Source: Candidatus Gastranaerophilales bacterium (GTDB lineage: Bacteria > Cyanobacteriota > Vampirovibrionia > Gastranaerophilales > Gastranaerophilaceae). From it: a stretch of 64,000 nucleotides of DNA. Below the pieces are notes generated by a model that was not told the origin of the DNA, did no database searches, and was given only the letters and a program-made list of their open reading frames with translations. Location of the stretch: contig JAQUVW010000003.1 of the NCBI GenBank assembly GCA_028693235.1, positions 62,001-126,000 of the forward strand, given 5' to 3'. This document shows, in pieces, positions 1 through 64,000 of this stretch; position 1 is the stretch's first letter, and each line of letters opens with the position of its first letter. The position numbers and the translations under genes are program-made.

Positions 1-832
1 TCCTGAAGTTCGACCGGAAAAAGCTCTTTTGGGCATAAGAAAAGGCTTGAACTTGTTTGCAAATCTTCGTCCGGCAACCGTGTATCCTGAGCTGGTTTCA
101 TCATCACCTTTGAAGCCTGCCATAGTTTCAGGCGTTGACATCATGATTGTTAGAGAATTAACCGGCGATGTCTATTTTGGAGAACCCAAAGGTGTCGAGG
201 TTATTAACGGCGAAAAAACAGGCTACAACAACATGATTTACAAAGAATCTGAAGTCAGAAGAATTGCCAAAATCGCATTTGAGACAGCAATGAAAAGAAA
301 CAAAAAATTGTGCTCAGTAGACAAAGCAAACGTCCTTGATGTATCAAGATTGTGGAGAGAAATAGTTCTTGAAGTTGCTAAAGACTACCCCGAAGTCGAA
401 CTATCACACATGTACGTAGATAACGCTGCAATGCAATTAATCAGAGACCCAAAACAATTTGATGTTATTGTAACAGGTAACATTTTTGGCGATATTCTAT
501 CAGATGAAGCTTCTATGCTATCAGGCTCTTTAGGGCTTTTACCAAGTGCTTCTTTAGCAGAAGAAGGTCCGGGCATGTACGAACCTATCCACGGTTCAGC
601 ACCTGATTTAAGAGGGCAAGATGTTGTAAACCCGATTGCAACAATACTCTCAGCAGCCATGATGCTAAAATACAGTTTCAACGACGATAAAGCCCATGAC
701 ACAATCGTAAAAGCTGTAAAGACAACCCTTCAAGAAGGTTACAGAACAAAAGACATTTTCTCTGAAGGCATGACGTTAGTCGGGACAAAAGAAATGGGTG
801 ACATCATTGCAGCACATACACTCGAAGCCTAA
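1..832 (+). CDS. leuB: 3-isopropylmalate dehydrogenase LeuB (5' end cut by window)
   Basis: Oxidises and decarboxylates 3-isopropylmalate with NAD+ in cytoplasmic leucine synthesis. The reading frame is open from base 2 (codons reading [24 protein letters not shown]), so the TTG at 29 is internal and roughly 80 N-terminal residues lie outside the window. Family landmarks visible are the NLRPA substrate-loop segment, the [15 protein letters not shown] loop, the [15 protein letters not shown] segment, the DNAAMQL segment, the [11 protein letters not shown] metal/NAD region and [13 protein letters not shown] near the C-terminus. These separate it from isocitrate dehydrogenase. It ends with TAA and is followed by a 314-base gap. 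No other leucine gene is visible. Confidence 0.95.
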
Positions 833-840
833 TTAATAAC

Positions 841-1022
841 TCTAAAGAATTAGCAAAAAATAGCTATAAACTATACTCTATAACCATTCTTTAGACCAGT
901 GAAAACATCTTAAAAATACTTTAATATATGAATGTAGATCGATAGACAATAGTCCAAACACTTATTCGGGGTTGCGATAAAGATTTATTCTTTTTCAAGG
1001 TTTGGTGAGACTATCGGTCTAT
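841..1022 (+). other. Two inverted repeats in the 833-1146 gap; possible structured RNA
   Basis: The gap between leuB and the next gene holds no gene I can support. It has two foldable elements. The first is a perfect 10-bp inverted repeat, TCTAAAGAAT (841-850) with ATTCTTTAGA (886-895). The second is an interrupted 17-bp stem made of ATAGAC/GTCTAT (942-947 with 1017-1022), ATAGTC/GACTAT (949-954 with 1009-1014) and CAAAC/GTTTG (955-959 with 1000-1004), closing a loop of about 40 nt. The 9-mer CTTATTCGG occurs twice (961-969 and 1072-1080). Neither stem is followed by a U tract, so they are not ordinary terminators. A small RNA or a leader of the next gene is possible. Confidence 0.35.
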
Positions 1023-1146
1023 TTCTTTGTTTATACATATTTTTATAAAAGTCGAATAGCATTTCACCTCGCTTATTCGGCTTATTAATTTTTTGTCTTT
1101 TATATGGTAATATATAGAGTGAAAAATATTATTTACAGAGGTTAAT

Positions 1147-1659
1147 ATGAAAAAAAAGTTTGATATACGTTTTTTAATCGTCAGTTTTATCATTACAGCA
1201 GGGGCAGCATTTGCTATCAGTTATGCACCGTTAAACGCTTCTACGCCTGCGACTAAAGCACCTGTTGAAGTAACCGCTACTCAGCAAAATCAAATAATTG
1301 CAGTAAGTCCACTCGAAATTGTAGCTTCACCAAACAAATACCTAAACAAAAATGTTAAGTTTGAGGCAACTTTTGATAAATTTTCAACACTTGGTTTAGA
1401 CTACAAAAAAGCAATGCGTTCTTCTCAAAATTATATAGGTATGCTAATAAAACGTGACAACATAACTGACCATACAGTGCCTCTTTCTGAAATGAAATTG
1501 TTTATGAAACGCACTGACGCTGAAAAATATATTGACCTTGAATCAGGTGACAAAGTATCTATTACAGCAAAAGTTTTTTCATCAGCTTTGGGCGACCCTT
1601 GGTTGGAAATCAATCAATTTACTGTTTTAACACAAAAAGCAAAAAAAGATAAAAAATAA
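1147..1659 (+). CDS. Secreted or membrane-anchored protein of unknown function
   Basis: A 170-residue protein that I do not recognise. Residues about 9-28 form one hydrophobic segment after a Lys-rich start, ending in an AFA-type motif, so it is a signal peptide or an uncleaved anchor. A Thr/Pro/Gln-rich linker follows to about residue 50. Residues 55-162 alternate short beta-like stretches (SPLEIVASPNKYLNKNVKFEA..., GDKVSITAKVF, PWLEINQFTVL), the pattern of a small OB-fold-like beta barrel; this fold is inference. The tail is Lys-rich. The ATG is preceded by AGAGG at 5 nt. It lies 30 nt before the GH57 gene on the same strand and may share its transcript. Confidence 0.75.
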   Translation: MKKKFDIRFLIVSFIITAGAAFAISYAPLNASTPATKAPVEVTATQQNQIIAVSPLEIVASPNKYLNKNVKFEATFDKFSTLGLDYKKAMRSSQNYIGMLIKRDNITDHTVPLSEMKLFMKRTDAEKYIDLESGDKVSITAKVFSSALGDPWLEINQFTVLTQKAKKDKK

Positions 1660-1689
1660 TTAAATTTATTGACTGTTTAGGAGTTGAAG

Positions 1690-4188
1690 ATGGGATCTAA
1701 TAAAAAATACTTAACAATACACGGGCACTTTTATCAACCACCAAGAGAAAATCCTTGGCTTGAAACTATCGAAATGCAAGATAGTGCTCAACCTTTTCAC
1801 GACTGGAATTCAAGAATAGCGTGCGAATGCTATACTCCAAATTCGGTTTCAAAAATTGTCGATTACAAAAACCAGATATTAGATATTGTCAACAATTATT
1901 CATTAATGAGCTTCAACTTCGGACCTACATTAATGTCATGGCTTGAGAAATACACACCGTACACATATGAAAGAATTATTCAGGCTGATGTCCAAAGCAG
2001 CTATGAAAATTCAGGTCACGGAAATGCAATTGCTCAAGTTTACAACCACATAATTATGCCTTTAGCAAATTATAGGGACAAAGTTACTCAGGTTAAATGG
2101 GGCATTAAAGATTTTCAATATAGATTCGGGAGAATGCCTGAAGGCATGTGGCTGGCTGAAACAGCATGCGACGATGAAACTTTAGAAGTTTTAGTCGACT
2201 GCGGAATAAAATTCACCATACTTTCGCCTTACCAAGCTCAAAAATGCCGAAAAATCGGTTCTAAAGATTGGATTGACGTGAGTTGGGGAAATATTGACCC
2301 GGCTAAACCGTACAGATATTTTATAAAAAATAATCCTGAAAAATATATCGATTTATTTTTCTATGACGGTGCAATCTCAAAATCTGTTGCATTTGACGAA
2401 TTATGCACCGATGGCAACAAATTCATCTCAAGATTAAAAGACGGCGTTTCTTATTCAAGAGAATATAACCAGCTCGTACATATTGCCACCGATGGCGAAA
2501 GCTATGGACACCACACAAAATTCGGCGACATGGCTCTTGCTTATATCTTAAGAATTCGAGCAAAAGACGAAGGCTTTACTATTACCAATTACGCAAACTA
2601 CTTGGATTCAGAACCTGTATTAGACGAAGTTGTCGTTAAACCTGTGTCGTCTTGGAGCTGTGCTCATGGAGTCGGAAGATGGTGTGATGACTGCGGTTGC
2701 TCAACAGGTGGAGCCGTGGGTTGGAATCAAAAATGGAGAAAACCGCTTAGAGAAGCTCTTGATTATTTGAGAGATGAAATCATTTCAATCTTTGAAGCAG
2801 AAGCACCTAAATACTTTAAAGATGGCTGGAAAGCTAGAACAGCATACATTGACGTCATTTTAAACAGAAACGACAACACTGTTAAAACATTCTTTGAAAA
2901 ACAATGTAAACCTAACCTTGAAAACAATGACAAAGTTAAAGCATTAAAATTGATGGAAATTCAACGCCAAGCTTTATTAATGTACACCAGTTGCGGTTGG
3001 TTTTTCTCTGAACTTTCAGGGATTGAAACCACTCAAATAATGAAATATGCGGCAAGGGCAATTCAGCTTACTGCTGATTTTTCAGATATTAACATTGAAG
3101 AAAATTTCCTTAATATATTACAAAAAGCTGAAAGCAACATAAAAGAGTTCGGAAACGGCAGAAACATTTACAAAATGTTTGTTAAACCTTCAATTGTTAC
3201 GACAAAGCAAATTGCAAGTTTGTGGGCACTTTTATCTTTATATCAAGATTTTGACAAAACAGAAAATCTTTATTGCTACGAAGTAACCCAACACGCTTAT
3301 AAGCATGTTACACGTGGAACAACAAATCTCGTCATGGGAAGAATTGAGATAAAATCAAAAGTTACCTATGAAAAATCAGACTTAATTTTCACTCTTTTAC
3401 AACACTCTGAAGGTGATTTCCACTGTGCTATCAAGGAATATGGCGACACCGCTGAATGCAACAAAATCGCAAAAGAATTAATTGAAATATACTTAGGCGG
3501 TTCTATTACTGAAACTATCAGATATATTGACGAGCACTTCGGGCGTGATTTCTATACATTAAAAGACATTTTCATCGAAGAACGCAGAGATGTTTTAAAC
3601 AAAATGATAAAGAAAAAATTGGCTCGTTTTTCAAATATATACAAAGACGTCTACAACCAAGGAAAAGGCTCTATCGTTCAGCTTAGAGCTTTGGGGCTTG
3701 AGGTTCCTCAAGAATTTAAACTTGCAGCACAATATGTACTGTCCCAATCTTTCAATTCTTTATTCGTAAACTCTCCTCAAATTACAGACAGCGTAATTCA
3801 AAAAGCTCTCGAAATTAACAGCGAAGCCCGATATCTCGGTTTACAACTGGATAAAGAAGAAACAAGTAAATTCTTCTCTCAAGAAGTTTCCAATCGTGTG
3901 TTCAACTTTGCAAAAACTCTTGACGCTCACAAGCTTGAAAAAGCACTTGAGATTTTCAAATACATTGATACTATAGAAATTAAAGTCGACATTGCTGAAG
4001 CTCAAAATGTTTATTTCAAAAGGATTTTCAGCAAATTCTCATCTATTATAGAAAAGATTGCAAAAGAAAATGAAATTGAAGCTAACAGAGCAAGACTGCT
4101 TGCCGTTTTAAGACTCGGTGAATATTTGAATATAAACACTGACTTTTATAAAACAGCTTTACTCAAAATCACGGCAAAATCTGTTTAA
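1690..4188 (+). CDS. GH57-type glycoside hydrolase with DUF3536 domain
   Basis: An 832-residue cytoplasmic protein of the glycoside hydrolase 57 / DUF3536 type, a family related to alpha-amylases and alpha-mannosidases and common in cyanobacteria. The N-terminal GH57 motif HGHFYQPPRENPW (about residues 9-21) is intact. The GESYGHH segment near residue 268 carries the probable acidic catalytic residue and metal-type histidines. The Cys/Trp-rich stretch SWSCAHGVGRWCDDCGCSTGG (near 320-340) is typical of this subfamily. The C-terminal half is the helical DUF3536 region. The start is placed at ATG 1690, not the TTG at 1684, because AGGAG sits 6 nt upstream. No signal peptide. The substrate (glycogen or another alpha-glucan) is not provable here. 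Its last 20 bases overlap the convergent coaE gene. Confidence 0.9.
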   Translation: MGSNKKYLTIHGHFYQPPRENPWLETIEMQDSAQPFHDWNSRIACECYTPNSVSKIVDYKNQILDIVNNYSLMSFNFGPTLMSWLEKYTPYTYERIIQADVQSSYENSGHGNAIAQVYNHIIMPLANYRDKVTQVKWGIKDFQYRFGRMPEGMWLAETACDDETLEVLVDCGIKFTILSPYQAQKCRKIGSKDWIDVSWGNIDPAKPYRYFIKNNPEKYIDLFFYDGAISKSVAFDELCTDGNKFISRLKDGVSYSREYNQLVHIATDGESYGHHTKFGDMALAYILRIRAKDEGFTITNYANYLDSEPVLDEVVVKPVSSWSCAHGVGRWCDDCGCSTGGAVGWNQKWRKPLREALDYLRDEIISIFEAEAPKYFKDGWKARTAYIDVILNRNDNTVKTFFEKQCKPNLENNDKVKALKLMEIQRQALLMYTSCGWFFSELSGIETTQIMKYAARAIQLTADFSDINIEENFLNILQKAESNIKEFGNGRNIYKMFVKPSIVTTKQIASLWALLSLYQDFDKTENLYCYEVTQHAYKHVTRGTTNLVMGRIEIKSKVTYEKSDLIFTLLQHSEGDFHCAIKEYGDTAECNKIAKELIEIYLGGSITETIRYIDEHFGRDFYTLKDIFIEERRDVLNKMIKKKLARFSNIYKDVYNQGKGSIVQLRALGLEVPQEFKLAAQYVLSQSFNSLFVNSPQITDSVIQKALEINSEARYLGLQLDKEETSKFFSQEVSNRVFNFAKTLDAHKLEKALEIFKYIDTIEIKVDIAEAQNVYFKRIFSKFSSIIEKIAKENEIEANRARLLAVLRLGEYLNINTDFYKTALLKITAKSV

Positions 4189-4768
4189 GCTCTTGTAACA
4201 ATTTGTTTACCTGTTGTTCAAGTTTGGCTAAATCACCATTGTTGTCAATGACAAAATCGGAAGCAAGAATTTTATCCTCTTGAGAAATTTGCGACTCTAG
4301 CCTTTTTCGTGCATAATCTTCTGAAAAACTATTGCGGGCAATAAGGCGTTGCAACCTTGTATTATAATCAGCAACAATAAGCACAACGTAATCAAACATA
4401 GTATTAAAGCCAGTTTCAAAAAGCTGAGGAATAGAAACAAAGGCAAAGTCTTTTTCTGATTGAGAATCAAAATAATTGTCCATTTGTTTTTTTATTTTTG
4501 GGTGAATAATTGCTTCAAGACCTTCCAGTTTATCAGAATCATTAAAAACTATTTTGCCGATTTTTTCTCGGGACAAAGAACCTTGAGAGGTATAAATATC
4601 TTGTCCAGCAAAAAGCTCGGTAATTTCCATCATCGTATCATTATCATGGCTCATCAATTTGTGTGAGGTTTTGTCTGTATCCATAACCGAATAGCCCTGT
4701 TGCAACAATATTTTTTCAACTGAAGACTTACCAGATGCAATATTTCCCGTAATGCCGATTTTTAACAT
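4169..4768 (-). CDS. coaE: Dephospho-CoA kinase CoaE
   Basis: Phosphorylates the 3'-hydroxyl of dephospho-CoA, the last step of coenzyme A synthesis. The 199-residue length is normal. The N-terminus has the P-loop GITGNIASGKSS (about residues 5-16), then the DTDK motif of the family in the GYSVMDTDK segment, and later the LQRLIARN segment of the lid. I choose ATG 4768 over the in-frame GTG at 4777 because AGGTGG then sits 5 nt upstream as ribosome binding site. A TATAAT box on this strand (plus-strand ATTATA at 4798-4803) lies 30 nt upstream and faces the divergent rlmN gene. The 3' end overlaps the GH57 gene tail-to-tail by 20 nt. Confidence 0.95.
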   Translation of the reverse strand: MLKIGITGNIASGKSSVEKILLQQGYSVMDTDKTSHKLMSHDNDTMMEITELFAGQDIYTSQGSLSREKIGKIVFNDSDKLEGLEAIIHPKIKKQMDNYFDSQSEKDFAFVSIPQLFETGFNTMFDYVVLIVADYNTRLQRLIARNSFSEDYARKRLESQISQEDKILASDFVIDNNGDLAKLEQQVNKLLQELKQILP

Positions 4769-4819
4769 AATTTCCACCTAAAGATTTTAATGATAAGATT
4801 ATAACATTGAGGAACGAAA

Positions 4820-5857
4820 ATGGAAAAAATATTACTAACAGGCAAAAGCCAAGAAGAAATTTTAGCTTTGACACAAAAGATGGGAGCAACCCCATATAGA
4901 GCAAAGCAAGTGTATCAATGGATATATCTAAAATCTGCAAATACATTTGAAGAAATGACTAATCTACCAAAAGATTTTAGGGCACAATTAGATGAAAAAT
5001 TTACACTGTCATCAATGTCTGTTAAAGACAAACAAGTCAGTAGAGATGGTACTATAAAATATCTTTTTGAACTTAATGACGGGAATTTTACAGAATCAGT
5101 ATTAATGAGATTTGACAACAGAGCAAATCTGACTGCCTGCATTAGTTCTCAAGTGGGCTGCCCTATGGGGTGTGATTTTTGTGCAACAGGTAAATTAGGA
5201 TTTAAAAGAAATTTAAAAACTGAAGAAATTATTCAACAAATTCACCTTATACAAAACGATACAAATTTAAAAATTACCAACATTGTTTTTATGGGGCAAG
5301 GTGAACCTTTGTTAAATTTCAACAACGTAATAAACGCAATGACTATTTTTAACAAAGACTATCAAGTCGGCTCTAGGAGAATGACGATTTCAACATGCGG
5401 AATTATTCCACAAATAAACAAACTTGCAGACCTAAACACGCAATCAACGCTGGCAATTTCGCTCCATTCTTCAAACCATCAAACCAGGGCAAGAATAATG
5501 CCTGTAGAGATGAAATACCCCATCGACGATTTAATTAAAACACTTAAATCTTACACTCAAAAAACAGGTCGCAGAGTAACTATTGAATACACTTTAATTA
5601 AAGGCGTAAATGATTCTATCGATGATGCCAAAGAATTAGCGTTACTGCTTACAAACCTAAAAAGCAATGTTAATCTCATCGTGTATAATGCAAATGAATT
5701 TTGCAAGTATCAAAAACCTGACAAAAAAGATGTAATGAAATTTAAATATATTTTAGAAGCTTCAGGCAAAAAAGTTACCGTAAGACTTGAACGTGGTGGC
5801 GACATTGATGCAGCCTGTGGGCAACTTAGTGCAAAAACCAATAGCCCGAAAAAGTAA
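4820..5857 (+). CDS. rlmN: 23S rRNA (adenine-2503-C2)/tRNA-A37 methyltransferase RlmN
   Basis: Radical SAM enzyme that methylates C2 of A2503 in 23S rRNA (and A37 in some tRNAs). The 345-residue length is typical. The radical SAM cluster motif CPMGCDFC supplies Cys114, Cys118 and Cys121. Other landmarks are the GQGEPL motif, SLHS, and the second catalytic cysteine in DIDAACGQL near the C-terminus (Cys333), which carries the transient methyl group in the family. GAGGAA precedes the ATG at 5 nt. The next gene has its own promoter in the 20 nt after the stop. Confidence 0.97.
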   Translation: MEKILLTGKSQEEILALTQKMGATPYRAKQVYQWIYLKSANTFEEMTNLPKDFRAQLDEKFTLSSMSVKDKQVSRDGTIKYLFELNDGNFTESVLMRFDNRANLTACISSQVGCPMGCDFCATGKLGFKRNLKTEEIIQQIHLIQNDTNLKITNIVFMGQGEPLLNFNNVINAMTIFNKDYQVGSRRMTISTCGIIPQINKLADLNTQSTLAISLHSSNHQTRARIMPVEMKYPIDDLIKTLKSYTQKTGRRVTIEYTLIKGVNDSIDDAKELALLLTNLKSNVNLIVYNANEFCKYQKPDKKDVMKFKYILEASGKKVTVRLERGGDIDAACGQLSAKTNSPKK

Positions 5858-5861
5858 TAAA

Positions 5862-5870
5862 TGCTATAAT
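5862..5870 (+). promoter_or_regulatory. Extended -10 promoter, leaderless start of DUF115 gene
   Basis: TGCTATAAT, a perfect TATAAT hexamer at 5865-5870 with the TGn extension, ends 7 nt before the ATG at 5878. Transcription would begin at or next to the start codon. No Shine-Dalgarno and no convincing -35 box are present. The same arrangement recurs at 35263 and 62207. Confidence 0.6.
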
Positions 5871-5877
5871 TCCACAT

Positions 5878-7821
5878 ATGGCAACAATTTTTGAAAAAAA
5901 TTTAACAGCAATTTCTCGTTATGATGATGAACTTGCAAAAAAAATAGAAAATATTCAAAAAGTTGACAACAACTTTGAACTTTCAGAAACTATTTTAAAA
6001 GAGCCAAATCTTTTGTATAACGGCATTAGCGTCCATTCCGAATCTGGTGCAGACAACGAAGCCTTGAGGATTTTTAATGCGTCAAAAGATTCTCCCAAAA
6101 GCGTTCATGTTATATATGGGCTTGGGCTTGGATACTTGTTAAAAATATTCGCAGAAAAAAGCCAAGGCAAAATCATATTATATGAGCCGAATTTGGAATT
6201 TTTGCGTATCGTGATGGAAATTGTCGATTTTTCAGACATACTTCAAAAAGAAAATATTATTATATGCAGCACCACAGAAGCTTTATATCAAGCACTTGTA
6301 ATATTATCCAATAGAAATTCAAATATTAAACTTAACTTTTTAAATTTTCATAAAAATTTATTTGCCAACGATATTGAAGCCTTTAATCAAAAATTATCAA
6401 GGTTATATTCGCAAACACTTGATGGAAAAAATTTTTCAAAAAACAACGCCATGAGATTTCTTCTTTCAACTTTAAACGGATTTAAAAACAAAATAGAAGC
6501 TATTCCATTCAAAGAACTTGAAAACAAAGCTCAAGGGATAGCAGCAATAATTGTTTCAGCGGGGCCTTCTTTACACAAAAATCTTGAAGCTCTAAAAAAG
6601 CTAGAAAACAAAGCTCTAATATTTTGCATCGCCCCCGCTTTAAATACAATACTTGAGGCAAAAATAAAACCTGATTTTATAAATGTGATTGAGCCATACG
6701 ACACATCTTCACAGATAAAAAGGCTCAATACTGCAAATTTAAACATAATCGCTGAACCATTTACAAACAAAGGTTTCTTTGAAATTGACAATAAAACAAC
6801 TTTTATAACATTTTCAGACTCATCTCCAATAAACAAATGGTTTTCAGACCTTACAAAACAAGACCCAAAAGGCTACGAAGCAAATGGAACAGTATCCTAT
6901 CAGGCATTGAACTGTGCAAAATTACTGGGCTGCAACCCGATAATTTTATTAGGGCAAGACCTCGCTTACACAGATGAGAATTGTTACTCAAAGAATTCAC
7001 CCTATGCCACATTAAAATGCAGAAAAAAAGCCAATTGTATAAAACCGCAAATAATTGCAGATGATATTGACGAATTTGCAAATGCACTTTTAGGCAACCC
7101 TGATATACCATCTGAACTAAAACGACAAATTGCACAGTCAAGAATTGACACACTAAACAAAAGTCTAACATTAGTTAAAAGCCAAGATGGAGAGCTAATT
7201 CCGACAGAATTGGGATATGCATGTTTTATAGATTACATTCAAGATTTTGCTGAAAAAAATACTAATCTTGAATTAATAAATACATCAACAGGAGGTGCTC
7301 AAATTGACGGTTTTAAAAATATAAGTCTTAATGATATAACCTTAAACACCCAAAAGCCAAATGTTGACAAATTTATACAAAATATAAACTATGAACCGAA
7401 TATAAACAATATTTTAAAAAAATTGAAACTCGACTCAGAAAAATGTAAAACTGCATTAACTCAATCTGAAAAAGGATTAAAAGAAACAATTACTACAAAA
7501 AAACTCCTCTCAAAGCACAATATATTGGACGAAAATGCAATAAAATCAATAAAAACAACGTTAAATTTTTATATGGATTTTATACAAAACACAATTGGGG
7601 ACAATCCTCTTTTAAATGCAGCATGTATAAAAGAACAAGACATGATAAATCAGCATATTTGCCAAACAAATTCGACAAATATAATTGCGGATATCCCATA
7701 TCTAACAGATGATTTACAAGGATTTTTTGAAATCACAATAACAAATATTTCAGCTATAGCGAAGCTTTTAGACGAAATAAACCAATCATTAGCAAAAAAC
7801 AATCAAATTGAAAAAATTTAA
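5878..7821 (+). CDS. DUF115 (MptE-like / motility accessory factor family) protein
   Basis: A 647-residue protein of the DUF115 / 6-hydroxymethylpterin pyrophosphokinase MptE-like family. Members include the Maf motility accessory factors that transfer nonulosonic sugars to flagellin, but the family is wider than that. The sequence shows a first Rossmann-like half (GLGLGYLLKIF followed by ILYEPN, about residues 80-105). The DUF115 core has the IVSAGPSLHKN motif near 222-232, then an acidic IEPYDTS segment and LLGQDLAYT near 355. The C-terminal 150 residues are helical, Lys/Asn-rich and coiled-coil-like. There is no signal peptide. A link to flagellin or surface glycosylation fits the flagellar genes in this window but is inference; no sialic or pseudaminic acid synthesis genes are near. 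Confidence 0.8.
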   Translation: MATIFEKNLTAISRYDDELAKKIENIQKVDNNFELSETILKEPNLLYNGISVHSESGADNEALRIFNASKDSPKSVHVIYGLGLGYLLKIFAEKSQGKIILYEPNLEFLRIVMEIVDFSDILQKENIIICSTTEALYQALVILSNRNSNIKLNFLNFHKNLFANDIEAFNQKLSRLYSQTLDGKNFSKNNAMRFLLSTLNGFKNKIEAIPFKELENKAQGIAAIIVSAGPSLHKNLEALKKLENKALIFCIAPALNTILEAKIKPDFINVIEPYDTSSQIKRLNTANLNIIAEPFTNKGFFEIDNKTTFITFSDSSPINKWFSDLTKQDPKGYEANGTVSYQALNCAKLLGCNPIILLGQDLAYTDENCYSKNSPYATLKCRKKANCIKPQIIADDIDEFANALLGNPDIPSELKRQIAQSRIDTLNKSLTLVKSQDGELIPTELGYACFIDYIQDFAEKNTNLELINTSTGGAQIDGFKNISLNDITLNTQKPNVDKFIQNINYEPNINNILKKLKLDSEKCKTALTQSEKGLKETITTKKLLSKHNILDENAIKSIKTTLNFYMDFIQNTIGDNPLLNAACIKEQDMINQHICQTNSTNIIADIPYLTDDLQGFFEITITNISAIAKLLDEINQSLAKNNQIEKI

Positions 7822-7873
7822 TACTTGTCATTTCTTATTTTTACATATAAAATAGAAAATGAATTATATCCTA

Positions 7874-7909
7874 TGCAAGTTACGGAGAGGAATTACATTT
7901 TTACTTGCA
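7874..7909 (+). promoter_or_regulatory. Hairpin in the leader of the zinc-ribbon repeat gene
   Basis: TGCAAGT (7874-7880) and ACTTGCA (7903-7909) form a perfect 7-bp inverted repeat with a 22-nt loop that contains the purine-rich GGAGAGG. It lies 21 nt before the start codon. It is too far upstream to hide the ribosome site directly, and there is no U tract. A protein-binding leader hairpin is possible. Confidence 0.35.
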
Positions 7910-7930
7910 ACATAAAAGGGGCTAACCTAA

Positions 7931-8989
7931 ATGTATATTAATAAGTGCACTAAATGTGGAGCAGAGTTTGAGACAAAGAACCCTAAGCGTGTTATTTGTC
8001 CTAATTGTTTGTATCCTGAAAAAAAATCCACAGAATCTCAATCTGGAACTGAGGCTGAAAAGCCTGTACAAAGAGCATCCTATAGTTCTGAAGCCGAGTA
8101 CGGTGACAGAGAACGACGTCCTTATAATGCTGATAGAGGCGGTGTCAGACCTCAATACAACAGCTACAATCGTGATAGAGGCGACCGACCTTATAACAAC
8201 AATTATAATCGTGACCGTGGTGGCGACAGACCTTACAACAATTATAACCGTGACCGTGGTGGCGACCGACCTTATAACAACAACTACAACCGTGACCGTG
8301 GTGAGCAGCCTGCTGACAGACCATACAACAACTATAACCGTAGCGACCGTGGTGGTGACAGACCCTATAACAACTACAACCGTGACAGAGGTGACAGACC
8401 TCAATACAACAACTACAACAGAGGCGATCAGCCAGCTGACAGACCATACAACAACTATAACCGTGGCGACCATGGCGGTGACCGACCTTATAACAACTAC
8501 AACCGTGGCGGTGGCAACAGACCTCAAGGCGGATTTAACCGCAGACCTGGTTTTAACAGAAGACCTCAAAGACCTAAACAACTTTTGGTCAGCAAAGAAC
8601 AACTTGAACAAATTGAAATACTTTATAAAAAAACTTTACCTTTGCCAAATCCTGATATTCACGAAGTTATTGGCTCTGCTATTGATTTGGAAGCAAGAAA
8701 AGTATTCTTTGGTATCAATTTAATCAGACAAAAAATGATGCTACCGAAACTTCCTTTCCCAAAAAGAAAATTGGCAGTTTCACCAGATCAACTAATGGCA
8801 ATAAAAGCACTTTATGAACCATTACTTCCATTGCCTCCAATCGGCTGTCACAAGATTATCGCTATCCAATTGAAAATGGACGAATGGCGAGTTCATGTAG
8901 GTATCGGACTTGTCAGGAAACAAATGGGACTTGACCGTTGGAATCCTGATAGACCTGATGCACCTGAGGAATTTAAGAAAAAAGATTAA
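7931..8989 (+). CDS. Zinc-ribbon, Asn/Arg/Asp-repeat protein with duplicated C-terminal domain
   Basis: A 352-residue protein I do not recognise as a named family. Three parts are visible. Residues 6-26 are a zinc ribbon (C6-x2-C9, C23-x2-C26). Residues about 62-212 are a low-complexity region of about eight 12-17 residue units built on RPYNNYNRDRGGD, rich in Arg, Gly, Asn and Tyr, resembling RGG-type RNA-binding tails. Residues about 217-278 and 281-337 are two copies of a ~57-residue domain sharing L.V...QL..I..LY...LPLP...H..I......V..GI.L.R..M. The stop is 2 nt before rimM, so it is transcribed and probably coupled with rimM-trmD, where other bacteria often have rpsP and a KH-domain gene. 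An RNA or ribosome-assembly role is inferred from that position and composition. Confidence 0.8.
   Translation: MYINKCTKCGAEFETKNPKRVICPNCLYPEKKSTESQSGTEAEKPVQRASYSSEAEYGDRERRPYNADRGGVRPQYNSYNRDRGDRPYNNNYNRDRGGDRPYNNYNRDRGGDRPYNNNYNRDRGEQPADRPYNNYNRSDRGGDRPYNNYNRDRGDRPQYNNYNRGDQPADRPYNNYNRGDHGGDRPYNNYNRGGGNRPQGGFNRRPGFNRRPQRPKQLLVSKEQLEQIEILYKKTLPLPNPDIHEVIGSAIDLEARKVFFGINLIRQKMMLPKLPFPKRKLAVSPDQLMAIKALYEPLLPLPPIGCHKIIAIQLKMDEWRVHVGIGLVRKQMGLDRWNPDRPDAPEEFKKKD
8114..8531 (+). repeat. Imperfect in-frame tandem repeats (36-51 nt units)
   Basis: About eight degenerate units encoding the RPYNNYNRDRGGD-type repeats. All unit lengths are multiples of three, so the frame is kept, with unit size varying from 12 to 17 codons (QPAD insertions at two or three sites). 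Synonymous changes between units show the array is under protein-level constraint. The array also produces long spurious open frames on both strands. Confidence 0.85.
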
Positions 8990-8991
8990 TC

Positions 8992-9504
8992 ATGGAAAAT
9001 CTTATTTCAGTTGCTAAAATAGTGAATTTTCACGGAATTAAAGGTGAAGTAAAAGTCGGCTTTACAAAAGGTAAAGACGAGCAAATAGCTTCTACAAAAT
9101 GCTTTTACCTAAAAGTGAACGACTCGACAACTAAACTAATTGTCAATTCAGTCAAATTTCACAAGGGGTATGCAATAATTAAATTTGATGAAATTAACTC
9201 AATTAACGACGCCGAAAAATACAAAGGATTCAACTTGTATCTTGAAGAATCACTGGTCAAAAATAATCTTGCTCAAGATGAGTATTTGGTTAGCGATCTC
9301 CAAGGTATAGAGGTATTTGATACTGACAACAAAAAAATCGGCGTGGTTTGCTCCGTTGGAGAAAATAACGCAAATGACCTACTTACAGTTATCGACACAA
9401 ATGACAAAAAACACTTAATTCCATTCGTAAAAGACCTCGTTCCTTATGTTGATTTAAAAAACAGAAAATTGATTATTAACAACATAGAAGGACTTATAAA
9501 TTGA
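8992..9504 (+). CDS. rimM: Ribosome maturation factor RimM
   Basis: Assists assembly of the 30S subunit head by binding protein S19. The 170-residue length is normal. The N-terminal domain begins with the family pattern AKIVNFHGIKGEVKV, and the C-terminal PRC-barrel half contains DLQGIEVFDTDNKKIG and LIPFVKDLVPYVDLKNRKL, close to the family's usual sequence. It starts 2 nt after the repeat protein and its TGA overlaps the trmD start codon (TTGA), so the three genes form one coupled unit. Confidence 0.95.
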   Translation: MENLISVAKIVNFHGIKGEVKVGFTKGKDEQIASTKCFYLKVNDSTTKLIVNSVKFHKGYAIIKFDEINSINDAEKYKGFNLYLEESLVKNNLAQDEYLVSDLQGIEVFDTDNKKIGVVCSVGENNANDLLTVIDTNDKKHLIPFVKDLVPYVDLKNRKLIINNIEGLIN

Positions 9505-10241
9505 ATTTTAATGTCTTAACTCTGTTCCCAGAATTAATCAAACAATCTTGCAATCATAGCATTATAAAACGTGCTAAAGAAAATAATTTTATACAAATAA
9601 ATACAATAAATCCTCGTGATTTTACCCTTGATAAGCACAAAAAAGTTGATGATTCACCATATGGTGGCGGAGCAGGCATGGTTTTGGCATGCCAACCTTT
9701 TTTAGATGCATTAAAAAGCATAGAAAAAATCGATAATGCTGAAACAATAATACTAACTCCTCAAGGTGAAAAATATACACAACAGATTGCTTGGGAATTT
9801 GCAAAAAAAGACCAACTAAACATAATTTGCGGTCACTACGAAGGTTTTGACGAAAGAATCAGAACATTATCTAAAGCAAGAGAAATTTCTTTAGGAGATT
9901 TTGTTTTAACTGGTGGCGAATATCCGGCATTATGCATTATAGACAGCGTTTCAAGACTTATCAAAGGGACACTTGGAGATGATGATTCGGCAAAATTCGA
10001 CAGTCATTCAGAAGGTCTTTTGGAATATCCTCAATATACAAAACCTCGTTCATACGAAAATTTAGATGTCCCGGAAGTAATACTCAACGGGAATCACGCC
10101 GAAATCAACAAATGGAGAAGACTGCAACAATTTATCAGGACTAAACAAAAACGCCCCGATATGTGGATTAACTTTTTAAAACAAAATTTATCTAAAATTG
10201 ACATTAAAATATTAAAAGAGTACAAAGATATTTTAGAATAA
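9501..10241 (+). CDS. trmD: tRNA (guanine-37-N1)-methyltransferase TrmD
   Basis: Methylates N1 of G37 in tRNAs, preventing frameshifting. A 246-residue SPOUT (knotted) methyltransferase. Start is TTG at 9501, giving MNFNVLTLFPEL, which matches the family's conserved N-terminus. Motifs include DDSPYGGGAGMV, GHYEGFDERI and the knot segment GDFVLTGGEYPAL. The start codon overlaps the rimM stop by 4 nt with AGGA upstream. No rplS follows, unlike the common rpsP-rimM-trmD-rplS order. Confidence 0.97.
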   Translation: MNFNVLTLFPELIKQSCNHSIIKRAKENNFIQINTINPRDFTLDKHKKVDDSPYGGGAGMVLACQPFLDALKSIEKIDNAETIILTPQGEKYTQQIAWEFAKKDQLNIICGHYEGFDERIRTLSKAREISLGDFVLTGGEYPALCIIDSVSRLIKGTLGDDDSAKFDSHSEGLLEYPQYTKPRSYENLDVPEVILNGNHAEINKWRRLQQFIRTKQKRPDMWINFLKQNLSKIDIKILKEYKDILE

Positions 10242-10261
10242 ATTGAACATTATTTTTTAAG

Positions 10262-10270
10262 TGCTAAAAT
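10262..10270 (+). promoter_or_regulatory. Possible extended -10 promoter for the dehydrogenase pair
   Basis: TGCTAAAAT, an extended -10 element with five of six matches to TATAAT, lies 28 nt before the chosen ATG. No clear -35 box. It sits in the 57-nt gap after trmD. Confidence 0.4.
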
Positions 10271-10298
10271 CATATTTGGAAATTTGAGAGAATATGTA

Positions 10299-11306
10299 AT
10301 GAAAGTATCGTTGATAAAAAACGGCAAACTAGAAATAGCCGAATTAGACAGACCAACATTAAATAAAAAAGGTGCAATCGTAAAAGTAAACGGTTGCGGG
10401 CTTTGTGGTTCTGATTTAGTAAAATTAAGAACAGGTAAAGCAAAAGAAGGCACTGTTTTAGGGCATGAAATTGTCGGAGAGATTGTTGAAATAAATTCTG
10501 ATACAAATTTTGAATTGGGAGATAGAATAATACTTGGACACCACGTGCCATGTTTTGATTGCCACTATTGCTGGGGTGAAAATTACTCCATGTGCAAGCA
10601 ATTCAAAGAAACAAATATTCTCCCGGGGGGCTTCGCTGAATACATTTTCGTGTCAGAACTACACTTATTAAACACAGCTTTTTGCCCTTCAAATCATCTT
10701 TCTGATGAAGAAGCATCTTTCTTAGAACCATTAGGATGTTGTGTAAGAGCCGTAAAAAGAAGCGAACTAAAACCAGATTCAAACATTTTGGTAATTGGAT
10801 TAGGCTCAATAGGACTCTTAATGGGACAAGCCGCAAAAGCCTTAGGATATAAAGCTTATGGTTGTGACCTATTAGAAGAAAGGGTTAATCTTGCATTAGA
10901 ACTTGGGTTTGAAAATGCCTTTATTTCTCAAAATGACGAGCAGGTTGAAAAGATAATTAAATCTAAAATTTCCCCTATAGGAATGGATGCAATTTTTATG
11001 ACATCAGGTTCAGACAAAACTTTAAACCTTGCACTAAAAGCCATTCGTGACGGCGGCACATTGACAATCTTTTCAAGTATAAAAACAGATGCCGGATTTA
11101 AAAATAACGACATCTATTATAGAGAACTAAGAATACTTGGAAGTTACTCACCATCACCCATGGATTTAGAAGATTCCTTTAATTTTTTAGAATCAGGAAA
11201 AGTAAAAGTTCACAACTTATCCACACACTACAAAATTGATGACATAAATAAAGCAATAAACGATACTGTTAGTAACAAAATATTGAAAGCTTACATTGAA
11301 TTATGA
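10299..11306 (+). CDS. Zinc-dependent medium-chain dehydrogenase (first of a pair)
   Basis: A 335-residue member of the medium-chain dehydrogenase/reductase (alcohol/polyol dehydrogenase) family. Catalytic zinc ligands are Cys36 (GLCGSD) and His56-Glu57 (GHE). All four structural-zinc cysteines are present (Cys85, 88, 91, 99). The Rossmann motif GLGSIGLLMG follows near residue 165. The substrate cannot be told from sequence; sugar-alcohol or threonine-type substrates are typical. I choose ATG 10299 over the upstream TTG at 10284 because GAGAG lies 8 nt before it. Its TGA overlaps the next gene's ATG by 4 nt. Confidence 0.88.
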   Translation: MKVSLIKNGKLEIAELDRPTLNKKGAIVKVNGCGLCGSDLVKLRTGKAKEGTVLGHEIVGEIVEINSDTNFELGDRIILGHHVPCFDCHYCWGENYSMCKQFKETNILPGGFAEYIFVSELHLLNTAFCPSNHLSDEEASFLEPLGCCVRAVKRSELKPDSNILVIGLGSIGLLMGQAAKALGYKAYGCDLLEERVNLALELGFENAFISQNDEQVEKIIKSKISPIGMDAIFMTSGSDKTLNLALKAIRDGGTLTIFSSIKTDAGFKNNDIYYRELRILGSYSPSPMDLEDSFNFLESGKVKVHNLSTHYKIDDINKAINDTVSNKILKAYIEL

Positions 11307-12340
11307 AAATGAAATCGGTACAATTTTACGCTCCTCAAGATATAAGATACGAAGAAGTAAACATAAAAGACCCAAATCCTAACGAAGTCTTAGTGAAAAT
11401 CAAAGCTGCTTTAACCTGCGGTACAGACTTGAAAACATATAGACGAGGACACCCCGTTTTAATAAAAAAAACCCCATCCGGTTTTGGGCATGAATTTTCC
11501 GGAATAATTGAAAAAGTCGGAAAAAACGTAACCGATTTTCAAGTAGGTGACAGGGTTGTAGCTGCAAATTCAGCCCCTTGCGGAAAATGTTTTTTTTGCA
11601 GAAAAGGTGAATACAATTTATGCGAAAATTTAAGTTTTCTAAATGGTGCTTATGCCGAATATATCACAATTCCTGAGCAAATTGTCAAAAAAAATCTGAT
11701 AAAATTGCCTGACGATTTAAGCTTTGAAAAAGCCGCTTTTTCAGAACCTTTAGCAAATGTTGTACACGGTATTGAAAGAACGGGAATTAAAGAAGGTCAA
11801 ACAGTTGGCATTGTAGGAATAGGACCAATAGGCTTAATGTTTGCAAAACTTGCAAAGCTAAAAGGAGCCAGAGTAATTGCAGCAGGAAGAAACCCATTAA
11901 AGCTCAAGCTTGCAAAAGAGTTCGCAGGAGTTGATGAGGTTGTCGATTTGAAGAAATACCCCAACCCTGAAAAAATATTTTTAGCTTTCTCTGAAGAAAA
12001 AAAAGGACTTGATGTAGCAATTGAATGCGTTGGGCAACCTGAAATTTGGGAAAGAATGTTCACTTTTGTCCGAAAAGGCGGAATGGTGCATCTTTTCGGA
12101 GGTTGCAAAGGTGGTACAAGTATTAACATTGACACTAGGCGTCTACATTATGATGAAATAAAAGTAATTAGCGTTTTCCATCACACACCAAAATACTTTA
12201 GGCAAGCTTTACAGCTTATTGCTGACGGGAAGGTTGATGTAGAGAAACTAATAACCTTAAGAATGCCGCTTGAATTTACCAAACAAGCACTCGAAATGCA
12301 TGCCAAAGGTGAAGCAATAAAAGTACTTTTGACGCCATAG
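11303..12340 (+). CDS. Zinc-dependent medium-chain dehydrogenase (second of a pair)
   Basis: A 345-residue paralogue of the preceding enzyme. Cys39 (LTCGTD), His63-Glu64 (FGHEF) and structural cysteines 93, 96, 99 and 107 are all present, with the nucleotide-binding motif GIGPIGLMF. Sequence identity between the two is limited, so this is not a recent duplication. The pair probably acts on consecutive steps or related substrates, or forms a heteromeric enzyme. ATGA overlap with the first gene implies coupled translation; an alternative ATG lies 6 nt further in. Confidence 0.88.
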   Translation: MKMKSVQFYAPQDIRYEEVNIKDPNPNEVLVKIKAALTCGTDLKTYRRGHPVLIKKTPSGFGHEFSGIIEKVGKNVTDFQVGDRVVAANSAPCGKCFFCRKGEYNLCENLSFLNGAYAEYITIPEQIVKKNLIKLPDDLSFEKAAFSEPLANVVHGIERTGIKEGQTVGIVGIGPIGLMFAKLAKLKGARVIAAGRNPLKLKLAKEFAGVDEVVDLKKYPNPEKIFLAFSEEKKGLDVAIECVGQPEIWERMFTFVRKGGMVHLFGGCKGGTSINIDTRRLHYDEIKVISVFHHTPKYFRQALQLIADGKVDVEKLITLRMPLEFTKQALEMHAKGEAIKVLLTP

Positions 12341-12392
12341 CAGCTATTTATTAAGTTTTGTAAAGTTAAATTTTATTATACAATAATCAAGG

Positions 12393-12426
12393 AAATTAGC
12401 CGTTTGGAACCCCAACAGACTAATTT
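12393..12426 (+). terminator. Hairpin after the dehydrogenase pair, possible weak terminator
   Basis: AAATTAG (12393-12399) pairs with CTAATTT (12420-12426), and an inner GTT..GG / CC..AAC helix extends it. Only four U residues follow, so it could equally be a structured leader of the next gene. The rest of the 190-nt gap holds nothing else I can support. Confidence 0.4.
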
Positions 12427-12530
12427 TAAACACAAAAAACAAGATTTTTGTTAGAATTTTCATATCCAACTAGCAAATTATTTTTTGAGGCTTGTTGAGA
12501 TATATGTGTAGGCTAATGGAAAGTGTAAAC

Positions 12531-13688
12531 ATGAAAATAGGTTTAAATGAACACTTGGCCTTTAGGGGCAAACAAGGAATGGTGGGGTCAAATACGACTC
12601 AAGTGCAGTATGGTGCACAGCCAATCAGAGAGAATTTACAAGGAATTAATACGACCGCGAGTGAGATGAGAAATGCTACGAGCGGTCGTTTAAGTTTTAA
12701 AGGTGCATCAAGTACACTTAATAAAGGTGCTTCTGAATTTGCACAAAATATGGGCGAAAAACTTGCTTATTCAAAAAGTGCCCAAAAATTATTAACTTGG
12801 GTCAACAACAATAAAATGCTATCAGAAGCGATATTCGCTGTCGCTCTAACTTGCGTTTTAAGACCTCTTACAATTATGATTACACCTTCAAAAGATGAAG
12901 AAAATAAACAAAAAAACAGATATGCAGCTGCAAAATCAGTTTCTTCCGGTTTAATCGGCTTGGGTGCTACATTCTTGATATCTCAACCATTTAAAAGCGG
13001 AACTGATGTTGCTAAAAAACAATTAAAAGCTAATAACCAAATTATCGACGGTGATTATATCCCATCTTATGCGGAATATTTAGCAAAATCTAAACTTTCA
13101 AAAACTGCACCTGAAACTTTAAAAGAAGAATTAATTACAAACGTTAGAACTGCTTTCAAAAAATCAACTATTTCAAAACTTGAAGACGCAGGTCAAGCAA
13201 TAGTTGAAGACGAAATAATGAAAAAAGCTCCAACTACTGAAACTATTGATACTTTACTTAAAAAAGCAAAAGATTTGGTTTCTGACAAAGATTTGGACAA
13301 AATGTTAGACAAAATCCAACATCCTAAAAAAGTAGCGGAAGCCGCTGCTGATGGAGCCAAAGATGTAACAAAACAATTAACGAAAACTTTAGAAAAAAGA
13401 TTATGCAATTATGAAAGTACCGTCGGCGGTGTCCTAGAAAGAGTACACTCACCTGTATTCTTGCCATTAAGAGCTATGGCAACTATCGCTTTAGTCCCGA
13501 TTATCTTAGGTGCCTTGGGAATTAAGAAATCACCAAGCAAACCAAAAGAAGCTGTCACAACTGCTTCAAACCAACCACCAGCTCAATCAGCTCAACAAGC
13601 TGCACCTATTCAAAATGCGGCAACGCCTCTACCTCCAAATATGGAAGTAAAACAAGTGTTCCAAAGCTTTGCAGGAGTAACAAAATAA
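12531..13688 (+). CDS. Lineage-type membrane protein of unknown function, paralogue A
   Basis: About 385 residues, not recognised. Hydrophobic segments appear near residues 97-112 (AIFAVALTCVLRPLTIM), 135-150 (SGLIGLGATFLIS) and 310-328 (MATIALVPIILGALG), separated by Lys-rich helical loops. The N-terminus carries FRG and FKG motifs (LAFRGKQ, LSFKGAS), and the C-terminal tail is Pro/Gln/Ala-rich. It resembles the next gene in layout (hydrophobic pairs, charged loop, PQA tail). No signal peptide. I favour ATG 12531 (GGAAAG 7 nt upstream), but in-frame ATGs at 12504 and 12516 are possible. The stop overlaps the next start (TAATG), so the two are coupled. Confidence 0.65.
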   Translation: MKIGLNEHLAFRGKQGMVGSNTTQVQYGAQPIRENLQGINTTASEMRNATSGRLSFKGASSTLNKGASEFAQNMGEKLAYSKSAQKLLTWVNNNKMLSEAIFAVALTCVLRPLTIMITPSKDEENKQKNRYAAAKSVSSGLIGLGATFLISQPFKSGTDVAKKQLKANNQIIDGDYIPSYAEYLAKSKLSKTAPETLKEELITNVRTAFKKSTISKLEDAGQAIVEDEIMKKAPTTETIDTLLKKAKDLVSDKDLDKMLDKIQHPKKVAEAAADGAKDVTKQLTKTLEKRLCNYESTVGGVLERVHSPVFLPLRAMATIALVPIILGALGIKKSPSKPKEAVTTASNQPPAQSAQQAAPIQNAATPLPPNMEVKQVFQSFAGVTK

Positions 13689-14698
13689 TGAAAATTACAA
13701 ATTCTACTATTAATTACGCTCAAAATGCTAATTTAGACAAGTTTAAAAAACCTTCTTCTAAAAACCAAAGTTTTGGTCACAAACTTCCAAACTACGATGA
13801 TGTGCTCAAAACAGTTGGTAAACCTTTAGGCAAAGGACTTGCTGGGTTGGCTGAAAAGTCCGGCTTCCAAAAAGCTGTTGGTAAATTTTCTAAATGCAGC
13901 AATTCTTACAAACATTTGCTAACATTGGAAAGCTTCATCATAACAGGTTTCTATATGTTTAATACATCAAGAAACAAAAAAATGGAAAAAAATCAAAAGT
14001 TCCCATTGATGCTAAACGACTTTTTAGTAACAGCATTTGCAACTGCTGTAGGATATGCTGTTGATGGAAAAATCAATAAAACGGTAAGCGATGTAACAGA
14101 TTGCTTTAAAGAATCAGTAAAAAACAAAACGATTATGGAAACAGGCATCTTATCAGCTGTACCTAAAGACAAATTAAAAGCTGCTGCCGGTTCAATAAAA
14201 AAAGACGGCTTGAAAAAAGGAATTGACGGTTTAATCGAAAATATCAGCTCAGTAGTTGATGAAAGCACAGCAAAAGCCGTTAGAAAAGGATTAACTGACA
14301 ATGCGGTTTCTGGTGCATCTGACGCAGTAACAAAATCATTAAAAAACATTGACAAAGCAGCCAGAGGTCTTTCTGCCGCTAAGTCGCTCGTAATCTTCGG
14401 ATTTATCTACAGATACTTAGGACCGGTTCTTATGACACCTATTGCAAACAAATTAAGTTCTAAAATTCAACATAGAAAAAAAGCAAACGCAGAAGGTGCA
14501 CAACCAGCAGCGGCTCAACCAACAACAACTCAAGTAACTGCTCAAAATGCAAAACAACAAGAAGAAAAGCCCCAAACTGTAGCTCAACAAGCTCCGCAAC
14601 AAGCCCAACCGGCACAAAATACCAAACCGGAAGTTCACAAAGAACACGATGATGACCATGATCATGATGACCACAAAAAAGACAAAAAAGATGATTAG
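13688..14698 (+). CDS. Lineage-type membrane protein of unknown function, paralogue B
   Basis: A 336-residue protein, not recognised. Hydrophobic segments near residues 80-95, 115-130 and 235-255 alternate with Lys-rich amphipathic stretches. A QSFG motif near residue 27 parallels the FKG motifs of its neighbour. The tail is Gln/Ala/Pro-rich and ends in a cluster of His and Asp (HKEHDDDHDHDDHKKDKKDD), which could bind divalent metal. Start and stop are fixed by the TAATG overlap with paralogue A and the terminator that follows. Both genes look like a two-gene operon whose products may act together at the membrane. Confidence 0.7.
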   Translation: MKITNSTINYAQNANLDKFKKPSSKNQSFGHKLPNYDDVLKTVGKPLGKGLAGLAEKSGFQKAVGKFSKCSNSYKHLLTLESFIITGFYMFNTSRNKKMEKNQKFPLMLNDFLVTAFATAVGYAVDGKINKTVSDVTDCFKESVKNKTIMETGILSAVPKDKLKAAAGSIKKDGLKKGIDGLIENISSVVDESTAKAVRKGLTDNAVSGASDAVTKSLKNIDKAARGLSAAKSLVIFGFIYRYLGPVLMTPIANKLSSKIQHRKKANAEGAQPAAAQPTTTQVTAQNAKQQEEKPQTVAQQAPQQAQPAQNTKPEVHKEHDDDHDHDDHKKDKKDD

Positions 14699-14705
14699 AT
14701 AATTA

Positions 14706-14737
14706 AAAACAGGGATTTTTTAAATCCCTGTTTTTTT
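14706..14737. terminator. Bidirectional rho-independent terminator
   Basis: ACAGGGATTT and AAATCCCTGT form a perfect stem with a 3-nt loop. It is flanked by A residues on the left and U residues on the right, so it can end the membrane-protein operon on the plus strand and the FlhA-like gene on the minus strand. Confidence 0.92.
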
Positions 14738-14753
14738 GTATAAATTTTTAAAT

Positions 14754-16211
14754 TTAAACATAATCAATAACATCAAGAGGATATTCAAACATTATTTCTT
14801 CTTTTGCTATAACAGAAATGTTTGGTATAAATTGAGATAGAACAATAAAAAGGACATGTCTTACTGCCATTGGTGCAACCAAAACGATATCTTGCAAATC
14901 TAAATCATTTTTCTTTATAGATGATTTTATGCGAGAAGCAATTTTTTCAATTTTTGAACTTTCAATTCTAACAACATCATCTGTATCTGTAGCTTTTGTC
15001 AAATATGCAGTCATTTTTTCATCCAGAGCAAATGCTTGAATTGTACTATTTTTTGTTGCTACAGAACGGCAAATTTGTCTAGCCAGAGCAATTCTAAGCC
15101 TTCCTAACAAATCTTCTTTTGAGGGTTCATCTGCAAAATCATTAATTTTCTCAAATACATACATAATATCTTTTATAGAAACTTTTTCTTTGACAAGATT
15201 TGCTAAAATGTATTTTAACTCTGCTATAGAGAGATAATCGGGTATAATATTTTCGATTAAGTACAAATTTTGATTTCCGACTATTTCAATATAACGATTT
15301 ACGTCAGAATAATCAAAAATTTCTTCAATATGCTTAGTCACGACAAACTCAATTGCACGGGATATATATTCTCTCGGTTCAAGCCCTTGAGTCCAATAAT
15401 CTTTTGTTTTAGATTTTTCTATCCAAACAATATTTTTACCTGTAATATAGTCGATTTCCTTAATTGAGTCTTTTGGCAACTTAGAGACAGCCAAATCGTC
15501 ACGGAAATACATAATATGTCCAGAATAAGCAGTGGCTCTAAAGACAGGGATACCACGAACATTTACAAAAAACTCATTTGCTTGCAAGTCATCATCTTCG
15601 GTAATCATAATTTTGGGAATAATATAACCGAGTCTTTCAGTGAAATCTTGTCTAACTTTCACAATTTGTGCAATGAGATTTGCTTCACTGTCAGGATTGA
15701 CAATATCAAGAAGTTCTTCTGATAAAGCAATACTTAATTTATGTTCGCCGAGTTTATGTTCCATCACATCAGGGGACATAATCTGTAATAATTTCTTTTT
15801 TAAATCAGATAATTCTTTTAAGGTAACAGACATTTCCACATTCAAATCAGCTCTACTATCTTCTGAAGTAGAATCCAAAAAAGACTTAATCTGTGCAATT
15901 TTTTGTCTTTTATCACGTATTTTTTTCTGAATATCAAGGCAGATATCAATAGGCTCCAGAGCAGGGTTCATTATTCTTTCCATTTTAGATTTAAAGCCCA
16001 AGAAATCGAGTGAATCATCATCGTCATCTTCAGGAGAAGAATCTTTTACAAAAATACAATTAAAATTGATAGAATCATCGTTTTCTGCTTCATGCATAGA
16101 ATACAATTCCCAACCGAGTTCTGACATTGAATTAAGCAAAGTTTCCAACTGTTCAACATCGTCACAAGGACAAGATTTGATGCAATATTGTGCATGCGAC
16201 TGTTTAATCAT
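14754..16211 (-). CDS. Soluble FlhA cytoplasmic-domain paralogue with novel N-terminus
   Basis: A 485-residue protein without membrane segments. Residues about 160-485 align along the whole cytoplasmic domain of FlhA (FHIPEP family), including this window's own FlhA: LGYIIPKIMI...ANEFFVNVRG, ELKYILANLVKEKVSIKDIMYVFE, LRIALARQICR and a final LSQFIPNISVIA segment. The eight-helix export channel is absent. In its place are a small N-terminal domain (residues 5-56) of DUF4177-like pattern with Cys10, Cys14 and Cys16, an Asp-rich linker (about 58-68), and a coiled-coil-prone stretch (about 90-145). FlhA-C docks chaperone-substrate complexes in flagellar export, so this could be a soluble docking, storage or decoy factor; that is inference. 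GAGGTAG lies 5 nt before the ATG. It is 26 kb from the flagellar island. Confidence 0.85.
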   Translation of the reverse strand: MIKQSHAQYCIKSCPCDDVEQLETLLNSMSELGWELYSMHEAENDDSINFNCIFVKDSSPEDDDDDSLDFLGFKSKMERIMNPALEPIDICLDIQKKIRDKRQKIAQIKSFLDSTSEDSRADLNVEMSVTLKELSDLKKKLLQIMSPDVMEHKLGEHKLSIALSEELLDIVNPDSEANLIAQIVKVRQDFTERLGYIIPKIMITEDDDLQANEFFVNVRGIPVFRATAYSGHIMYFRDDLAVSKLPKDSIKEIDYITGKNIVWIEKSKTKDYWTQGLEPREYISRAIEFVVTKHIEEIFDYSDVNRYIEIVGNQNLYLIENIIPDYLSIAELKYILANLVKEKVSIKDIMYVFEKINDFADEPSKEDLLGRLRIALARQICRSVATKNSTIQAFALDEKMTAYLTKATDTDDVVRIESSKIEKIASRIKSSIKKNDLDLQDIVLVAPMAVRHVLFIVLSQFIPNISVIAKEEIMFEYPLDVIDYV

Positions 16212-16276
16212 TAAAACTACCTCATAAAACTATTCTGCATTTTAATCATAACATTTTTCGCAGAGAATTTCATCTC

Positions 16277-16795
16277 TTATTTATATATATAGCCTTTTGC
16301 TGAAACGTCGACATTATTATATTTTACGATAAAAAAGCCTTGCCCTGAATCCAAAATCTCAGCACGCATTTTTGCTTGTTGTTTCAATTTATAATTTTCG
16401 TATTCTTGTTTAGCTTGTCTATATTTTCGATATCGTTTTTTCTGATTTTCAGATTCTATTTTATTCAAATATTCTTGTTCTTCTTCAAGCTCTTGTTGAG
16501 TTTTTTGAGCAATCACAACATCAAAAGCAGGAATTTTAGCTTTAAGAATATTACTTTGAATAAGTAACAAAAACTTTTTGTCATCAGACAATGCAATGGA
16601 ATAATAGCCATCAGATAAAAAATCACCTGTATTATCATATATTTTTTCAGGAAGAACAATCACCGGATATTTTGAAGACTCATAAGCATGGGTATAAATA
16701 GTCTTTTGATTGTCCATCACCCCCGAAGGACAACTTGGATTTGGCAACAAATCCTCCGGATTATTGAGTTTTACCGCAATCATGTCCATGTTCAT
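16277..16795 (-). CDS. Unknown protein with central coiled coil
   Basis: A 172-residue protein, not recognised. Residues 1-90 look globular (VIVLPEKIYDNTG, YYSIALSDDKKFLLLIQ). Residues about 97-145 are a Gln/Glu/Lys/Tyr-rich coiled coil. A short beta-like tail ends in AKGYIYK. No signal peptide. No Shine-Dalgarno is present; a TAATAT box sits 6 nt before the ATG, so it may be leaderless. It lies 65 nt upstream of the FlhA-C paralogue on the same strand and may be transcribed with it. It is divergent from clpP. Confidence 0.65.
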   Translation of the reverse strand: MNMDMIAVKLNNPEDLLPNPSCPSGVMDNQKTIYTHAYESSKYPVIVLPEKIYDNTGDFLSDGYYSIALSDDKKFLLLIQSNILKAKIPAFDVVIAQKTQQELEEEQEYLNKIESENQKKRYRKYRQAKQEYENYKLKQQAKMRAEILDSGQGFFIVKYNNVDVSAKGYIYK

Positions 16796-16828
16796 AATAT
16801 AATATTATCATATAGTCACATTAAAGTA

Positions 16829-16857
16829 TTGTTCAATTTATACAAAGTGGCTATAAT
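16829..16857 (+). promoter_or_regulatory. clpP promoter
   Basis: TTGTTC (16829-16834), a 17-nt spacer and a perfect TATAAT (16852-16857), 39 nt before the clpP ATG. No CIRCE- or CtsR-like heat-shock operator is visible around it. Confidence 0.7.
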
Positions 16858-16896
16858 TAAAAACATAGTTCTAAATAATCAGAAACAGAGGATAAA

Positions 16897-17505
16897 ATGA
16901 ACGATAGACAAATTTTAAACTACGTACCTACTGTCATTGAAGCTTCATCCAGAGGTGAACGCTCATTTGATATTTTTTCAAGACTTTTAAGAGAAAGAAT
17001 TATTTTCTTGGGAGAAGAAATTGACGATGAAATGGCAAACTCAATAGTTGCTCAACTCTTGCTTTTGGACAGCGAAAATCCAGAAAAAGACATTATGATG
17101 TATATTAACAGCCCTGGAGGTGTTATTACTGCAGGTATGGCAATATTTGACACAATGAAGCATATCCGTGCCGATGTAAGTACAATCTGTATCGGGGAAG
17201 CAGCAAGCATGGGAGCTTTCCTACTTTCCGCAGGTACAAAAGGTAAAAGGATGTCACTTCCACACTCCAGAATAATGATTCACCAACCGTTAGGCGGTGC
17301 AAAAGGACAAGCTTCTGATATTGAGCTTGAGGCTAAAGAAATTTTAAGAATGAAAAACACCTTAAATTCATTGCTCGCAAAGCATACCGGTCAACCAATT
17401 GAAAAAATAAAAGAAGATACAGAACGTGACCACTATATGGGTGCAGATGAGGCCGTCGAATACGGTTTAATAGACAAAGTTATTGAAAGCGTTAATCAAG
17501 CATAA
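16897..17505 (+). CDS. clpP: ATP-dependent Clp protease proteolytic subunit ClpP
   Basis: Serine peptidase that degrades proteins unfolded by ClpX, ClpA or ClpC ATPases in the cytoplasm. At 202 residues it is standard length. The catalytic triad is Ser104 ([10 protein letters not shown]), His129 (MIHQPLGG) and Asp178 (RDHYM). The MYINSPGG segment forms the oxyanion region. AGAGG lies 6 nt upstream of the ATG. It is monocistronic: a terminator follows and clpX is not adjacent, unlike in many genomes. Confidence 0.97.
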
Positions 17506-17529
17506 TATATTAAACATTGCAAAAAGACA

Positions 17530-17560
17530 AAAGAGTGCTCATTCATTTAGCACTCTTTTT
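17530..17560 (+). terminator. Terminator after clpP
   Basis: AAAGAGTGCT (17530-17539) and AGCACTCTTT (17549-17558) form a 10-bp stem with a 9-nt loop, followed by U residues. Confidence 0.93.
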
Positions 17561-17632
17561 ATATTGTATAAGTGTAAAATAATTAGGATTGCGATTGAAG
17601 AATTTCTCTATTCATAGTATCATTAAGCCACG

Positions 17633-19018
17633 ATGTTTGATAATTTATCAGAAAGATTACAAGAAATAATAAGAAAAACTTCAGGTAATGACACATTAAC
17701 TGAAGAAAACATGCAAGATGCCTTGCGAGAAGTTCGCAGAGCATTACTTGAAGCTGATGTAAACTTAAAAGTTGTAAAATCTTTTATAAGCACAATAAAA
17801 GAAAGAGCTGAGGGAGAATCCGTTTTAACTAGCGTGAGCCCAACTCAACAACTCATAAAAATTGTCCATGATGAACTCGCAAATTTACTCGGGAAAGAAC
17901 AATCCACGTTAAATTTGGAGGGAAATCCTGCTTTAATTATGATGCTCGGATTGCAAGGTTCCGGAAAAACAACTTCCAGTGCAAAATTGGCAATGAAGCT
18001 ATCAAAAGAAGGTAAAAAACCTCTTTTAGTCGCAGCTGATGTCTATAGACCTGCTGCAATTTCTCAGCTTAAAACACTCGGAGAACAAACAAATACAACC
18101 GTATACACCATAGATGGTTCTAAAGATGTCCAAAATATCGTTAGCTCTGCAATCAACTATGCAAAAGAAAATAATTTTAATCCTGTTATAATAGATACCG
18201 CAGGACGTTTACAAATCGATAACGAAATGATGGCTGAACTTTTAATTATTGATAGAGTATTCCAGCCACAAGAAAAACTCCTCGTAATTGACGCAATGAC
18301 AGGTCAAGAAGCTATCAATATTGCGGAAAACTTTAATCTTCAATTAGAGATTTCTGGCGTCATTTTAACAAAACTAGACGGCGACTCCCGTGGTGGTGCC
18401 GCTTTAAGCGTCGTACACTGCACTAACAAGCCCATAAAATTTACAGGCATGGGCGAAAAAATAGAACCGCTTAATGATTTTTATCCTGCAAGAATGGCTG
18501 ACAGAATCTTGGGGATGGGCGATATCGTTTCTCTTGTTGAAAAAGCTCAAGAAGTTTTTGACGAAAAACAAGCTGTTGAACTTGAAGCAAAAATGAAAAA
18601 AGCCGAATTTTCATTCGATGACTTTTTAAAAATGCAAAAACAAATGAAAATGTTCGGCTCTATTGAAAATATCTTGGGAATGTTGCCAATACCCGGGCTT
18701 AACAAAGAAAACAAAGAAGCCATCGCAACAGAAGGTGAAAAACAATTCAAAAAAATCGAATCTTTTATCTCAAGCATGACACCAAAAGAACGAGCTAACC
18801 CTGAATTAATAAATTCCAGCAGAAAAAAACGAATATCTGCAGGCTGCGGACTGCCTATGCATGAGATTAACCAAATCATCACTCAATTTGACCAAATGAG
18901 AAAGATGATGAAAGGATTCTCGGACGTTAAAGAAAAAGTTAAAAAAGGCAAACTTAAAATCCCAAAAGGAATGGGTAATATGCCAACAGGATTTGGCAAA
19001 GGATTTCCCTTTAAGTAG
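17633..19018 (+). CDS. ffh: Signal recognition particle protein Ffh
   Basis: GTPase of the signal recognition particle. It binds signal sequences and SRP RNA and hands nascent membrane proteins to FtsY. The 461 residues contain the N domain (1-90), the G domain with GLQGSGKTT (106-114), DTAGRLQ and TKLDGDSRGGAAL, and the Met-rich M domain from about 325, including the RNA-binding helix with SRKKRISAGCGL. No good Shine-Dalgarno precedes the ATG. A TAGTAT element ends 12 nt upstream, so the leader may be very short. ylxM/ftsY are not adjacent and rpsP does not follow. Confidence 0.97.
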   Translation: MFDNLSERLQEIIRKTSGNDTLTEENMQDALREVRRALLEADVNLKVVKSFISTIKERAEGESVLTSVSPTQQLIKIVHDELANLLGKEQSTLNLEGNPALIMMLGLQGSGKTTSSAKLAMKLSKEGKKPLLVAADVYRPAAISQLKTLGEQTNTTVYTIDGSKDVQNIVSSAINYAKENNFNPVIIDTAGRLQIDNEMMAELLIIDRVFQPQEKLLVIDAMTGQEAINIAENFNLQLEISGVILTKLDGDSRGGAALSVVHCTNKPIKFTGMGEKIEPLNDFYPARMADRILGMGDIVSLVEKAQEVFDEKQAVELEAKMKKAEFSFDDFLKMQKQMKMFGSIENILGMLPIPGLNKENKEAIATEGEKQFKKIESFISSMTPKERANPELINSSRKKRISAGCGLPMHEINQIITQFDQMRKMMKGFSDVKEKVKKGKLKIPKGMGNMPTGFGKGFPFK

Positions 19019-19099
19019 CCCGACTTTGACGATTGTGCTAAAATAGTATATGAATATTTTAAGTTGGATAAATAGAAAAATATATTTAAGAGAGACAAA

Positions 19100-20095
19100 A
19101 TGGTCAAAAAAGCAATGATAATGGCGGCTGGCGTAGGTTCAAGATTAGACCCGTTGACCCAAAATATTCCAAAGCCTTTGGTTCCAATAGCCAATATTCC
19201 CCCAATGGATATTTTACTTAAAAATCTTTCTAAATCTGGAATCAAAAATATTATTGCAAATACATTTTACCTTGGTGATAAAATTAACGAAAAATACAGA
19301 AACTCTGATATTGATTGCTCTATAGAATTTTTAAATGAAACAGAATTATCAGGAACTGCCGGCGGCGTAAAAAAATGCCAATTTTTCTTCGATAAGAATG
19401 AAGATTTTATTGTCATGTCAGCTGACGGGGTCACTGATATCAATATTATAGAGGCAATTAACGCTCACAAATCATCTGACGCCATTGCAACAATGGTAAC
19501 CAAAAATGTTGATAAAAACGAAGTAAATAAATTCGGTGTAGTCGTAATTGACGACAAGGGATTTATTCAAGAATTTCAAGAAAAGCCATCTATTACAGAA
19601 GCTAAAAGTACTTTAATCAACACCGGAATTTATATTTTCAAATATGAAATTTTTAACTTTATTCCTAAAAATACGACTTACGATTTTGCTAAAAACGTTT
19701 TCCCGAATATACTTGCAAACGGGATTAAAATAAATACTTATACAACTGACTGCTATTGGAGCGATATCGGCTCTTTAGAACAATATATAGAATCAACTCA
19801 TGATATTTTGAATAAAAAAATAACTATTCCTGATGTCGATATAGAAATCACATCAACTTATAAATTAGTCAAAGGAAAAAATACATTTATAGCTGACAAT
19901 GTAACTCTTTTAAACGATATCGTTATCGGGGATAATTGTTATATTAACGGAAACGTAACTATTGATAACTCTATAATTTGGAATAATGTCAAAATAAAAC
20001 CTAACGTCCAAATAAAAAATTGCATTATAGACTCTGGAGCTATTGTCAACCAGTCAATTGAAAACGAAATTTTTGAATGTAAAGAACTTATATAA
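19100..20095 (+). CDS. Sugar-1-phosphate nucleotidyltransferase with left-handed beta-helix tail
   Basis: A 331-residue NDP-sugar pyrophosphorylase that activates a sugar 1-phosphate with NTP. The N-terminal signature AAGVGSRLDPLTQNIPKP (about residues 8-25) is the nucleotide-binding loop, and SADGVTDI near 110 has the metal-binding aspartate. CYWSDIGSLEQY near 215 closes the catalytic domain. Residues about 250-320 are hexapeptide-like repeats (IADNVTLLND, IGDNCYINGN, IKPNVQIKNC) typical of a left-handed beta helix. Specificity (mannose-, glucose- or other sugar 1-phosphate) cannot be fixed. Probable role is in surface or storage polysaccharide. A TGCTAAAAT element lies about 56 nt upstream. 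Confidence 0.88.
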   Translation: MVKKAMIMAAGVGSRLDPLTQNIPKPLVPIANIPPMDILLKNLSKSGIKNIIANTFYLGDKINEKYRNSDIDCSIEFLNETELSGTAGGVKKCQFFFDKNEDFIVMSADGVTDINIIEAINAHKSSDAIATMVTKNVDKNEVNKFGVVVIDDKGFIQEFQEKPSITEAKSTLINTGIYIFKYEIFNFIPKNTTYDFAKNVFPNILANGIKINTYTTDCYWSDIGSLEQYIESTHDILNKKITIPDVDIEITSTYKLVKGKNTFIADNVTLLNDIVIGDNCYINGNVTIDNSIIWNNVKIKPNVQIKNCIIDSGAIVNQSIENEIFECKELI

Positions 20096-20108
20096 AAGGA
20101 CAAAAAAT

Positions 20109-21158
20109 ATGATAATAATAATGGAACCAAACGCAACAGAAAAAGAAATTCGAAATGTTGTAAACCACCTTGAAAAAAAAGAATTTAAAACAATCATAAA
20201 CAAAGGTGATGTTATGACGGTCATCGCTGCAATTGGCGATAAAAGACTTATTGAGCCACACGCAATAGCTTCTTTTGAAGGTGTCAGACGTGTAAAACTT
20301 ATCCAAGAGCCCTACAAACTTGCTTCAAGAGAAGGACGCTCTCAAGATACTGTAATTGAATTTAGTAACGGCGTAAGAATCGGTGGACTTGAAAAACCAG
20401 TAATGATGGTTGGACCATGCTGCGTCGAAGAAGATATCAACGGGCTTTTACAAGTTGCAGACGCAGCAAAGGAAATGGGCTGTCAATTTCTTAGAGGTGG
20501 TGCATTTAAACCAAGAACTTCACCTTATGATTTTGAAGGACTAGAAGAAAAAGCACTGGAATACCTTGCTATCGCCAGAGAAAAAACAGGTCTTTTAGTT
20601 GTTACAGAAGTTATGGACACTCAAGAATTGTCATTGGTTGAACAATATGCTGACGTTATACAAATCGGAGCCAGAAATATGCAAAACTTCAAATTGCTAA
20701 AAGCTGTCGGCAAATCAACAAAGCCCGTACTTCTAAAAAGAGGTGGAGCAGCAACAATAAGAGAATTTTTACTCGCTGCAGAGCACATCATGTGTAACGG
20801 CAACGACAAAGTTATTCTTTGCGAAAGAGGAATAAAAGGTGTAGACAATAACTACAGCAGAAATACTATGGATATTGCATCTGTACCGATTATCAAAAAA
20901 TATTCACACTTGCCAGTAATCGTTGACCCTAGTCATGGAACCGGCAGAAGATATTTAGTAGAGCCTATGGCAAAAGCAGGACTTATAGTCGGTGCTCATG
21001 GCGTTATGATGGAAGTACATCATGATCCTGAAAACGCATCTTCTGATGGAGCTCAAAGCCTTAATATTAAACAATTCAAAGAAGTTGCTAAACGCCTTAA
21101 TAAATTAATCGGTAGGATTGATTACGACAACAAAGCATTGGCTCAAGCCAATAAATAG
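20109..21158 (+). CDS. aroF: 3-deoxy-7-phosphoheptulonate (DAHP) synthase, ferredoxin-like-domain type
   Basis: Condenses phosphoenolpyruvate and erythrose 4-phosphate, the first step of the shikimate pathway. The 349 residues comprise an N-terminal ferredoxin-like regulatory domain (1-70), as in the Thermotoga-type enzymes that are inhibited by Tyr or Phe, and a catalytic barrel. The motif VGPCCVEE (101-108) holds the metal-binding cysteine; the second Cys replaces the more common Ser or Ala. FRGGAFKPRTSPY is here LRGGAFKPRTSPY, and DPSHGTGRR is near 280. ATG 20109 has AAGGA 8 nt upstream, 13 nt after the previous gene. Feedback regulation is inferred from the domain only. Confidence 0.95.
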   Translation: MIIIMEPNATEKEIRNVVNHLEKKEFKTIINKGDVMTVIAAIGDKRLIEPHAIASFEGVRRVKLIQEPYKLASREGRSQDTVIEFSNGVRIGGLEKPVMMVGPCCVEEDINGLLQVADAAKEMGCQFLRGGAFKPRTSPYDFEGLEEKALEYLAIAREKTGLLVVTEVMDTQELSLVEQYADVIQIGARNMQNFKLLKAVGKSTKPVLLKRGGAATIREFLLAAEHIMCNGNDKVILCERGIKGVDNNYSRNTMDIASVPIIKKYSHLPVIVDPSHGTGRRYLVEPMAKAGLIVGAHGVMMEVHHDPENASSDGAQSLNIKQFKEVAKRLNKLIGRIDYDNKALAQANK

Positions 21159-21173
21159 AAAAATAGGTATAAA

Positions 21174-23468
21174 TTGTATAAATTTGATTTTGAACTTGAT
21201 GACTTTCAAAAAGAAGCTGTCAATTATATAAATGACGGCAAAAGTATTGTCGTTTGTGCTCCTACAGGAGCCGGAAAAACTTGTATTGCTGAACATGCTA
21301 TACACAAAGCTCTAGAAGACGGAACAAGAATATTCTATACTACTCCGCTGAAAGCTCTTTCAAATCAAAAATTTACTGACTTCGGAACAAAATATGGCGA
21401 AGATAAAGTCGGACTGCTAACCGGCGACACCTCAATTAACCGTGATGCACAAATTGTTGTCATGACAACAGAAGTCTTTCGTAATATGCTTTACGGCACA
21501 AATTTGGGCTCAATTGCTGAAAACATTAAAAATGTTAAATACGTAGTTTTAGACGAAGTTCACTATATGAATGACGAACAAAGAGGAACCGTATGGGAAG
21601 AAAGCATTATCTATTGCCCTCCCAATATCCAAATTATCGCATTAAGTGCAACTGTTGCAAATTCTCAACAATTATGCGACTGGATAAACACCGTCCATTC
21701 TAAAACACAACTTGTCTATACAGACTTCAGACCGGTTCCGTTAAGATTTTTCTACTACGATTCATCAAAACCGAACGATATTTTGCCCCTTTTAACACCA
21801 GACGGTCAACTTAACAAAAAAATTAAACCTGAAAAAAAACAAAAAGGATTTAAAAGAAACTTTGGACTAAAAAACACAGCAAAAGATGTAATATCAGTTT
21901 TACATGAAAAAAATATGCTACCTACAATATATTTCACTTTTTCAAGAAAAAAATGTGATGAACAAATGGAAAAATGTTCTGATTTATGCTTGGTTTCAAA
22001 AGATGAAGCAAAAGAAATCAGAAAGATTGTCGACACGTACTTAAAAGAAAATCCATATTTAGCAAAAAATAAACATTTAGATTACATATACTGCGGCGTT
22101 GCCTCACACCATGCCGGATTGCTTCCGGGCTGGAAAGTCTTGATTGAAAAGTTATTCCAAAAAGGTTTAATTAAAGTTGTATTTTCAACGGAGACACTTG
22201 CTGCAGGTATAAACATGCCGGCAAGAACAACCATAATTAGTGCAATAAGCAAGAGAACCGACTCTGGACACAGAATATTAACTGCAAACGAATTTTTGCA
22301 AATGTCAGGACGTGCTGGTCGTCGTGGAATGGATGAAATCGGGTATGTCGTAGTTGTCGGAACTCCTTTTCAAAGCCCTGAGGAGGTTGCAGAGCTTGTT
22401 ACAAGCAACTCAAACCCATTAGAAAGCCGTTTTGCACCGAGCTATTCAATGGTATTAAATCTGCTTCAAAAATTCACCGTAGAAGAAGCTCAACAACTTA
22501 TCTTAAAAAGTTTCGGATATTTTTCTTCAACAGACAGGCTAAAGCCTCTTCTTTCGCAAGAAGAACAAATGTCACAAACCTTAGAAAAATTAAAAGGTTT
22601 CAAATGCCCTTACGACCTGTCAAACAAAGACTTGATTGATTTCAACAAGCTTAAAGAAACTTTTGTAACTTACCGCAAATTAACAAAAACATTGATTAAG
22701 CAAGCAAAGGGGCGGGGCGAAAAAGATGCTCCCGAAGTCAATGAATACATGGCAAAAACTAAAGGCTTCCAAAACCAGTTGAAAGGTTATCAATGCGACA
22801 TCTGCAGAAACTATAAAAAACACATGAAAGACCTTGAAGTAGTAGAAAGATACGAAAAAAGATATAAACAATTATCTAAAAATATTGAAAATGAAAAAGA
22901 TATTTATTGGAGAAATTTCATTTCGCATATGAATGTATTAAAAAATGCAGGCTACATCGTTGATGATTACCCGACCGAAAAAGGAAAAACATGTTCAGCA
23001 TTAAGAGCTGAAAACGAATTATTTCTATCAGAAGTAATTTTAAAAGGAATTTTAGACGAGCTCTCACCAGGGGAACTTGCAAGCGTTATTTGTGCTGTAA
23101 CAACAGAAGATTTAAGGACAGAAGTCTATGCTCAACAACCAATTAGTACAAATGTAAAACGAGCACTCAACAAAATTAAAGATATAAGGAAACGTGTCGC
23201 AGTTTGGCAACGAGATGAGGATATTAAAACTGAAATGTATATAAACTCATTCTACTCACCATTAATTGAGATGTGGGTAAACGGTAGCGATTGGGACTTT
23301 ATCATCAACCAAGTTGAGCAAGCTGAAGGCGATATCGTAAGATGCTTCAAAAGAACAATTGATGTTTTGCGTCAACTTTGCGTTGTACCGAATGTGCCCG
23401 AATCAATCGCATTAACAGCGAAAGAAGCTATCATGAAAATACAACGCGAACCAATTGACATTGACTAA
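21174..23468 (+). CDS. Ski2-like DExH-box RNA helicase
   Basis: A 764-residue superfamily 2 helicase of the Ski2/HelY type found in cyanobacteria and actinobacteria. Visible motifs are the Q-like start, Walker A APTGAGKT (29-36), TTPLKAL, DEVH near 127, SATVAN, FSTETLAAGINMPA, and QMSGRAGRRG (motif VI). The C-terminal 200 residues match the DSHCT-type helical domain (EMWVNGSDWDFIINQ). Likely role is RNA unwinding in processing or decay. Start is TTG at 21174 with AGG about 7 nt upstream; the first ATG is far inside. The gene follows aroF by 15 nt and its stop overlaps the convergent gene by 3-4 nt. Confidence 0.9.
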   Translation: MYKFDFELDDFQKEAVNYINDGKSIVVCAPTGAGKTCIAEHAIHKALEDGTRIFYTTPLKALSNQKFTDFGTKYGEDKVGLLTGDTSINRDAQIVVMTTEVFRNMLYGTNLGSIAENIKNVKYVVLDEVHYMNDEQRGTVWEESIIYCPPNIQIIALSATVANSQQLCDWINTVHSKTQLVYTDFRPVPLRFFYYDSSKPNDILPLLTPDGQLNKKIKPEKKQKGFKRNFGLKNTAKDVISVLHEKNMLPTIYFTFSRKKCDEQMEKCSDLCLVSKDEAKEIRKIVDTYLKENPYLAKNKHLDYIYCGVASHHAGLLPGWKVLIEKLFQKGLIKVVFSTETLAAGINMPARTTIISAISKRTDSGHRILTANEFLQMSGRAGRRGMDEIGYVVVVGTPFQSPEEVAELVTSNSNPLESRFAPSYSMVLNLLQKFTVEEAQQLILKSFGYFSSTDRLKPLLSQEEQMSQTLEKLKGFKCPYDLSNKDLIDFNKLKETFVTYRKLTKTLIKQAKGRGEKDAPEVNEYMAKTKGFQNQLKGYQCDICRNYKKHMKDLEVVERYEKRYKQLSKNIENEKDIYWRNFISHMNVLKNAGYIVDDYPTEKGKTCSALRAENELFLSEVILKGILDELSPGELASVICAVTTEDLRTEVYAQQPISTNVKRALNKIKDIRKRVAVWQRDEDIKTEMYINSFYSPLIEMWVNGSDWDFIINQVEQAEGDIVRCFKRTIDVLRQLCVVPNVPESIALTAKEAIMKIQREPIDID

Positions 23469-25270
23469 CGAATATAATGCCCGAACTTTTGTTGAAAAGG
23501 AACAAATGTATTGGGTACATTACTGCTAAAAGCAAATTTTGAGTCTAATTGCTGCTTAAATGACCGTTTGTCATAATCGGCAAATGATTTATAATCTTTT
23601 AACTCCTCCATTGTCAACATGCTTGAAATTCTCAAAGCTTGGCGTTGCTGCCCAGTAGTATATATTTCAGCAAGTGCACTTGGTATAAACCCTACAACGG
23701 CACCTAATGCAGTATATAATCCTTTGCATTTTGTAGCTTTGACTGTCTTTGCCAATTTATCACCAAGAAAGCCTCCAATAGCTGTCGATGCAATTTCAAT
23801 AGGAGCCAACGCTATTTCAGACAATGCCTCAATGCTTTCAGATAACTTTTGATTATTGTCTTCGACAGAATTTATAGTCATAAAAGTGTTACGTTGCAAC
23901 AAACGTGCATCGTCTTGTTGTTCATCTGTTAATTGGATTTTGCGTTTTGCTTTTATATTTTCTTTTAACAAAGGTAAATCTTCAGCCCTAAACCTTTTAT
24001 ATTCTTTCATTTCAGCACAAATTCTTTTAACAAACGGAATAATCCCTTCTTTCGTCTTTTGGTTTTCATTTTTAGCATCATTAACGTTGCTCAAATCCTC
24101 GTCACTATAGACATTGAAGTCTTTTTTATTATTAACCAAGTCTGTAAGGTTTTTGTATCGGACAGACTTAATTGCTCCATTTTGAAACTTTGCAAGATTT
24201 TTATTCAAAAGCATATATGTAAGCAATGGAATCCCTAAAGACAATGCTTTGTTTGCTATAGGATTTTTTATATGAAGTGCTTTAACTGCAGTATCAGAGA
24301 GCAAATACTCCAAAAAGCCACCAACAAACAAAGAGCCGTATCCGACATTTACAATTTTTTCAACTCTTTCTAAATCGTCTTGGGAATTTAAGTCAACTTG
24401 TTTTAAAATATTTTGAAAAATTTGCTTATCTTCTTTTGCTGTCTTTTCATCTTCAAGTGACAAAGGCTTATTAAAATATGCTTCAGATTTTTTCAAATTA
24501 GTTTCATATTGCTCTTTTTGAGCCAAATAATGTTGTTTACCTTTCAATAAGTCTTTCACTTCGTTAATAGATTTTGGTATATTTATTCTATCTAAAGCAT
24601 CTTGAATAGTATCTGTAAACTTAGCTTCTTCGTTAGATTTTACAGATTTATTATTAGAAGCTACAGTATTTTTAACTTCTTGTTCTTGAGCATCATTTAA
24701 AACTGAAAAATCATGCATATCAGAAAGTTCATTTTGCATAGTTTCAAATTTTGCTCTACGAGTTGCACCTATTTGATTTTTTACAAAATCAGTAACGGTC
24801 GGGATATAGACAAAAGCAGAAACAACTGCCGCAACGCCTGTAAGAGCCTTAGAAACAGGTATTTTAAACTTACCGATTTTTAATTCCGCTTTATCATATT
24901 TTTGCAATAAAGAAGCTGATTTTTTTGCAATTTGTGAATTTTCACTATGTTTTTCTAAAGCAGGTATAGTCTTTTTGATTAAAGTAGGGATAGACGTGAC
25001 GGCAGACAAACCGGCAAGCAATTCTATTTGCAAAGTTTGAAAAACGGCCTCAACATCTTCCGCCTTGGATTGTGCAATACTATCCAAAACAAGCATTGAA
25101 TCAGCAACAACTCGTGCTTTTTTTTGGGACAAATCAATATTAGAATCCAAATTTTTCCCCTGGGAGTTTAGAACCTGGCGTTTGTTGTCCAAATTATTTT
25201 GTTCATTTTTCCAATTATTATATGGAGTTTCATATCCCCTAAAAAGTCTGTATGTATCAAGTATTGTCAA
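23465..25270 (-). CDS. Large membrane-associated protein of unknown function
   Basis: A 601-residue protein, not recognised. Hydrophobic segments lie near residues 78-95, 142-160, 310-330, 345-360 and 490-530, the last with a glycine-rich zipper-like run (IGGFLGDKLA, LGAVVGFIPSA). Between them are long Lys/Glu/Gln-rich helical stretches. The C-terminus ends FQQKFGHYIR. The overall layout (hydrophobic pairs, charged helices, short FG/FKG motifs) resembles the two proteins at 12531-14698. The start is uncertain: TTG 25270 has only AAGG 11 nt upstream, and the next in-frame Met is at residue 59. The stop TAG overlaps the helicase stop. Confidence 0.7.
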   Translation of the reverse strand: MTILDTYRLFRGYETPYNNWKNEQNNLDNKRQVLNSQGKNLDSNIDLSQKKARVVADSMLVLDSIAQSKAEDVEAVFQTLQIELLAGLSAVTSIPTLIKKTIPALEKHSENSQIAKKSASLLQKYDKAELKIGKFKIPVSKALTGVAAVVSAFVYIPTVTDFVKNQIGATRRAKFETMQNELSDMHDFSVLNDAQEQEVKNTVASNNKSVKSNEEAKFTDTIQDALDRINIPKSINEVKDLLKGKQHYLAQKEQYETNLKKSEAYFNKPLSLEDEKTAKEDKQIFQNILKQVDLNSQDDLERVEKIVNVGYGSLFVGGFLEYLLSDTAVKALHIKNPIANKALSLGIPLLTYMLLNKNLAKFQNGAIKSVRYKNLTDLVNNKKDFNVYSDEDLSNVNDAKNENQKTKEGIIPFVKRICAEMKEYKRFRAEDLPLLKENIKAKRKIQLTDEQQDDARLLQRNTFMTINSVEDNNQKLSESIEALSEIALAPIEIASTAIGGFLGDKLAKTVKATKCKGLYTALGAVVGFIPSALAEIYTTGQQRQALRISSMLTMEELKDYKSFADYDKRSFKQQLDSKFAFSSNVPNTFVPFQQKFGHYIR

Positions 25271-25450
25271 CTCATATATCGCCTTTATTATGCTATAAGT
25301 ACATACATTTTAAATTGAAAAAATATTTTTTTTGCGTTTTGAGAGAATAACGTTTATAAATATTAACAAAATAGGGCTCAATTAGCTTTAAAATCAATAT
25401 TGTTTGGGTTATCATAATAATAAATTATCGATTGAGAAGGAATATAATAA

Positions 25451-26452
25451 ATGTCATTAAACGTTTACTTGGGGATAGATGTAGGTTCTGTAACAACTAA
25501 AATAGCTTTAGTTGATGAAAAAGGAAAATTTGTCGACAGTTACATGGTTCGCACATCAGGTCAACCTGTTAAAGCTGTCCAAACGGGTCTTAGACATATT
25601 ATAGAACAAGCACTTTGCGAATACAGCGTTATGGGAGTAGGGACTACAGGAAGCGGAAGAAACTTGGCAGGAGCTCTTGTTGGTGCAGATATTATAAAAA
25701 ACGAAATCACAGCACACGCTGTAGCTGCAAGCACTTATGTACCAGGCGTTCAAACAATTTTGGAAATAGGCGGTCAAGATAGTAAAATTATTATATTAAG
25801 AGATGGAATAGTTACAGACTTTGCGATGAACACTGTTTGTGCTGCAGGAACTGGAAGCTTCTTGGACCAACAAGCCTCAAGACTTAATGTACCTATCGAA
25901 AACTTTGGCGATGTGGCTTTGAAATCCGAATCACCAGCAAGAATCGCAGGGCGTTGTGGCGTTTTCGCAGAAAGTGACCTCATCCATAAACAACAACTCG
26001 GTTATCCAGTAGAAGACCTTTTGTATGGACTTTGCCAAGCTTTAGTTCGTAACTATTTAAGCAATTTGGCTTTAGGTAAAGAAATTTTACCAACCGTAAC
26101 TTTTCAAGGTGGCGTAGCGACTAACAAAGGTATGGTTAAAGCATTTGAAGAAGCTTTGAATACAAAAATTGTTGTTCCTGAAAATCACCAAAATATGGGT
26201 GCAATCGGTGCTGCTTTGCTCGCTATGGAAAACCACCAATATACCGAAACTCCTACAACTTTTAAAGGTTTTGAAGTCGGTGAAATGACATTTAATTCGT
26301 TTACAAACCAATGCTCAGGCTGCTCTAACAGTTGCGAAATTATCACAATTGTTGAAGGTGAAGTTTCAAACCATGAACTTTTAAAAGCAAAAGACGCACA
26401 CCAAAATATTATTGCTCGTTGGGGTGGCACTTGCGGAAAATGGGATATATAA
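25451..26452 (+). CDS. Acyl-CoA dehydratase activase (BadF/BadG/BcrA/BcrD family)
   Basis: A 333-residue ASKHA-fold ATPase like HgdC, the 'archerase' that injects electrons into 2-hydroxyacyl-CoA dehydratases or benzoyl-CoA reductases. Motifs are GIDVGSVTTKIAL (8-20), GTTGSGR (64-70), EIGGQDSK and GGVATNKGM. The bridging [4Fe-4S] cysteines are Cys130 (NTVCAAGTGSF) and Cys169 (GRCGVF). The C-terminus adds a Cys motif (CSGCSNSC) and GTCGKW, which in long activases marks the boundary to a second domain; here the protein simply stops. No dehydratase subunits are nearby, so the partner is unknown. AGAAGG precedes the ATG by 10 nt. The 180-nt gap upstream shows only AT-rich promoter-like sequence. 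Confidence 0.9.
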   Translation: MSLNVYLGIDVGSVTTKIALVDEKGKFVDSYMVRTSGQPVKAVQTGLRHIIEQALCEYSVMGVGTTGSGRNLAGALVGADIIKNEITAHAVAASTYVPGVQTILEIGGQDSKIIILRDGIVTDFAMNTVCAAGTGSFLDQQASRLNVPIENFGDVALKSESPARIAGRCGVFAESDLIHKQQLGYPVEDLLYGLCQALVRNYLSNLALGKEILPTVTFQGGVATNKGMVKAFEEALNTKIVVPENHQNMGAIGAALLAMENHQYTETPTTFKGFEVGEMTFNSFTNQCSGCSNSCEIITIVEGEVSNHELLKAKDAHQNIIARWGGTCGKWDI

Positions 26453-26453
26453 A

Positions 26454-27167
26454 CTAAACCATAAACCGACTGAATACTTTATAAAATATATAAAGCGACA
26501 TTATTATAAAAAGCACGCCGCTCATTTTCATAAGTATTTCCGTGAATTTTATCATTGCTCTTAAATTTTTAAGCATCGAAGTAAATAAACCGCAAATTAT
26601 GACAATTAAACTTTGTCCCAAAGCAAATAAAAACAACATTGCGACAGAAAACAAAATATTTGCAGATAATGATGCCATAGCCATAATTGACGCTAATATG
26701 GGTGATGAACATGGCGTAGATGCTAATGCAAAGAATAATCCGACTAACGCAGGATATACAAAATAACTATTGCCTTTCGTCTGGGGAAACTGCTTAACCA
26801 AAGTCGGAAAAGGAATGTCCACTACCCCTAATATATTAAGCCCGAACAACATTATCAATGATGCCAAGAGCAAAATCCATATCGGAGATGAGAACCCAAT
26901 GAAAGCCTTACCGGTAAGAGCACAGGCGACTCCAATGATACTAAGCATAACAGACAAGCCAAAGGCGAAAGATACTAATTGAATAGCGATTTTTTTATTT
27001 CCGTCTTTCGCATAGCCTCCGATATATCCAATAACCAAAGGTAAAACACCTAAGCTACACGGTGACAAAGAAGCCAACACTCCACCCAAAAAGGACACCA
27101 ACAAAATCAACCACGGCATATTGCCGGATTGAACAAAATGAGTTAATGTTGAAATCAAATTATCCAT
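26454..27167 (-). CDS. ccdA: CcdA-type transmembrane thiol-electron carrier
   Basis: A 237-residue membrane protein of the CcdA/DsbD-beta family with about six transmembrane helices. It moves electrons from cytoplasmic thioredoxin to the outside of the membrane. The two redox cysteines are Cys37 (LSPCSLGVLP) and Cys153 (STPCSSP), each in a proline-containing helix as the family requires. ATG 27167 overlaps the end of the upstream thioredoxin-like gene by 8 nt, with AAAGG 9-10 nt upstream; a TTG lies one codon before it. Its natural partner is that thioredoxin. Confidence 0.9.
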   Translation of the reverse strand: MDNLISTLTHFVQSGNMPWLILLVSFLGGVLASLSPCSLGVLPLVIGYIGGYAKDGNKKIAIQLVSFAFGLSVMLSIIGVACALTGKAFIGFSSPIWILLLASLIMLFGLNILGVVDIPFPTLVKQFPQTKGNSYFVYPALVGLFFALASTPCSSPILASIMAMASLSANILFSVAMLFLFALGQSLIVIICGLFTSMLKNLRAMIKFTEILMKMSGVLFIIMSLYIFYKVFSRFMV

Positions 27168-27555
27168 CAATTAACGCCTTTAGTTTTTTTTCAAGCTCTG
27201 ATTGTGTCATAGAGCCTTCTGTTCTCATTTTTTGTTGTCCTTTTGAATCTAAAAATATCATTGTCGGAACCAAATAGATTTTATTTTTTTTGACTAAAGA
27301 TTGAATTTTTGGATCAGCAGATGCCGCATCTAACTTCATAAAAGAAATTTTGTCTGTATATTTTGGCTCAACAACAGCAATAATTTTTTTAAGTTTTTGA
27401 CAATCAGAACACATTGCTGAGCTGAATATCATAACCACAGGCTTATCCCCGGCTTCGGCAACTGAAATTATATCGGAATTTTTTTTGTTATCTAAAGTAA
27501 TATATGCAATAACCGGCAACAATATTACAAGTAAAATTATGACCAAATTTTTCAT
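27160..27555 (-). CDS. Membrane-anchored thioredoxin-like protein
   Basis: A 131-residue protein with an N-terminal hydrophobic anchor (residues 4-20) and a thioredoxin fold. The active site is Cys49-Ser-Asp-Cys52 (AMCSDCQKL), and the cis-proline segment LVPTMIFLD is present near 96. It faces the periplasm and is presumably kept reduced by the CcdA protein encoded immediately downstream. Targets might be secreted cysteines or cytochrome c apoproteins, but no cytochrome genes are seen. GGGAGAGAG lies upstream of the ATG. Confidence 0.9.
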   Translation of the reverse strand: MKNLVIILLVILLPVIAYITLDNKKNSDIISVAEAGDKPVVMIFSSAMCSDCQKLKKIIAVVEPKYTDKISFMKLDAASADPKIQSLVKKNKIYLVPTMIFLDSKGQQKMRTEGSMTQSELEKKLKALIDG

Positions 27556-27651
27556 AGACTCTCTCCCTTGTCTTATGTAAATTCTAACACAACTTACTAT
27601 AACATATTACCGCCGGATATTGCATAGTCGGTTATTTTTAAAGCTATACTT

Positions 27652-27822
27652 TTAAATGTCTTCGGGAATATACAATTCTTGTGCATTTAATGCTGCTCGG
27701 ATTTCATAATAACTTTTCTTTGCATATGTAATTGACTGATATTCTCTTACAATGTTTATTACATCATCTGTCGAAACTTTTACAATTCTTCTTCCTTTTG
27801 GATTTTCAATTATTGTAGCCAT
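27652..27822 (-). CDS. Small conserved-looking protein, unknown
   Basis: A 56-residue protein starting MATIIENPKGRR, chosen over an upstream in-frame start because AAGGAGAG lies about 6 nt before this ATG. It is Lys/Tyr-rich with an amphipathic central helix and an acidic end (LYIPEDI). No signal peptide or cysteine. It resembles the size of antitoxins or small DNA-binding proteins but I see no diagnostic motif. It is divergent from the radical SAM gene with a 238-nt gap. Confidence 0.6.
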   Translation of the reverse strand: MATIIENPKGRRIVKVSTDDVINIVREYQSITYAKKSYYEIRAALNAQELYIPEDI

Positions 27823-28060
27823 TTTCTCTCTCCTTTGTAATAAAGATATCGACACAATTCTCCAAAAGGTAAATATAATCAGCGATTTGGTTTAAAAATC
27901 ATCATACAAAATATAATTATCATAATAAGAATCTCACAAATACCTCAGATGTAAATAGCTAACCAGTCCATGTTTTTTACTCGTGTGTCTAATTTTCGAA
28001 TAGCTTTTAGTCAGCTACAATACTTTCGAGACATAAGTAGAGTTAGAAGGTAACAAGACT

Positions 28061-28927
28061 ATGAACAATTCCATACTTACAGCACCAAGCGTAGAAATGA
28101 AAGATTTAGAATCACTATTTATCGAAATGACAGGCAAAAATTGCAATTTAAAATGTAAACACTGCTATATAGAATTTAATGAACAGAAAAAAATTAAAGA
28201 TTTCATTCCGCTGGATAAAATAAAAAATGCACTAATAACCTTGAAAAATGAAAAACTAAAATTTATACATCTCTCTGGAGCGGAGCCAATGCTTCATCCG
28301 GATTTTAATTCAATACTTCGATATTGTCTAAAGCATACATCAGTCGTAATTCATACAAACGGTATGAGCATTAATGACAAAAAAGCAAGATTCCTAAGAA
28401 AAGTTGAAGAAGAAAATGATGCCGGTCACGAAATAATTTTTCGTATCGGAATCGACAATTTTGACGAAAGAAAAAATGACGAATTAAGAGGCAGAGGTGC
28501 CTACAGAAAAGCCATACATGCAATACAAAGCCTTGTTAAATACGGTTTCAATCCGATTTTAACAATCGTCAATTACTGGAACATGGACGAAAATGAAATA
28601 ATCGACAATTTCAAATTAGTTTTTAACAAATTTGACATAGAAACAGACGAAATAAACTACAACATTGTCCCCTATATGAACAAAAACGAGCTTGCACAAT
28701 CTCAACAAAGCACAAATTACGACCTTTCCATGCTTGATTGTGCAAAAGGCAGAGTCTTGACGAACTCAGGCATCTACAACTGCCTATTGCTAATTGGCGA
28801 CCACCGAGGAAGGTGTGGCTCAAACTTTGAAGAATATTCAAAGAAAAATTATCTTGAAACAAATTTTTGTTCACAATGTATAAAAAACAAGCAGCCATTA
28901 TTCTCTTTAAGACTTAATAAATCTTAA
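28061..28927 (+). CDS. Radical SAM protein with C-terminal cysteine cluster
   Basis: A 288-residue radical SAM enzyme. The cluster motif is CNLKCKHCY (about residues 28-36), followed by the family's GAEPMLHPDF segment and a partial barrel. The C-terminus has further cysteines (LDCAKGR, YNCLLLIG, GRCGSN, FCSQCIK), resembling a SPASM/twitch auxiliary cluster domain as in peptide-modifying or sugar-modifying enzymes. The substrate is unknown and no obvious precursor peptide is adjacent. Ribosome site is AAGG about 11 nt upstream. A TACAAT -10-like box lies near 28016. Confidence 0.82.
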   Translation: MNNSILTAPSVEMKDLESLFIEMTGKNCNLKCKHCYIEFNEQKKIKDFIPLDKIKNALITLKNEKLKFIHLSGAEPMLHPDFNSILRYCLKHTSVVIHTNGMSINDKKARFLRKVEEENDAGHEIIFRIGIDNFDERKNDELRGRGAYRKAIHAIQSLVKYGFNPILTIVNYWNMDENEIIDNFKLVFNKFDIETDEINYNIVPYMNKNELAQSQQSTNYDLSMLDCAKGRVLTNSGIYNCLLLIGDHRGRCGSNFEEYSKKNYLETNFCSQCIKNKQPLFSLRLNKS

Positions 28928-29027
28928 TTAAAGTTGAATTGTAAACGAATATTAAGTATTTATTTTTGATTTTTATAAATATTTTTTAAATACAAAAAAT
29001 ATAAACAATATATACTATCTACCTATC

Positions 29028-29085
29028 AAAGCCTGTTTTTTGGATAATAAATACACCTAATATCCAATAATATCAGGCTTTTTCT
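29028..29085 (+). terminator. Two-part terminator after the radical SAM gene
   Basis: AAAGCCTG (29028-29035) pairs with CAGGCTTT (29074-29081), and inside it TTGGATA (29040-29046) pairs with TATCCAA (29061-29067). U residues follow. The remainder of the 269-nt gap is AT-rich and holds only weak promoter-like sequence before the next gene. Confidence 0.75.
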
Positions 29086-29196
29086 CTAATTTCGCTTATT
29101 TTAAAAAAACAAAAAGGAAAAAGCAATTCTCTATTTTAATTTGTTTTTATTAAAGTACGGTTAGTAAATAAAAACTTAAAGGTAGGAGAAAAGGTT

Positions 29197-29742
29197 ATGT
29201 ACGCGATTTTTACAATGCGTAAGTTGATGCTCACAAACAGAGTCAACAATTTAAACGCAAAATTAATGGAAATCTCACAAAAGACTCAGGATTTAGCTAA
29301 TTATGCAGCGAATATCTCTGATGGTGTTATAACACCTGAAGAAGCTGCTAACTCATCAGCATCTTTGTTCCAACGTCAAAGCAATTATATGTCAACAACA
29401 TTCAACAACTCTATGGCTCAAGCAAATCAAGCTACACAAGCTTATACTGCTCAATATAATGCTTTAAATCAACAATCAAACGGCTCACTTGCTAATACAA
29501 TTGACCCGAGTGGAACTACTTCTTCATTGAACACAAGTGCTTTATACCAATCTTACTTAAAACAAGCTATGCAAGCTGCAGGCAACTCTGAACAAAAGAA
29601 AATCGAAGCGATTGAAAAAGAACTTGACCAACAAAGATTGAAATTAGAAACTCAATTAAATGCGGCTCAAGCTGAACTTACAAAGGTCGAAGAAGCAGAA
29701 ACAAAAGCAATCGAAAAATCCGCTCCAAAATACAGCGGCTAA
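29197..29742 (+). CDS. Small Gln/Ala/Ser-rich coiled-coil protein, unknown
   Basis: A 181-residue protein, not recognised. Residues 8-45 form a first amphipathic helix, and residues 60-120 are Gln/Asn/Ser/Ala-rich with few charges. Residues 130-175 are a strong coiled coil (IEKELDQQRLKLETQLNAAQ). No cysteine, no signal peptide. The low-charge, heptad-like composition recalls substrates of flagellar or ESX-type export, but no motif proves it. GGTAGGAG lies 8 nt upstream, a strong ribosome site. A strong terminator follows, so the gene is monocistronic. Confidence 0.7.
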   Translation: MYAIFTMRKLMLTNRVNNLNAKLMEISQKTQDLANYAANISDGVITPEEAANSSASLFQRQSNYMSTTFNNSMAQANQATQAYTAQYNALNQQSNGSLANTIDPSGTTSSLNTSALYQSYLKQAMQAAGNSEQKKIEAIEKELDQQRLKLETQLNAAQAELTKVEEAETKAIEKSAPKYSG

Positions 29743-29783
29743 CAATAATTACCAACCGAATAACCGAATCTCTCTACTATATC

Positions 29784-29810
29784 AAAAAGCCCCTATCAGG
29801 GGCTTTTTTA
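29784..29810. terminator. Strong bidirectional terminator
   Basis: AAAAAGCCCCT and AGGGGCTTTTT form an 11-bp stem with the 3-nt loop ATC. It can serve both the coiled-coil gene and the SPOR-protein operon arriving from the right. Confidence 0.95.
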
Positions 29811-29824
29811 TTTGCAAAAAATAT

Positions 29825-30496
29825 TTACTCTGCAATTAATTTGGCTGGAAGCCCCATTGAAGATATTTGAGAATGTAGTGTTTGAGCCTTCTGCCTGTTA
29901 GCGTAAGAACCAGCCTGCACAACATAATATCCGTTGACTTGCTTGATAAACGGGGAAATATTCAAATCTGAATCAATCAAACGATTTTGAACAGATATAG
30001 CTTGGTCTAAAGAAGAGTAATAACCAACAATAACTTTGGACATACGTAATGGTTCAGTAGCAGAAGTCGAATGTCTAATTGCCTCAGAACTTGTCGGCAC
30101 TGGAGGCGTCAACTTTTTGACAGTAGTACCATCTTGAGAATTTTGAGTTGATGCAGGGTTTTTAAATTCTTTAATTTTATCCTTTTGAGCCTGTGCATCG
30201 TCCTCTGTTTGAGCATTCTGTTCACCTAAGCGTTTTGAAACGCCAGGCATATTATCCTCAAATTGTATCCATTTTAATCTATCATCAACCGCAGATGAGG
30301 CAGATTCTGCTTCATCAGGAGTTTCCTCTGTAATTTGGTCAGATGAATCGTCACCGATTTCGACATCAACATTTGGAGAAAGGGCTTTAATTAAAAAACC
30401 AACAATAAACATACTCAAAAAGAATGTCGCAAAAAACAAATAAAGAACTCTTTTATTTTTAGCTTTTTGCAAGCTTTCATTATTTTCGGGTTCCAT
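29825..30496 (-). CDS. SPOR-domain membrane protein
   Basis: A 223-residue protein with a cytoplasmic Lys-rich start, one transmembrane helix (about 18-40), an acidic/Ser/Thr linker and a C-terminal SPOR domain (about 150-220: VIVGYYSSLDQA, GYYVVQAGSYANRQKAQTL). SPOR domains bind denuded peptidoglycan glycans at division sites, so it is probably a cell-division or wall-associated protein. AGGAG lies 9 nt before the ATG. The gene overlaps DUF366 by 17 nt. Confidence 0.88.
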   Translation of the reverse strand: MEPENNESLQKAKNKRVLYLFFATFFLSMFIVGFLIKALSPNVDVEIGDDSSDQITEETPDEAESASSAVDDRLKWIQFEDNMPGVSKRLGEQNAQTEDDAQAQKDKIKEFKNPASTQNSQDGTTVKKLTPPVPTSSEAIRHSTSATEPLRMSKVIVGYYSSLDQAISVQNRLIDSDLNISPFIKQVNGYYVVQAGSYANRQKAQTLHSQISSMGLPAKLIAE

Positions 30497-31061
30497 ATTC
30501 CATTACTCCTCTAACTTTACAAGTTGCATCTTTTATATCTGCAATCTCATTTTTGTAATTCTCTAATATATTTTTAGCAAATTTTTTGCAATCTGTCACG
30601 TTTAAGTCAGTTTGTAAACCTGAAGCATTAACAGGAGCACCAGTCGGGTCAATATTTATACCTGTATGAATTAATACTGAATTTATAGATTTTGTTGCAA
30701 TAGACACTGTAAGTTTTTTATCATTTATAAAAATGTCGTCACCATTTCTACGAATTTTCACATCTGGATAATTTTGTTCGATATATTCCTTTATCGTAGT
30801 AATCAAAAGACGTTGACGTAAAACACCTTCTGGTAAATTGATATTGAAATGCTCTAAGATAATATTTATCATAGACTTACTGTATATGGGTTCATTGTTA
30901 ATAACGTCTTCAATATCGACCATTTCGGTTAAATTAACTTCGCATTCACCGATAAAAGCGACAGCAGCATCACCAAGTATGTGAAATTTTTTATAAATCC
31001 AATGAGGAGCCAATTCAGCCCCTGTATATTTTATTGGTTCATCAACAACTTTTATTTTCAT
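30480..31061 (-). CDS. DUF366 family protein
   Basis: A 193-residue protein matching the DUF366 (COG2029) family of unknown function. Recognisable segments are HWIYKKFHILGDAAVAFIGEC, the MVDIEDV motif, EHF, RQRLLI, a GDD turn, KLTVSIATKS and LIHTGINI, in the usual order. No catalytic role is established. It lies 14 nt downstream of queC on the same strand, which suggests a link to queuosine or another nucleobase modification; this is inference. Confidence 0.85.
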   Translation of the reverse strand: MKIKVVDEPIKYTGAELAPHWIYKKFHILGDAAVAFIGECEVNLTEMVDIEDVINNEPIYSKSMINIILEHFNINLPEGVLRQRLLITTIKEYIEQNYPDVKIRRNGDDIFINDKKLTVSIATKSINSVLIHTGINIDPTGAPVNASGLQTDLNVTDCKKFAKNILENYKNEIADIKDATCKVRGVMEYGTRK

Positions 31062-31075
31062 AATTACATTTTCAT

Positions 31076-31756
31076 CTAAAATAGTAAATTTATCAAGTCA
31101 TGCCTGTTGTTACTTGCCAAAGCCCGTTTCAGCCTAAGGCATGATTCACATTCTCCGCAATGGGAATCACCATCGAGATAACAACTTCTAACCAATTTCA
31201 ACGGGACATTTTTTTTGACCGCAATATCAACAATTTGGTTTTTATCATAGTCAATTAAAGGGGCAATAACTCTGACTGGTTGATTTACAGAATGTTTCAA
31301 GGATAGGTTTACAGCGTCCACGAACTCAGGAGTATTATCTTTAAAAGTCGCACCTTCTTCTTTGTTTGCACCAAAAACTATATGAGTAAATCCGAAAGAA
31401 TCAGCAAAAGAGCCTGCAATATTTATAAAAAGTCCGTTTCTATTCGGTACCCAAACAGCCTTTGAACTTTCTTCGGTAAGAATTTTTTCATCTAGGTCTT
31501 CATTATCCAAATAAGGCACTTCTTCATTGGCGACTAAAGAAGTATGCGTAATCAAAGCAAGCCAATCTAAAGATATAACTCTGTGCTGAATACCATAATA
31601 ATTACATATATTAGAGGAAGCCTCTTTCTCTTTAACAAAGGCTTTTTGACCATAATCAAAAGTCAATGCAGTGGAAATATTGTACTCATCTTTGGCACAA
31701 GCAAGGCTCACCAATGAATCCAAACCACCTGAAAGTAGAATCAACCCTTTATTCAT
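31076..31756 (-). CDS. queC: 7-cyano-7-deazaguanine synthase QueC
   Basis: Converts 7-carboxy-7-deazaguanine, ammonia and ATP to preQ0 in queuosine synthesis. At 226 residues it has the P-loop SGGLDS (9-14) and the four zinc cysteines Cys192, Cys200, Cys203 and Cys206 (CYLDGDSHCGECESC). The start is ATG 31756, overlapping the HEAT-gene stop by 8 nt (ATGAATAA) with GAGG upstream; the frame is open further but would run through the HEAT gene. queD, queE and queF are not in the window. Confidence 0.95.
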   Translation of the reverse strand: MNKGLILLSGGLDSLVSLACAKDEYNISTALTFDYGQKAFVKEKEASSNICNYYGIQHRVISLDWLALITHTSLVANEEVPYLDNEDLDEKILTEESSKAVWVPNRNGLFINIAGSFADSFGFTHIVFGANKEEGATFKDNTPEFVDAVNLSLKHSVNQPVRVIAPLIDYDKNQIVDIAVKKNVPLKLVRSCYLDGDSHCGECESCLRLKRALASNNRHDLINLLF

Positions 31757-32714
31757 TTTCATCATCCTCATCATCATGAGCAATCTCATCAAGCAAAGAA
31801 CTCGCTTCAAGTTTTGCAAAATCAGAAGAATCTTCTTTATGTAAAATTTCTGCCAATATTTCTTCCCCTTCAAGATTATAAAGGGCAATAACAGCATTTT
31901 TTACAACTTCTTGGTCAATATCATTCAACATTGACTTTATTAAAGGAATAACTCTATCGTCATCTGTATTCATTAACGCTTCAATGGCGTTAATCCTGAC
32001 TTGAACAGATTCATCTATCAATGAATTTTTCAAAGCCTTAAAGACTCTATCACTTTTAAAATTAATTTTATTCAAGGCTTCGATTGCACGCTCTTTTAAA
32101 AAAGTAAACTTATCAATAATGCCTTTTTTCGTTTCAAGAATAGAAACAAGCGGGTCAACAGCTTTCATATCACCAAGCATGCCCAAAGCGGTAGCAGCAG
32201 ATTCTTTGATATAAACAGAAGATTCATTTTCATCTTCGAGCAAATCAACCAATGGTGAAACTGCATATTTATCTCCGATTTTGCCCAGAGCTTCTGCACA
32301 GCTTAAACGAATTTTATAATTTTCATCTTTATTATTAAGGCAATACAGCAACGGGTAAACGGCTTGAGTATCTTTCAAATTAGCAAGTGCCTTTGCAACC
32401 ATAACTCTAATTTGAGTTCTTGAATCTTCGTCTTTAATTCTGTCTTTAAATTTTTCACGCATAATCAAAGTATCAACAAGAACGCTGACACTAGACTTGT
32501 CACGCAATTTATCAATCAGTCTGATGAGGAGCATAATCACCTCATAGACAGTGCTTCTATCAAAAAAGTAATTATAAATAAGCACCAAATCAGACTCGTC
32601 ATATTGTTTGGCGAGCTCTTTAATTAGACCGATTGTTTCAGATGCTTCAACAGCAGTGTTGAGTTTACATTGCAATGCGAGTTCTTCTAAATTTAAAGAA
32701 TTATTGTTTTGCAT
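31749..32714 (-). CDS. HEAT-repeat protein
   Basis: A 321-residue protein made of about six HEAT-like helical repeats (for example RLSCAEALGKIGDKYAVSPLVDLLEDE, given here in parts: RLSCAEALGKIGD, AVSPLVDLL; and SAATALGMLGDMKAVDPLV), of the PBS-lyase-like kind frequent in cyanobacteria. There is no phycobilisome gene, so a scaffold role is more likely. The C-terminus is a short acidic tail (DDEDDENE). It is coupled to queC by an 8-nt overlap. The 80-nt gap upstream holds no clear signal. Confidence 0.85.
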   Translation of the reverse strand: MQNNNSLNLEELALQCKLNTAVEASETIGLIKELAKQYDESDLVLIYNYFFDRSTVYEVIMLLIRLIDKLRDKSSVSVLVDTLIMREKFKDRIKDEDSRTQIRVMVAKALANLKDTQAVYPLLYCLNNKDENYKIRLSCAEALGKIGDKYAVSPLVDLLEDENESSVYIKESAATALGMLGDMKAVDPLVSILETKKGIIDKFTFLKERAIEALNKINFKSDRVFKALKNSLIDESVQVRINAIEALMNTDDDRVIPLIKSMLNDIDQEVVKNAVIALYNLEGEEILAEILHKEDSSDFAKLEASSLLDEIAHDDEDDENE

Positions 32715-32794
32715 ATATCCACTGTCTTCTTATTTCCTATTAGCATATAAAAAAAACGAAATAAATTCAAGGAATTTAAGTGTTTAGAAGATTT

Positions 32795-33382
32795 TTAAAA
32801 CAGGTTCAACGTTAAAAAATGTTCAAGACTTTTTGTATTTATAGCAATATCAATTTCTTTTTTAACATTGAAATCAGGCATAAAATCAGACAACATTTTC
32901 GGCAAACATATATCGGCAGTGGTTTTAACACCTATAAAGCTGCCATCGTTAAGATTTAAAAATTCTTTATATAAAGAGAGAATTATTGTTATTTTTTTAT
33001 CCAAATTTACATTTTTACTCAAATAATACTTTGCATCTCGAACATACGTTTCTAAATAAACCGTAATAAAATCAATTTCTTGATTAAAATCATAATTTTC
33101 AATTTCATCTGGAGTCATGGACGCAAATACATTTCCTGAAAGGGATCTGGGGTAATCTTTGTATTCATTGACAAGAAAATATGCCCAAAGCAAACAACCT
33201 GCATAAAAGCCAACGTTATTCTTTATCAAAGCAAAGATTTTGGGCTCAAACATTCTGTATTTGAGCTTTTTCTGATTAAAATTTTTGATAGAAAATAATA
33301 CTTGATGGACAATGTCAATAGAAGATGAAAAATTTTCAACAAGTGGAGCAAATCCAGGGTCAAAAGGTACAACTTCAGGCAT
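32795..33382 (-). CDS. Unknown protein downstream of hisF
   Basis: A 195-residue protein, not recognised. It is mostly helical, with aromatic-rich middle ([16 protein letters not shown]) and an acidic stretch at 100-115. No signal peptide and no catalytic motif. ATG 33382 is chosen because AGAGG lies 7 nt upstream and the start overlaps hisF by 8 nt (ATGCCTGA), a spacing repeated elsewhere in this window. Translation is probably coupled to hisF. Confidence 0.7.
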
Positions 33383-34145
33383 TTTCAACCTCTCTGACAC
33401 ATATATTTTGCTCAATCAATTTTTGTTTTAACTTAGGAACAGGAAGCATGCCAAAATGGAAAATTGAAGCAGCTAATGCGGCATCAGCTTTTGCATCTTT
33501 AAAAACATCAACGAAATGTTGAGAATCAGCACCTGCACCACCAGAAGCAATAACCGGAATACCAACAGAAGTAGACACCAACTTTGTCATTTCAATATCA
33601 AACCCGTTTTGAGTGCCGTCAGCATCCATAGAGGTTAACAAAATCTCACCCGCACCAAGTTCTTCGACTTGTTTACACCAATCAGAAAGTTTAATTCCGG
33701 TATTTTTTGTACCTGCATTAATAAAGACAAAATAATCATTATCAACAAATTTTGCATCAATAGCAACAACAACGCACTGCGAGCCAAAATAATCCGAAGC
33801 TTCTTTTACAAATTGCGGATTTTTTACAGCAGCAGAATTTATAGCTATTTTATCAGCACCGGCTTGCAATAATATTTTCATATCATCAACAGATTTTATC
33901 CCACCACCGACAGTAAATGGAATAAAGACTTGTTTTGCTACTGCTTCGACCATTTTCACGGTTGTTTTTCGTGCTTCGTTTGTCGCAGTGATATCCAAGA
34001 AGACAAGTTCATCAGCACCGCAATCAGAGTAACGTTTAGCAAGTTCAACCGGGTCACCTGCCGAACGTAAATTTTCAAAATTTACCCCCTTTACGGTTTC
34101 ACCATTTTTAACGTCCAAGCAAGGGATAATTCTCTTTGCAAGCAT
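33375..34145 (-). CDS. hisF: Imidazole glycerol phosphate synthase cyclase subunit HisF
   Basis: Closes the imidazole ring using ammonia from HisH, in histidine synthesis. The 256-residue barrel has both catalytic aspartates, Asp11 (PCLDV) and Asp130 (VAIDAK). GGGIKS and VIASGGAG are the phosphate-binding loops. AAGGA lies about 8 nt before the ATG. hisH and the other his genes are not adjacent. It sits 11 nt after pheS. Confidence 0.97.
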
Positions 34146-34156
34146 TCCAATATCCT

Positions 34157-35191
34157 TTAAAATTGTTTTAAAAATCGTTTGTCATTATTGAAGAATAAAC
34201 GAATATCATCTATCGCATATTTAAGCATGGCAAGTCTTTCAATCCCCATGCCGAAAGCAAAACCCGAATAGACTTCAGAATCAATATCAACATTTTTAAG
34301 TACATTAACATCAACCATGCCTGCACCCAAAATTTCAAGCCAACCTGTACCGGAGCAGGTTCTACAGCCTTTTCCTTCACACATTATGCATTGAACATCT
34401 ATTTCAACACTGGGCTCTGTAAATGGGAAATAGCTTGTTCTAAAGCGAGTTGGTCTAGTGGAGCCAAAATATATTCTCAAAAATTCATTCATAACACCCT
34501 TCAAATCGCCAAAGGTGATATCTTTATCAACGACAAGTCCTTCAATTTGGTGAAAAAGGTTATTTTTGCGGGCACTAACCGTCTCACATCTGTAAACTCT
34601 ACCTGGGTCTATAACTCTAATCGGAGGTTTATGGTCAAGCATTTCTCTAATTTGTGAACCGGATGTTTGACTTCTCAAAATAACATTCGGAGCAACTTTT
34701 GTATAGAAAGTATCTTGCATATCTTTAGCAGGGTGGTCTTGAGGGAAATTAAGCATGTCGAAATTGATATATTCAGTTTCGACTTCAGGACTTTTTTTAG
34801 GTTCAGCTAAAGTAAAGCCCATGCCTTGAAAAATATCAACAATCTCATTGACTGTTTGAGTAAGAGGATGAACTTTTCCATGAGGAACGAAATCCCCTGG
34901 GAGCGTAATATCAATGGTCTCTTTTTTTAATTTTTCATCTAATTCTTTTTTATAAAAATCTTGTGATTTTTCAGCCAATAATTGTTCTAATTCATTAGAT
35001 ATTTGATTAGCCAAAGCTCCAATAACCTTTTTTTCATCAACAGAAAGGTCTTTTAAATTTTTTTTAATATTATTTAACTCACCTTTTCTGCTTAAATATG
35101 TATTTTTTATTTCATCCAAATCAGCCGTAGATGTAGCATTAGAGATAGCTGCAATGGCTTCCGATTTTATATTTTCAAGTTTAGATTTCAT
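34157..35191 (-). CDS. pheS: Phenylalanyl-tRNA synthetase alpha subunit PheS
   Basis: Charges tRNA-Phe as an alpha2-beta2 enzyme with PheT. The 344 residues have an N-terminal coiled-coil arm (about 1-85) and class II motifs: [23 protein letters not shown] and the motif 3 segment [15 protein letters not shown] Cys motif ([12 protein letters not shown]) follows PSVEIDVQ as in many bacterial PheS. ATG 35191 has GAGGG 5 nt upstream. Two TATAAT boxes on this strand lie at plus-strand positions 35214-35219 and 35225-35230. pheT is not adjacent. Confidence 0.96.
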
Positions 35192-35262
35192 ATTACCCTC
35201 ACAAAATAATTTAATTATAGAAACATTATAGAACAAACAATGTCATTCAGAATAAAAATTTT

Positions 35263-35271
35263 TGCTATAAT
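35263..35271 (+). promoter_or_regulatory. Extended -10 promoter, leaderless start of GH13 gene
   Basis: TGCTATAAT, with the TATAAT hexamer at 35266-35271, lies 6 nt before the ATG at 35278. There is no Shine-Dalgarno and no clear -35 box. It matches the element before the DUF115 gene base for base. Confidence 0.6.
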
Positions 35272-35277
35272 GTAAGC

Positions 35278-36822
35278 ATGAAAAGATTTATAAAAATATT
35301 ATTAGCATTATTAATAATCTCAATTCCGACAAAAGGGATTGCGACACCTGAATATAGAGGAAATGACTTACGAACTTTGTTTTTAAACAACAAAGCGATA
35401 ATTTATGGCGTAAATTTGAGAACTTTTAACGCAAAAGACCTAAACGGAAACGATATAATCGAGCCTGAAAAAGGTGAAGAATCGGGTACTTTTTTGAACG
35501 CAATTCAAAGATTGAACGAACTTCAAAATGAAGGAATAAACACTATTCACCTGCTTCCGATAACTCCAACAGGCAAGATTAAAGCATTAGGAACTGCAGG
35601 TTCTGTATATTCAATGAGCGATATTACGTCGCTAAACCCGCAACTTGTTGACAAAAAAAGTTCTATGTCGGCACTTACACAAGCTCGTGCCTTTGTTGAC
35701 GAGTGTCATGCCAGAAATATAAGAGTGATTGTGGACCTTCCGAGTTGTGGTTCTTACGAAATGTTTATAAAAAATCCTGATTTATTCTTGCAAGATAAAA
35801 ACCAAGAACCGGTTATCCCTGCAGATTGGACAGATGTACGTTTGTTTAAAACCCAAAATGATAACGGTTCTTTAAATGAAGATTTGCTAGAAGCACATAA
35901 AAAGTTTATCAATATGGTATTTACGATAGGTGCAGACGGCATAAGAGCAGATGTAGCAACTATAAAGCCATACGATTTTTGGGTTCAAATTATCAAATAC
36001 GCTCGTTCAAGAGACCCTGAATTTTTATTTTTAGCAGAATCTTCTGACTCTTGGACAGAACCGGCATCAGACAAAGCTGTTTTTACAAATTATGAGAAAC
36101 TGCTACAAGCAGGCTTTGACGGTTACTACAGCAGCTATTTTGAGTTAAAGAACTGGACAAGCTCCGACCAATTGAAAAAACAAGTCGAAAAGGATATGGC
36201 TTTAAATAACGCAAAAACAGGGAAAAAAGCTGCTATCGGTAGTTTTGCAACCCATGATGAACTTAGCCCAATATTAACAAGTCCAAAACTTTCAGAAATT
36301 ATGATTTGGCTAAACGCAACTTTGCCCCTAAATCCATATTATATCGACGGATTTCCGACTGGGGACTCATACTTATATAAATATTCAAACAAAAAGGCTG
36401 ATGTTACATACACTGATGATGATTTTTATCACGTGCACCGTGGCAAAATTGATATTTTTAATTTTTCAAGAAAACCGGGAGGCACTAACACAAAACTTCA
36501 AGAAATGTTAAATCGCTCAATTCGCTTAAAAACAAAAGCATCTAACGTTATTTCTAAAGGTAATTTTAATATGTTAAACATAGCTGACAAACAAATATTC
36601 GCCTATACCAGAGACTATGAAGGTAAAGGTATTATCGTTATTATAAATACCAATCTCAAAACAGAAAAAAACTACAAAATAACCATTCGTAAATTAAAGA
36701 AAAATGCAGATATAATTCCCGTAAACCTAACAAACGCCCCTCTTTTAACCAAAAACACGCTACGAGGCAAATTGTCACCGGGTGAATGCGTGGTATTCTA
36801 CTCGGAAAACTTTTCAAATTAA
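35278..36822 (+). CDS. Secreted alpha-amylase-family (GH13) protein
   Basis: A 514-residue protein with an N-terminal signal peptide (residues 1-22, ending GIA/T) and a GH13 barrel. The catalytic triad can be read: Asp225 (GIRADVAT, nucleophile), Glu254 (FLAESSD, acid/base) and Asp327 (ATHDELS). The N-terminal strand VNLRTFN and IHLLPITPTG segments are typical of the family. The C-terminal beta domain begins about residue 430. It acts outside the cytoplasm, so it may trim alpha-glucans or move glycosyl units there. Divergent from pheS across an 86-nt gap. The exact activity is not determinable. Confidence 0.88.
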   Translation: MKRFIKILLALLIISIPTKGIATPEYRGNDLRTLFLNNKAIIYGVNLRTFNAKDLNGNDIIEPEKGEESGTFLNAIQRLNELQNEGINTIHLLPITPTGKIKALGTAGSVYSMSDITSLNPQLVDKKSSMSALTQARAFVDECHARNIRVIVDLPSCGSYEMFIKNPDLFLQDKNQEPVIPADWTDVRLFKTQNDNGSLNEDLLEAHKKFINMVFTIGADGIRADVATIKPYDFWVQIIKYARSRDPEFLFLAESSDSWTEPASDKAVFTNYEKLLQAGFDGYYSSYFELKNWTSSDQLKKQVEKDMALNNAKTGKKAAIGSFATHDELSPILTSPKLSEIMIWLNATLPLNPYYIDGFPTGDSYLYKYSNKKADVTYTDDDFYHVHRGKIDIFNFSRKPGGTNTKLQEMLNRSIRLKTKASNVISKGNFNMLNIADKQIFAYTRDYEGKGIIVIINTNLKTEKNYKITIRKLKKNADIIPVNLTNAPLLTKNTLRGKLSPGECVVFYSENFSN

Positions 36823-36886
36823 GTTATAGCCATAATTCGGATTTTATACTATAATCAAGTTATGAATTACAGATAAGGATTTTACA

Positions 36887-37234
36887 ATGGTAAAGCATGT
36901 AGATACAGTTCCAATAGAAGTTTGTATTTTGACCGTCGATCACGACATCAAGGGTGTCGTTCACGTTTCTAAATACACAAACAACAACAGAGATTTGACT
37001 GATCTATTAAATGATAAAGAAAAAAGATTTTTAGCTGTTACCAATGCTGAAATTATGCCTAAAAACGGTACTGCACCACCTAGAAAGTATAATTTCTTAG
37101 AAATTCATATCGACTATATTTTGATGGTTCATCCTTCCAGTCAAATTGTGTTCAAAGAATCTAACAGAGCTCAAGAAGACATTGCCAGATTTAGAGAACT
37201 TAGAAATAAATTAAACCAAACTAAACCTTTTTAA
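36887..37234 (+). CDS. Conserved-looking small protein, unknown
   Basis: A 115-residue cytoplasmic protein, not recognised. It has alternating beta-like segments (VEVCILTVDHDIKGVVHV, FLEIHIDYILMV) and a C-terminal Arg/Gln helix, the outline of a small beta domain with a helix. Start ATG has ATAAGGA 9 nt upstream; a TATAAT lies at 36850-36855. It precedes the glycosyltransferase gene by 2 nt and probably shares its transcript. Confidence 0.7.
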   Translation: MVKHVDTVPIEVCILTVDHDIKGVVHVSKYTNNNRDLTDLLNDKEKRFLAVTNAEIMPKNGTAPPRKYNFLEIHIDYILMVHPSSQIVFKESNRAQEDIARFRELRNKLNQTKPF

Positions 37235-37236
37235 CT

Positions 37237-38226
37237 ATGAAAACATTCAAAAATATACTTTTAATAAACTTTGGCGGAATAGGTGATGAGATATTATTCT
37301 TGCCGACGATAAAAAGCTTAAAAAAAACATATCCGAATTCTACCATCACATTGGTTCTTGAGCCAAGAAGCGGGAGTATTAAAAACCTTTCGCCGATTAT
37401 TGATAATACTATCGGCGTCGACATAAAAGGTAAGCATAAGTATTTTGAACTTTTGAAATTTTATTTCAAAGCTTTGTTTGGCAGATACGACCTTGTTGTC
37501 TCATCTGGAGGAAATAAGCTCATACCGTTTCTTTTATATTTTACAGGAATAAAAACAAGAATCGGCTATGACACAGGGTTAATTTCTCAAAAATTATTGA
37601 CTCAAACACCCAAATTAAACCAAAATCAATATGCTGGCAAAATGTACCATGATTTAATTCAGGATTTAACAAAACAAGAATATCAAAACCCTGAGATTGT
37701 ATTAGAAGATGAACCAACCATCCAGAACTCGGTTATCGTGCACCCTGGCGTCAGCAAAATGAGCATCAAAAAAAACATCATAAAAAGTTGGTCAAATCTT
37801 ACTTGGGCAAAACTCATTGAACAACTGCTGAAAAAAGGCAAAAATGTTATGCTCGCAGGTGGTCCTGATGACAAAGAATGTATCGAAGAAATAAGAGAAT
37901 ATTTGAAAGATAAAAACACTGCAAATTTCTCAGATATGTATGGCAAAACAAAAAATATAATCGACCTTGCGAAACTAATTAAAAAAAATGAAATTTTAAT
38001 ATGCTCAGATTCTGCCCCAATGCACATCGGAGTCGCCACAGATACAAGGACAATAGCCATTTTTGGCCCCACCGATGAAAGTAAACTACTACCAAAAAGT
38101 GAAAAATATACCGCAATAAAAAACAATATCCACTGTAGACCTTGCCTTTGGGATAAACGTCAAACAAGTTGCGAAACAAAAGAATGCTTAGACTTAAAAA
38201 TAGAGCAAATAACAGAGCTCTTATAG
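37237..38226 (+). CDS. Glycosyltransferase family 9 (heptosyltransferase-like)
   Basis: A 329-residue GT9 enzyme of the type that adds ADP-heptose to lipopolysaccharide core. Family marks are the N-terminal INFGGIGDEILFLP, the HPG motif in VIVHPGVS near 170, VMLAGGPDD, and the C-terminal SAPMHIGVATDTRTIAIFGPT, given here as pieces SAPMHIGVA and AIFGPT. Two cysteines in the HCRPCLW segment and CETKEC near the end are frequent in this family. It implies an outer membrane with sugar decoration. The actual sugar is uncertain. Confidence 0.9.
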   Translation: MKTFKNILLINFGGIGDEILFLPTIKSLKKTYPNSTITLVLEPRSGSIKNLSPIIDNTIGVDIKGKHKYFELLKFYFKALFGRYDLVVSSGGNKLIPFLLYFTGIKTRIGYDTGLISQKLLTQTPKLNQNQYAGKMYHDLIQDLTKQEYQNPEIVLEDEPTIQNSVIVHPGVSKMSIKKNIIKSWSNLTWAKLIEQLLKKGKNVMLAGGPDDKECIEEIREYLKDKNTANFSDMYGKTKNIIDLAKLIKKNEILICSDSAPMHIGVATDTRTIAIFGPTDESKLLPKSEKYTAIKNNIHCRPCLWDKRQTSCETKECLDLKIEQITELL

Positions 38227-38393
38227 GTCAAGGTTACCAAAATAAAAGTTGCTCACATTACACGAAAGCCAAGTTTTATACTCCACAATAAAAAAAATCA
38301 TTGATGCGGTTAAAATGGCAAAATCTAAACTATTAGGTAAATAATTCTACAAAATTGCAAAATTATTGAATATAGACCAATATTATGTTATAG

Positions 38394-38399
38394 TATAAT
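38394..38399 (+). promoter_or_regulatory. -10 box within the 38227-38659 gap
   Basis: A perfect TATAAT, preceded by TATAG, sits about 260 nt before the trehalose-phosphatase-like gene. No good -35 box at standard spacing. The resulting leader of roughly 250 nt would contain the hairpins at 38465-38487 (CTGAGT/ACTCAG) and near 38605-38625 (CACGGAT/ATTCGTG, with one G-U pair). Confidence 0.4.
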
Positions 38400-38422
38400 A
38401 TCTATCAAAAAAGGATATCATC

Positions 38423-38554
38423 GTGCACAAATCAGCTAGAGCTAAAAACTTTAACTTATATTGTCTGAGTTTATTGAACACACTCAGCCATGTTTTTGCT
38501 GCACAAAAACAAAATGGAAAAAACAATATTTCCAGGTGCGAAAAATTAGTATAA
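38423..38554 (+). CDS. Possible 43-residue peptide in the leader region
   Basis: A GTG-started frame with AAGG about 9 nt upstream encodes 43 residues. A basic N-terminus (HKSARAK) is followed by a short hydrophobic stretch (YCLSLLNTLSHVFAA) resembling a small signal peptide, then a polar tail ending in RCEKLV. It lies directly after the TATAAT box. Without homologues it may be chance; the same stretch could instead be an RNA leader. Confidence 0.25.
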   Translation: MHKSARAKNFNLYCLSLLNTLSHVFAAQKQNGKNNISRCEKLV

Positions 38555-38659
38555 AATAGCGGGGTAGCAACTTCTCTATCTCGCCAGAACAATTACTATA
38601 TTTTACACGGATGTTTTATTCGTGCATCGTCGCTATACTGCATTTTGAAAGGATTTAAA

Positions 38660-39424
38660 ATGAACTCATTAGATAATTTACAAGAAAAAATTAAAGATAA
38701 AGACAAATTGGTATTAGTTATCGACTACGACAGCGATATCACCCCGTTACGCCCGGAACTTAATCCGCCGCTTTTAAACAGCATCTTTAAAAGAATATTG
38801 GAAAATTTTGCAAAAAAAGAATATATCAACATCGTTTTAATAACAAACAAAAAAATCGATGAGTTCAAAAAAGATTTCGCAATAAATACAGAAAATATAA
38901 AATTGTGCGGAAACTACGGAGCTGAAATTGAGTTCAATAAAGAAAGGAAGAGCGACATTGATACAAATGTAGTTAAAAAGATGACAAGTATATTTTCAAA
39001 ACTAAAAAAGAATTTGACAGATTATGCAAAACTTGGAATAAAAAATGAAAAATATTTAATACGTCTAGAGCTCAAATCAGTAGACAAAACACTAATATCT
39101 GAAATTAAAACTACAACAAAAAATGTTATAAAAAATATTAAAGATTTTGATATAAAGCTAATAGAAAAGAAACAATATTTTGAGATTATGCCTTCTTCAA
39201 TCAGTAAAATAGGCATATTAAACAGAGTTATAACAAAATTCGAGGGTAATAAAATTTGCTATATTGGCGACGACGAAAAATTAATCTCTGAAGCAAAAAA
39301 ACAGAAAATCACGGCAATAGGCATAAGACCGCTCTCTCAAACCTCAATGAAACTATCCGATTTTACAATAACTCAAAATGAACTTGAAGAATTTCTTATA
39401 GATACAAACAACTTATATTTATAA
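38660..39424 (+). CDS. Trehalose-6-phosphatase-like HAD protein
   Basis: A 254-residue HAD-superfamily protein resembling OtsB. The nucleophile/acid pair is kept as Asp22 and Asp24 (VIDYDSDITP), but the usual GT after the second Asp is replaced by SD. The GAE motif appears as NYGAEIE near 88 and the metal motif as IGDDEK near 203, while the normal TDE continuation is missing. It may dephosphorylate another sugar phosphate or have weak activity. No OtsA is nearby. ATG 38660 has AAGGA 7 nt upstream. The gene follows a long untranslated stretch and is closed by a terminator. Confidence 0.7.
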   Translation: MNSLDNLQEKIKDKDKLVLVIDYDSDITPLRPELNPPLLNSIFKRILENFAKKEYINIVLITNKKIDEFKKDFAINTENIKLCGNYGAEIEFNKERKSDIDTNVVKKMTSIFSKLKKNLTDYAKLGIKNEKYLIRLELKSVDKTLISEIKTTTKNVIKNIKDFDIKLIEKKQYFEIMPSSISKIGILNRVITKFEGNKICYIGDDEKLISEAKKQKITAIGIRPLSQTSMKLSDFTITQNELEEFLIDTNNLYL

Positions 39425-39430
39425 ACAAGT

Positions 39431-39457
39431 AAAGGCATAGCAAATATGCCTTTTTTT
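39431..39457 (+). terminator. Terminator after the HAD gene
   Basis: AAAGGCATA (39431-39439) and TATGCCTTT (39445-39453) form a 9-bp stem with a 5-nt loop, followed by U residues. Confidence 0.92.
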
Positions 39458-39458
39458 C

Positions 39459-39487
39459 TTAACAAATGAGCATGTTTTGATTATAAT
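39459..39487 (+). promoter_or_regulatory. leuS promoter
   Basis: TTAACA (39459-39464), a 17-nt spacer, and a perfect TATAAT (39482-39487), 32 nt before the GTG start. It is one of the best sigma-70-type promoters in the window. No leucine T-box is visible. Confidence 0.75.
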
Positions 39488-39519
39488 AGAACCACATGAG
39501 AGATTAAAAGGAGCAGACA

Positions 39520-42006
39520 GTGATAGAAGAACGCTATTTCCCACAAGAAATTGAACCAAAATGGCAAAAACATTGGGATGCAACAAATGCAAACAAAGTT
39601 GAAAATGACCAGAGCAAAGAAAAATATTATATCCTGTCTATGCTGCCATACCCATCAGGCAAACTACACATGGGACATGTCAGAAACTATACTATTTCCG
39701 ACGTTGTAGCTCGTTATAAAAGAATGCACGGTTTTAATGTATTGCACCCTATGGGCTGGGATAGCTTCGGTTTACCTGCTGAAAATGCGGCAATTCAACA
39801 CGGCATAAACCCTAGAACTTGGACTTTAGACAATATTTCGTATATGAAAAAACAGCTTAAATCATTGGGGCTTATGGTTGACTGGGATAGAGAAGTAACA
39901 ACTTGCCTTCCTGAATATTACAAATGGACTCAATGGTTCTTTATTCAAATGTATAAAAAAGGACTAGCTTACAAAAAAGAAGCTGCTGTTAATTGGTGTG
40001 ACAAATGTGGCACTGTTTTAGCTAACGAACAAGTTATTGACGGTAAATGCTGGCGTTGTGACAGTGTTGTCGAAAAAAAATACTTATCTCAATGGTTCTT
40101 AAAAATTACTGATTATGCTGATGAATTATTGCAAGATATCGACAAACTCGACGGATGGCCGGACAGCGTTAAAACAATGCAAAAAAACTGGATTGGCAAA
40201 TCAAAAGGTGCCATCTTAAAATTTAAAGTCAAAGAAATTGAAGGAATGGAAGTTCCTGTATATACAACAAGACCCGATACAGCATGCGGAATCACATATT
40301 TGGTTGTAGCCCCTGAATATAAAGATATTGAAAAACTAACTACACCAGAAAACAAACAAGCAGTTGAGGAATACAGAGCTAACGCACGCAAGATGACAGA
40401 AATTGAAAGACTCTCAACAGACCGCATCAAAACAGGAGTTCCTTTAGGAACTCACTTGATTAATCCTTTTACAGGTGAAGAATTCCCGATTTGGACAGCG
40501 GACTATGCTTTAGTAGAGTATGGAACAGGTGCAGTTATGGCAGTTCCAACTCATGATGAACGTGACTATGACTTTGCTAAAAAATACAAATTGCCAATGA
40601 AAATCGTCATCCAAAATAAAGAAAAAACATTAACCCTAGACGACATGCCCTATGTTGACCCCGGGGTTATGGTAAATTCAGGTGAATGTGACGGACTATC
40701 AAACGAAGACGGAAAACTCGCAATGATTGAAAGAGCTGTAAAAGGTGGGTTTGGTGAAGCAACTACCCAATACAGATTGAGGGATTGGCTTATTTCCAGA
40801 CAAAGATATTGGGGTACACCTATTCCAATGTTGTATTGCGAAAAATGCGGTACAGTGCCTGTTGACGAAAAAGACCTACCTGTTTTACTTCCTGAAGACG
40901 TTGATTTTTCAGTAGTAGGAAAATCTCCAATAACGACATCTCCTACATTCAAAGAAACGACCTGCCCGATTTGTGGCGGCAAAGCTACAAGAGAAACCGA
41001 CACAATGGACACATTTATGTGCTCAAATTGGTATTACCACAGATATGTAGACGCAAGAAATCAAGAAAAACCATTTGATAGAGATTTAATCAACTACTGG
41101 TCACCTGTTGACCAATACGTTGGAGGAATTGAACATGCAATATTACACTTGTTATATGCTAGATTTTTCACAAAAGTATTGAGAGATTTGAAAGTTTTAG
41201 ATTTTGATGAACCTTTTAAAAACCTTTTGACTCAAGGAATGGTACTAAAAGACGGCTCCAAAATGTCTAAATCTAAAGGAAATACTGTAGACCCTGACGA
41301 AATCTTCAAAAATTACGGAGCAGACACAGCTAGATTATTTATCTTATCAGATTCACCTCCAGCTAGAGATTTCGACTGGTCTGACGCAGGCGTTGAAGGG
41401 TGCTACAAATTCTTAAACAGATTTTGGCGTTTATACAGCACGAATCAAAATAATATTACAATGGATTACAAAATCCCTGAAATATCTGTTTTAACAAAAG
41501 ACAACAACGCTCTTGTAAGAGAAACGCATATGGCTATAAAAAAAGTTACTCACGATATTTCAAATGAATTCCAATTTAACACTGTAATATCAAAACTAAG
41601 AGAATTCACAAATGTAATTTATGATTACTTGGCTAAAAAGCAAGACTTTACAGATGAAGATAAGCAGATATTGAGCTTTGCGACTATTACACTTTTAAAG
41701 TTGGCTTCGCCTGTAATTCCGCATATCGCAGAAGAATTATACAAAGATTTCGGCGGAACTTGCTCGATTTTTGACTCAGCTTGGCCGAACTTTGAAGAAA
41801 ATCTTGCAAAAACAAGCTCAATTACGCTTGTAGTTCAAGTAAACGGAAAAGTTAAAGACAAAATTGAAGCTGACTCTGAAGCTAGCAAAGAGGATTTGCA
41901 AAACATAGCATTAAACAGCGAAAAGATAAAAACTCAAATCGACGGAAAACAAGTCGTAAAAGTCATTGTTGTCCCGGGAAAACTTGTAAATATCGTTGTT
42001 AAATAA
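39520..42006 (+). CDS. leuS: Leucyl-tRNA synthetase LeuS
   Basis: Class I synthetase that charges tRNA-Leu. The 828-residue length is normal for bacteria. The HIGH motif is HMGH (residues 50-53, in PYPSGKLHMGHVRNYT), and KMSKS near 581-585 (DGSKMSKSKGNTV). The editing (CP1) domain has TTRPDTACGITY with the conserved Asp of the TTRPDT motif, and the DWLISRQRYWG segment follows. Zinc cysteines are visible at CDKCGTV...CWRC and CEKCGT. Start is GTG with AAAGGAG upstream. Confidence 0.98.
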   Translation: MIEERYFPQEIEPKWQKHWDATNANKVENDQSKEKYYILSMLPYPSGKLHMGHVRNYTISDVVARYKRMHGFNVLHPMGWDSFGLPAENAAIQHGINPRTWTLDNISYMKKQLKSLGLMVDWDREVTTCLPEYYKWTQWFFIQMYKKGLAYKKEAAVNWCDKCGTVLANEQVIDGKCWRCDSVVEKKYLSQWFLKITDYADELLQDIDKLDGWPDSVKTMQKNWIGKSKGAILKFKVKEIEGMEVPVYTTRPDTACGITYLVVAPEYKDIEKLTTPENKQAVEEYRANARKMTEIERLSTDRIKTGVPLGTHLINPFTGEEFPIWTADYALVEYGTGAVMAVPTHDERDYDFAKKYKLPMKIVIQNKEKTLTLDDMPYVDPGVMVNSGECDGLSNEDGKLAMIERAVKGGFGEATTQYRLRDWLISRQRYWGTPIPMLYCEKCGTVPVDEKDLPVLLPEDVDFSVVGKSPITTSPTFKETTCPICGGKATRETDTMDTFMCSNWYYHRYVDARNQEKPFDRDLINYWSPVDQYVGGIEHAILHLLYARFFTKVLRDLKVLDFDEPFKNLLTQGMVLKDGSKMSKSKGNTVDPDEIFKNYGADTARLFILSDSPPARDFDWSDAGVEGCYKFLNRFWRLYSTNQNNITMDYKIPEISVLTKDNNALVRETHMAIKKVTHDISNEFQFNTVISKLREFTNVIYDYLAKKQDFTDEDKQILSFATITLLKLASPVIPHIAEELYKDFGGTCSIFDSAWPNFEENLAKTSSITLVVQVNGKVKDKIEADSEASKEDLQNIALNSEKIKTQIDGKQVVKVIVVPGKLVNIVVK

Positions 42007-42017
42007 AACAAACAATC

Positions 42018-42047
42018 AAAAAGCGAGGCCTACCCCCTTGCTTTTTT
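42018..42047 (+). terminator. Terminator after leuS
   Basis: AAAAAGCGAGG (42018-42028) pairs with CCTTGCTTTTT (42036-42046) with one G-U pair, followed by U residues. Confidence 0.85.
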
Positions 42048-42093
42048 GTTAAGAATTTAGTATTATAAACAAAAAAATGAATAAGGAATGTAT

Positions 42094-42531
42094 ATGAGAA
42101 GAATATTTTTATTAATAACTGCGTTATTTTTATCGACTATACAAACCTACGCCACTAATTGGGTTCCGATTACTAATGATAACAAAAATTTTATAGATAC
42201 AGAAAGTATCGAATATTTTACTGATACTTTGAACTATCGCTCAACAAATAAATATTCCTTTTGGACTAAATCATTGAACGACAAAACTCAACTATATACA
42301 TTTATTGAAAAAAATTACCATAAAAAGCCATGGTACAAATTAAACAAACAGGTAGTTGACTGCACAAACAAAAAATTAGGATTGGAATCATTAATAGTAT
42401 ATGATTTAAAGGAGCAAGTAATTACAAGCGATGAATATAATATCCTTTTGTCAGATTGGCACAGTATAGTCCCTGATTCCTATGGTGAACTTTTATATGA
42501 TGTAGTCTGCAAATCACAAAAAATCGAATAA
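42094..42531 (+). CDS. Secreted protein, possibly surface-adhesin-E-like
   Basis: A 145-residue protein with a signal peptide (residues 1-20, ending TYA/T). The mature part resembles the surface-adhesin E-type domain in outline: NWVPIT...FIDTESI near the start and the LLYDVVC end, with two cysteines (near 95 and 139) that may pair. The name is tentative. ATG 42094 is preferred over ATG 42088 because GGA then lies 6 nt upstream. It ends 2 nt from the convergent fliI gene with no terminator between. Confidence 0.55.
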   Translation: MRRIFLLITALFLSTIQTYATNWVPITNDNKNFIDTESIEYFTDTLNYRSTNKYSFWTKSLNDKTQLYTFIEKNYHKKPWYKLNKQVVDCTNKKLGLESLIVYDLKEQVITSDEYNILLSDWHSIVPDSYGELLYDVVCKSQKIE

Positions 42532-42533
42532 TA

Positions 42534-43883
42534 TTATATTTCGACATCTTGCATCATTGATATCAAAGTATTTATAGTATTTTGCATATTAACGCTGTCA
42601 GAAACTTTTTGTTGAAGGAAACCGTTAATTTGCGGCATCAACTCAATAGCAATATCAAGCCTGGGGTTTGACCCTGGCGTGTACATACCAACATCAATCA
42701 AATCTTTATTTTCCCTGTATAAAGCCAATAGAGTTCTCATTTTGGCAGCAGCAGCCTTATGCTCTGGGGTACAAATTTCCGTAAACAAACGGCTGATACT
42801 ACCTAAAACATCTATTGCAGGATAATGATTCATCTCCGCAACTTTTCTGGATAAGAATATGTGTCCGTCAACAATACCACGGACAGTATCAACAATCGGG
42901 TCGTTAATATCGTCACCTTCCATCAAAACGGTGTATAAGGCGGTAATAGAGCCACGGGGACTGTTCCCCGTTCTTTCAAGAGCCTTTTGAAGCCAAGAAA
43001 AAATAGATGGTGGATAACCTTTCATAGTAGGAGGCTCGCCGATTGACAGTCCAACTTCACGCCCTGCCATAGCACAACGAGTAACAGTATCCGTCATTAG
43101 AAAAACTTTTTTGCCTTGATCTCTGAAATATTCACACACAGCCGTTGCCGTTAAAAGGCACTTCTGTCTGATTAAAGGTGGCTGGTCACCTGTTGAACAA
43201 ACCAAAACGGATTTTTTCATACCTTCTACACCAAGAGAATTTTCAACAAACTCTTTGACTTCACGCCCACGTTCACCGATTAACGCCATTACATTGACAT
43301 CCGCCTCAGAATTACGAGCAATCATTCCCAGCATTGTACTTTTACCAACACCAGAGCCTGCAAACAATCCCATACGTTGCCCACCACCCAAGGTTAATAG
43401 CGAATCTATTGCTCTTACACCGGTCGAAAACGTATCTTTAATAATCGGTCGGTCAAACGCCCCTGGTGGTGCATTATCAATATTAACCCATTTTGCAACA
43501 GATGTATCAAGGGGTCTTCCATCGATAGGCTCACCCAAAGGATTTATTAATCTGCCTAACAAAAAATCCCCGACAGGAACAGTAATCGGTTTTCCTGTAG
43601 ACTGAACCAAACTTCCTTGACCAATCCCGGCACCATCATACAAAAGCAATAATTGAGCATATTCACCTTTAAAGGCAACAACTTCTGCAGCTTTTCTTTC
43701 GCCTTCGGTTGTTTCAATAAAGCACAAATCGCCAATTTTCAGACCGGGGAGTTTTACTTCAACAGTCAAGCCAACAAGCTTCGAAACGGAACCTTTATAA
43801 TGAAATAATTGAGTATTGTGAATAATCTCAAAAGCTCTTTTTTTCATATATTCAATAGATTTTTCGGTGCTTTGTTCTATCAC
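42534..43883 (-). CDS. fliI: Flagellar export ATPase FliI
   Basis: F1-like ATPase that releases chaperones and helps deliver substrates to the flagellar export gate. The 449 residues include the Walker A motif AGSGVGKST (175-183), the RGREVKEF and DTVTRCAMAGREVGL segments, and EPPTMKGYPPS, all typical of the flagellar branch rather than F1 beta. Start GTG overlaps the flhA stop by 4 nt (GTGA), so the two are coupled. FliJ is not adjacent. Confidence 0.95.
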   Translation of the reverse strand: MIEQSTEKSIEYMKKRAFEIIHNTQLFHYKGSVSKLVGLTVEVKLPGLKIGDLCFIETTEGERKAAEVVAFKGEYAQLLLLYDGAGIGQGSLVQSTGKPITVPVGDFLLGRLINPLGEPIDGRPLDTSVAKWVNIDNAPPGAFDRPIIKDTFSTGVRAIDSLLTLGGGQRMGLFAGSGVGKSTMLGMIARNSEADVNVMALIGERGREVKEFVENSLGVEGMKKSVLVCSTGDQPPLIRQKCLLTATAVCEYFRDQGKKVFLMTDTVTRCAMAGREVGLSIGEPPTMKGYPPSIFSWLQKALERTGNSPRGSITALYTVLMEGDDINDPIVDTVRGIVDGHIFLSRKVAEMNHYPAIDVLGSISRLFTEICTPEHKAAAAKMRTLLALYRENKDLIDVGMYTPGSNPRLDIAIELMPQINGFLQQKVSDSVNMQNTINTLISMMQDVEI

Positions 43884-45991
43884 GATTCACCGCCGAAACT
43901 ATAATCTGAAATGTACGATTCACCAATTGTATCAACAGCTTCGACACGAATGTCAGTAATTAATTCAGAATAAGAAATGACAACAATAGTCGGAATATGT
44001 CTTTCTAACAATTGATATAAAGGCAATCTGATACGAGGAGAACACAAAATAACAGGCTGTCTGCCGATATTTTGATGGGCTCTCATCAAAGTTGACGCCG
44101 TAGACTCAATAAGCTCCTGCACTTGCAAAGGATTTAGCAAAAACATAGTACCAAGCTCAGTTCTTTGACAACTATCATCTAATGTTTTTTCCCAATCTTG
44201 CGACAAAGTAAGTGCATACAATACTTTTTCTGGATTTACATTAGCAAGACAAATCTGACGCCCTAAGGCTGCTCGCAACCTTTCAGATAAAATATCAGGC
44301 TCTTTTGAAAAACGTGCATAATCACAAAGTCTCTCAAAAATAAATATAATATCTTTTATGGATACTTTTTCTCTAATCAAATTAACAAATATTTTCCGCA
44401 AATCACTAGTCGAAATAATAGTCGGGACCAAGTCATTAACCAAAGTCGGGTCTTGACTCTTAACAAGCTCCATTAGCTTCAAGACATCAGTTTTAGTCAT
44501 AACTTCATCTACATATTTTCTGACAGCTTCTTGCAAATGGGTTACTATAACATCAACTGAATCAACAGCAGTAATTTTATCAGCAGCCTCAATAGACGTT
44601 GGATCTAGCCAATAAGCCTGTGTTTGGTAAGTAGGATCCACTCCAACAATAGCATCTTTGGGAACATCTTTGCCTAAAGCGTCCCATTGGTCAGCAATAA
44701 CCATGTTTTTTCCAGGGTAAACCTTACCCGTAGCAACAGTATTACCACGAATCGAAATCAAATACTCATTGGCATCAAGAGCCGAAGAATCCATAATTCT
44801 TACATTAGGAATGATATATCCGAGCTCATCAGTCACTCTTTGACGTAAAGCAGCAATTTTCGGTAACAATTGACCTTCTTGATCCGGGTCCGCAATAATC
44901 AACAAGCCTGAACCAACCTGCAAACTTAATACATCAACCCCCAGTCTTTCATACATTCTGTTTGGATTAACCAAATCTTGCATGTTTTGACGAACATTTT
45001 CCAACTGCCCTAACTGAGATTGGACATCTTGATTAACTAAAACAGAAAAACTTGCAACAGCAATAACAATGATATAAATAACAAAAGGCAAAGCAGGAAG
45101 CCCTGTCCACGGACTTGTAACAGCAATAAGCCCCAAGAAAATACAAGCAAATCCTAAGCTATAAGGTTTACTCAAAATTTGAGCAGCTAAATCACCACCT
45201 AAAGAAGCCCCTGTAGCTGAAGAACGTGTCATTACGATACCTGCTGAAATAGCCATCAATAATGACGGCAACTGAGCAGCCAATCCATCACCTACTGTTA
45301 ACACTGTATATTTTTGAACGGCGTCCCCTGCCGGCATACCGTTTTGAAGCATCCCAATTGCTAAACCACCGACAATATTAATTATTACAATGATAATACC
45401 TGCAATAGTATCACCTTTTACAAACTTCATGGCACCATCCATAGAACCGAATAAACTTGATTCTCTTTGGAGGTCTTCACGTTTTTTTACAGCTTCTTCT
45501 GGTGAAATCAACCCCGCATTAAAATCGGCATCAATAGTCATTTGTTTTCCAGGCATTGCGTCTAAGGCGAATCTCGCAGCAACTTCTGCGATACGTTCAG
45601 AACCCTTTGTTATAACCATGAATTGGACAACTGTTATAATCAAAAATATAACAAAACCTACAATTAGGTTACCACCCGTAACGAAATTACCAAAAGCTTC
45701 AACAACTTCGCCAGCATTACCTTTAGCCAAGATTAACCTTGTAGAAGCAATGGACAAAACCAACCGAAACATTGTACCAATCAAAATGATAGAAGGAAAT
45801 GCCGCCAATTCTAAAGGTTTCTGTATATACAAAGAAATCATCAATAAAACAATTCCTAAAGTAATATTGAAAGAAATTGAAAAATTAATAACCCAAGGAG
45901 GCATTTCAACAAGCAAAATTAATATTAGCAAGATTACACCTGATGCTAACATTATTTCACTGACTGGATTTTTTGAGCCTCCGGCTGCCAA
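43880..45991 (-). CDS. flhA: Flagellar export gate protein FlhA
   Basis: Ion-conducting export gate subunit. 703 residues: eight membrane helices in about the first 320 residues with the FHIPEP-type loop FVKGDTIAG and the conserved GDGLAAQLPSLLM, then the cytoplasmic domain from about 345 that binds chaperone-substrate complexes. The start is TTG 45991 with GGGGGAA 5 nt upstream. It is coupled to fliI and follows fliH by 9 nt. A soluble partial copy lies at 14754-16211. Confidence 0.97.
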   Translation of the reverse strand: MAAGGSKNPVSEIMLASGVILLILILLVEMPPWVINFSISFNITLGIVLLMISLYIQKPLELAAFPSIILIGTMFRLVLSIASTRLILAKGNAGEVVEAFGNFVTGGNLIVGFVIFLIITVVQFMVITKGSERIAEVAARFALDAMPGKQMTIDADFNAGLISPEEAVKKREDLQRESSLFGSMDGAMKFVKGDTIAGIIIVIINIVGGLAIGMLQNGMPAGDAVQKYTVLTVGDGLAAQLPSLLMAISAGIVMTRSSATGASLGGDLAAQILSKPYSLGFACIFLGLIAVTSPWTGLPALPFVIYIIVIAVASFSVLVNQDVQSQLGQLENVRQNMQDLVNPNRMYERLGVDVLSLQVGSGLLIIADPDQEGQLLPKIAALRQRVTDELGYIIPNVRIMDSSALDANEYLISIRGNTVATGKVYPGKNMVIADQWDALGKDVPKDAIVGVDPTYQTQAYWLDPTSIEAADKITAVDSVDVIVTHLQEAVRKYVDEVMTKTDVLKLMELVKSQDPTLVNDLVPTIISTSDLRKIFVNLIREKVSIKDIIFIFERLCDYARFSKEPDILSERLRAALGRQICLANVNPEKVLYALTLSQDWEKTLDDSCQRTELGTMFLLNPLQVQELIESTASTLMRAHQNIGRQPVILCSPRIRLPLYQLLERHIPTIVVISYSELITDIRVEAVDTIGESYISDYSFGGES

Positions 45992-46000
45992 TTGTTCCCC

Positions 46001-46711
46001 CTATATTTTCTTGAAAGCTTCTTGTATTATTTGGATTTGTGACTCTATTGTAGCATCAATGATTCCATTTGAGGTTTCAATAATTGCTCCCCCCATAGAA
46101 ATATCAGCATCTGGAACTACATTTATTTTCACATCATATTTTGAGTCTGCCAACTTATCTGGCAAGTTTTCCTTTACATTATCAACGTCATCGGGCATAA
46201 CTTTTATGGTTATTCGATTTTCGCCTTTTGCATTATCATCCAAAATACCTTGAATAATATTCAAAATAGCTTCATCATTAGTTTTCAATTCATTATTAAG
46301 GATTTTTTTTGCAATTTCAACAGAAATATCAAAAATACCCGAAGTCAACTCCTCGTAGACTTTATCCTTGTATGCAAAGAACTCGTCAATTGAAGAATTC
46401 AAACGAGCAAGGTCTTCTTTTGCAGATTCAATACCGGCTAGTCGACCATCTTTAGTTGCAATTTCCTTAATAGAAATAGCTTCTTCTTGAGCTCTTGAAA
46501 TCAAATTTCTATCATCAATCCTGCGATAGCCACGACGTCTGCTTCCCTGCCTACGTTCAGCCCTTTGTTCAAAATTTATGTTATCAATACTAAATTTTGC
46601 AAGAATATCTTCTTCAACAGGTGGCTCAACTTTAGTTTTTTCAACCTCTGTTGGAGTCACTTCTTGTTTGTCTATTTTTTTTTCGATATTACGCTTTCTT
46701 TTGATAATCAT
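46001..46711 (-). CDS. fliH: FliH-type stator/regulator of the export ATPase
   Basis: A 236-residue protein with a basic and proline/glutamate-rich N-terminus, a long helical middle (about 75-135) and a C-terminal V-type ATPase E-subunit-like half (EIAKKILNNELKTNDEAI, GGAIIETSNGIIDATIESQ), the pattern of FliH/SctL. It tethers FliI and the export gate. It overlaps the FliG-like gene by 23 nt with only a weak ribosome site, consistent with coupled translation. The identification rests on the pattern and position between fliG and fliI. Confidence 0.85.
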   Translation of the reverse strand: MIIKRKRNIEKKIDKQEVTPTEVEKTKVEPPVEEDILAKFSIDNINFEQRAERRQGSRRRGYRRIDDRNLISRAQEEAISIKEIATKDGRLAGIESAKEDLARLNSSIDEFFAYKDKVYEELTSGIFDISVEIAKKILNNELKTNDEAILNIIQGILDDNAKGENRITIKVMPDDVDNVKENLPDKLADSKYDVKINVVPDADISMGGAIIETSNGIIDATIESQIQIIQEAFKKI

Positions 46712-47636
46712 CTATTTTGTCTTCTACATGCTTACAAATCAATTGTATCACCCATGGTGAAAGATTTCTTCTTTCATCAAATGCTTCATCTAATATAAAT
46801 TCTTTGACCAATGGACGCTCTTGCTCGACAATATTTTCCAAAACTTTGACATCAACTTTAGCCAAAGCCCTACTAAATTGCCCCAAAGTTTTATTAATAT
46901 TGACCTTTTTCGGCTGTGGCAACGAAGTTTTTATCTCTTGCAAACATTTAAGAACAACACTTGTATCGATTTTTGTTTCAAGGTCATCCATTTGCATATA
47001 TTGAATTAAAACTTGAGCCTCGGAAGGTGCGAATTTATTCAAAATTGTGCCGACTTTGTCTTTGGGCAACTGTTTTAAAATCATTGCAAAAGCAGCCATT
47101 TTTAAAATTTTAGCATCACTGGCACTTTCAATAGCTGCATTATCAGCCTGAGCCATAGCATCAATATTTGACTGGCTCATGGCATTTTTCATTTGTTGAT
47201 CATTTAATGCACCTTTTTTCTTTAAATCCGCTAAAGCTTCATCAAAACATTTTTTGACGTGATGTTCCACTAAATCAATCATTTGACCCTGTGGTAAATT
47301 TTTCGACAAAGACTGTTTGGCAATTTCAAAAACAGTAAATGCAATTTTTTGTAAAATAGGATCTCTAAATTGAGGAGGAACACCGCCTCTAATTAAATCA
47401 ACAGATTTGTGAAAAGACCATTCACCAATAAACTGTGTAACAACAGAAGCTTGCCCGACATCAAAGGTAACAGTTTTATCTTTAGATAAAGCTTCGCCTG
47501 CTAAAAAACAGAAGTTATTTACAATATTTACAATATAATTCTTGTCTTCATCAGACAAATCACGAGGCAAGACAGCTTTTGCTTGCTGAGCAAGGTCAGC
47601 TGCGAACTCCTTGTAGTTAAACCCCTCTATCGACAT
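46689..47636 (-). CDS. FliG-position protein, highly divergent
   Basis: A 315-residue protein between fliF and fliH, where fliG normally lies. Residues about 175-240 (AAFAMILKQLPKDKVGTIL) resemble the FliG N-domain that binds FliF, and 250-312 (RALAKVDVKVLENIV) resemble the FliG C-domain helices. Residues 1-150 have no FliG counterpart I can see, and the FliG middle-domain EHPQ motif that binds FliM is absent. It may be a remodelled switch/rotor protein or a structural substitute. No FliM or FliN is in the window. The identification rests mostly on synteny. Confidence 0.55.
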   Translation of the reverse strand: MSIEGFNYKEFAADLAQQAKAVLPRDLSDEDKNYIVNIVNNFCFLAGEALSKDKTVTFDVGQASVVTQFIGEWSFHKSVDLIRGGVPPQFRDPILQKIAFTVFEIAKQSLSKNLPQGQMIDLVEHHVKKCFDEALADLKKKGALNDQQMKNAMSQSNIDAMAQADNAAIESASDAKILKMAAFAMILKQLPKDKVGTILNKFAPSEAQVLIQYMQMDDLETKIDTSVVLKCLQEIKTSLPQPKKVNINKTLGQFSRALAKVDVKVLENIVEQERPLVKEFILDEAFDERRNLSPWVIQLICKHVEDKIDDYQKKA

Positions 47637-47654
47637 TTTAAGTTATCCCCTTGT

Positions 47655-49313
47655 TTAAGACTTTTCAATCCAACTTTTTACTTGTTCAATAACAGCATCA
47701 TCTTCCGCAAAAGCGATGTCAGAAGACACATCAGTAATGGTGTTTTTCAAATCTTCGACGGCATTCGGATTTTGAGATATTTGTTGTTGAGCTTGTTGCT
47801 CCATAAGTCCTTGTTGCATTATTGCTTGACGTTCTATTAATTCTGCAGCCTTTAAATTAACATCTCTGAGTTGTTTCTCTTGTTCTTGAGATTTGGCTCT
47901 TAAAGATTCTAACTCTTCTTTTTGTTTTAAAGCTGCGGCTTTAAGTTTTTTAGAAATAAAACTAAATCCGAACATCAAACCACCAACCAACAAAGCTATT
48001 GCTATCCACCAAGGATTTCCTGTTTGTTCAACTTTTGGCAAACTAACCGGTCTATCGGAAGCCAAATACGGTTCGATAGAATCTGAATAAGCAATTGAAA
48101 CATTGTTTGGTGAAACTTTTGGAGATGCTGATTTTGCAATTAAAGCTTTTAATTCGTCTTCTGTAATATTTGTCGGAATGGCACCCTCGTCAATCGTTAC
48201 TGCAATAGAAATATCTTCAACTACGCCCGGTTTAATATACTCATTAACTTGAGTTTTTGAAACTCCGTATTGGGTTTCTTTTGCTATTCTTGAATAACTG
48301 CGGTTTTGAGCTGAATCACTTCCACTTGCAGGCAACCCATTAGGCAAATAAACACTGACAGCATTCAAGCCTTTATTGCTGTCTTGAGTTGAATCGCCTA
48401 AACCCTCTGAGAAAGTTTGCTCAGAAACTGAGGTTTTTTGCTTCGGATTATACAATATGCTTGATTTTTCAATAGGAACTTGTCTTAGAAATGTACTTAC
48501 AGTGCAGACATAATTACCTTTTCCAAGCAACCTGTCTAATTGAGACGCGACTTTACCTTGCATATATTGGTCATTTTCCTGCAATCTTGAAAGTTGGTCA
48601 TCTGTTGAATTTATTAAACTATGATAAACATTCCCGTTTGTATCGGTAATAGAAATATTTTCAGAAGTAAGTCCGGTAACACTACCTAAAAGCAAATTTG
48701 TAATAGCTTTTATTTTTGTTTGGTCTAGCTTTACGCCACTTGGAACAACGAGTTGAACTGTAGCTGTAATAGGTTTTTTATCAGCTGTAAACATAGAATT
48801 TTGTTCAGGAATAGAGATAAAAACGGAAGCATTTTCAATGCCTTCAATTTTTCTTATCAATCTGGACAACTCACCATTGATAGCACGCGAAAGCCTGATT
48901 CTCTTGTCTTCTTTAGTCGAAGTAAAATCACCTTTGTCAAATATTTCAAGACCGACAAACTGATCCATCAATCCACTTTGAACAATAGCCAAAAGAGCAG
49001 CATCACGTTGAGATTGAGTATAAGTTCCACCCTTTAAGACAATGGAAGATTTATTTCCTTCATTTACTCTTTGAGCTTCAATTTGCTGTTTTGCAAGCAA
49101 GGCTTGAATTTCAAGAGCCTTACCAAGATTATCGGTAGTCAATAAAGTAGCATCTTCTTTAACTTTTTTTTCAACTTGAACATTAGAACCACCGGTAGAG
49201 CCTTTTGTTGCAGCTACCATACCCATAGAAACAAATATAACCAAAATCAACGCAATCACCCCAATGATTGTGTATAACAACGGCTTATTTTTTAGTATTT
49301 CTTGAAAGTTCAT
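47655..49313 (-). CDS. fliF: Flagellar MS-ring protein FliF
   Basis: Forms the MS ring in the inner membrane. 552 residues, with transmembrane helices at about 12-34 and 430-452. The periplasmic ring-building motifs lie between (ALEIQALLAKQQIEAQ, IRLSRAINGELSRLIRKIEGIENASVFISIPE in parts). The cytoplasmic tail is a coiled coil ending in AVIEQVKSWIEKS, equivalent to the FliG-binding end of FliF. The only purine-rich site before the ATG (AAGG) abuts it, so leader-dependent initiation is unclear; the promoter is 18 nt upstream. Confidence 0.95.
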   Translation of the reverse strand: MNFQEILKNKPLLYTIIGVIALILVIFVSMGMVAATKGSTGGSNVQVEKKVKEDATLLTTDNLGKALEIQALLAKQQIEAQRVNEGNKSSIVLKGGTYTQSQRDAALLAIVQSGLMDQFVGLEIFDKGDFTSTKEDKRIRLSRAINGELSRLIRKIEGIENASVFISIPEQNSMFTADKKPITATVQLVVPSGVKLDQTKIKAITNLLLGSVTGLTSENISITDTNGNVYHSLINSTDDQLSRLQENDQYMQGKVASQLDRLLGKGNYVCTVSTFLRQVPIEKSSILYNPKQKTSVSEQTFSEGLGDSTQDSNKGLNAVSVYLPNGLPASGSDSAQNRSYSRIAKETQYGVSKTQVNEYIKPGVVEDISIAVTIDEGAIPTNITEDELKALIAKSASPKVSPNNVSIAYSDSIEPYLASDRPVSLPKVEQTGNPWWIAIALLVGGLMFGFSFISKKLKAAALKQKEELESLRAKSQEQEKQLRDVNLKAAELIERQAIMQQGLMEQQAQQQISQNPNAVEDLKNTITDVSSDIAFAEDDAVIEQVKSWIEKS

Positions 49314-49330
49314 CCTTAATCTATCTATAA

Positions 49331-49359
49331 TTAATAATTACACTCATAATCAGTGTCAA
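49331..49359 (-). promoter_or_regulatory. Promoter of the fliF-fliG-fliH-flhA-fliI unit
   Basis: On the minus strand, a perfect TTGACA (plus 49354-49359), a 17-nt spacer and TATTAA (plus 49331-49336) precede the fliF ATG by 17 nt. It is a sigma-70-type rather than sigma-28 or sigma-54 promoter. It divides the flagellar island into two units. The 120-nt gap holds nothing else. Confidence 0.75.
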
Positions 49360-49433
49360 TCGAAAAGTTCATGCTCTACGATTTTACCTCACCCATGCTA
49401 ATATTATACTATTATTTTAAATATAAGGTAATG

Positions 49434-49772
49434 TTATATTGAAATTTGCATAACTTTTTCATACGTTTGAATGACTTTCCCAGCGACTTGAGTTGCCAAG
49501 GTTACTCCCAGTTCAGCTTTAGCCATTGCAGTTGTAACATCATGGATATCAACATTTGAATTTCCCATCATTTGATCTTTTAACAATTCGTCAGGTTTTG
49601 ACATTTCTTGGTTTAAATTAGAAACCAAACCTGACATTACTGATTTAAAATTCTCAGTTTCAGGTTGCTCTACTGACTTCATTCTCATACCCTCAATTCC
49701 AAAATCGGTATATTTTGAAGGCTCTATTCTTTGAAACAAATCAATATTTGGTACTAAATTTTGCTTAATCAT
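49434..49772 (-). CDS. fliE: Flagellar hook-basal body protein FliE
   Basis: Links the MS ring to the rod. 112 residues with the characteristic C-terminal half: DIHDVTTAMAKAELGVTLATQVAGKVIQTYEKVMQ, given here in parts as DIHDVTTAMAKAE and VIQTYEKVMQI. It lies 12 nt after the lytic transglycosylase gene in the flg unit. Confidence 0.93.
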   Translation of the reverse strand: MIKQNLVPNIDLFQRIEPSKYTDFGIEGMRMKSVEQPETENFKSVMSGLVSNLNQEMSKPDELLKDQMMGNSNVDIHDVTTAMAKAELGVTLATQVAGKVIQTYEKVMQISI

Positions 49773-49784
49773 CCTATATAATCC

Positions 49785-50420
49785 TTATCCTAAGTAATTT
49801 GCCAATATACTTTTTACGTAATTTTGAGTTTCTTTAAACGGAGGAACTCCATTATATTTATCTACATTGCCCGAACCCGCATTATATGCAGCTAGAGCAA
49901 GTATTAAATTTCCGTTATGTCTTTTCAATTTTGATTTAAGATATTTGACACCGCCCTCTATATTTTGAATAGGGTCAAACGGATCTTTAACCCCGAGCCC
50001 ACGAGCTGTAGCAGGCATCAACTGCATTAGTCCAATGGCTCCACAAGAAGAAACCGCATCAGATCTAAAACCTGATTCTTGCTTTACTAATGCTTTAATT
50101 AATTTTTCATCAATGTCATATTTTTTAGCCATGTGAGAAATAATATTCATGATTTGAGATTTTGATGCCTTTACTCCGTGCTTTACAGAAGGCAAAGCAG
50201 AAACAGCGTTAACATCATCAGCGTTTAGAACTTTAAACTTTGAATCAATTGCATTACTGGACTTTAAAACATCAGAAAAAGGCTGAACCGTATTATTTGA
50301 AGGTTCTTCTAAAACTGATTTCTCAAGATTATTAACATAGGTGTTAATCTGAGCTGCACGTTTAATTGCGGCTTCTTTACCACTTGTATTTATTAAGTTT
50401 TGTATATTTTGTGAAAACAA
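49785..50420 (-). CDS. Lytic transglycosylase (SLT family), probable flagellar wall-opening enzyme
   Basis: A 211-residue protein with an N-terminal Gln/Ser-rich region (1-90) and a C-terminal SLT domain (97-205). The catalytic glutamate is Glu115 (VKQESGF). Further family marks are AIGLMQLMPATARGLG, NIEGGVKYL and LAAYNAGSGNV. It lacks a visible signal peptide and starts at TTG 50420 with AGGG/AGGAA upstream. Its place between flgC and fliE suggests it cuts peptidoglycan for rod assembly, as FlgJ does elsewhere. It may be exported by the flagellar apparatus. Confidence 0.9.
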   Translation of the reverse strand: MFSQNIQNLINTSGKEAAIKRAAQINTYVNNLEKSVLEEPSNNTVQPFSDVLKSSNAIDSKFKVLNADDVNAVSALPSVKHGVKASKSQIMNIISHMAKKYDIDEKLIKALVKQESGFRSDAVSSCGAIGLMQLMPATARGLGVKDPFDPIQNIEGGVKYLKSKLKRHNGNLILALAAYNAGSGNVDKYNGVPPFKETQNYVKSILANYLG

Positions 50421-50456
50421 CTTCCTACCCTGTACCCTCTGTTATATATAAATTAA

Positions 50457-50900
50457 CTATTTCCCTATTTCACAAGCTCTTTGAGCCATTGTTTTGGTAA
50501 TATTCACCACCGCCAAATTGGCTTCGTAGGCTCTTTGTGCCATTGAAGCATCTGCAATTTCAACAAGCGGATTTACATTAGATGTCCTTATATAGCCGTT
50601 AGAGTCAGCATCAGGGTGCCCCGGGCGATATAACCTATCACCAAGCGTAGGATCCTCTACCACGCCAGACATAGCCACTCCGCCTTGAAGAAAAGGAACT
50701 GTCCCCATACCAAACAAATCTTCTTTCATTGAGCTTAATAAACCTGCAAACGAAATATTATCAGTTGCTGTCAAAACAGGGATTTTTCTTACATAATTAG
50801 GCGTATCTAAGTTCGCAATGTTCTTAGCACTTATATCCATACGCTTTCCGTGTACGGTCATCCCTTTTGCACCTATATCAATTGAATTTAATAAACTCAT
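50457..50900 (-). CDS. flgC: Flagellar rod protein FlgC
   Basis: Proximal rod subunit, 147 residues. It has the N-terminal rod motif ISAKNIANLDTPNYVRK, the YRPGHPDADSNGYI segment and the C-terminal helix MAQRAYEANLAVVNITKTM. It lies 2 nt after flgB. Confidence 0.95.
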   Translation of the reverse strand: MSLLNSIDIGAKGMTVHGKRMDISAKNIANLDTPNYVRKIPVLTATDNISFAGLLSSMKEDLFGMGTVPFLQGGVAMSGVVEDPTLGDRLYRPGHPDADSNGYIRTSNVNPLVEIADASMAQRAYEANLAVVNITKTMAQRACEIGK

Positions 50901-50902
50901 AA

Positions 50903-51250
50903 TTATTTACCTACATTCATTACTGTCTTCATATTAGTTATCAAAGAGGTCATATTTCTTGATGCAACATAATACATCAAGGAATTTTTTTGCATCTCAG
51001 TTAATTCATTAGCCGCATTAATAGGACCTTGTTGTCTATCTTCAATAATGGCGGAAGGCCCGAGTTTAGATGATAATTCTGTTTCTAATGGGCTATTCAT
51101 AGTTCCCAAATAAGAATCAAATTTAATATCTTTTCTAACGTAACCCGGTGTGTCCATATTAGCAAGATTGGCAGAAAGAGCCCTTTGTCTTTGGGCAACC
51201 AAATCCAACATCAAATTAATTTTTCCAAATGAATCACTCGGAGTATACAT
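50903..51250 (-). CDS. flgB: Flagellar rod protein FlgB
   Basis: Proximal rod subunit, 115 residues. The N-terminal LVAQRQRALSANLANMDTPGYVRKD segment (in parts LSANLANMDTPGY) is diagnostic of FlgB. It lies 33 nt after the FlgG-like gene and directly before flgC. Confidence 0.94.
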   Translation of the reverse strand: MYTPSDSFGKINLMLDLVAQRQRALSANLANMDTPGYVRKDIKFDSYLGTMNSPLETELSSKLGPSAIIEDRQQGPINAANELTEMQKNSLMYYVASRNMTSLITNMKTVMNVGK

Positions 51251-51283
51251 ACTTTACCTCTACATACTATTTTTTAATTGTTT

Positions 51284-51997
51284 CTATTGATTTAGTGTAA
51301 CAGCTTTATTGTACATGTCATCCACTGCTTTCATGACTTTAAAACTTGCAAGCATTGATGCATTCAATCTCATTACGGTGTTGACCTGATCGTACATGTC
51401 AACATTAGGTCTTTCCAAATAACCTTGCATAACACTATGATGATTGGTCATAAGGATAGGTTCACCTGAGTCATCTGTACATATAAATTTATTGCCATCG
51501 CCACCTTTTAAGCCTTCGGGATTTAAGAAATTAACAACAGGAATTGTACCCAATTTTTTTTCTTTACCACCTGCCTCTAAGACAGCAGTTACGTCACCAT
51601 TTGGCTTAATTATTATTGCATCATAATTTGCAGGAATTTTTATTCCATCACCAACCAAACAATCATCATTTGTGATTAAATAACCATCTTTATCTAATTT
51701 AAAAGCCCCGTCACGAGTATAAGTTACATCACCTGTTCTTGATGTAACGGGAATAAATCCTGCACCTGACAATGAAACATCAAAAGGTTGATCGGTTCTC
51801 AATGGAGCCCCCACTGTAAAACTACGGCGAACAACACCGTCTAAATATCCGTTTTCGCCTAGCATTTCATCAAAACGAACCGCCCTATAAGCAGTTGTAT
51901 TATAATTTGAAATGTTACTTGAAATATAACCCAACTTCTCAAATTGAGTATTTGCGTTAATAATATTTCTTCTTATTACACCTTGAAAACTAGACAT
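51284..51997 (-). CDS. flgG: Flagellar rod protein, FlgG/FlgF type (FlgG-like)
   Basis: A 237-residue hook-basal body family protein. The N-terminal helix with SSNISNYNTTAYR, the central DGAFKLDKDGYLITND and the C-terminal YDQVNTVMRLNASMLASFKVMKAVDD helix are as in FlgG. The FlgG/FlgF choice is tentative and rests on the C-terminus. It is slightly shorter than the common 260 residues. It follows the other rod gene by 14 nt. Confidence 0.85.
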   Translation of the reverse strand: MSSFQGVIRRNIINANTQFEKLGYISSNISNYNTTAYRAVRFDEMLGENGYLDGVVRRSFTVGAPLRTDQPFDVSLSGAGFIPVTSRTGDVTYTRDGAFKLDKDGYLITNDDCLVGDGIKIPANYDAIIIKPNGDVTAVLEAGGKEKKLGTIPVVNFLNPEGLKGGDGNKFICTDDSGEPILMTNHHSVMQGYLERPNVDMYDQVNTVMRLNASMLASFKVMKAVDDMYNKAVTLNQ

Positions 51998-52011
51998 AAA
52001 AACCTCTAAAA

Positions 52012-52704
52012 TTAACTACCTAATTGTTGAACTGCTTTAGAAAGCAAATTTGCTTGCATTTGATAAAGCTGACGATTTGCATCAAAATTTCTGACTATCG
52101 GCATTGCTTGCATAAATTCAGTTGAAAGAGAAACGTTTGAAAATTCATTAAAACCTTGCCTTACGTTAGGTGCCATCACAGCTACGCCCTCAGTTGTAAC
52201 TACAGAAAGTGTCGATACATAATCAAGCTTATTCGTTTTTTTATTAAACACACTTACATTACCTTCTGTGTCTATTTTTATTTGGCTGAGTTCATCGGGC
52301 AAAAAGGGCAGCTTAATTGCAGTTCCGTCGTTTGCAAGGACTTTTTCACCTGCTTCATTCATAAGATTTCCTGTTTTATCAACTTTCAACCTACCATCTC
52401 TGGAAAGTTTAACACCATGTTTTCCCAAATATTGAAAATAGCCCTTATTACCAAGAGCAATGTCCAAAGGATTTTCAGACTGCCCCAACCTGCCAACAGT
52501 ATCATCTATAGCAGTTGAAAGCCCATGTGCTCCAATATATTCAGAAAATGAAGATACAACAGGATCTTTTCTTTGATAACCAATCTTATCAAATCCGTTT
52601 ATATTTTCACTCGTAATCCCCATTAATTCTGTTTGCAAATGCATTGCCCTGATATTACAAGTCAATCCGTTCTCGATAAAATTTATGCCACCACGTAAGT
52701 ACAT
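52012..52704 (-). CDS. flgF: Flagellar rod protein, FlgF/FlgG type (FlgF-like)
   Basis: A 230-residue hook-basal body protein. N-terminal helix with MGITSENINGFDKIGYQRK, middle LSRDGRLKVDKTGNLMN, and C-terminal FDANRQLYQMQANLLSKAVQQLG are in the FlgF style. Start ATG 52704 has AAGGGAA 6 nt upstream; the frame is open further but without a ribosome site. The FlgF/FlgG assignment is tentative. It is the first gene of the rod unit. Confidence 0.82.
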   Translation of the reverse strand: MYLRGGINFIENGLTCNIRAMHLQTELMGITSENINGFDKIGYQRKDPVVSSFSEYIGAHGLSTAIDDTVGRLGQSENPLDIALGNKGYFQYLGKHGVKLSRDGRLKVDKTGNLMNEAGEKVLANDGTAIKLPFLPDELSQIKIDTEGNVSVFNKKTNKLDYVSTLSVVTTEGVAVMAPNVRQGFNEFSNVSLSTEFMQAMPIVRNFDANRQLYQMQANLLSKAVQQLGS

Positions 52705-52733
52705 ACAATTTCCCTTATCAAATACATATTTTC

Positions 52734-52761
52734 TATATAATAATATAGGATTGAAAGTCAA
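52734..52761 (-). promoter_or_regulatory. Promoter of the flgF-flgG-flgB-flgC-SLT-fliE unit
   Basis: On the minus strand, TTGACT (plus 52756-52761), a 16-nt spacer and TATATA (plus 52734-52739) lie 30 nt before the flgF ATG. Confidence 0.6.
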
Positions 52762-52880
52762 AATAAATCATCTATTTAGAAGAAATATGTCAGTATGCAA
52801 TTTGTTTTCTACATTATTTGTATGAAATGGGTAATATTTTTTAGATTTATATGATAAAATTAAAATGTCGGAGAGCAAGA

Positions 52881-53186
52881 ATGAAAAAAAGACAAAGATG
52901 GTACGATAAAAATCCAACCGTAAGTTTAGCCGTAAGTTTGATGAAAAATTCATCAGAAAACAGCAAGCTTGATTGTGCAAATTTAATAATTGCTGAAGCA
53001 AAAAACAATAACATTGAATTTCCACAAGGAATTGTCCCAAAAATCAATGCCGTCTTTCGCAGATGGTATGATGAAGAAAAAAGTCTGTCAGACGCAATGG
53101 AATATCTACGTTTGTCACCGGAGTCTTTAAGAAAAACAATCGCACTTGAGCTAATTAAAATATTAGAACAAGCCGAAATAAAATAA
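52881..53186 (+). CDS. Unknown small basic-helical protein
   Basis: A 101-residue protein, not recognised. Lys/Arg-rich N-terminus (KKRQRWYDKNPT), then helices (LAVSLMKNSSENSKLDCANLII) and a repeated RRWYDEEKSLSDAMEYL. ATG 52881 is chosen because GGAGAG lies 6 nt upstream; an in-frame ATG at 52851 would add 10 basic residues. It is 10 nt before the SpoIID gene on the same strand and probably cotranscribed. Confidence 0.65.
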   Translation: MKKRQRWYDKNPTVSLAVSLMKNSSENSKLDCANLIIAEAKNNNIEFPQGIVPKINAVFRRWYDEEKSLSDAMEYLRLSPESLRKTIALELIKILEQAEIK

Positions 53187-53196
53187 GATTAAAGTT

Positions 53197-54075
53197 ATGA
53201 AAAAATACTTAATATTATTATTAACGTTTATTTCAATTTTAACGATGTCAACCAAAGCAGAAGCTGTAAAGGTCGGCTTAATTACTGATGCATCTCAAAC
53301 CTACATTGCATCATCAAATAAAGCACAATTGATTAACGCAAGAACAAACCATCTGGCTTATACGTTATCTCCGATGAAAGTCTATTTTCTAAAAGCTCAC
53401 GGAAATACAATTTTAATGAACGTAAACGGTCAATACTATGACCTCGGCACCGATTCTGTAGTTTTAAAGACAGACAACACAGGGTTTCTTTCAACTAAAA
53501 AACGTTGGTATAGAGGCGAATTTATAATAAATAACAGAAATAACAACTTAACATTGATAAACTATCTCCCATTAGAAGAATATCTTATGGGGGTGGTTCC
53601 CTCTGAAATGCCATCAAAATGGAATGCTGAAGCACTAAAAGCTCAAGCAATAGCGGCAAGAAGCTATGCCATTGCAAACAGAGGCAAAAGAGCATCTCTT
53701 GGATTTGACCTCAAAGATAACACCGAAGACCAAGCCTATGGCGGTGCTACATCAGAAACAACAAAAACAAATGAAGCAGTTCTTTCTACAAAAGGAATTG
53801 TGGTTACTTACAATAAACAAGTTATACCTGCTTATTACCACGCCAGTGCCGGTGGGCAAACTTCTAATTCTGGTGGACAATGGGCTCACAATTTGCCCTA
53901 TCTTCGTTCCGTCCCCTCTTATGATGATGGAATAAAAAAAATGGGGCATGGTATAGGTATGAGCCAATATGGTGCCAATAATCTTGCACAACAAGGTTAT
54001 AATGCTTATCAAATTTTAACTTATTTTTACAATAATATTAAATTCGGGCGTCTTACTCCGGGATGGAACTTTTAA
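53197..54075 (+). CDS. SpoIID/LytB-domain protein
   Basis: A 292-residue exported protein: signal peptide (1-23, ending AEA/V) followed by a SpoIID domain. Marks are VVPSEMPSKWNAEALKAQAIAARSYA (in parts VVPSEMPSKW, LKAQAIAARSYA), YHASAGGQTS and GHGIGMSQYGA. SpoIID is a lytic transglycosylase in spore formers; LytB/SpoIID proteins also occur in non-sporulating Gram-negative and cyanobacterial lineages, where they act on cell-wall glycan. No other sporulation gene is near. Confidence 0.92.
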   Translation: MKKYLILLLTFISILTMSTKAEAVKVGLITDASQTYIASSNKAQLINARTNHLAYTLSPMKVYFLKAHGNTILMNVNGQYYDLGTDSVVLKTDNTGFLSTKKRWYRGEFIINNRNNNLTLINYLPLEEYLMGVVPSEMPSKWNAEALKAQAIAARSYAIANRGKRASLGFDLKDNTEDQAYGGATSETTKTNEAVLSTKGIVVTYNKQVIPAYYHASAGGQTSNSGGQWAHNLPYLRSVPSYDDGIKKMGHGIGMSQYGANNLAQQGYNAYQILTYFYNNIKFGRLTPGWNF

Positions 54076-54179
54076 CCTTATCCCCTCTCGCAGTATGCTT
54101 TCCCTAATTATACAATTTAGCGAAATAGCTCTATATCCACTTATGACAACGGTTCGTAAAAGTTTTTTTGCAAAAATGC

Positions 54180-54207
54180 TTGCTAAAATTTGAAAAATAA
54201 GTATAAT
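54180..54207 (+). promoter_or_regulatory. HU gene promoter
   Basis: TTGCTA (54180-54185), a 16-nt spacer and a perfect TATAAT (54202-54207) precede the ATG by 28 nt, with AGGGAGG as ribosome site. Confidence 0.7.
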
Positions 54208-54235
54208 AGCTAAAGTAAACAAAAGGGAGGTTCTT

Positions 54236-54508
54236 ATGAACAAAGAAGAATTAGTAAAAGAAATTGCTAAAAAAGCAAAAGTTTCACAAAAAGCTGCAGC
54301 TGACGTACTTAGTGCAACAATCGACACCGTTCAAAAAACAGTTGCAAAAGGTAAAAAAGTTACCTTGGTTGGTTTTGGAACATTTGAAGCTAGAAAAAGA
54401 GCTGCTAGAACTGGCCGCAATCCTCAAACTGGTGCAACAATTAAAATTGCTGCAAAAACAGTTCCTGCATTCTCAGCTGGTAAGAAATTTAAAGAAATCG
54501 TTAAATAG
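54236..54508 (+). CDS. hup: HU-type DNA-binding protein
   Basis: A 90-residue histone-like protein that bends and compacts DNA. It is a complete HU: helix-turn N-half, GFGTFEARKRAARTGRNPQTG beta-arm signature (in parts GFGTFEARKRAAR, GRNPQTG) and C-terminal PAFSAGKKFKE. The strong promoter, AGGGAGG ribosome site and terminator suggest high monocistronic expression. Confidence 0.97.
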   Translation: MNKEELVKEIAKKAKVSQKAAADVLSATIDTVQKTVAKGKKVTLVGFGTFEARKRAARTGRNPQTGATIKIAAKTVPAFSAGKKFKEIVK

Positions 54509-54525
54509 TAGATTTCAAAATGCAT

Positions 54526-54558
54526 AAAACCTATCCGGAGCAATCCTGATAGGTTTTT
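54526..54558 (+). terminator. Terminator after the HU gene
   Basis: AAAACCTATC (54526-54535) and GATAGGTTTT (54548-54557), with inner GGA/TCC pairs around a GCAA-type loop, followed by U residues. Confidence 0.9.
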
Positions 54559-54571
54559 ACATTATTAATAA

Positions 54572-54600
54572 AAAAACGAGTGCTAATTGCACTCGTTTTT
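54572..54600. terminator. Second, bidirectional terminator
   Basis: ACGAGTGC (54576-54583) and GCACTCGT (54589-54596) with a 5-nt loop, A residues on the left and U residues on the right. It likely ends the minus-strand gene at 54620-54949. Confidence 0.9.
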
Positions 54601-54619
54601 TATAAAACTAATAAATTAT

Positions 54620-54949
54620 TTACTTATTTGCATTCTTATTTTTTACAGCACCAATTATACCACCGATAGTAGCACCTATTGTACCGTCAATGAAAGCCGT
54701 ACCGACAAGTCCAATAGCAGTTCCTAAAGCAAATACAGCTTTAGCCTTCTTGCTTGATTGCCCGGCATTAACAGCGTCGTCAACAACTGATTTGAAAGAA
54801 TCCTTTATAAGGTTACGATTTTTAATTGTACTAGCAAGTGAAAAAGCCAAACTAGTAGCTCCTGCTAAACAAAAACCTTTTTTAGCGTATTCTTTTCTGG
54901 TTGGAAGCTTTTGATTATTGACATTAGTAGCGACTGGAGCTGTTTTCAT
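54620..54949 (-). CDS. Small membrane protein with glycine zipper, unknown
   Basis: A 109-residue protein. One hydrophobic segment lies near residues 25-42 and a glycine-rich hydrophobic tail (GTAIGLVGTAFIDG, TIGGIIGA) near 75-103, a glycine-zipper pattern seen in small membrane or pore-like proteins. Between them is a Lys/Ser-rich helix. N-terminus is KTAPVATNVNNQKL. It shares style with the larger unknown membrane proteins at 12531-14698 and 23465-25270. AAAGG lies about 9 nt upstream. Confidence 0.6.
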   Translation of the reverse strand: MKTAPVATNVNNQKLPTRKEYAKKGFCLAGATSLAFSLASTIKNRNLIKDSFKSVVDDAVNAGQSSKKAKAVFALGTAIGLVGTAFIDGTIGATIGGIIGAVKNKNANK

Positions 54950-55045
54950 TTTTAATACCTTTCGTTAGGACAATTATTTAAAATTCATCATAGATAAATT
55001 TTGCCATTATTCAGTAAAATATACAAATTTATTTACAAAATGTAA

Positions 55046-55321
55046 CTATGGGCAAATAGATTCCCAATCAATATCATCTTCATCGTCATCACCAGGCTCT
55101 CTTATTTCAGCATCTTCGTCCATTAGCATAACTTGAAGCGTCCAGCGTAACTGTTTTTTATAATTAGCTAAAGCAGCCTCTCTTGTTTTTGCACAAAAAG
55201 CAAAACTCGGAATTTCTTTTATTTCTATATAATGATATTTTTTACCCTCAAAATCTAAATCCGTACCCTCAATGAGAGTCCAATCCAAATTCATATAATA
55301 TTCAATGTCTTTTTTAGTCAT
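55046..55321 (-). CDS. HicB-like domain protein without a HicA partner
   Basis: A 91-residue protein. The pattern YYMNLDWTLIEG...YHYIEIKEIPSFAFCAKTREAALANYKKQLR (shown in parts) is that of the HicB antitoxin N-terminal RNase H-like fold. The C-terminus is acidic (DDDEDDIDW) and lacks the HicB DNA-binding part. No hicA-like small gene is adjacent. It is coupled to the GerMN gene by an 8-nt overlap (ATGACTAA). It could be a domain relict with a housekeeping role. Confidence 0.55.
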   Translation of the reverse strand: MTKKDIEYYMNLDWTLIEGTDLDFEGKKYHYIEIKEIPSFAFCAKTREAALANYKKQLRWTLQVMLMDEDAEIREPGDDDEDDIDWESICP

Positions 55322-55934
55322 CTAGAGAATTCTCATTTAAAGGTTGTGAAACCATAATGCCCTCGCCACCAAGTACATCTACTTGTTTACCATTCAAATA
55401 TAAATAAATATTTTGACCTGAAGTATTGGACTTTGCAGTTTTTATCAGCTGATGCATTCTTGAATATACACTATCAGTTCCTCCTCCATATTGGAAATCA
55501 GAACTTAAATTTATAATGATATTAGCACCTTGCAAATCTACACTCAATAATTTTGTTCCTCTAGGGATTTCAGAATATATTCCATGATTTTTTTCACTAA
55601 ATGCCGGACCTTTTAACAATTCTTTAATTGCAAAAGTCAACTTATTCTTCGCACTTGTATTTCTTGTAACAGTTTTAAATACAGGAGCACCATTTTCGTC
55701 TAAAGTTAAGAAATATACGCTTACAGGAGCTTCAACTTTTGCGGTTTTCTTTTGAGTTTCCACTTTCTTTTTGACATTATCTTCAATCGGAGTCATTGAG
55801 TTTTTAACTTCCCTGACAACCTCCGGCTTTTTAGTAAATATACCAAAATTAAAATCACCAAAAAATTTGACTTTAACATACAAAATTGATAATAAAATCA
55901 AAATGACTACTACAAATTTTGAAAAACCACTCAT
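55314..55934 (-). CDS. GerMN-domain membrane protein
   Basis: A 206-residue protein with an N-terminal transmembrane helix (about 5-24) and a GerMN domain in the C-terminal half: LTFAIKELLKGPAFSEK, IPRGTKLLSVDLQGANIIINLS (in parts), VYSRMHQLIKTA and QNIYLYLNGKQV. GerMN domains occur in Bacillus germination and in lipoproteins of Actinobacteria, cyanobacteria and others, apparently as periplasmic or envelope modules. No germination genes are near. Confidence 0.88.
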   Translation of the reverse strand: MSGFSKFVVVILILLSILYVKVKFFGDFNFGIFTKKPEVVREVKNSMTPIEDNVKKKVETQKKTAKVEAPVSVYFLTLDENGAPVFKTVTRNTSAKNKLTFAIKELLKGPAFSEKNHGIYSEIPRGTKLLSVDLQGANIIINLSSDFQYGGGTDSVYSRMHQLIKTAKSNTSGQNIYLYLNGKQVDVLGGEGIMVSQPLNENSLDD

Positions 55935-55958
55935 ATTAAGCTACCCGTAAAAACTATA

Positions 55959-56831
55959 TTACTTACTATTAATAACATAATTTTTAGGAATAATAAAGAC
56001 CCCGTCCATGACAATTCGGTCATTATCAATTTTAACATTGCTTACTTTGACGGTGCCTTTTGCGTCATTGGTAACATTCATATCATAAGACAAAGGATTA
56101 AGTTTATTTACCAATGGCAATATTTTTTCCATATTCAACTTAGAATTTGAAGAACCTAAATCAAAATCAGAAAAAACAATTTGACCGTCTTTTACACCCA
56201 ACGAAGAATTCAACGTAAAAGTAGATGCACTACTTGTAAAAAGCATCGGGGTAATAACTTTAAAAGACATGTTTATTTTGTTGTTTGAAATTTTAGCAGT
56301 CGGGTCATACACCTTGAACAAAACTGTGTTACCGATTGATATATTCAATTTATTCAACATATTAATATAACTTGATGATAAAACAGTTTTTTTAAAATCA
56401 TCACTTGTCATAACGGCAGAATAATTCAATATTAAATTTGTAGGAAAATACATTTCTTTCTTGTTTTTTATAACTACTTGGTTATAATCACACAATGTCT
56501 TTGCATTAAAATCAGAAATATAAACACCATCGGTAGAAATTGATTTTGAATTTAATGTCATTGATTTGAATTTACCATCGATAAAATTTTTTGCACCAAA
56601 CGGCTCTATTTGAACTTTAAATTTTGAATTTGTTTGTTTTTTTAAGGATTTTTGAACTTGTGACTCAGCAACCTGCGTTAACAAAAAGTTCATACCAGAA
56701 GCATTTGACATAAAATGAGGAAATGCACCACTAACAGGGTAAGGCTCGCTCATACACATTGAAGAATAATCAACGGCAAATGCACCTTGAGCCCCCATAA
56801 TTAATGCCAAAAATATAATTAACTTTTTCAT
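55959..56831 (-). CDS. DUF2993 (LmeA-like) exported protein
   Basis: A 290-residue protein with a signal peptide (1-19, ending AFA/V). The repeated beta-strand pattern ILNYSAVMTSDDFKKTV, ISIGNTVLFKV, LGVKDGQIVFSDFDLG fits the DUF2993/LmeA family, whose members bind phospholipids or act in envelope lipid handling. The assignment rests on that pattern and is tentative. It starts by an ATGA overlap with truB. Confidence 0.65.
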   Translation of the reverse strand: MKKLIIFLALIMGAQGAFAVDYSSMCMSEPYPVSGAFPHFMSNASGMNFLLTQVAESQVQKSLKKQTNSKFKVQIEPFGAKNFIDGKFKSMTLNSKSISTDGVYISDFNAKTLCDYNQVVIKNKKEMYFPTNLILNYSAVMTSDDFKKTVLSSSYINMLNKLNISIGNTVLFKVYDPTAKISNNKINMSFKVITPMLFTSSASTFTLNSSLGVKDGQIVFSDFDLGSSNSKLNMEKILPLVNKLNPLSYDMNVTNDAKGTVKVSNVKIDNDRIVMDGVFIIPKNYVINSK

Positions 56832-57685
56832 AATAACACCTTATTAACCTTTATTAAATTATCCTCTACATTCGCCATTGCGACGAGCTTATCATCATAA
56901 GTCAACAGCAAAACATTCGACTCAATATCAGTTGTTCTGATAGAATTGCCGTTTTTTATGCGATTAAATTCTTCTTCAGTCAATGATTTTCGATTATATG
57001 ATAAAACTTCAAGAGGATTAATCAAATGTTTTTTTACAACTTCAATATCAGTAAATTGCTCAAGGTTAATTGAATTTTTTATATAAAAATTTGAAGACTG
57101 CGTTCTTTGCAATTCAATCATATAAGCCCCGCAATCCAAAGCCATCCCGATATCATTTACAATAGAACGAATATAAGTGCCTTTTGCACATTCGATTTCT
57201 AACTTAGCAGTTTGATTTCCATTATCAAATTCAATAAGATTTATTTTAGAAACATTGACGACTCTTTTTGGTATATCATCGGGAATTATACCTTTTCGAG
57301 CCAATTCATACAATCGTTGCCCTTTGTAATGAACGGCACTATGAGCGGGAGGAACTTGGACAATCTCCCCCATAAAAATAGGTAATACCGAAATTAACTC
57401 ATCTTCGGTTATTTTCTTTTCCGAAAAAGTTTCTATACGACCTTCAGCATCATATGTATCAGAAATTTTCCCCAACTGCATTACGACACAATATGCTTTT
57501 TCATCAGAAAAATACTCAAACAGTCTTGTGGCTTTACCCAAAGCAAGAGGCAAAACCCCTGTAGCCATTGGGTCAAGAGTGCCCGCATGCCCAATTTGTT
57601 TAATGTGAGTAACACGCCTTAATAGAGCAACAACATCATGAGAGGTTACCCCTTTTGGCTTTTCAACATTGAGAAATCCAAACAT
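56828..57685 (-). CDS. truB: tRNA pseudouridine-55 synthase TruB
   Basis: Makes pseudouridine 55 in the T-loop of tRNAs. 285 residues. The catalytic motif GHAGTLDPMATGVLPLALG contains the nucleophile Asp; KGTYIRSIVNDIG is the second family motif. It follows rbfA by 6 nt. Confidence 0.97.
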   Translation of the reverse strand: MFGFLNVEKPKGVTSHDVVALLRRVTHIKQIGHAGTLDPMATGVLPLALGKATRLFEYFSDEKAYCVVMQLGKISDTYDAEGRIETFSEKKITEDELISVLPIFMGEIVQVPPAHSAVHYKGQRLYELARKGIIPDDIPKRVVNVSKINLIEFDNGNQTAKLEIECAKGTYIRSIVNDIGMALDCGAYMIELQRTQSSNFYIKNSINLEQFTDIEVVKKHLINPLEVLSYNRKSLTEEEFNRIKNGNSIRTTDIESNVLLLTYDDKLVAMANVEDNLIKVNKVLL

Positions 57686-57691
57686 TTGAAA

Positions 57692-58045
57692 CTATAATTC
57701 CCCTCGAGAAATTTTGTTTATAATCTCAGTAACTTTAGTTCCTCGTTCGATAGAATCATCAGGGATAAATTTGAGCTCAGGAGTCAATCTCAAGCGAATT
57801 CTCTTGCCAACCTCATACCTTATTTTTGAAGTATGTTCTTCTAAAGCTTGTATTGTTTTCAGTTTTTTTTCTTCGTCAGTCGCAAAAACAGAAAAATAAA
57901 CTTTTGCATAAGAATTATCATGAGCGAGTTCAATATCAGTAATAGAAACAACCCCCATAATTCTAGGATCTCTAACTTCTTTTTGTATTATATCAGAAAT
58001 TTCTTTCATCAAAGTTTTTCTAACACGTTCATTTCTTAATGACAT
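57692..58045 (-). CDS. rbfA: 30S ribosome-binding factor RbfA
   Basis: KH-fold factor for 16S maturation and cold adaptation. 117 residues with RNERVRKTLMKEISDIIQKEVRDPRI (in parts RNERVRKTLMKEIS, VRDPRIMGVVS) and IRYEVGKRIRLRLTPELKF. It lies 20 nt downstream of infB in the standard order infB-rbfA-truB. Confidence 0.95.
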   Translation of the reverse strand: MSLRNERVRKTLMKEISDIIQKEVRDPRIMGVVSITDIELAHDNSYAKVYFSVFATDEEKKLKTIQALEEHTSKIRYEVGKRIRLRLTPELKFIPDDSIERGTKVTEIINKISRGEL

Positions 58046-58065
58046 CAGGAATCTCCTTTTTAAAG

Positions 58066-60705
58066 TTATACAAGCACTTGGCGTTCAACTTCTTCTGTTG
58101 TTGAAACCTCAATAATGTCACCTTCACGAATATCGTTAAATTTCGCAAAAGAAACACCGCACTCAAAGCCCTGTGCTACTTCTTTAGCATCATCTTTAAA
58201 ACGTTTTAACTGGTCAATTTGACCTCTAAAAACTTCAACACCATCTCGGAGAAGAACAGCCGTCTTATTTCTGATAATCTTGCCTTCAAGAACATAGCAG
58301 CCGGCAATCTTAGATGTTTTACCGACAGTAAAGATTTGTCTGACTTCGGCTCTTCCAAGTTCAACCTCTTTGATTTCAGGTTGAAGAAGACTCAACATTG
58401 TTTGTTCAAGATCTTCCAAAATTTGATATATTATCTCGTATTTTTTGATAACGACTTTTTCTTTTTCGGCAGCTAATTGTGCATTCAAATCTTCCTTAAC
58501 GCCGAAGCCTAAAATTAAAGCCTCACTTGCACTAGCAAGCATTACATCAGCTTCAGAAATATCACCGACACCTACATGTATAAGCTTAGTAACAATTTCT
58601 TTTGATTCAAGTTGAGAAACAGCCTGAGAAACCGCCTCTGCAGCACCGTTTGTATTTGCCTTAATGATTAAATTCAATTTTTTGATTTCTGAATCTTCTT
58701 CGCCAACGACCTCATTTCTAACATGAGCAGGCATCATAGCTTCTAATCTTGTATTACGTTCTTTCTCCTTGCGTTCATTTGCTATAGCACGCATTTCCTT
58801 TTCATTTTCAACAGCTTGGAAATTGTCACCTGCCTGAGGAACTTCGGTTAACCCTAAGACCTCAACAGGAGTAGAAGGAGCCGCTTTTTTTACTCTCTCG
58901 CCTGAATCTGACAACAAGGCTCTAACTTTACCAAAGACAGTACCTACGACTAAACAGTCACCTGTTTTCAATGTACCGTTTTGAACTAATAATGTAGCAA
59001 CCGGACCTTTTCCCTTGTCTAAATTTGCCTCAATAACAACACCTGAAGCCTTAGCTGAAGGAATAGCTTTTAAGCCTTGCATTTCAGCGACAAGTAAAAT
59101 ATATTCTAGGAGCTCATCAATACCTGTACCTTGAAGTGCACTGACTTTAACGCAAACAGTATCGCCACCCCATTCTTCAGGAACCAAACCGTGTTCAGTC
59201 AGTTGTTGAAGGATTTTGTCAGGGTTAGCACCCGGCTTATCAATTTTGTTTACAGCAACAATAATTGGGATTTCAGCGGCTCTTGCGTGGTTTATAGCTT
59301 CAATAGTTTGAGGCATAATTCCATCATCAGCAGCAACGACCAAAATTGCTATATCAGTTGATTTTGCACCACGAGCTCTCATTTCTGTAAACGCTTCGTG
59401 ACCAGGAGTGTCAATAAATACAATTTTTTTGTTGTTTAAAAAAACCGTATAAGCACCAATTGATTGAGTGATACCACCGACTTCTGTTGAAACAATTTTA
59501 TGCTTGGAAGCTCTGATTGAATCCAACAATGTAGTTTTACCGTGGTCAACGTGTCCCATGATACTAATTACAGGAGCTCTTGACTTTAATAGCTTTTCAT
59601 CAATTTCTTTCAAAGCTTTTTCTTTTTCTTCTTTTTGAAGTTCTTTTTCTATATAAGCGTCCAAATCTTCTTCAAGGACTTCAAGTTCAAAATTTTCGCA
59701 AACTTTTTTTTGAGTTTTAGCGTCAATAACTTGGTTTACAGTAGCCAAAACGCCTTCCATCATTAAAAACTTAACGATTTCGGCAGGTGATTTATCAATT
59801 TTATCAGCCAATTCACCGACGGTTAAAACTTGATTAATAACGACTTTGGTTAAAGCCTCTTTAGCTTCCTCTTCATGTTTATGTTTTTTCTTATGTTTTT
59901 GGGTAGCTTTTTCAAGACTTATAAGTTCTTGTTGTTCTTCTTTAGATTTATATTGTTTTTCTTTGCCCTTAACGATTTTGCGTTTAGCACCCGGTTTTGA
60001 ATCATAAATATCTTGAGGAATAATATGTCTTTTTACCGGTTTATAAGGCTCGGTTTTCTTCTGAGCGTTGTCACCGGTTGGTTTTGGACCTCTCGGAGCT
60101 TGACCTGCTTGAGGCACGTTATTATTCGGGTTACGAGATTTATCAAATCTACGATTATTATTCGGATAAGGACGTCCGCCTTGAGATGGTCTATTTTGTC
60201 TTTCAGCTCTTGCTTTAGCTGCAGCTTCCATTTTTTCTTTTTCGAGTTTACGTTCTTTTTGAGCTTGTTGCTCAGCTTCACGTCTTTTTAAACTGTTACG
60301 ATTATTGTATTCAAGCAGAGAACGAATATCTGGAGTTTTTTGTGTTTTAGTATAAGTAACAGAGGAAGTATCAGGTTTAACTTGAGGACCATCATGACTG
60401 ATTATAGTTTTTTTATCAGGCTCAATATTCTGAGTTTTTTCTTCTTTTTTTTCTTCGATTTCAACTTTTTGCACTTCAGGTTTTGCAGCCGGTTTAGCTT
60501 TTTTAACAATAAAAGCTTTTGGTTTTTTGTCAGCTGCAGATTTAGATGGGTGCAACATCTCTTTAAGATTAGTTATTTGAGTAGCAGAAAGTGTACTGGA
60601 GTGAGATTTTCCTTTTATTCCCAGTTTTTGTTCAAGGCATTCTATAACTTGTTTATTGGAAATGCCCAGTTCTTTAGCTACTTCATATACTCTTTTGTCA
60701 GTCAT
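58066..60705 (-). CDS. infB: Translation initiation factor IF-2
   Basis: GTPase that places initiator tRNA on the ribosome. 879 residues: an N-terminal winged-helix IF2-N module (about 1-55), a long low-complexity Lys/Glu/Arg/Asn region (about 60-250, with RPYPNNNRRFD-like runs resembling the repeats of the 7931-8989 protein), a second IF2-N module, then GTPase motifs GHVDHGKTT (near 385), DTPGHEAF and NKIDKP, and C-terminal beta-barrel domains. The gap before it is 51 nt; the ribosome site is weak (AGAAGAAAG). Confidence 0.97.
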   Translation of the reverse strand: MTDKRVYEVAKELGISNKQVIECLEQKLGIKGKSHSSTLSATQITNLKEMLHPSKSAADKKPKAFIVKKAKPAAKPEVQKVEIEEKKEEKTQNIEPDKKTIISHDGPQVKPDTSSVTYTKTQKTPDIRSLLEYNNRNSLKRREAEQQAQKERKLEKEKMEAAAKARAERQNRPSQGGRPYPNNNRRFDKSRNPNNNVPQAGQAPRGPKPTGDNAQKKTEPYKPVKRHIIPQDIYDSKPGAKRKIVKGKEKQYKSKEEQQELISLEKATQKHKKKHKHEEEAKEALTKVVINQVLTVGELADKIDKSPAEIVKFLMMEGVLATVNQVIDAKTQKKVCENFELEVLEEDLDAYIEKELQKEEKEKALKEIDEKLLKSRAPVISIMGHVDHGKTTLLDSIRASKHKIVSTEVGGITQSIGAYTVFLNNKKIVFIDTPGHEAFTEMRARGAKSTDIAILVVAADDGIMPQTIEAINHARAAEIPIIVAVNKIDKPGANPDKILQQLTEHGLVPEEWGGDTVCVKVSALQGTGIDELLEYILLVAEMQGLKAIPSAKASGVVIEANLDKGKGPVATLLVQNGTLKTGDCLVVGTVFGKVRALLSDSGERVKKAAPSTPVEVLGLTEVPQAGDNFQAVENEKEMRAIANERKEKERNTRLEAMMPAHVRNEVVGEEDSEIKKLNLIIKANTNGAAEAVSQAVSQLESKEIVTKLIHVGVGDISEADVMLASASEALILGFGVKEDLNAQLAAEKEKVVIKKYEIIYQILEDLEQTMLSLLQPEIKEVELGRAEVRQIFTVGKTSKIAGCYVLEGKIIRNKTAVLLRDGVEVFRGQIDQLKRFKDDAKEVAQGFECGVSFAKFNDIREGDIIEVSTTEEVERQVLV

Positions 60706-60756
60706 TCGTATCTTTCTTCTCTATGTTTCCTCATATAATAGTTGTAACATAATAAT

Positions 60757-61017
60757 TTATACAAGTACAGTTCTTATAATTTCGTTAAGTTCTAATGTAA
60801 CATTAGCCCTTATATTTTTTTGAATTCGATTTTTTTTAAATGAATTTTCGATGCAAGCAAGATTTTTGCATATATAAACAGAACGCCCCACGAAATCATT
60901 ACCAGGATTCAGCACAATTTCACCATTTGTGTTTTTTGTTATTTTTATCAATTCATTTTTCGGGTGAAAATCCCCGCAAGAAATGCATTTTCTTAAAAAT
61001 TTATCTTTTCTAGACAC
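60757..61017 (-). CDS. ylxR: YlxR (DUF448) RNA-binding-type protein
   Basis: An 86-residue YlxR family protein, usually encoded between nusA and infB. The N-terminal RKCISCGDFHPKNELIKI and the VGRSVYICKNLACIE segment are diagnostic. I place the start at GTG 61017: AAAGGGA lies 7-8 nt upstream, it gives the usual short N-terminus before RKC, and it overlaps the upstream gene by 8 nt (GTGTCTAG). ATGs at 61035 and 61050 lack a ribosome site. No nusA is adjacent. Confidence 0.88.
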   Translation of the reverse strand: MSRKDKFLRKCISCGDFHPKNELIKITKNTNGEIVLNPGNDFVGRSVYICKNLACIENSFKKNRIQKNIRANVTLELNEIIRTVLV

Positions 61018-62200
61018 GGAGCAGGTCCCTTTCATTGACAATGAAAGCATCTATAGAAATTTCATCAGGACTATAAACTGACTCTATATATTCTTTTAGT
61101 CTGTTTTTCGCACACGTTACAGTAGTGGCTTCAGAAGTAACAACCGCCCTGTTTGAATTGGAATAAGCAATATCAACTTCATCGTCCTCTTGAATATTTT
61201 TATCAATCAAAATCATTGAAAACGCTACATTATCATTAAAATTTATATAATTATAATCATCTGATAAAGAGCCGACCACAGCTGCCAAAAAGACCTCGTA
61301 TAAATTTTCATTAATTTGAGGCAAAATCGCCTGAAAATCACCTTTTTTGAAAAACGGTACAAATTTAAGAACTTGGAATATATTTTTTTGGAGCAAAACA
61401 TCAACCCCAATAATACCAACGTATGGTTTTGCAATTTTTGCGATTTCATCAAGCATGGGGTGTAAAACTCTTGACTTGATTTTAGACTCAATCTCTTTAG
61501 AGATAAAATAATCAGGAGCAGATATCGATTTGAGATTATAAAAAGGGGTTTTATAACCGTCTTTAAAATATTCTTTTGAGCAGCAACTGCCTATAGGCAA
61601 AGCACTATAGCCATCTGTTACAAAATACAAAGTAGCCGTTTTTGCCTCAACAAAGTCTTCAATAACTAATTTTTTATTAAATTCTTCAAAAAACTTTTCA
61701 ATACATAATTTTGCTTGCGAAAATGTATGGCAAACAGTAGCACTCCCACCATCAACATGTATATCATTTTTTATAATCATAGGATAATTTGCTCGTCTTA
61801 CATAATCAACGGCAGCATTTTCTCTATCAAAAATCCCAAACTTTGGAGTTTGAACCCTCATTTTATACAATATTTTTTTTGCAGAGGATTTATTTAATGC
61901 AACTCGTGCTGAATCAGAATTAGGAGCAAAAACATTCAACTCATTTTGAGAAAAAGCATCTGCAACACCTGCGGCAATGGAGTCTGGATCAACAACAACG
62001 GTTAAATGTACCTCATTTGCCTTAGCAAATTCAACTAAACCATCTCCATCTGTCGATGATATTTCAACATTTGTCGCAAAATCTTTTATATTCGGATTTC
62101 CTGGTGCAACAAATATAATATCGTCTTTATTTTTTTTATTAAAGTTTTTAGCAAGCGAATAACAATTCGCATCAGAGCCTACAATAAGAATTCTTTTCAT
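61010..62200 (-). CDS. PurD-derived ATP-grasp homologue lacking active-site motifs
   Basis: A 396-residue protein clearly related to phosphoribosylamine-glycine ligase: MKRILIVGSDAN, FVAPGNPNIKDFATNVEI, DAFSQNELNVFAPNSDSARV and VIEDFVEAKTATLYFVTDGY follow PurD in order. The functional motifs have changed. The GREH motif is SDANCY, the usual GDGDTGPNTGGMG loop is replaced by SKEYFKDGYKTPF, and the metal-binding EFNxRFGDPE is LKFVPFFKKGDF. It probably does not make GAR. It sits where nusA would be, directly before ylxR-infB, and has a TATAAT 6 nt before its ATG, so it appears leaderless. Confidence 0.8.
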   Translation of the reverse strand: MKRILIVGSDANCYSLAKNFNKKNKDDIIFVAPGNPNIKDFATNVEISSTDGDGLVEFAKANEVHLTVVVDPDSIAAGVADAFSQNELNVFAPNSDSARVALNKSSAKKILYKMRVQTPKFGIFDRENAAVDYVRRANYPMIIKNDIHVDGGSATVCHTFSQAKLCIEKFFEEFNKKLVIEDFVEAKTATLYFVTDGYSALPIGSCCSKEYFKDGYKTPFYNLKSISAPDYFISKEIESKIKSRVLHPMLDEIAKIAKPYVGIIGVDVLLQKNIFQVLKFVPFFKKGDFQAILPQINENLYEVFLAAVVGSLSDDYNYINFNDNVAFSMILIDKNIQEDDEVDIAYSNSNRAVVTSEATTVTCAKNRLKEYIESVYSPDEISIDAFIVNERDLLRV

Positions 62201-62206
62201 GTATCC

Positions 62207-62236
62207 ATTATACAACAAATAATGGGATTAAGACAA
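62207..62236 (-). promoter_or_regulatory. Promoter of the PurD-like/ylxR/infB unit
   Basis: On the minus strand, TTGTCT (plus 62231-62236), an 18-nt spacer and a perfect TATAAT (plus 62207-62212), ending 6 nt before the ATG at 62200. It overlaps the 3' end of aroH. Transcripts would be leaderless. Confidence 0.6.
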
Positions 62237-62590
62237 ATCCGGACGAAGAACTTTAGCACCCTTCAAATAAACATGAAAAATGTCTTTCTGATTTTTATCA
62301 GTATTTGCAACCACCAAAACTCTCAAACATTTTTTCAAAGAACCTTCAACTTTCAATTCGTTAAAACAAACCATTGGTATAAAATCCCAATTTAAGGATT
62401 CTCGAGCAAATTTAGCAGGAAATGCAGCATCTAAATCTTTAGTCAGAGTAAAAACGACATGTGAAATATCCTCATTTTTAACCTGATTTTTAATCAATAA
62501 TTCAGTTAAGAGCGTTATAGTAGCCTTTGATATATCTTCTGGAGTATTTTCATCAACTGTAATAGCTCCCCTTATCCCCCTAGTCATCAT
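62228..62590 (-). CDS. aroH: Chorismate mutase, AroH type
   Basis: Monofunctional chorismate mutase converting chorismate to prephenate in Phe/Tyr synthesis. 120 residues matching the Bacillus AroH pattern: RGIRGAITVDENT, LDAAFPAKFARES, LKKCLRVLV and the C-terminal HVYLKGAKVLRPDLS. Active-site residues of this class (the N-terminal Arg, the CLRVL Arg, the HVYL Tyr) are present. Two adjacent ATGs (62590, 62587) are possible; GGAGAG lies 7 nt before the first, and the second overlaps fmt by exactly 8 nt. It complements the DAHP synthase at 20109. Confidence 0.93.
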   Translation of the reverse strand: MMTRGIRGAITVDENTPEDISKATITLLTELLIKNQVKNEDISHVVFTLTKDLDAAFPAKFARESLNWDFIPMVCFNELKVEGSLKKCLRVLVVANTDKNQKDIFHVYLKGAKVLRPDLS

Positions 62591-63557
62591 TTTTAATCTC
62601 TCCGTTTTTTTCGATTTCAAAACTTTTGCCTACAGATAATTTTACACCATTTGCCCAAGCTCTTGCATCCATCTCACCCTTACTTTCAGGCTTAACTTTT
62701 TTAACCAAAAGACTACCTTCGCCCGTTTTGATTGTTATGCCTGATTTGGAGATAGCAACAACCTCTCCGGAGATTGAATTTAATTCATTTTCGAAATCAA
62801 CGACTTCAGAAGATAAAATTTTCAAACATTTACCCTCAAAATGCGTATAAGAGCATGGCCAATCAACCATTGAACGAATTTGATTGTGAATTGATAAGGC
62901 TGAATTTTTCCAGTTAATCAAGCCATCTTCTTTTACGAATTTTTTAGCCAATGAAACTAATTTTTCATCTTGTTTCTCAGGCACTAACTCGCCACTCGAA
63001 ATCCCATTTAAAGTTTGATATATAAGGAAAGGTGCTTTTTCGCTGATAATATCTGAAAGCTCCAAATTTGTCATATTATCTGTTATTTCAATTTTTTCAG
63101 ACATACAAATATCACCGCTATCGAGCCCCAACTCAGTAACCATAGTGGTTATTCCGGTTTCCTTATCGCCATTATAAATACATCTTTGGATAGGATTTGC
63201 CCCTCTGTATTTTGGCAACATTGAAGCATGCATATTTATTGTCGCTATTTTAGGAATATTTAAAACTTCTTGAGATAGAAGTTGCCCAAAAGCAAACGTC
63301 ACAAAATAATCGACATCGAGAGTTTTTAACTTTTCAATTAACGCCTCATCTTTTCTTATCGAAGCAGTCTGAAAGACAGGAATACCATTTTGTTCAGCAC
63401 AAATTTTTATAGGAGGAGCAACAATTTTTTTCCCTCTTCCTGATGGTCTATCCGGTTGCGTTACAACTCCTAAAATTCTTATATCAGCAAAATTCAAAAG
63501 CTTCATGATGCTATTTACAGCAATTTGAGGCGTGCCCATAAATACAATCTTAATCAT
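62580..63557 (-). CDS. fmt: Methionyl-tRNA formyltransferase Fmt
   Basis: Formylates initiator Met-tRNA. 325 residues: MIKIVFMGTPQIAV start, VVTQPDRPSGRG, INMHASMLPKYRGANPIQ with the conserved Asn-His and GLDSGDI. The C-terminal domain (about 210-310) has VDWPCSYT. ATG 63557 overlaps the def stop by 8 nt (ATGATTAA). Def and Fmt act on the same formyl group, the usual pairing. Confidence 0.96.
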   Translation of the reverse strand: MIKIVFMGTPQIAVNSIMKLLNFADIRILGVVTQPDRPSGRGKKIVAPPIKICAEQNGIPVFQTASIRKDEALIEKLKTLDVDYFVTFAFGQLLSQEVLNIPKIATINMHASMLPKYRGANPIQRCIYNGDKETGITTMVTELGLDSGDICMSEKIEITDNMTNLELSDIISEKAPFLIYQTLNGISSGELVPEKQDEKLVSLAKKFVKEDGLINWKNSALSIHNQIRSMVDWPCSYTHFEGKCLKILSSEVVDFENELNSISGEVVAISKSGITIKTGEGSLLVKKVKPESKGEMDARAWANGVKLSVGKSFEIEKNGEIKNDD

Positions 63558-64000
63558 CTTCGAATTTTTCAACCTTACCTGTAGCAACAACGGCTTTTTC
63601 AAGTTCTTCATCTTCAATCAAAAAATCAACATCTATTGGAGGTAAACCATGGTCAATAAGTTCTTTATCCGCAGCAAAGCGATTTCTGGCTCTGTCGATA
63701 AACAAAACGCCATCTAAATGGTCGAATTCATGTTGAATTGCTTTTGTTAAAAGTAAATCTTTTTCAGCCTCAACCTCTAATACAAAAGGACGTCCTTTTT
63801 TATCAAGAGCTTTTATCATAATGTAGCTATATCGACGGACGTTAGTGTATGCCTCAGGAAAGCTCAAACAACCTTCTAAACTATCCAAAGCACCTGATTT
63901 TTTAATAATTTTTGGATTCACAAAAACCATTGGTCTGAGTTTTTGTCTGCCAGTAGATGTGTCGATTACAAATATACGTAAATTCTCGCCAAGCTGTGAA
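63550..64000 (-). CDS. def: Peptide deformylase Def (5' end outside window)
   Basis: Removes the formyl group from nascent proteins. The frame is open from the window's right edge; the visible 149 codons begin SQLGENLRIFVIDTS, the end of the first conserved motif, so the GxGLAAxQ start is cut. Motif 2 EGCLSFPE and motif 3 QHEFDHLDG are intact, with the metal-binding Cys and two His. The ATG at 63930 is internal. The C-terminus has an acidic extension (FLIEDEELEKA). Followed by fmt with an 8-nt overlap. Confidence 0.95.
   Translation of the reverse strand, partial: SQLGENLRIFVIDTSTGRQKLRPMVFVNPKIIKKSGALDSLEGCLSFPEAYTNVRRYSYIMIKALDKKGRPFVLEVEAEKDLLLTKAIQHEFDHLDGVLFIDRARNRFAADKELIDHGLPPIDVDFLIEDEELEKAVVATGKVEKFEDD

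Follow-up and report, generated by a model that had tools for sequence, protein, structure and literature searches.

Homeodomains carry the signature W48-F49-x-N51-x-R53 in their recognition helix, and Arg/Tyr- and RGG-rich disordered segments are typical of nucleic-acid-binding proteins. In the window, that is, the whole 64,000-nucleotide stretch of a Candidatus Gastranaerophilales genome analysed here, a plus-strand gene at 7931..8989 encodes a 352-aa protein (ATG start) that invites comparison with both, being composed of a putative zinc ribbon, a segment predicted to be disordered and a tandem pair of putative HTH units. Its tandem domain shares with homeodomains and with DUX4 a predicted three-helix HTH, the tandem layout, a hydrophobic core of helices 1 and 2 and an Arg at position 53, and Homeodomain or DUX4 was its best match in Pfam, hhalign and Foldseek. 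Like RGG-rich segments, the disordered segment favours Arg over Lys, has Tyr/Phe as stickers and Gly/Asn/Gln/Pro as spacers, and contains hardly any aliphatic residues; unlike those known, it is found in a bacterial protein, flanked by a ribbon on one side and a tandem HTH on the other, and we infer that it clusters this protein. On balance we take the protein to be, probably though not firmly, a lineage-specific DNA-binding factor of the nucleoid or of transcription, whose disordered segment would be multivalent and perhaps condensate-forming.

A preliminary description of this DNA had proposed a three-part architecture for the open reading frame at 7931-8989, and all three parts were recovered: the ribbon, eight RPYN repeats and a duplicated domain. 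The ORF is present as a single copy in its genome, and is preceded by a ribosome-binding site, AAAAGGGG, at 7914-7921 and by a sigma-70-like promoter, TTGTCA-17-TAAAAT, at 7825..7853 (both plus strand). This promoter is a consensus match only; the pattern TTGnnn-16/18-TAnnnT was present in 75 of 122 upstream regions. Because it has its own ribosome-binding site and consensus promoter, the ORF probably heads the run that continues into rimM (8992-9504) and trmD (9501-10241), both on the plus strand and both identified by Pfam and NCBIfam; as described before, it ends 2 nt ahead of the rimM start at 8992. In addition to the ribosome-binding site, the 5' leader contains a purine-rich element, GGAGAGGAA, at 7884..7892 (plus strand), and GAGGA/GGAGAG/GAGAGG occurred in 87 of the 122 upstream regions, compared with a mean of 6.8 and a maximum of 15 in shuffled sequences (n=200). 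In these sequences the GGAGAGG/GAGGAG element, a possible regulatory RNA or protein site, precedes the start codon by a median of ~60 nt. Inspection by eye of the listed upstream sequences revealed no leader peptide after this element, and Rfam gave no match over 7700-9100 at the gathering threshold. A 7-bp inverted repeat, TGCAAGT...ACTTGCA, lies at 7874-7909, between the promoter and the start codon.

The N-terminal zinc ribbon, MYINKCTKCGAEFETKNPKRVICPNCLYPE, occupies residues 1-30 (7931..8020, plus strand) and has two CxxC knuckles, C6-C9 and C23-C26; its FETKNPKR motif and four cysteines were invariant in 14 of 14 aligned rows, these rows having been chosen. In the full-length AlphaFold model it forms two strands with a pLDDT of ~90, and from sequence and model a zinc-binding knuckle pair is predicted, while a Pfam search of the window protein returned no ribbon family at its cut-off. 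The ribbon was carried by 126 distinct full-length proteins in the examined loci. Since 'full length' was defined by the ribbon in the search pattern, what counts is the 14 ribbon-less loci, every one of which begins at a DNA end and not within a contig.

The tandem domain consists of copy 1 at 8582..8764 and the more conserved copy 2 at 8771..8953 (plus strand), which are identical in 21 of 61 residues in an ungapped alignment. Their Smith-Waterman score of 96 exceeded every one of 2000 shuffles (22.5 +/- 4.3, maximum 47), so the duplication is not a matter of chance, and the tandem domain claimed earlier is confirmed with copies of ~61 residues. The copies are joined by a basic linker, LPKLPFPKRKLA, at 8741..8776 (plus strand), which is conserved over 114 sequences and whose stretch MMLPKLPFPKRKLAV has a net charge of +4. 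Structure prediction, which had been suggested for the tandem domain, gave a three-helix HTH arrangement for each copy: AlphaFold (50 sequences; mean pLDDT 81.6, pTM 0.47) placed six helices, three in each copy, at residues 222-235, 243-251 and 255-268 in copy 1 and at 285-298, 306-314 and 318-332 in copy 2, and the full-length model (31 sequences) contained the same six. The net charge of the domain is only ~+4, and the third helices are basic (+4 and +2); an Arg in helix 3 is invariant in both copies, and the third helices also bear hydrophobic residues (ARKVFFGINLIRQK).

When compared with the PDB by Foldseek, the domain model returned the DUX4 double homeodomain in its first three rows (E 0.21, prob 0.90) and the full-length model returned it in the first five (E 0.02, prob 0.95), with no row at E<=0.001 for either model; NarL appeared as a single-domain row (prob 0.90 and 0.94). 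By VIA-align, BirA winged helices, SelB, DUX4 and single homeodomains all fell within Z 5.2-6.1, and because these rows tie at similar Z, the predicted structure alone names only an HTH. With this spread, none of the VIA rows was accepted as a family name.

Searching with the duplicated domain, as had been proposed, named no family: Pfam and NCBIfam had none for the window protein or the tandem domain, a PDB sequence search found no match for the tandem domain or the single-domain profile, PHROGs gave no family and two chance-level rows, and NCBIfam, with 23 relatives, gave one chance-level row only. The only repeated lead, which came from the relatives, was the Pfam Homeodomain (PF00046). Of 23 diverse relatives, 18 matched it at E<=1 (lowest E 1.7e-6), several of them with both copies, and it was the sole model of 24,736 in Pfam matched by most of the 23, the other rows being Tex_N, DUF7657, DUF2680 and Bfc, with 1-4 members each. 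One relative reached 28.2 bits against a gathering cut-off of 22.9 with its two copies summed, and since such summing of two paralogous copies makes the E of 1.7e-6 overstate the case, we read that value with reserve. The window protein itself did not match the Pfam Homeodomain, and single domains matched it in 2 of 18 cases (best E 0.028, below the Pfam cut-off). A whole-genome search with PF00046 left the family below the cut-off in 38 of 38 genomes, and in those genomes, as in 11 of 14 controls, unrelated background matches reached a similar size.

Profile-profile comparison by hhalign is a more independent test than the summed Pfam score. Against a homeodomain profile copy 1 scored 62.6%, copy 2 61.9% and the pooled copies 88.0%, compared with at most 32.0% against profiles of GerE, sigma region 4, Myb and AsnC; all 150 column-shuffled decoys scored below each of the three queries. 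The sequences behind the homeodomain and control profiles were entered by hand, and the control sets were small. The GerE/NarL-type HTH has three helices in common with the tandem domain but is set apart by this comparison (<=32% vs 88% for the homeodomain). The homeodomain match itself stops early in the recognition helix, before most of that helix. Extending the hhalign register gave G/A48, I49 (M49 in one row), L51 and R53 at the hallmark positions: the bacterial protein differs from homeodomains and DUX4 in having Gly/Ala and Leu in place of W48 and N51, and R53, invariant, is all that is kept of the signature. For these reasons we call the domain homeodomain-like and not a homeodomain. 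Literature searches, which covered the sources in part and do not prove absence, found no paper on bacterial or prokaryotic homeodomains by exact phrase and nothing on the tandem-HTH family.

Between the ribbon and the HTH pair, the Arg/Asn/Tyr/Gly-rich segment at 8033..8578 (plus strand) contains the eight RPYN repeats, with tandem-repeat arrays of 39/42/90/123 bp at 8157-8527. The preliminary description had likened this region to disordered RG/Asn/Tyr-rich segments, which agrees with a pLDDT <50 over residues 35-203 of the full-length AlphaFold model (31 sequences) and with a composition kept across relatives. There the segment is 80-245 residues long (median 135); Arg averages 13%, Lys 4.5%, Tyr+Phe 10% and Ile/Leu/Val/Met/Trp/Cys together 2.5%, even as the repeat units vary (RPYNNYNRDRGGD, GYNRDNREGGYNRPQG, GGYGPPRQ, YQPRPYQGQQQGGG). 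An AT-hook-like RGR[PK] tail was found in 54 of the 126 full-length relatives; at that position the C-terminal tail of the window protein has only EFKKKD. A similar Asn/Arg stretch had been reported in IF-2 at 58066-60705. The gene and the stretch, in the N-terminal part of IF-2, are indeed there, but on the minus strand, and the stretch (RQNRPSQGGRPYPNNNRRFDKSRNPNNN) is much shorter than the disordered segment of the 7931-8989 protein.

Throughout the order of the window and in three other families of the same class, a group of non-photosynthetic, mostly gut-dwelling relatives of the cyanobacteria, the protein is single-copy and nearly universal; the cyanobacteria sampled lack it. Thirty-six of 39 near relatives, the window genome counted, had the tandem domain, and among the better genomes the figure was 33 of 33. 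Across the phylum it was found in 174 of 386 genomes, which apart from one antisense case (G280) comprise the window's order and one genome of its class, and the single-domain profile matched 177 of the 386, including one weak cyanobacterial row (E 0.008). Of the two cyanobacterial matches, G280 (E 4.5e-4) was rejected, being antisense in a repeat-rich ORF, and G362 (E 0.008) is presumed to be chance. A profile search of the class matched 209 of 289 genomes (204 of the 244 better ones), in the families of the window's order and in f9, f50 and f51, with no match in f8, f10, f47, f48 or f49; in this phylogenetic profile, which had been called for earlier, the group that carries the protein is probably Vampirovibrionia. 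One relative has a second, partial match (G012:C29:66458-66562; 35 residues, 83% identity, in a 190-aa open frame) that covers the beginning of the tandem domain and is perhaps a gene fragment. A pattern scan across named genomes returned 433 matches, of which 409 are relatives; 80 loci were kept, belonging to Gastranaerophilales, Melainabacteria, one Cyanobacteria MAG and untyped bacteria, many of them from gut and rumen; in these, mean identity to the window was 86% for the HTH region, 51% for RimM and 63% for TrmD.

Strict spacing identified rimM as the next same-strand gene in 69 of the 80 kept loci, and 7 others have it there with an overlapping stop-to-stop ORF, which makes 76 of 79 evaluable loci, one locus being without room; L076, L078 and L131 lacked rimM downstream. 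Outside the window's family rimM was located in seven genomes (G026, G028, G029, G363, G409, G428 and G452), and in every one it is either >1 Mb from the tandem gene or on a different contig; a further genome outside the family, G025, had no rimM match. The synteny with rimM-trmD that relatives were expected to keep is thus absent from the genomes examined beyond the window's family (0 of 7). Because rimM is distant there though the protein is conserved, the coupling is a family-level arrangement and the tandem-HTH protein is older. Neighbours outside the family, named by eye from the beginnings of ORFs, were L-serine dehydratase-like (f9, f51), secE-nusG-like, gatB-like, glmS-like and infC-rplT-like; the tandem-HTH gene has no fixed operon, and these varied neighbours therefore indicate no dedicated pathway. 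In the window's genome rpsP, whose place the gene had been said to take, lies elsewhere (G000:C3:345163, ~275 kb away). The gene upstream, at 5878-7821, matched MptE-like and Maf glycosyltransferase N-terminal domains and, below the cut-off, a flagellin-modification model; a relative of it was found on the plus strand in 8 of the 80 kept loci.

The ribbon profile also gave weak matches (E 0.006-0.045) in f47 and f49, families without the tandem protein, to frames of 343-409 residues (e.g. L215 to L218 and L232 to L234). These MerR_1-HTH cousins resemble the tandem protein in combining an HTH, a long low-complexity segment (in one, RNDRNDRGDRSDRNNERNYDRD) and a CxxC..FExxNPKxRxCxxC ribbon, with the sequence CQTCGKxFEHxNPKLRDCLDCYR. 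However, their HTH is of the MerR type (PF13411; 35.6 and 37.2 bits, above the Pfam cut-off in both tested), their ribbon lies mid-protein, and they have a conserved C-terminal part of their own, RSYKRAIEETRQITGSIKRRLERPDLPESERRWLEQIYAYQLILHQGW. The cousins were present in 50 of the 289 class genomes, all f47 or f49, and the two class searches (289 genomes) found no genome with both proteins. The replacement of one HTH type by another next to a common ribbon would give such a pattern, and common descent of the lineages could account equally well for the complementary distribution.

As a DNA-binding factor, the protein would contact the double helix through its two homeodomain-like HTH units, in tandem and joined by the basic linker, while the N-terminal zinc ribbon may provide a further protein or nucleic-acid contact. 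The Arg/Tyr-rich segment would make many weak contacts, spreading or clustering the protein on DNA, and in many relatives the Lys-rich AT-hook-like tail would add weak DNA contacts. Its role would then be a broad one, in the nucleoid or in general transcription; we infer all three, the DNA ligand, the clustering and the global role. A homeodomain-like HTH, as predicted from sequence and model, would fit DNA better than RNA, with which it stays compatible; SelB, among the Foldseek rows for the domain model, is a case of HTH units able to bind RNA. The basic third helices, the AT-hook-like tails and the MerR HTH in the ribbon-bearing sister proteins may be counted toward DNA binding, the last with the reserve that the ribbon match is weak. 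Against it weigh the modest net charge of the domain, the weak Homeodomain matches of single copies and the tie of DUX4 with BirA winged helices in structure comparison.

The coupling to rimM-trmD had led to the earlier suggestion of a role in translation or on RNA. In such a scheme the protein would bind RNA in ribosome assembly or bind mRNA, its RG/Y segment would be an RNA tether or condensate former, and it would therefore be co-expressed with RimM and TrmD. The 76 loci with rimM directly downstream agree with this, as do the excess of Arg over Lys together with the Tyr+Phe content of the disordered segment, the other translation-type neighbours seen by eye in some relatives, and the conserved purine-rich leader element, which could be an autoregulatory binding site. 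The suggestion is weakened by the distance of rimM in all seven outside-family genomes where it was located, by the L-serine dehydratase-like neighbours in f9 and f51 and by the resemblance of the folded part to DNA-binding HTH units, and we regard an RNA-binding protein as doubtful. Less probable still, in our estimate, is that the HTH units are protein-interaction modules and that the protein, binding no nucleic acid itself, is an accessory factor held on RNA polymerase by its ribbon or its HTH pair. Zinc ribbons are common in transcription factors, and one relative's ribbon gave a weak Spt4/RpoE2 match (E 0.098); the hydrophobic residues of the third helices would also suit protein contacts. 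The invariant helix-3 Arg in both copies, the basic linker and the AT-hook-like tails argue against such a factor.

A bolder proposal, which we consider unlikely as a whole, is that these proteins form a bacterial double-homeodomain-like family: an ancient relative of the homeodomain, tandem-duplicated and fused to a ribbon and the Arg/Tyr-rich disordered segment, would be the chief nucleoid protein or general transcription factor in much of Vampirovibrionia and would organise DNA into condensates, a task that the MerR cousin would perform in the sister families. The protein is near-ubiquitous and strongly conserved in a widespread gut lineage and is unnamed in the libraries searched, and its architecture, an HTH pair with a disordered Arg/Tyr-rich segment, is one familiar from eukaryotic transcription factors. 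If it does bind and cluster on DNA, it would offer a bacterial example in which the part of sticker-type disorder in organising a genome can be tested and, possibly, a prokaryotic relative of the homeodomain.

Follow-up and report, generated by a model that had tools for sequence, protein, structure and literature searches.

What would a bacterium do with the cytoplasmic domain of the flagellar export-gate protein FlhA (FlhA-C) when that domain is encoded without its membrane channel? The question is raised by an open reading frame at 14754..16211 on the minus strand of the window, the stretch of 64,000 nucleotides from a Candidatus Gastranaerophilales genome that was analyzed here. The gene starts with ATG, encodes a product of 485 amino acids plus stop, and is preceded 8-9 nt upstream by GAGGT (16219..16223, minus strand), so that the ribosome site of its own ascribed to it in a first-pass annotation is present. 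Its assignment as a soluble FlhA-C paralog rests on the reading frame, a match to the FHIPEP family, and the fold. Hydrophobic segments number eight, all strong, in the full-length FlhA of the window (43880-45991; hereafter FlhA2), as against none in 26 of 31 soluble proteins and one marginal segment in the other 5, in line with the claimed absence of the eight export-channel helices. That the window encodes a soluble FlhA-C behind a new N-terminus is thus confirmed. The genome encodes three FHIPEP proteins, namely a canonical FlhA (871 bits), FlhA2 (716 bits), and the soluble paralog. The flagellar island of the window lies 26 kb from the gene, as had been stated, and is not the sole flagellar locus, the canonical FlhA being on another contig. 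Across genomes, no operon with any export gene was found; the neighbors are variable housekeeping genes, which rules out operon logic as a clue to function, and in several genomes the gene and fliI2 share a contig at a distance of 13-43 kb, again without an operon. A short N-terminal F(x)G motif in neighboring proteins was likewise considered as an export signal and rejected, since it occurred in 51 of 443 cases versus 85 of 443 internal windows and is not enriched.

The C-terminal two thirds of the protein are FlhA-C. Pfam FHIPEP matches residues 140-474 (E 1.5e-50) at model positions 321-653 of 657, which is the cytoplasmic half, and a BLASTP alignment to FlhA2 covers 373 residues at 28% identity (E 7e-48), identity to FlhA2-C in general being about 28-31%. 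Because this alignment begins at residue 123, some 35 residues before the limit set earlier, it includes the FlhA linker region; the complete linker and cytoplasmic domain D1-D4 thus occupy residues ~146-485. An AlphaFold2 model built on a 30-member alignment (mean pLDDT 82) was compared with solved structures by Foldseek and VIA-align, and residues 154-485 superposed on FlhA-C (nonameric structure 7amy; Z 30.2, 2.8 A, 325 residues). Alignment and model together cover SD1-SD4, so that the equation of residues 160-485 with the whole cytoplasmic domain withstood both comparisons. FlhA-C structures rank first among solved relatives and SctV next, and the NCBIfam scores run in the same order (153.9 bits for TIGR01398 FlhA, 89.8 bits for hrcV), although both the soluble protein and FlhA2, at 683 bits, fall below the curated TIGR01398 cut-off of 772 bits. 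Of the gate features of FHIPEP proteins, the D1-D4 cytoplasmic domain is present and the eight-helix channel part and FHIPEP loop are absent.

Laid out along the minus strand, a segment corresponding by alignment to the FlhA-L linker (residues 146-156; 15744..15776), in which P147 is invariant, is followed by the first part of D1 (residues 157-227; 15531..15743), which holds the LGYIIP run and has S164-E165-E166 where the GYXLI motif would begin. According to site mapping, D2 (residues 228-277; 15381..15530) carries D254, T257, and K259 at the positions of Salmonella Asp456, Phe459, and Leu461, and the second part of D1 (residues 278-300; 15312..15380) carries R285 at that of Thr490, a correspondence that depends on a small gap. 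D3 (residues 301-385; 15057..15311) and D4 (residues 386-485; 14757..15056), both delimited on the structure as was the first part of D1, are the most conserved part and the least conserved domain, with mean pairwise identities of 57% and 33% in the family, respectively.

The new front end comprises three elements. A DUF4177-like domain (residues 5-58; 16038..16199, minus strand; 54% mean pairwise identity) is defined by Pfam and by the model, in which residues 6-58 form a strand-helix-strand-strand unit. It is followed by a low-confidence acidic linker (residues 59-75; 15987..16037, minus strand; mostly pLDDT below 50) and a two-helix hairpin (residues 76-145; 15777..15986, minus strand) that from about residue 123 aligns to the region of FlhA2 after the last channel helix. 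The DUF4177 (PF13783) match is weak, being obtained at E <= 1 for 20 of 25 family members and reaching 5e-4 at best, and the earlier description as DUF4177-like is kept with that qualification. A partial RraB match (positions 31-77 of 102; E 1.8e-4) reaches 22.4 bits versus a gathering score of 23.3 and is seen in 7 of 25 members. The CxxxCxC cluster noted earlier is present in the window sequence but is not conserved, with C10 in 5, C14 in 19, and C16 in 2 of 30 proteins, which rules it out as a metal site; the conserved cysteines of the family are C52 and C91 (29 of 30 each). The acidic linker is also real in this protein but shows little conservation of either sequence or net charge, and with charges that range from +1 to -8 it is a weak candidate for a conserved element docking in a basic groove. 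When the first 150 residues were searched with Foldseek, no significant structural match emerged (best E 0.011); it was mostly the hairpin that aligned, at Z values usual among coiled coils. Mimicry of FliJ/CdsO by the hairpin was rejected, since unrelated coiled coils score as high as the CdsO chain (Z 7.5) or higher.

The gene is a fixed possession of its order. Among relatives, 54 of 59 carry it, at 33-56% identity and in nearly every case along most of the gene. A search of genome contigs with the single protein recovered one relative only; an N-terminal profile, run against a phylum-wide sample, found the gene in 172 of 173 Gastranaerophilales genomes of >= 90% completeness, the sole exception being genome G002, and in no other member of the class. 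Outside the class, three large genomes of the phylum gave hits of marginal significance (E 4-8e-4). The N-terminal search proposed at the outset therefore recovers a gene kept across the order. Ratios of dN/dS are 0.03-0.09; silent sites are saturated in most pairs, and in G041-G046, the pair without saturation, the ratio is 0.036. These values point to an intact gene under strong purifying selection.

In the FlhA tree, the soluble proteins fall into one clade with FlhA2 (support 100/100), within which they are placed as sister to the FlhA2 of their own order with support that is not decisive (84/73); their stem branch is long, at 1.7 changes per site. Three other families of the class (f9-f11) have FlhA2 and lack the soluble gene. 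The simplest account would be a duplication of the linker and C-domain of FlhA2 in the ancestor of the order, after which the eight channel helices would have been lost and the DUF4177-like domain and helical hairpin gained.

The presumed source, FlhA2 (43880..45991, minus strand; assigned by FHIPEP and the tree), is the full-length gate of a second export apparatus. In the window its locus (42534-52761) comprises, all on the minus strand, the ATPase FliI2 (42534..43883; 76-82% identical across the order), FlhA2, a block that by gene reading encodes FliH, a FliG-position protein, FliF, and FliE (46001..49772), and, as part of the apparatus in this genome, a lytic transglycosylase, FlgC, FlgB, and two FlgF/G-like rod proteins (49785..52761). 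Rod genes adjoin the FliE-FlhA2 cluster in genomes G000 and G046. In the non-flagellate genomes examined, no transglycosylase or rod genes were found beside it; FliE, FliF, the FliG-position protein, FliH, and FlhA2 are clustered without them in G006, G060, and G013. FliP2 is encoded in a further locus with a FliM/N-like protein, FliO, FliQ, and FliR, in the order FliM/N-like, FliO, FliP, FliQ, FliR; this locus is present in G000 and also, as judged by reading, in G006, FliQ and FliR being identified by reading. Other loci of the second apparatus are L048, L049, and L050, and in two of them an ORF of 122 amino acids with a signal-peptide-like start lies between fliQ2 and fliR2 (L048:11131-11499, L049:8492-8860). 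The components found order-wide are FlhA2, FlhB2, FliO/P/Q/R2, FliI2, FliH, FliF, and FliE. FlhA2-type proteins are nearly universal in the order, whereas the canonical FlhA was counted in about 69 of the 192 genomes of good quality, and FliP is present as a rule in two copies along with canonical FlhA and otherwise as one short FliP2. FliI2 and FlhB2 occur in 15 of 15 genomes tested and flagellin in 3; no flagellin was found in the other 12, and the second apparatus there thus builds no filament. Taken together, these frequencies indicate that Gastranaerophilales keep a second, mostly non-flagellar export apparatus. Di Rienzi et al. (2013, PMC3787301) and Soo et al. (2014) saw subsets of flagellar genes in such genomes and took them to represent reduced or partial flagella.

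Whether the soluble protein could work as FlhA-C does was examined by mapping Salmonella residues (PMC8166844, PMC9431611, PMC10965912) onto 30 soluble proteins. Asp456 is invariant (30/30). Phe459 is replaced by Thr, Ser, or Asn in all 30, Leu461 by Lys or Arg in 27, and Thr490 by Arg or Lys in 25, the last column hinging on a small gap and being less certain. The groove of the soluble proteins is therefore another surface, polar to basic in character, and is conserved in its own right. In the GYXLI motif, Gly368, important for the open-close motion of FlhA in Salmonella (PMC9431611), is Ser in 27, Asn in 2, and Gly in 1 of the soluble proteins. It is kept in all full-length FlhA and FlhA2 examined, but positions 459 and 461 are divergent in FlhA2 as well. 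Retention of the chaperone-groove residues, which had been proposed as a check, therefore fails in most members for all but Asp456. Flagellin is the cargo of FliS, and that the soluble protein would hold chaperones of the FliS or FlgN type as Salmonella FlhA does is unlikely on the evidence of these sites. The suggestion of a docking platform is accordingly supported only in part: the invariant Asp456 speaks for it, but almost no member has kept the hydrophobic dimple or the glycine of GYXLI. With the chaperone-gripping surface lost, the protein probably does a new job for the second, often non-flagellar export machine. Among the options raised in the first-pass annotation, service to another export system is thus the best supported, the protein being FlhA2-derived and the machine persisting without flagellin.

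The explanation favored here, to which we would give an even chance of being correct on the strength of sequence and model, is that the protein serves the FlhA2 apparatus in the cytosol in the role of adaptor or regulator and has another ligand. Its FlhA-C part would bind gate partners, either FlhA2-C subunits or FliH/FliI, via the conserved D1-D3 face and the linker, while a cargo, chaperone, or signal peculiar to the lineage would be bound by the N-terminal domain and the remodeled polar/basic D1-D2 groove. It should be noted that co-occurrence cannot link gene and apparatus, as both are near-universal, and the lack of an operon with export genes speaks against a close tie. Genome G138 has the soluble gene with FlhA2 undetected, and G002 has FlhA2, FliI2, FlhB2, and FliP2 without the soluble gene; from G002 and the families f9-f11 it follows that the apparatus has no general need of the soluble protein.

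The same contact surfaces could instead make the protein a ring subunit or spare part, which would enter the FlhA2-C nonamer, cap it, or double it, and would adjust or block the gate rather than carry cargo. The FlhA linker binds the neighboring subunit in the ring (PMC8166844, PMC8213127), and the linker segment and D3, which are ring-contact parts in FlhA, are conserved in the family, as D1 is retained; replacement of the GYXLI glycine might moreover fit a static or blocking subunit. This is nevertheless rather unlikely, given an identity to FlhA2-C of only ~28-30% and an N-terminal domain about as conserved as D3, for which a mere spare part would have no need. That N-terminal domain could alternatively make gene expression or RNA turnover responsive to the state of the gate. 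Its RraB match, just under the family cut-off, and the existence in the sister class of an independent soluble FlhA-C with a helix-turn-helix encoded beside fliR-flhB are consistent with such a regulator, but the window protein itself yielded no DNA-binding domain, only a minority of members show the RraB match, and DUF4177 is a family without known function, so that we consider this unlikely. Recruitment of the FlhA-C fold to a job unrelated to protein export would accord with the lack of linkage to export genes, the altered chaperone groove, and the long stem branch, yet it is highly improbable in view of the retention of all four FlhA-C domains and the linker and of the confinement of the gene to an order with a near-universal FlhA2 apparatus. 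Finally, a truncated, decaying FlhA fragment, for which nothing speaks beyond the missing membrane part, is ruled out for practical purposes by the lack of internal stops, the presence of the gene in 172 of 173 genomes, dN/dS of 0.03-0.09, and the conserved new N-terminus.

FlhA-C proteins outside the gate are common in the sister class of the phylum. Two of them, 65% identical, combine an HTH_17 domain (E 1.4e-11) with a soluble FlhA-C (L083:7315-8556, minus strand, which adjoins fliR and flhB, and L114:3765-5018, plus strand). Proteins of ~590-620 aa with a shared N-terminus of ~200 residues and FlhA-C are encoded in L100, L104, and L105, and L112 and others also belong to this sister-class set; in one genome (G240), FlhA-C proteins that are not part of the gate number about five at most. 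A common origin of the sister-class soluble proteins with the window family was rejected as a single clade (p-AU 0.0003). Within the window's own order, one genus has a 593-aa protein (L054:6042-7823, minus strand) with a FliG-position-like N-terminus, membrane segments, and an FlhA-C that, as the alignments read, is without D2, its gene adjoining a histidine kinase and a response regulator. Several genera have small FlhA D1-D3 relatives (L055:6567-7424, L056:7424-8062, L057:7482-8120, L058:7037-7684 and 8804-9520, L059:6972-7979, L085:5146-6036), which seem to keep D1 and D3 without D2 and D4. Tentatively, FlhA-C may be a portable reading module that was cut from the gate at least two times in non-photosynthetic Cyanobacteriota and joined to DUF4177-like, helix-turn-helix, long helical, and FliG-like fronts for cytosolic sensing or sorting of type III cargo and, in one lineage, for direct action on transcription; this is a possibility to which we attach less than even confidence.

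In the literature that was searched, no paper describing a soluble FlhA-C was found. The MEL-COG list of Di Rienzi et al. (2013; PMC3787301) includes two 'flhA' among its 13 flagellum-related genes, and the second of these may be the soluble gene. Cargo choice and timing by FlhA-C have so far been studied within the membrane-anchored ring, and a natural soluble FlhA-C, fixed in an order and altered in both the dimple and the GYXLI switch, offers a ready comparison of what the surfaces of the domain do. The soluble protein also marks the apparatus built around FlhA2 in gut Gastranaerophilales, which has usually been taken for a partial or degenerate flagellum, as a maintained export machine of which it is a lineage-specific candidate part.

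Among known systems, the closest is FlhA-C itself (the C-terminal half of PF00771, with structures from Salmonella, B. subtilis, H. pylori, and V. parahaemolyticus), with which the protein has in common the fold, the four subdomains, the linker, and Asp456, whereas it differs from FlhA in lacking the transmembrane domain, in its new N-terminus, and in the altered GYXLI glycine and chaperone dimple. The injectisome export gates SctV/CdsV/EscV are alike in cytoplasmic fold (Z 22-30), but similarity in sequence is lower than to FlhA and the soluble protein again has no membrane part. Likeness to DUF4177 (PF13783) is limited to the N-terminal region and to a weak match. The HTH_17-FlhA-C proteins of the sister class are likewise soluble FlhA-C with a swapped N-terminus, but are of independent origin and have a DNA-binding front end, one of them being encoded beside fliR-flhB. 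A parallel in concept is FlhX, a soluble FlhB-C homologue in Helicobacter that acts for FlhB as a spare part and for which we know of no new N-terminal domain. As with the window protein, the cytoplasmic domain of an export-gate component exists here in soluble form, but FlhX is derived from FlhB and not from FlhA. FlhX has been named as an export-associated protein (PMC10746217).
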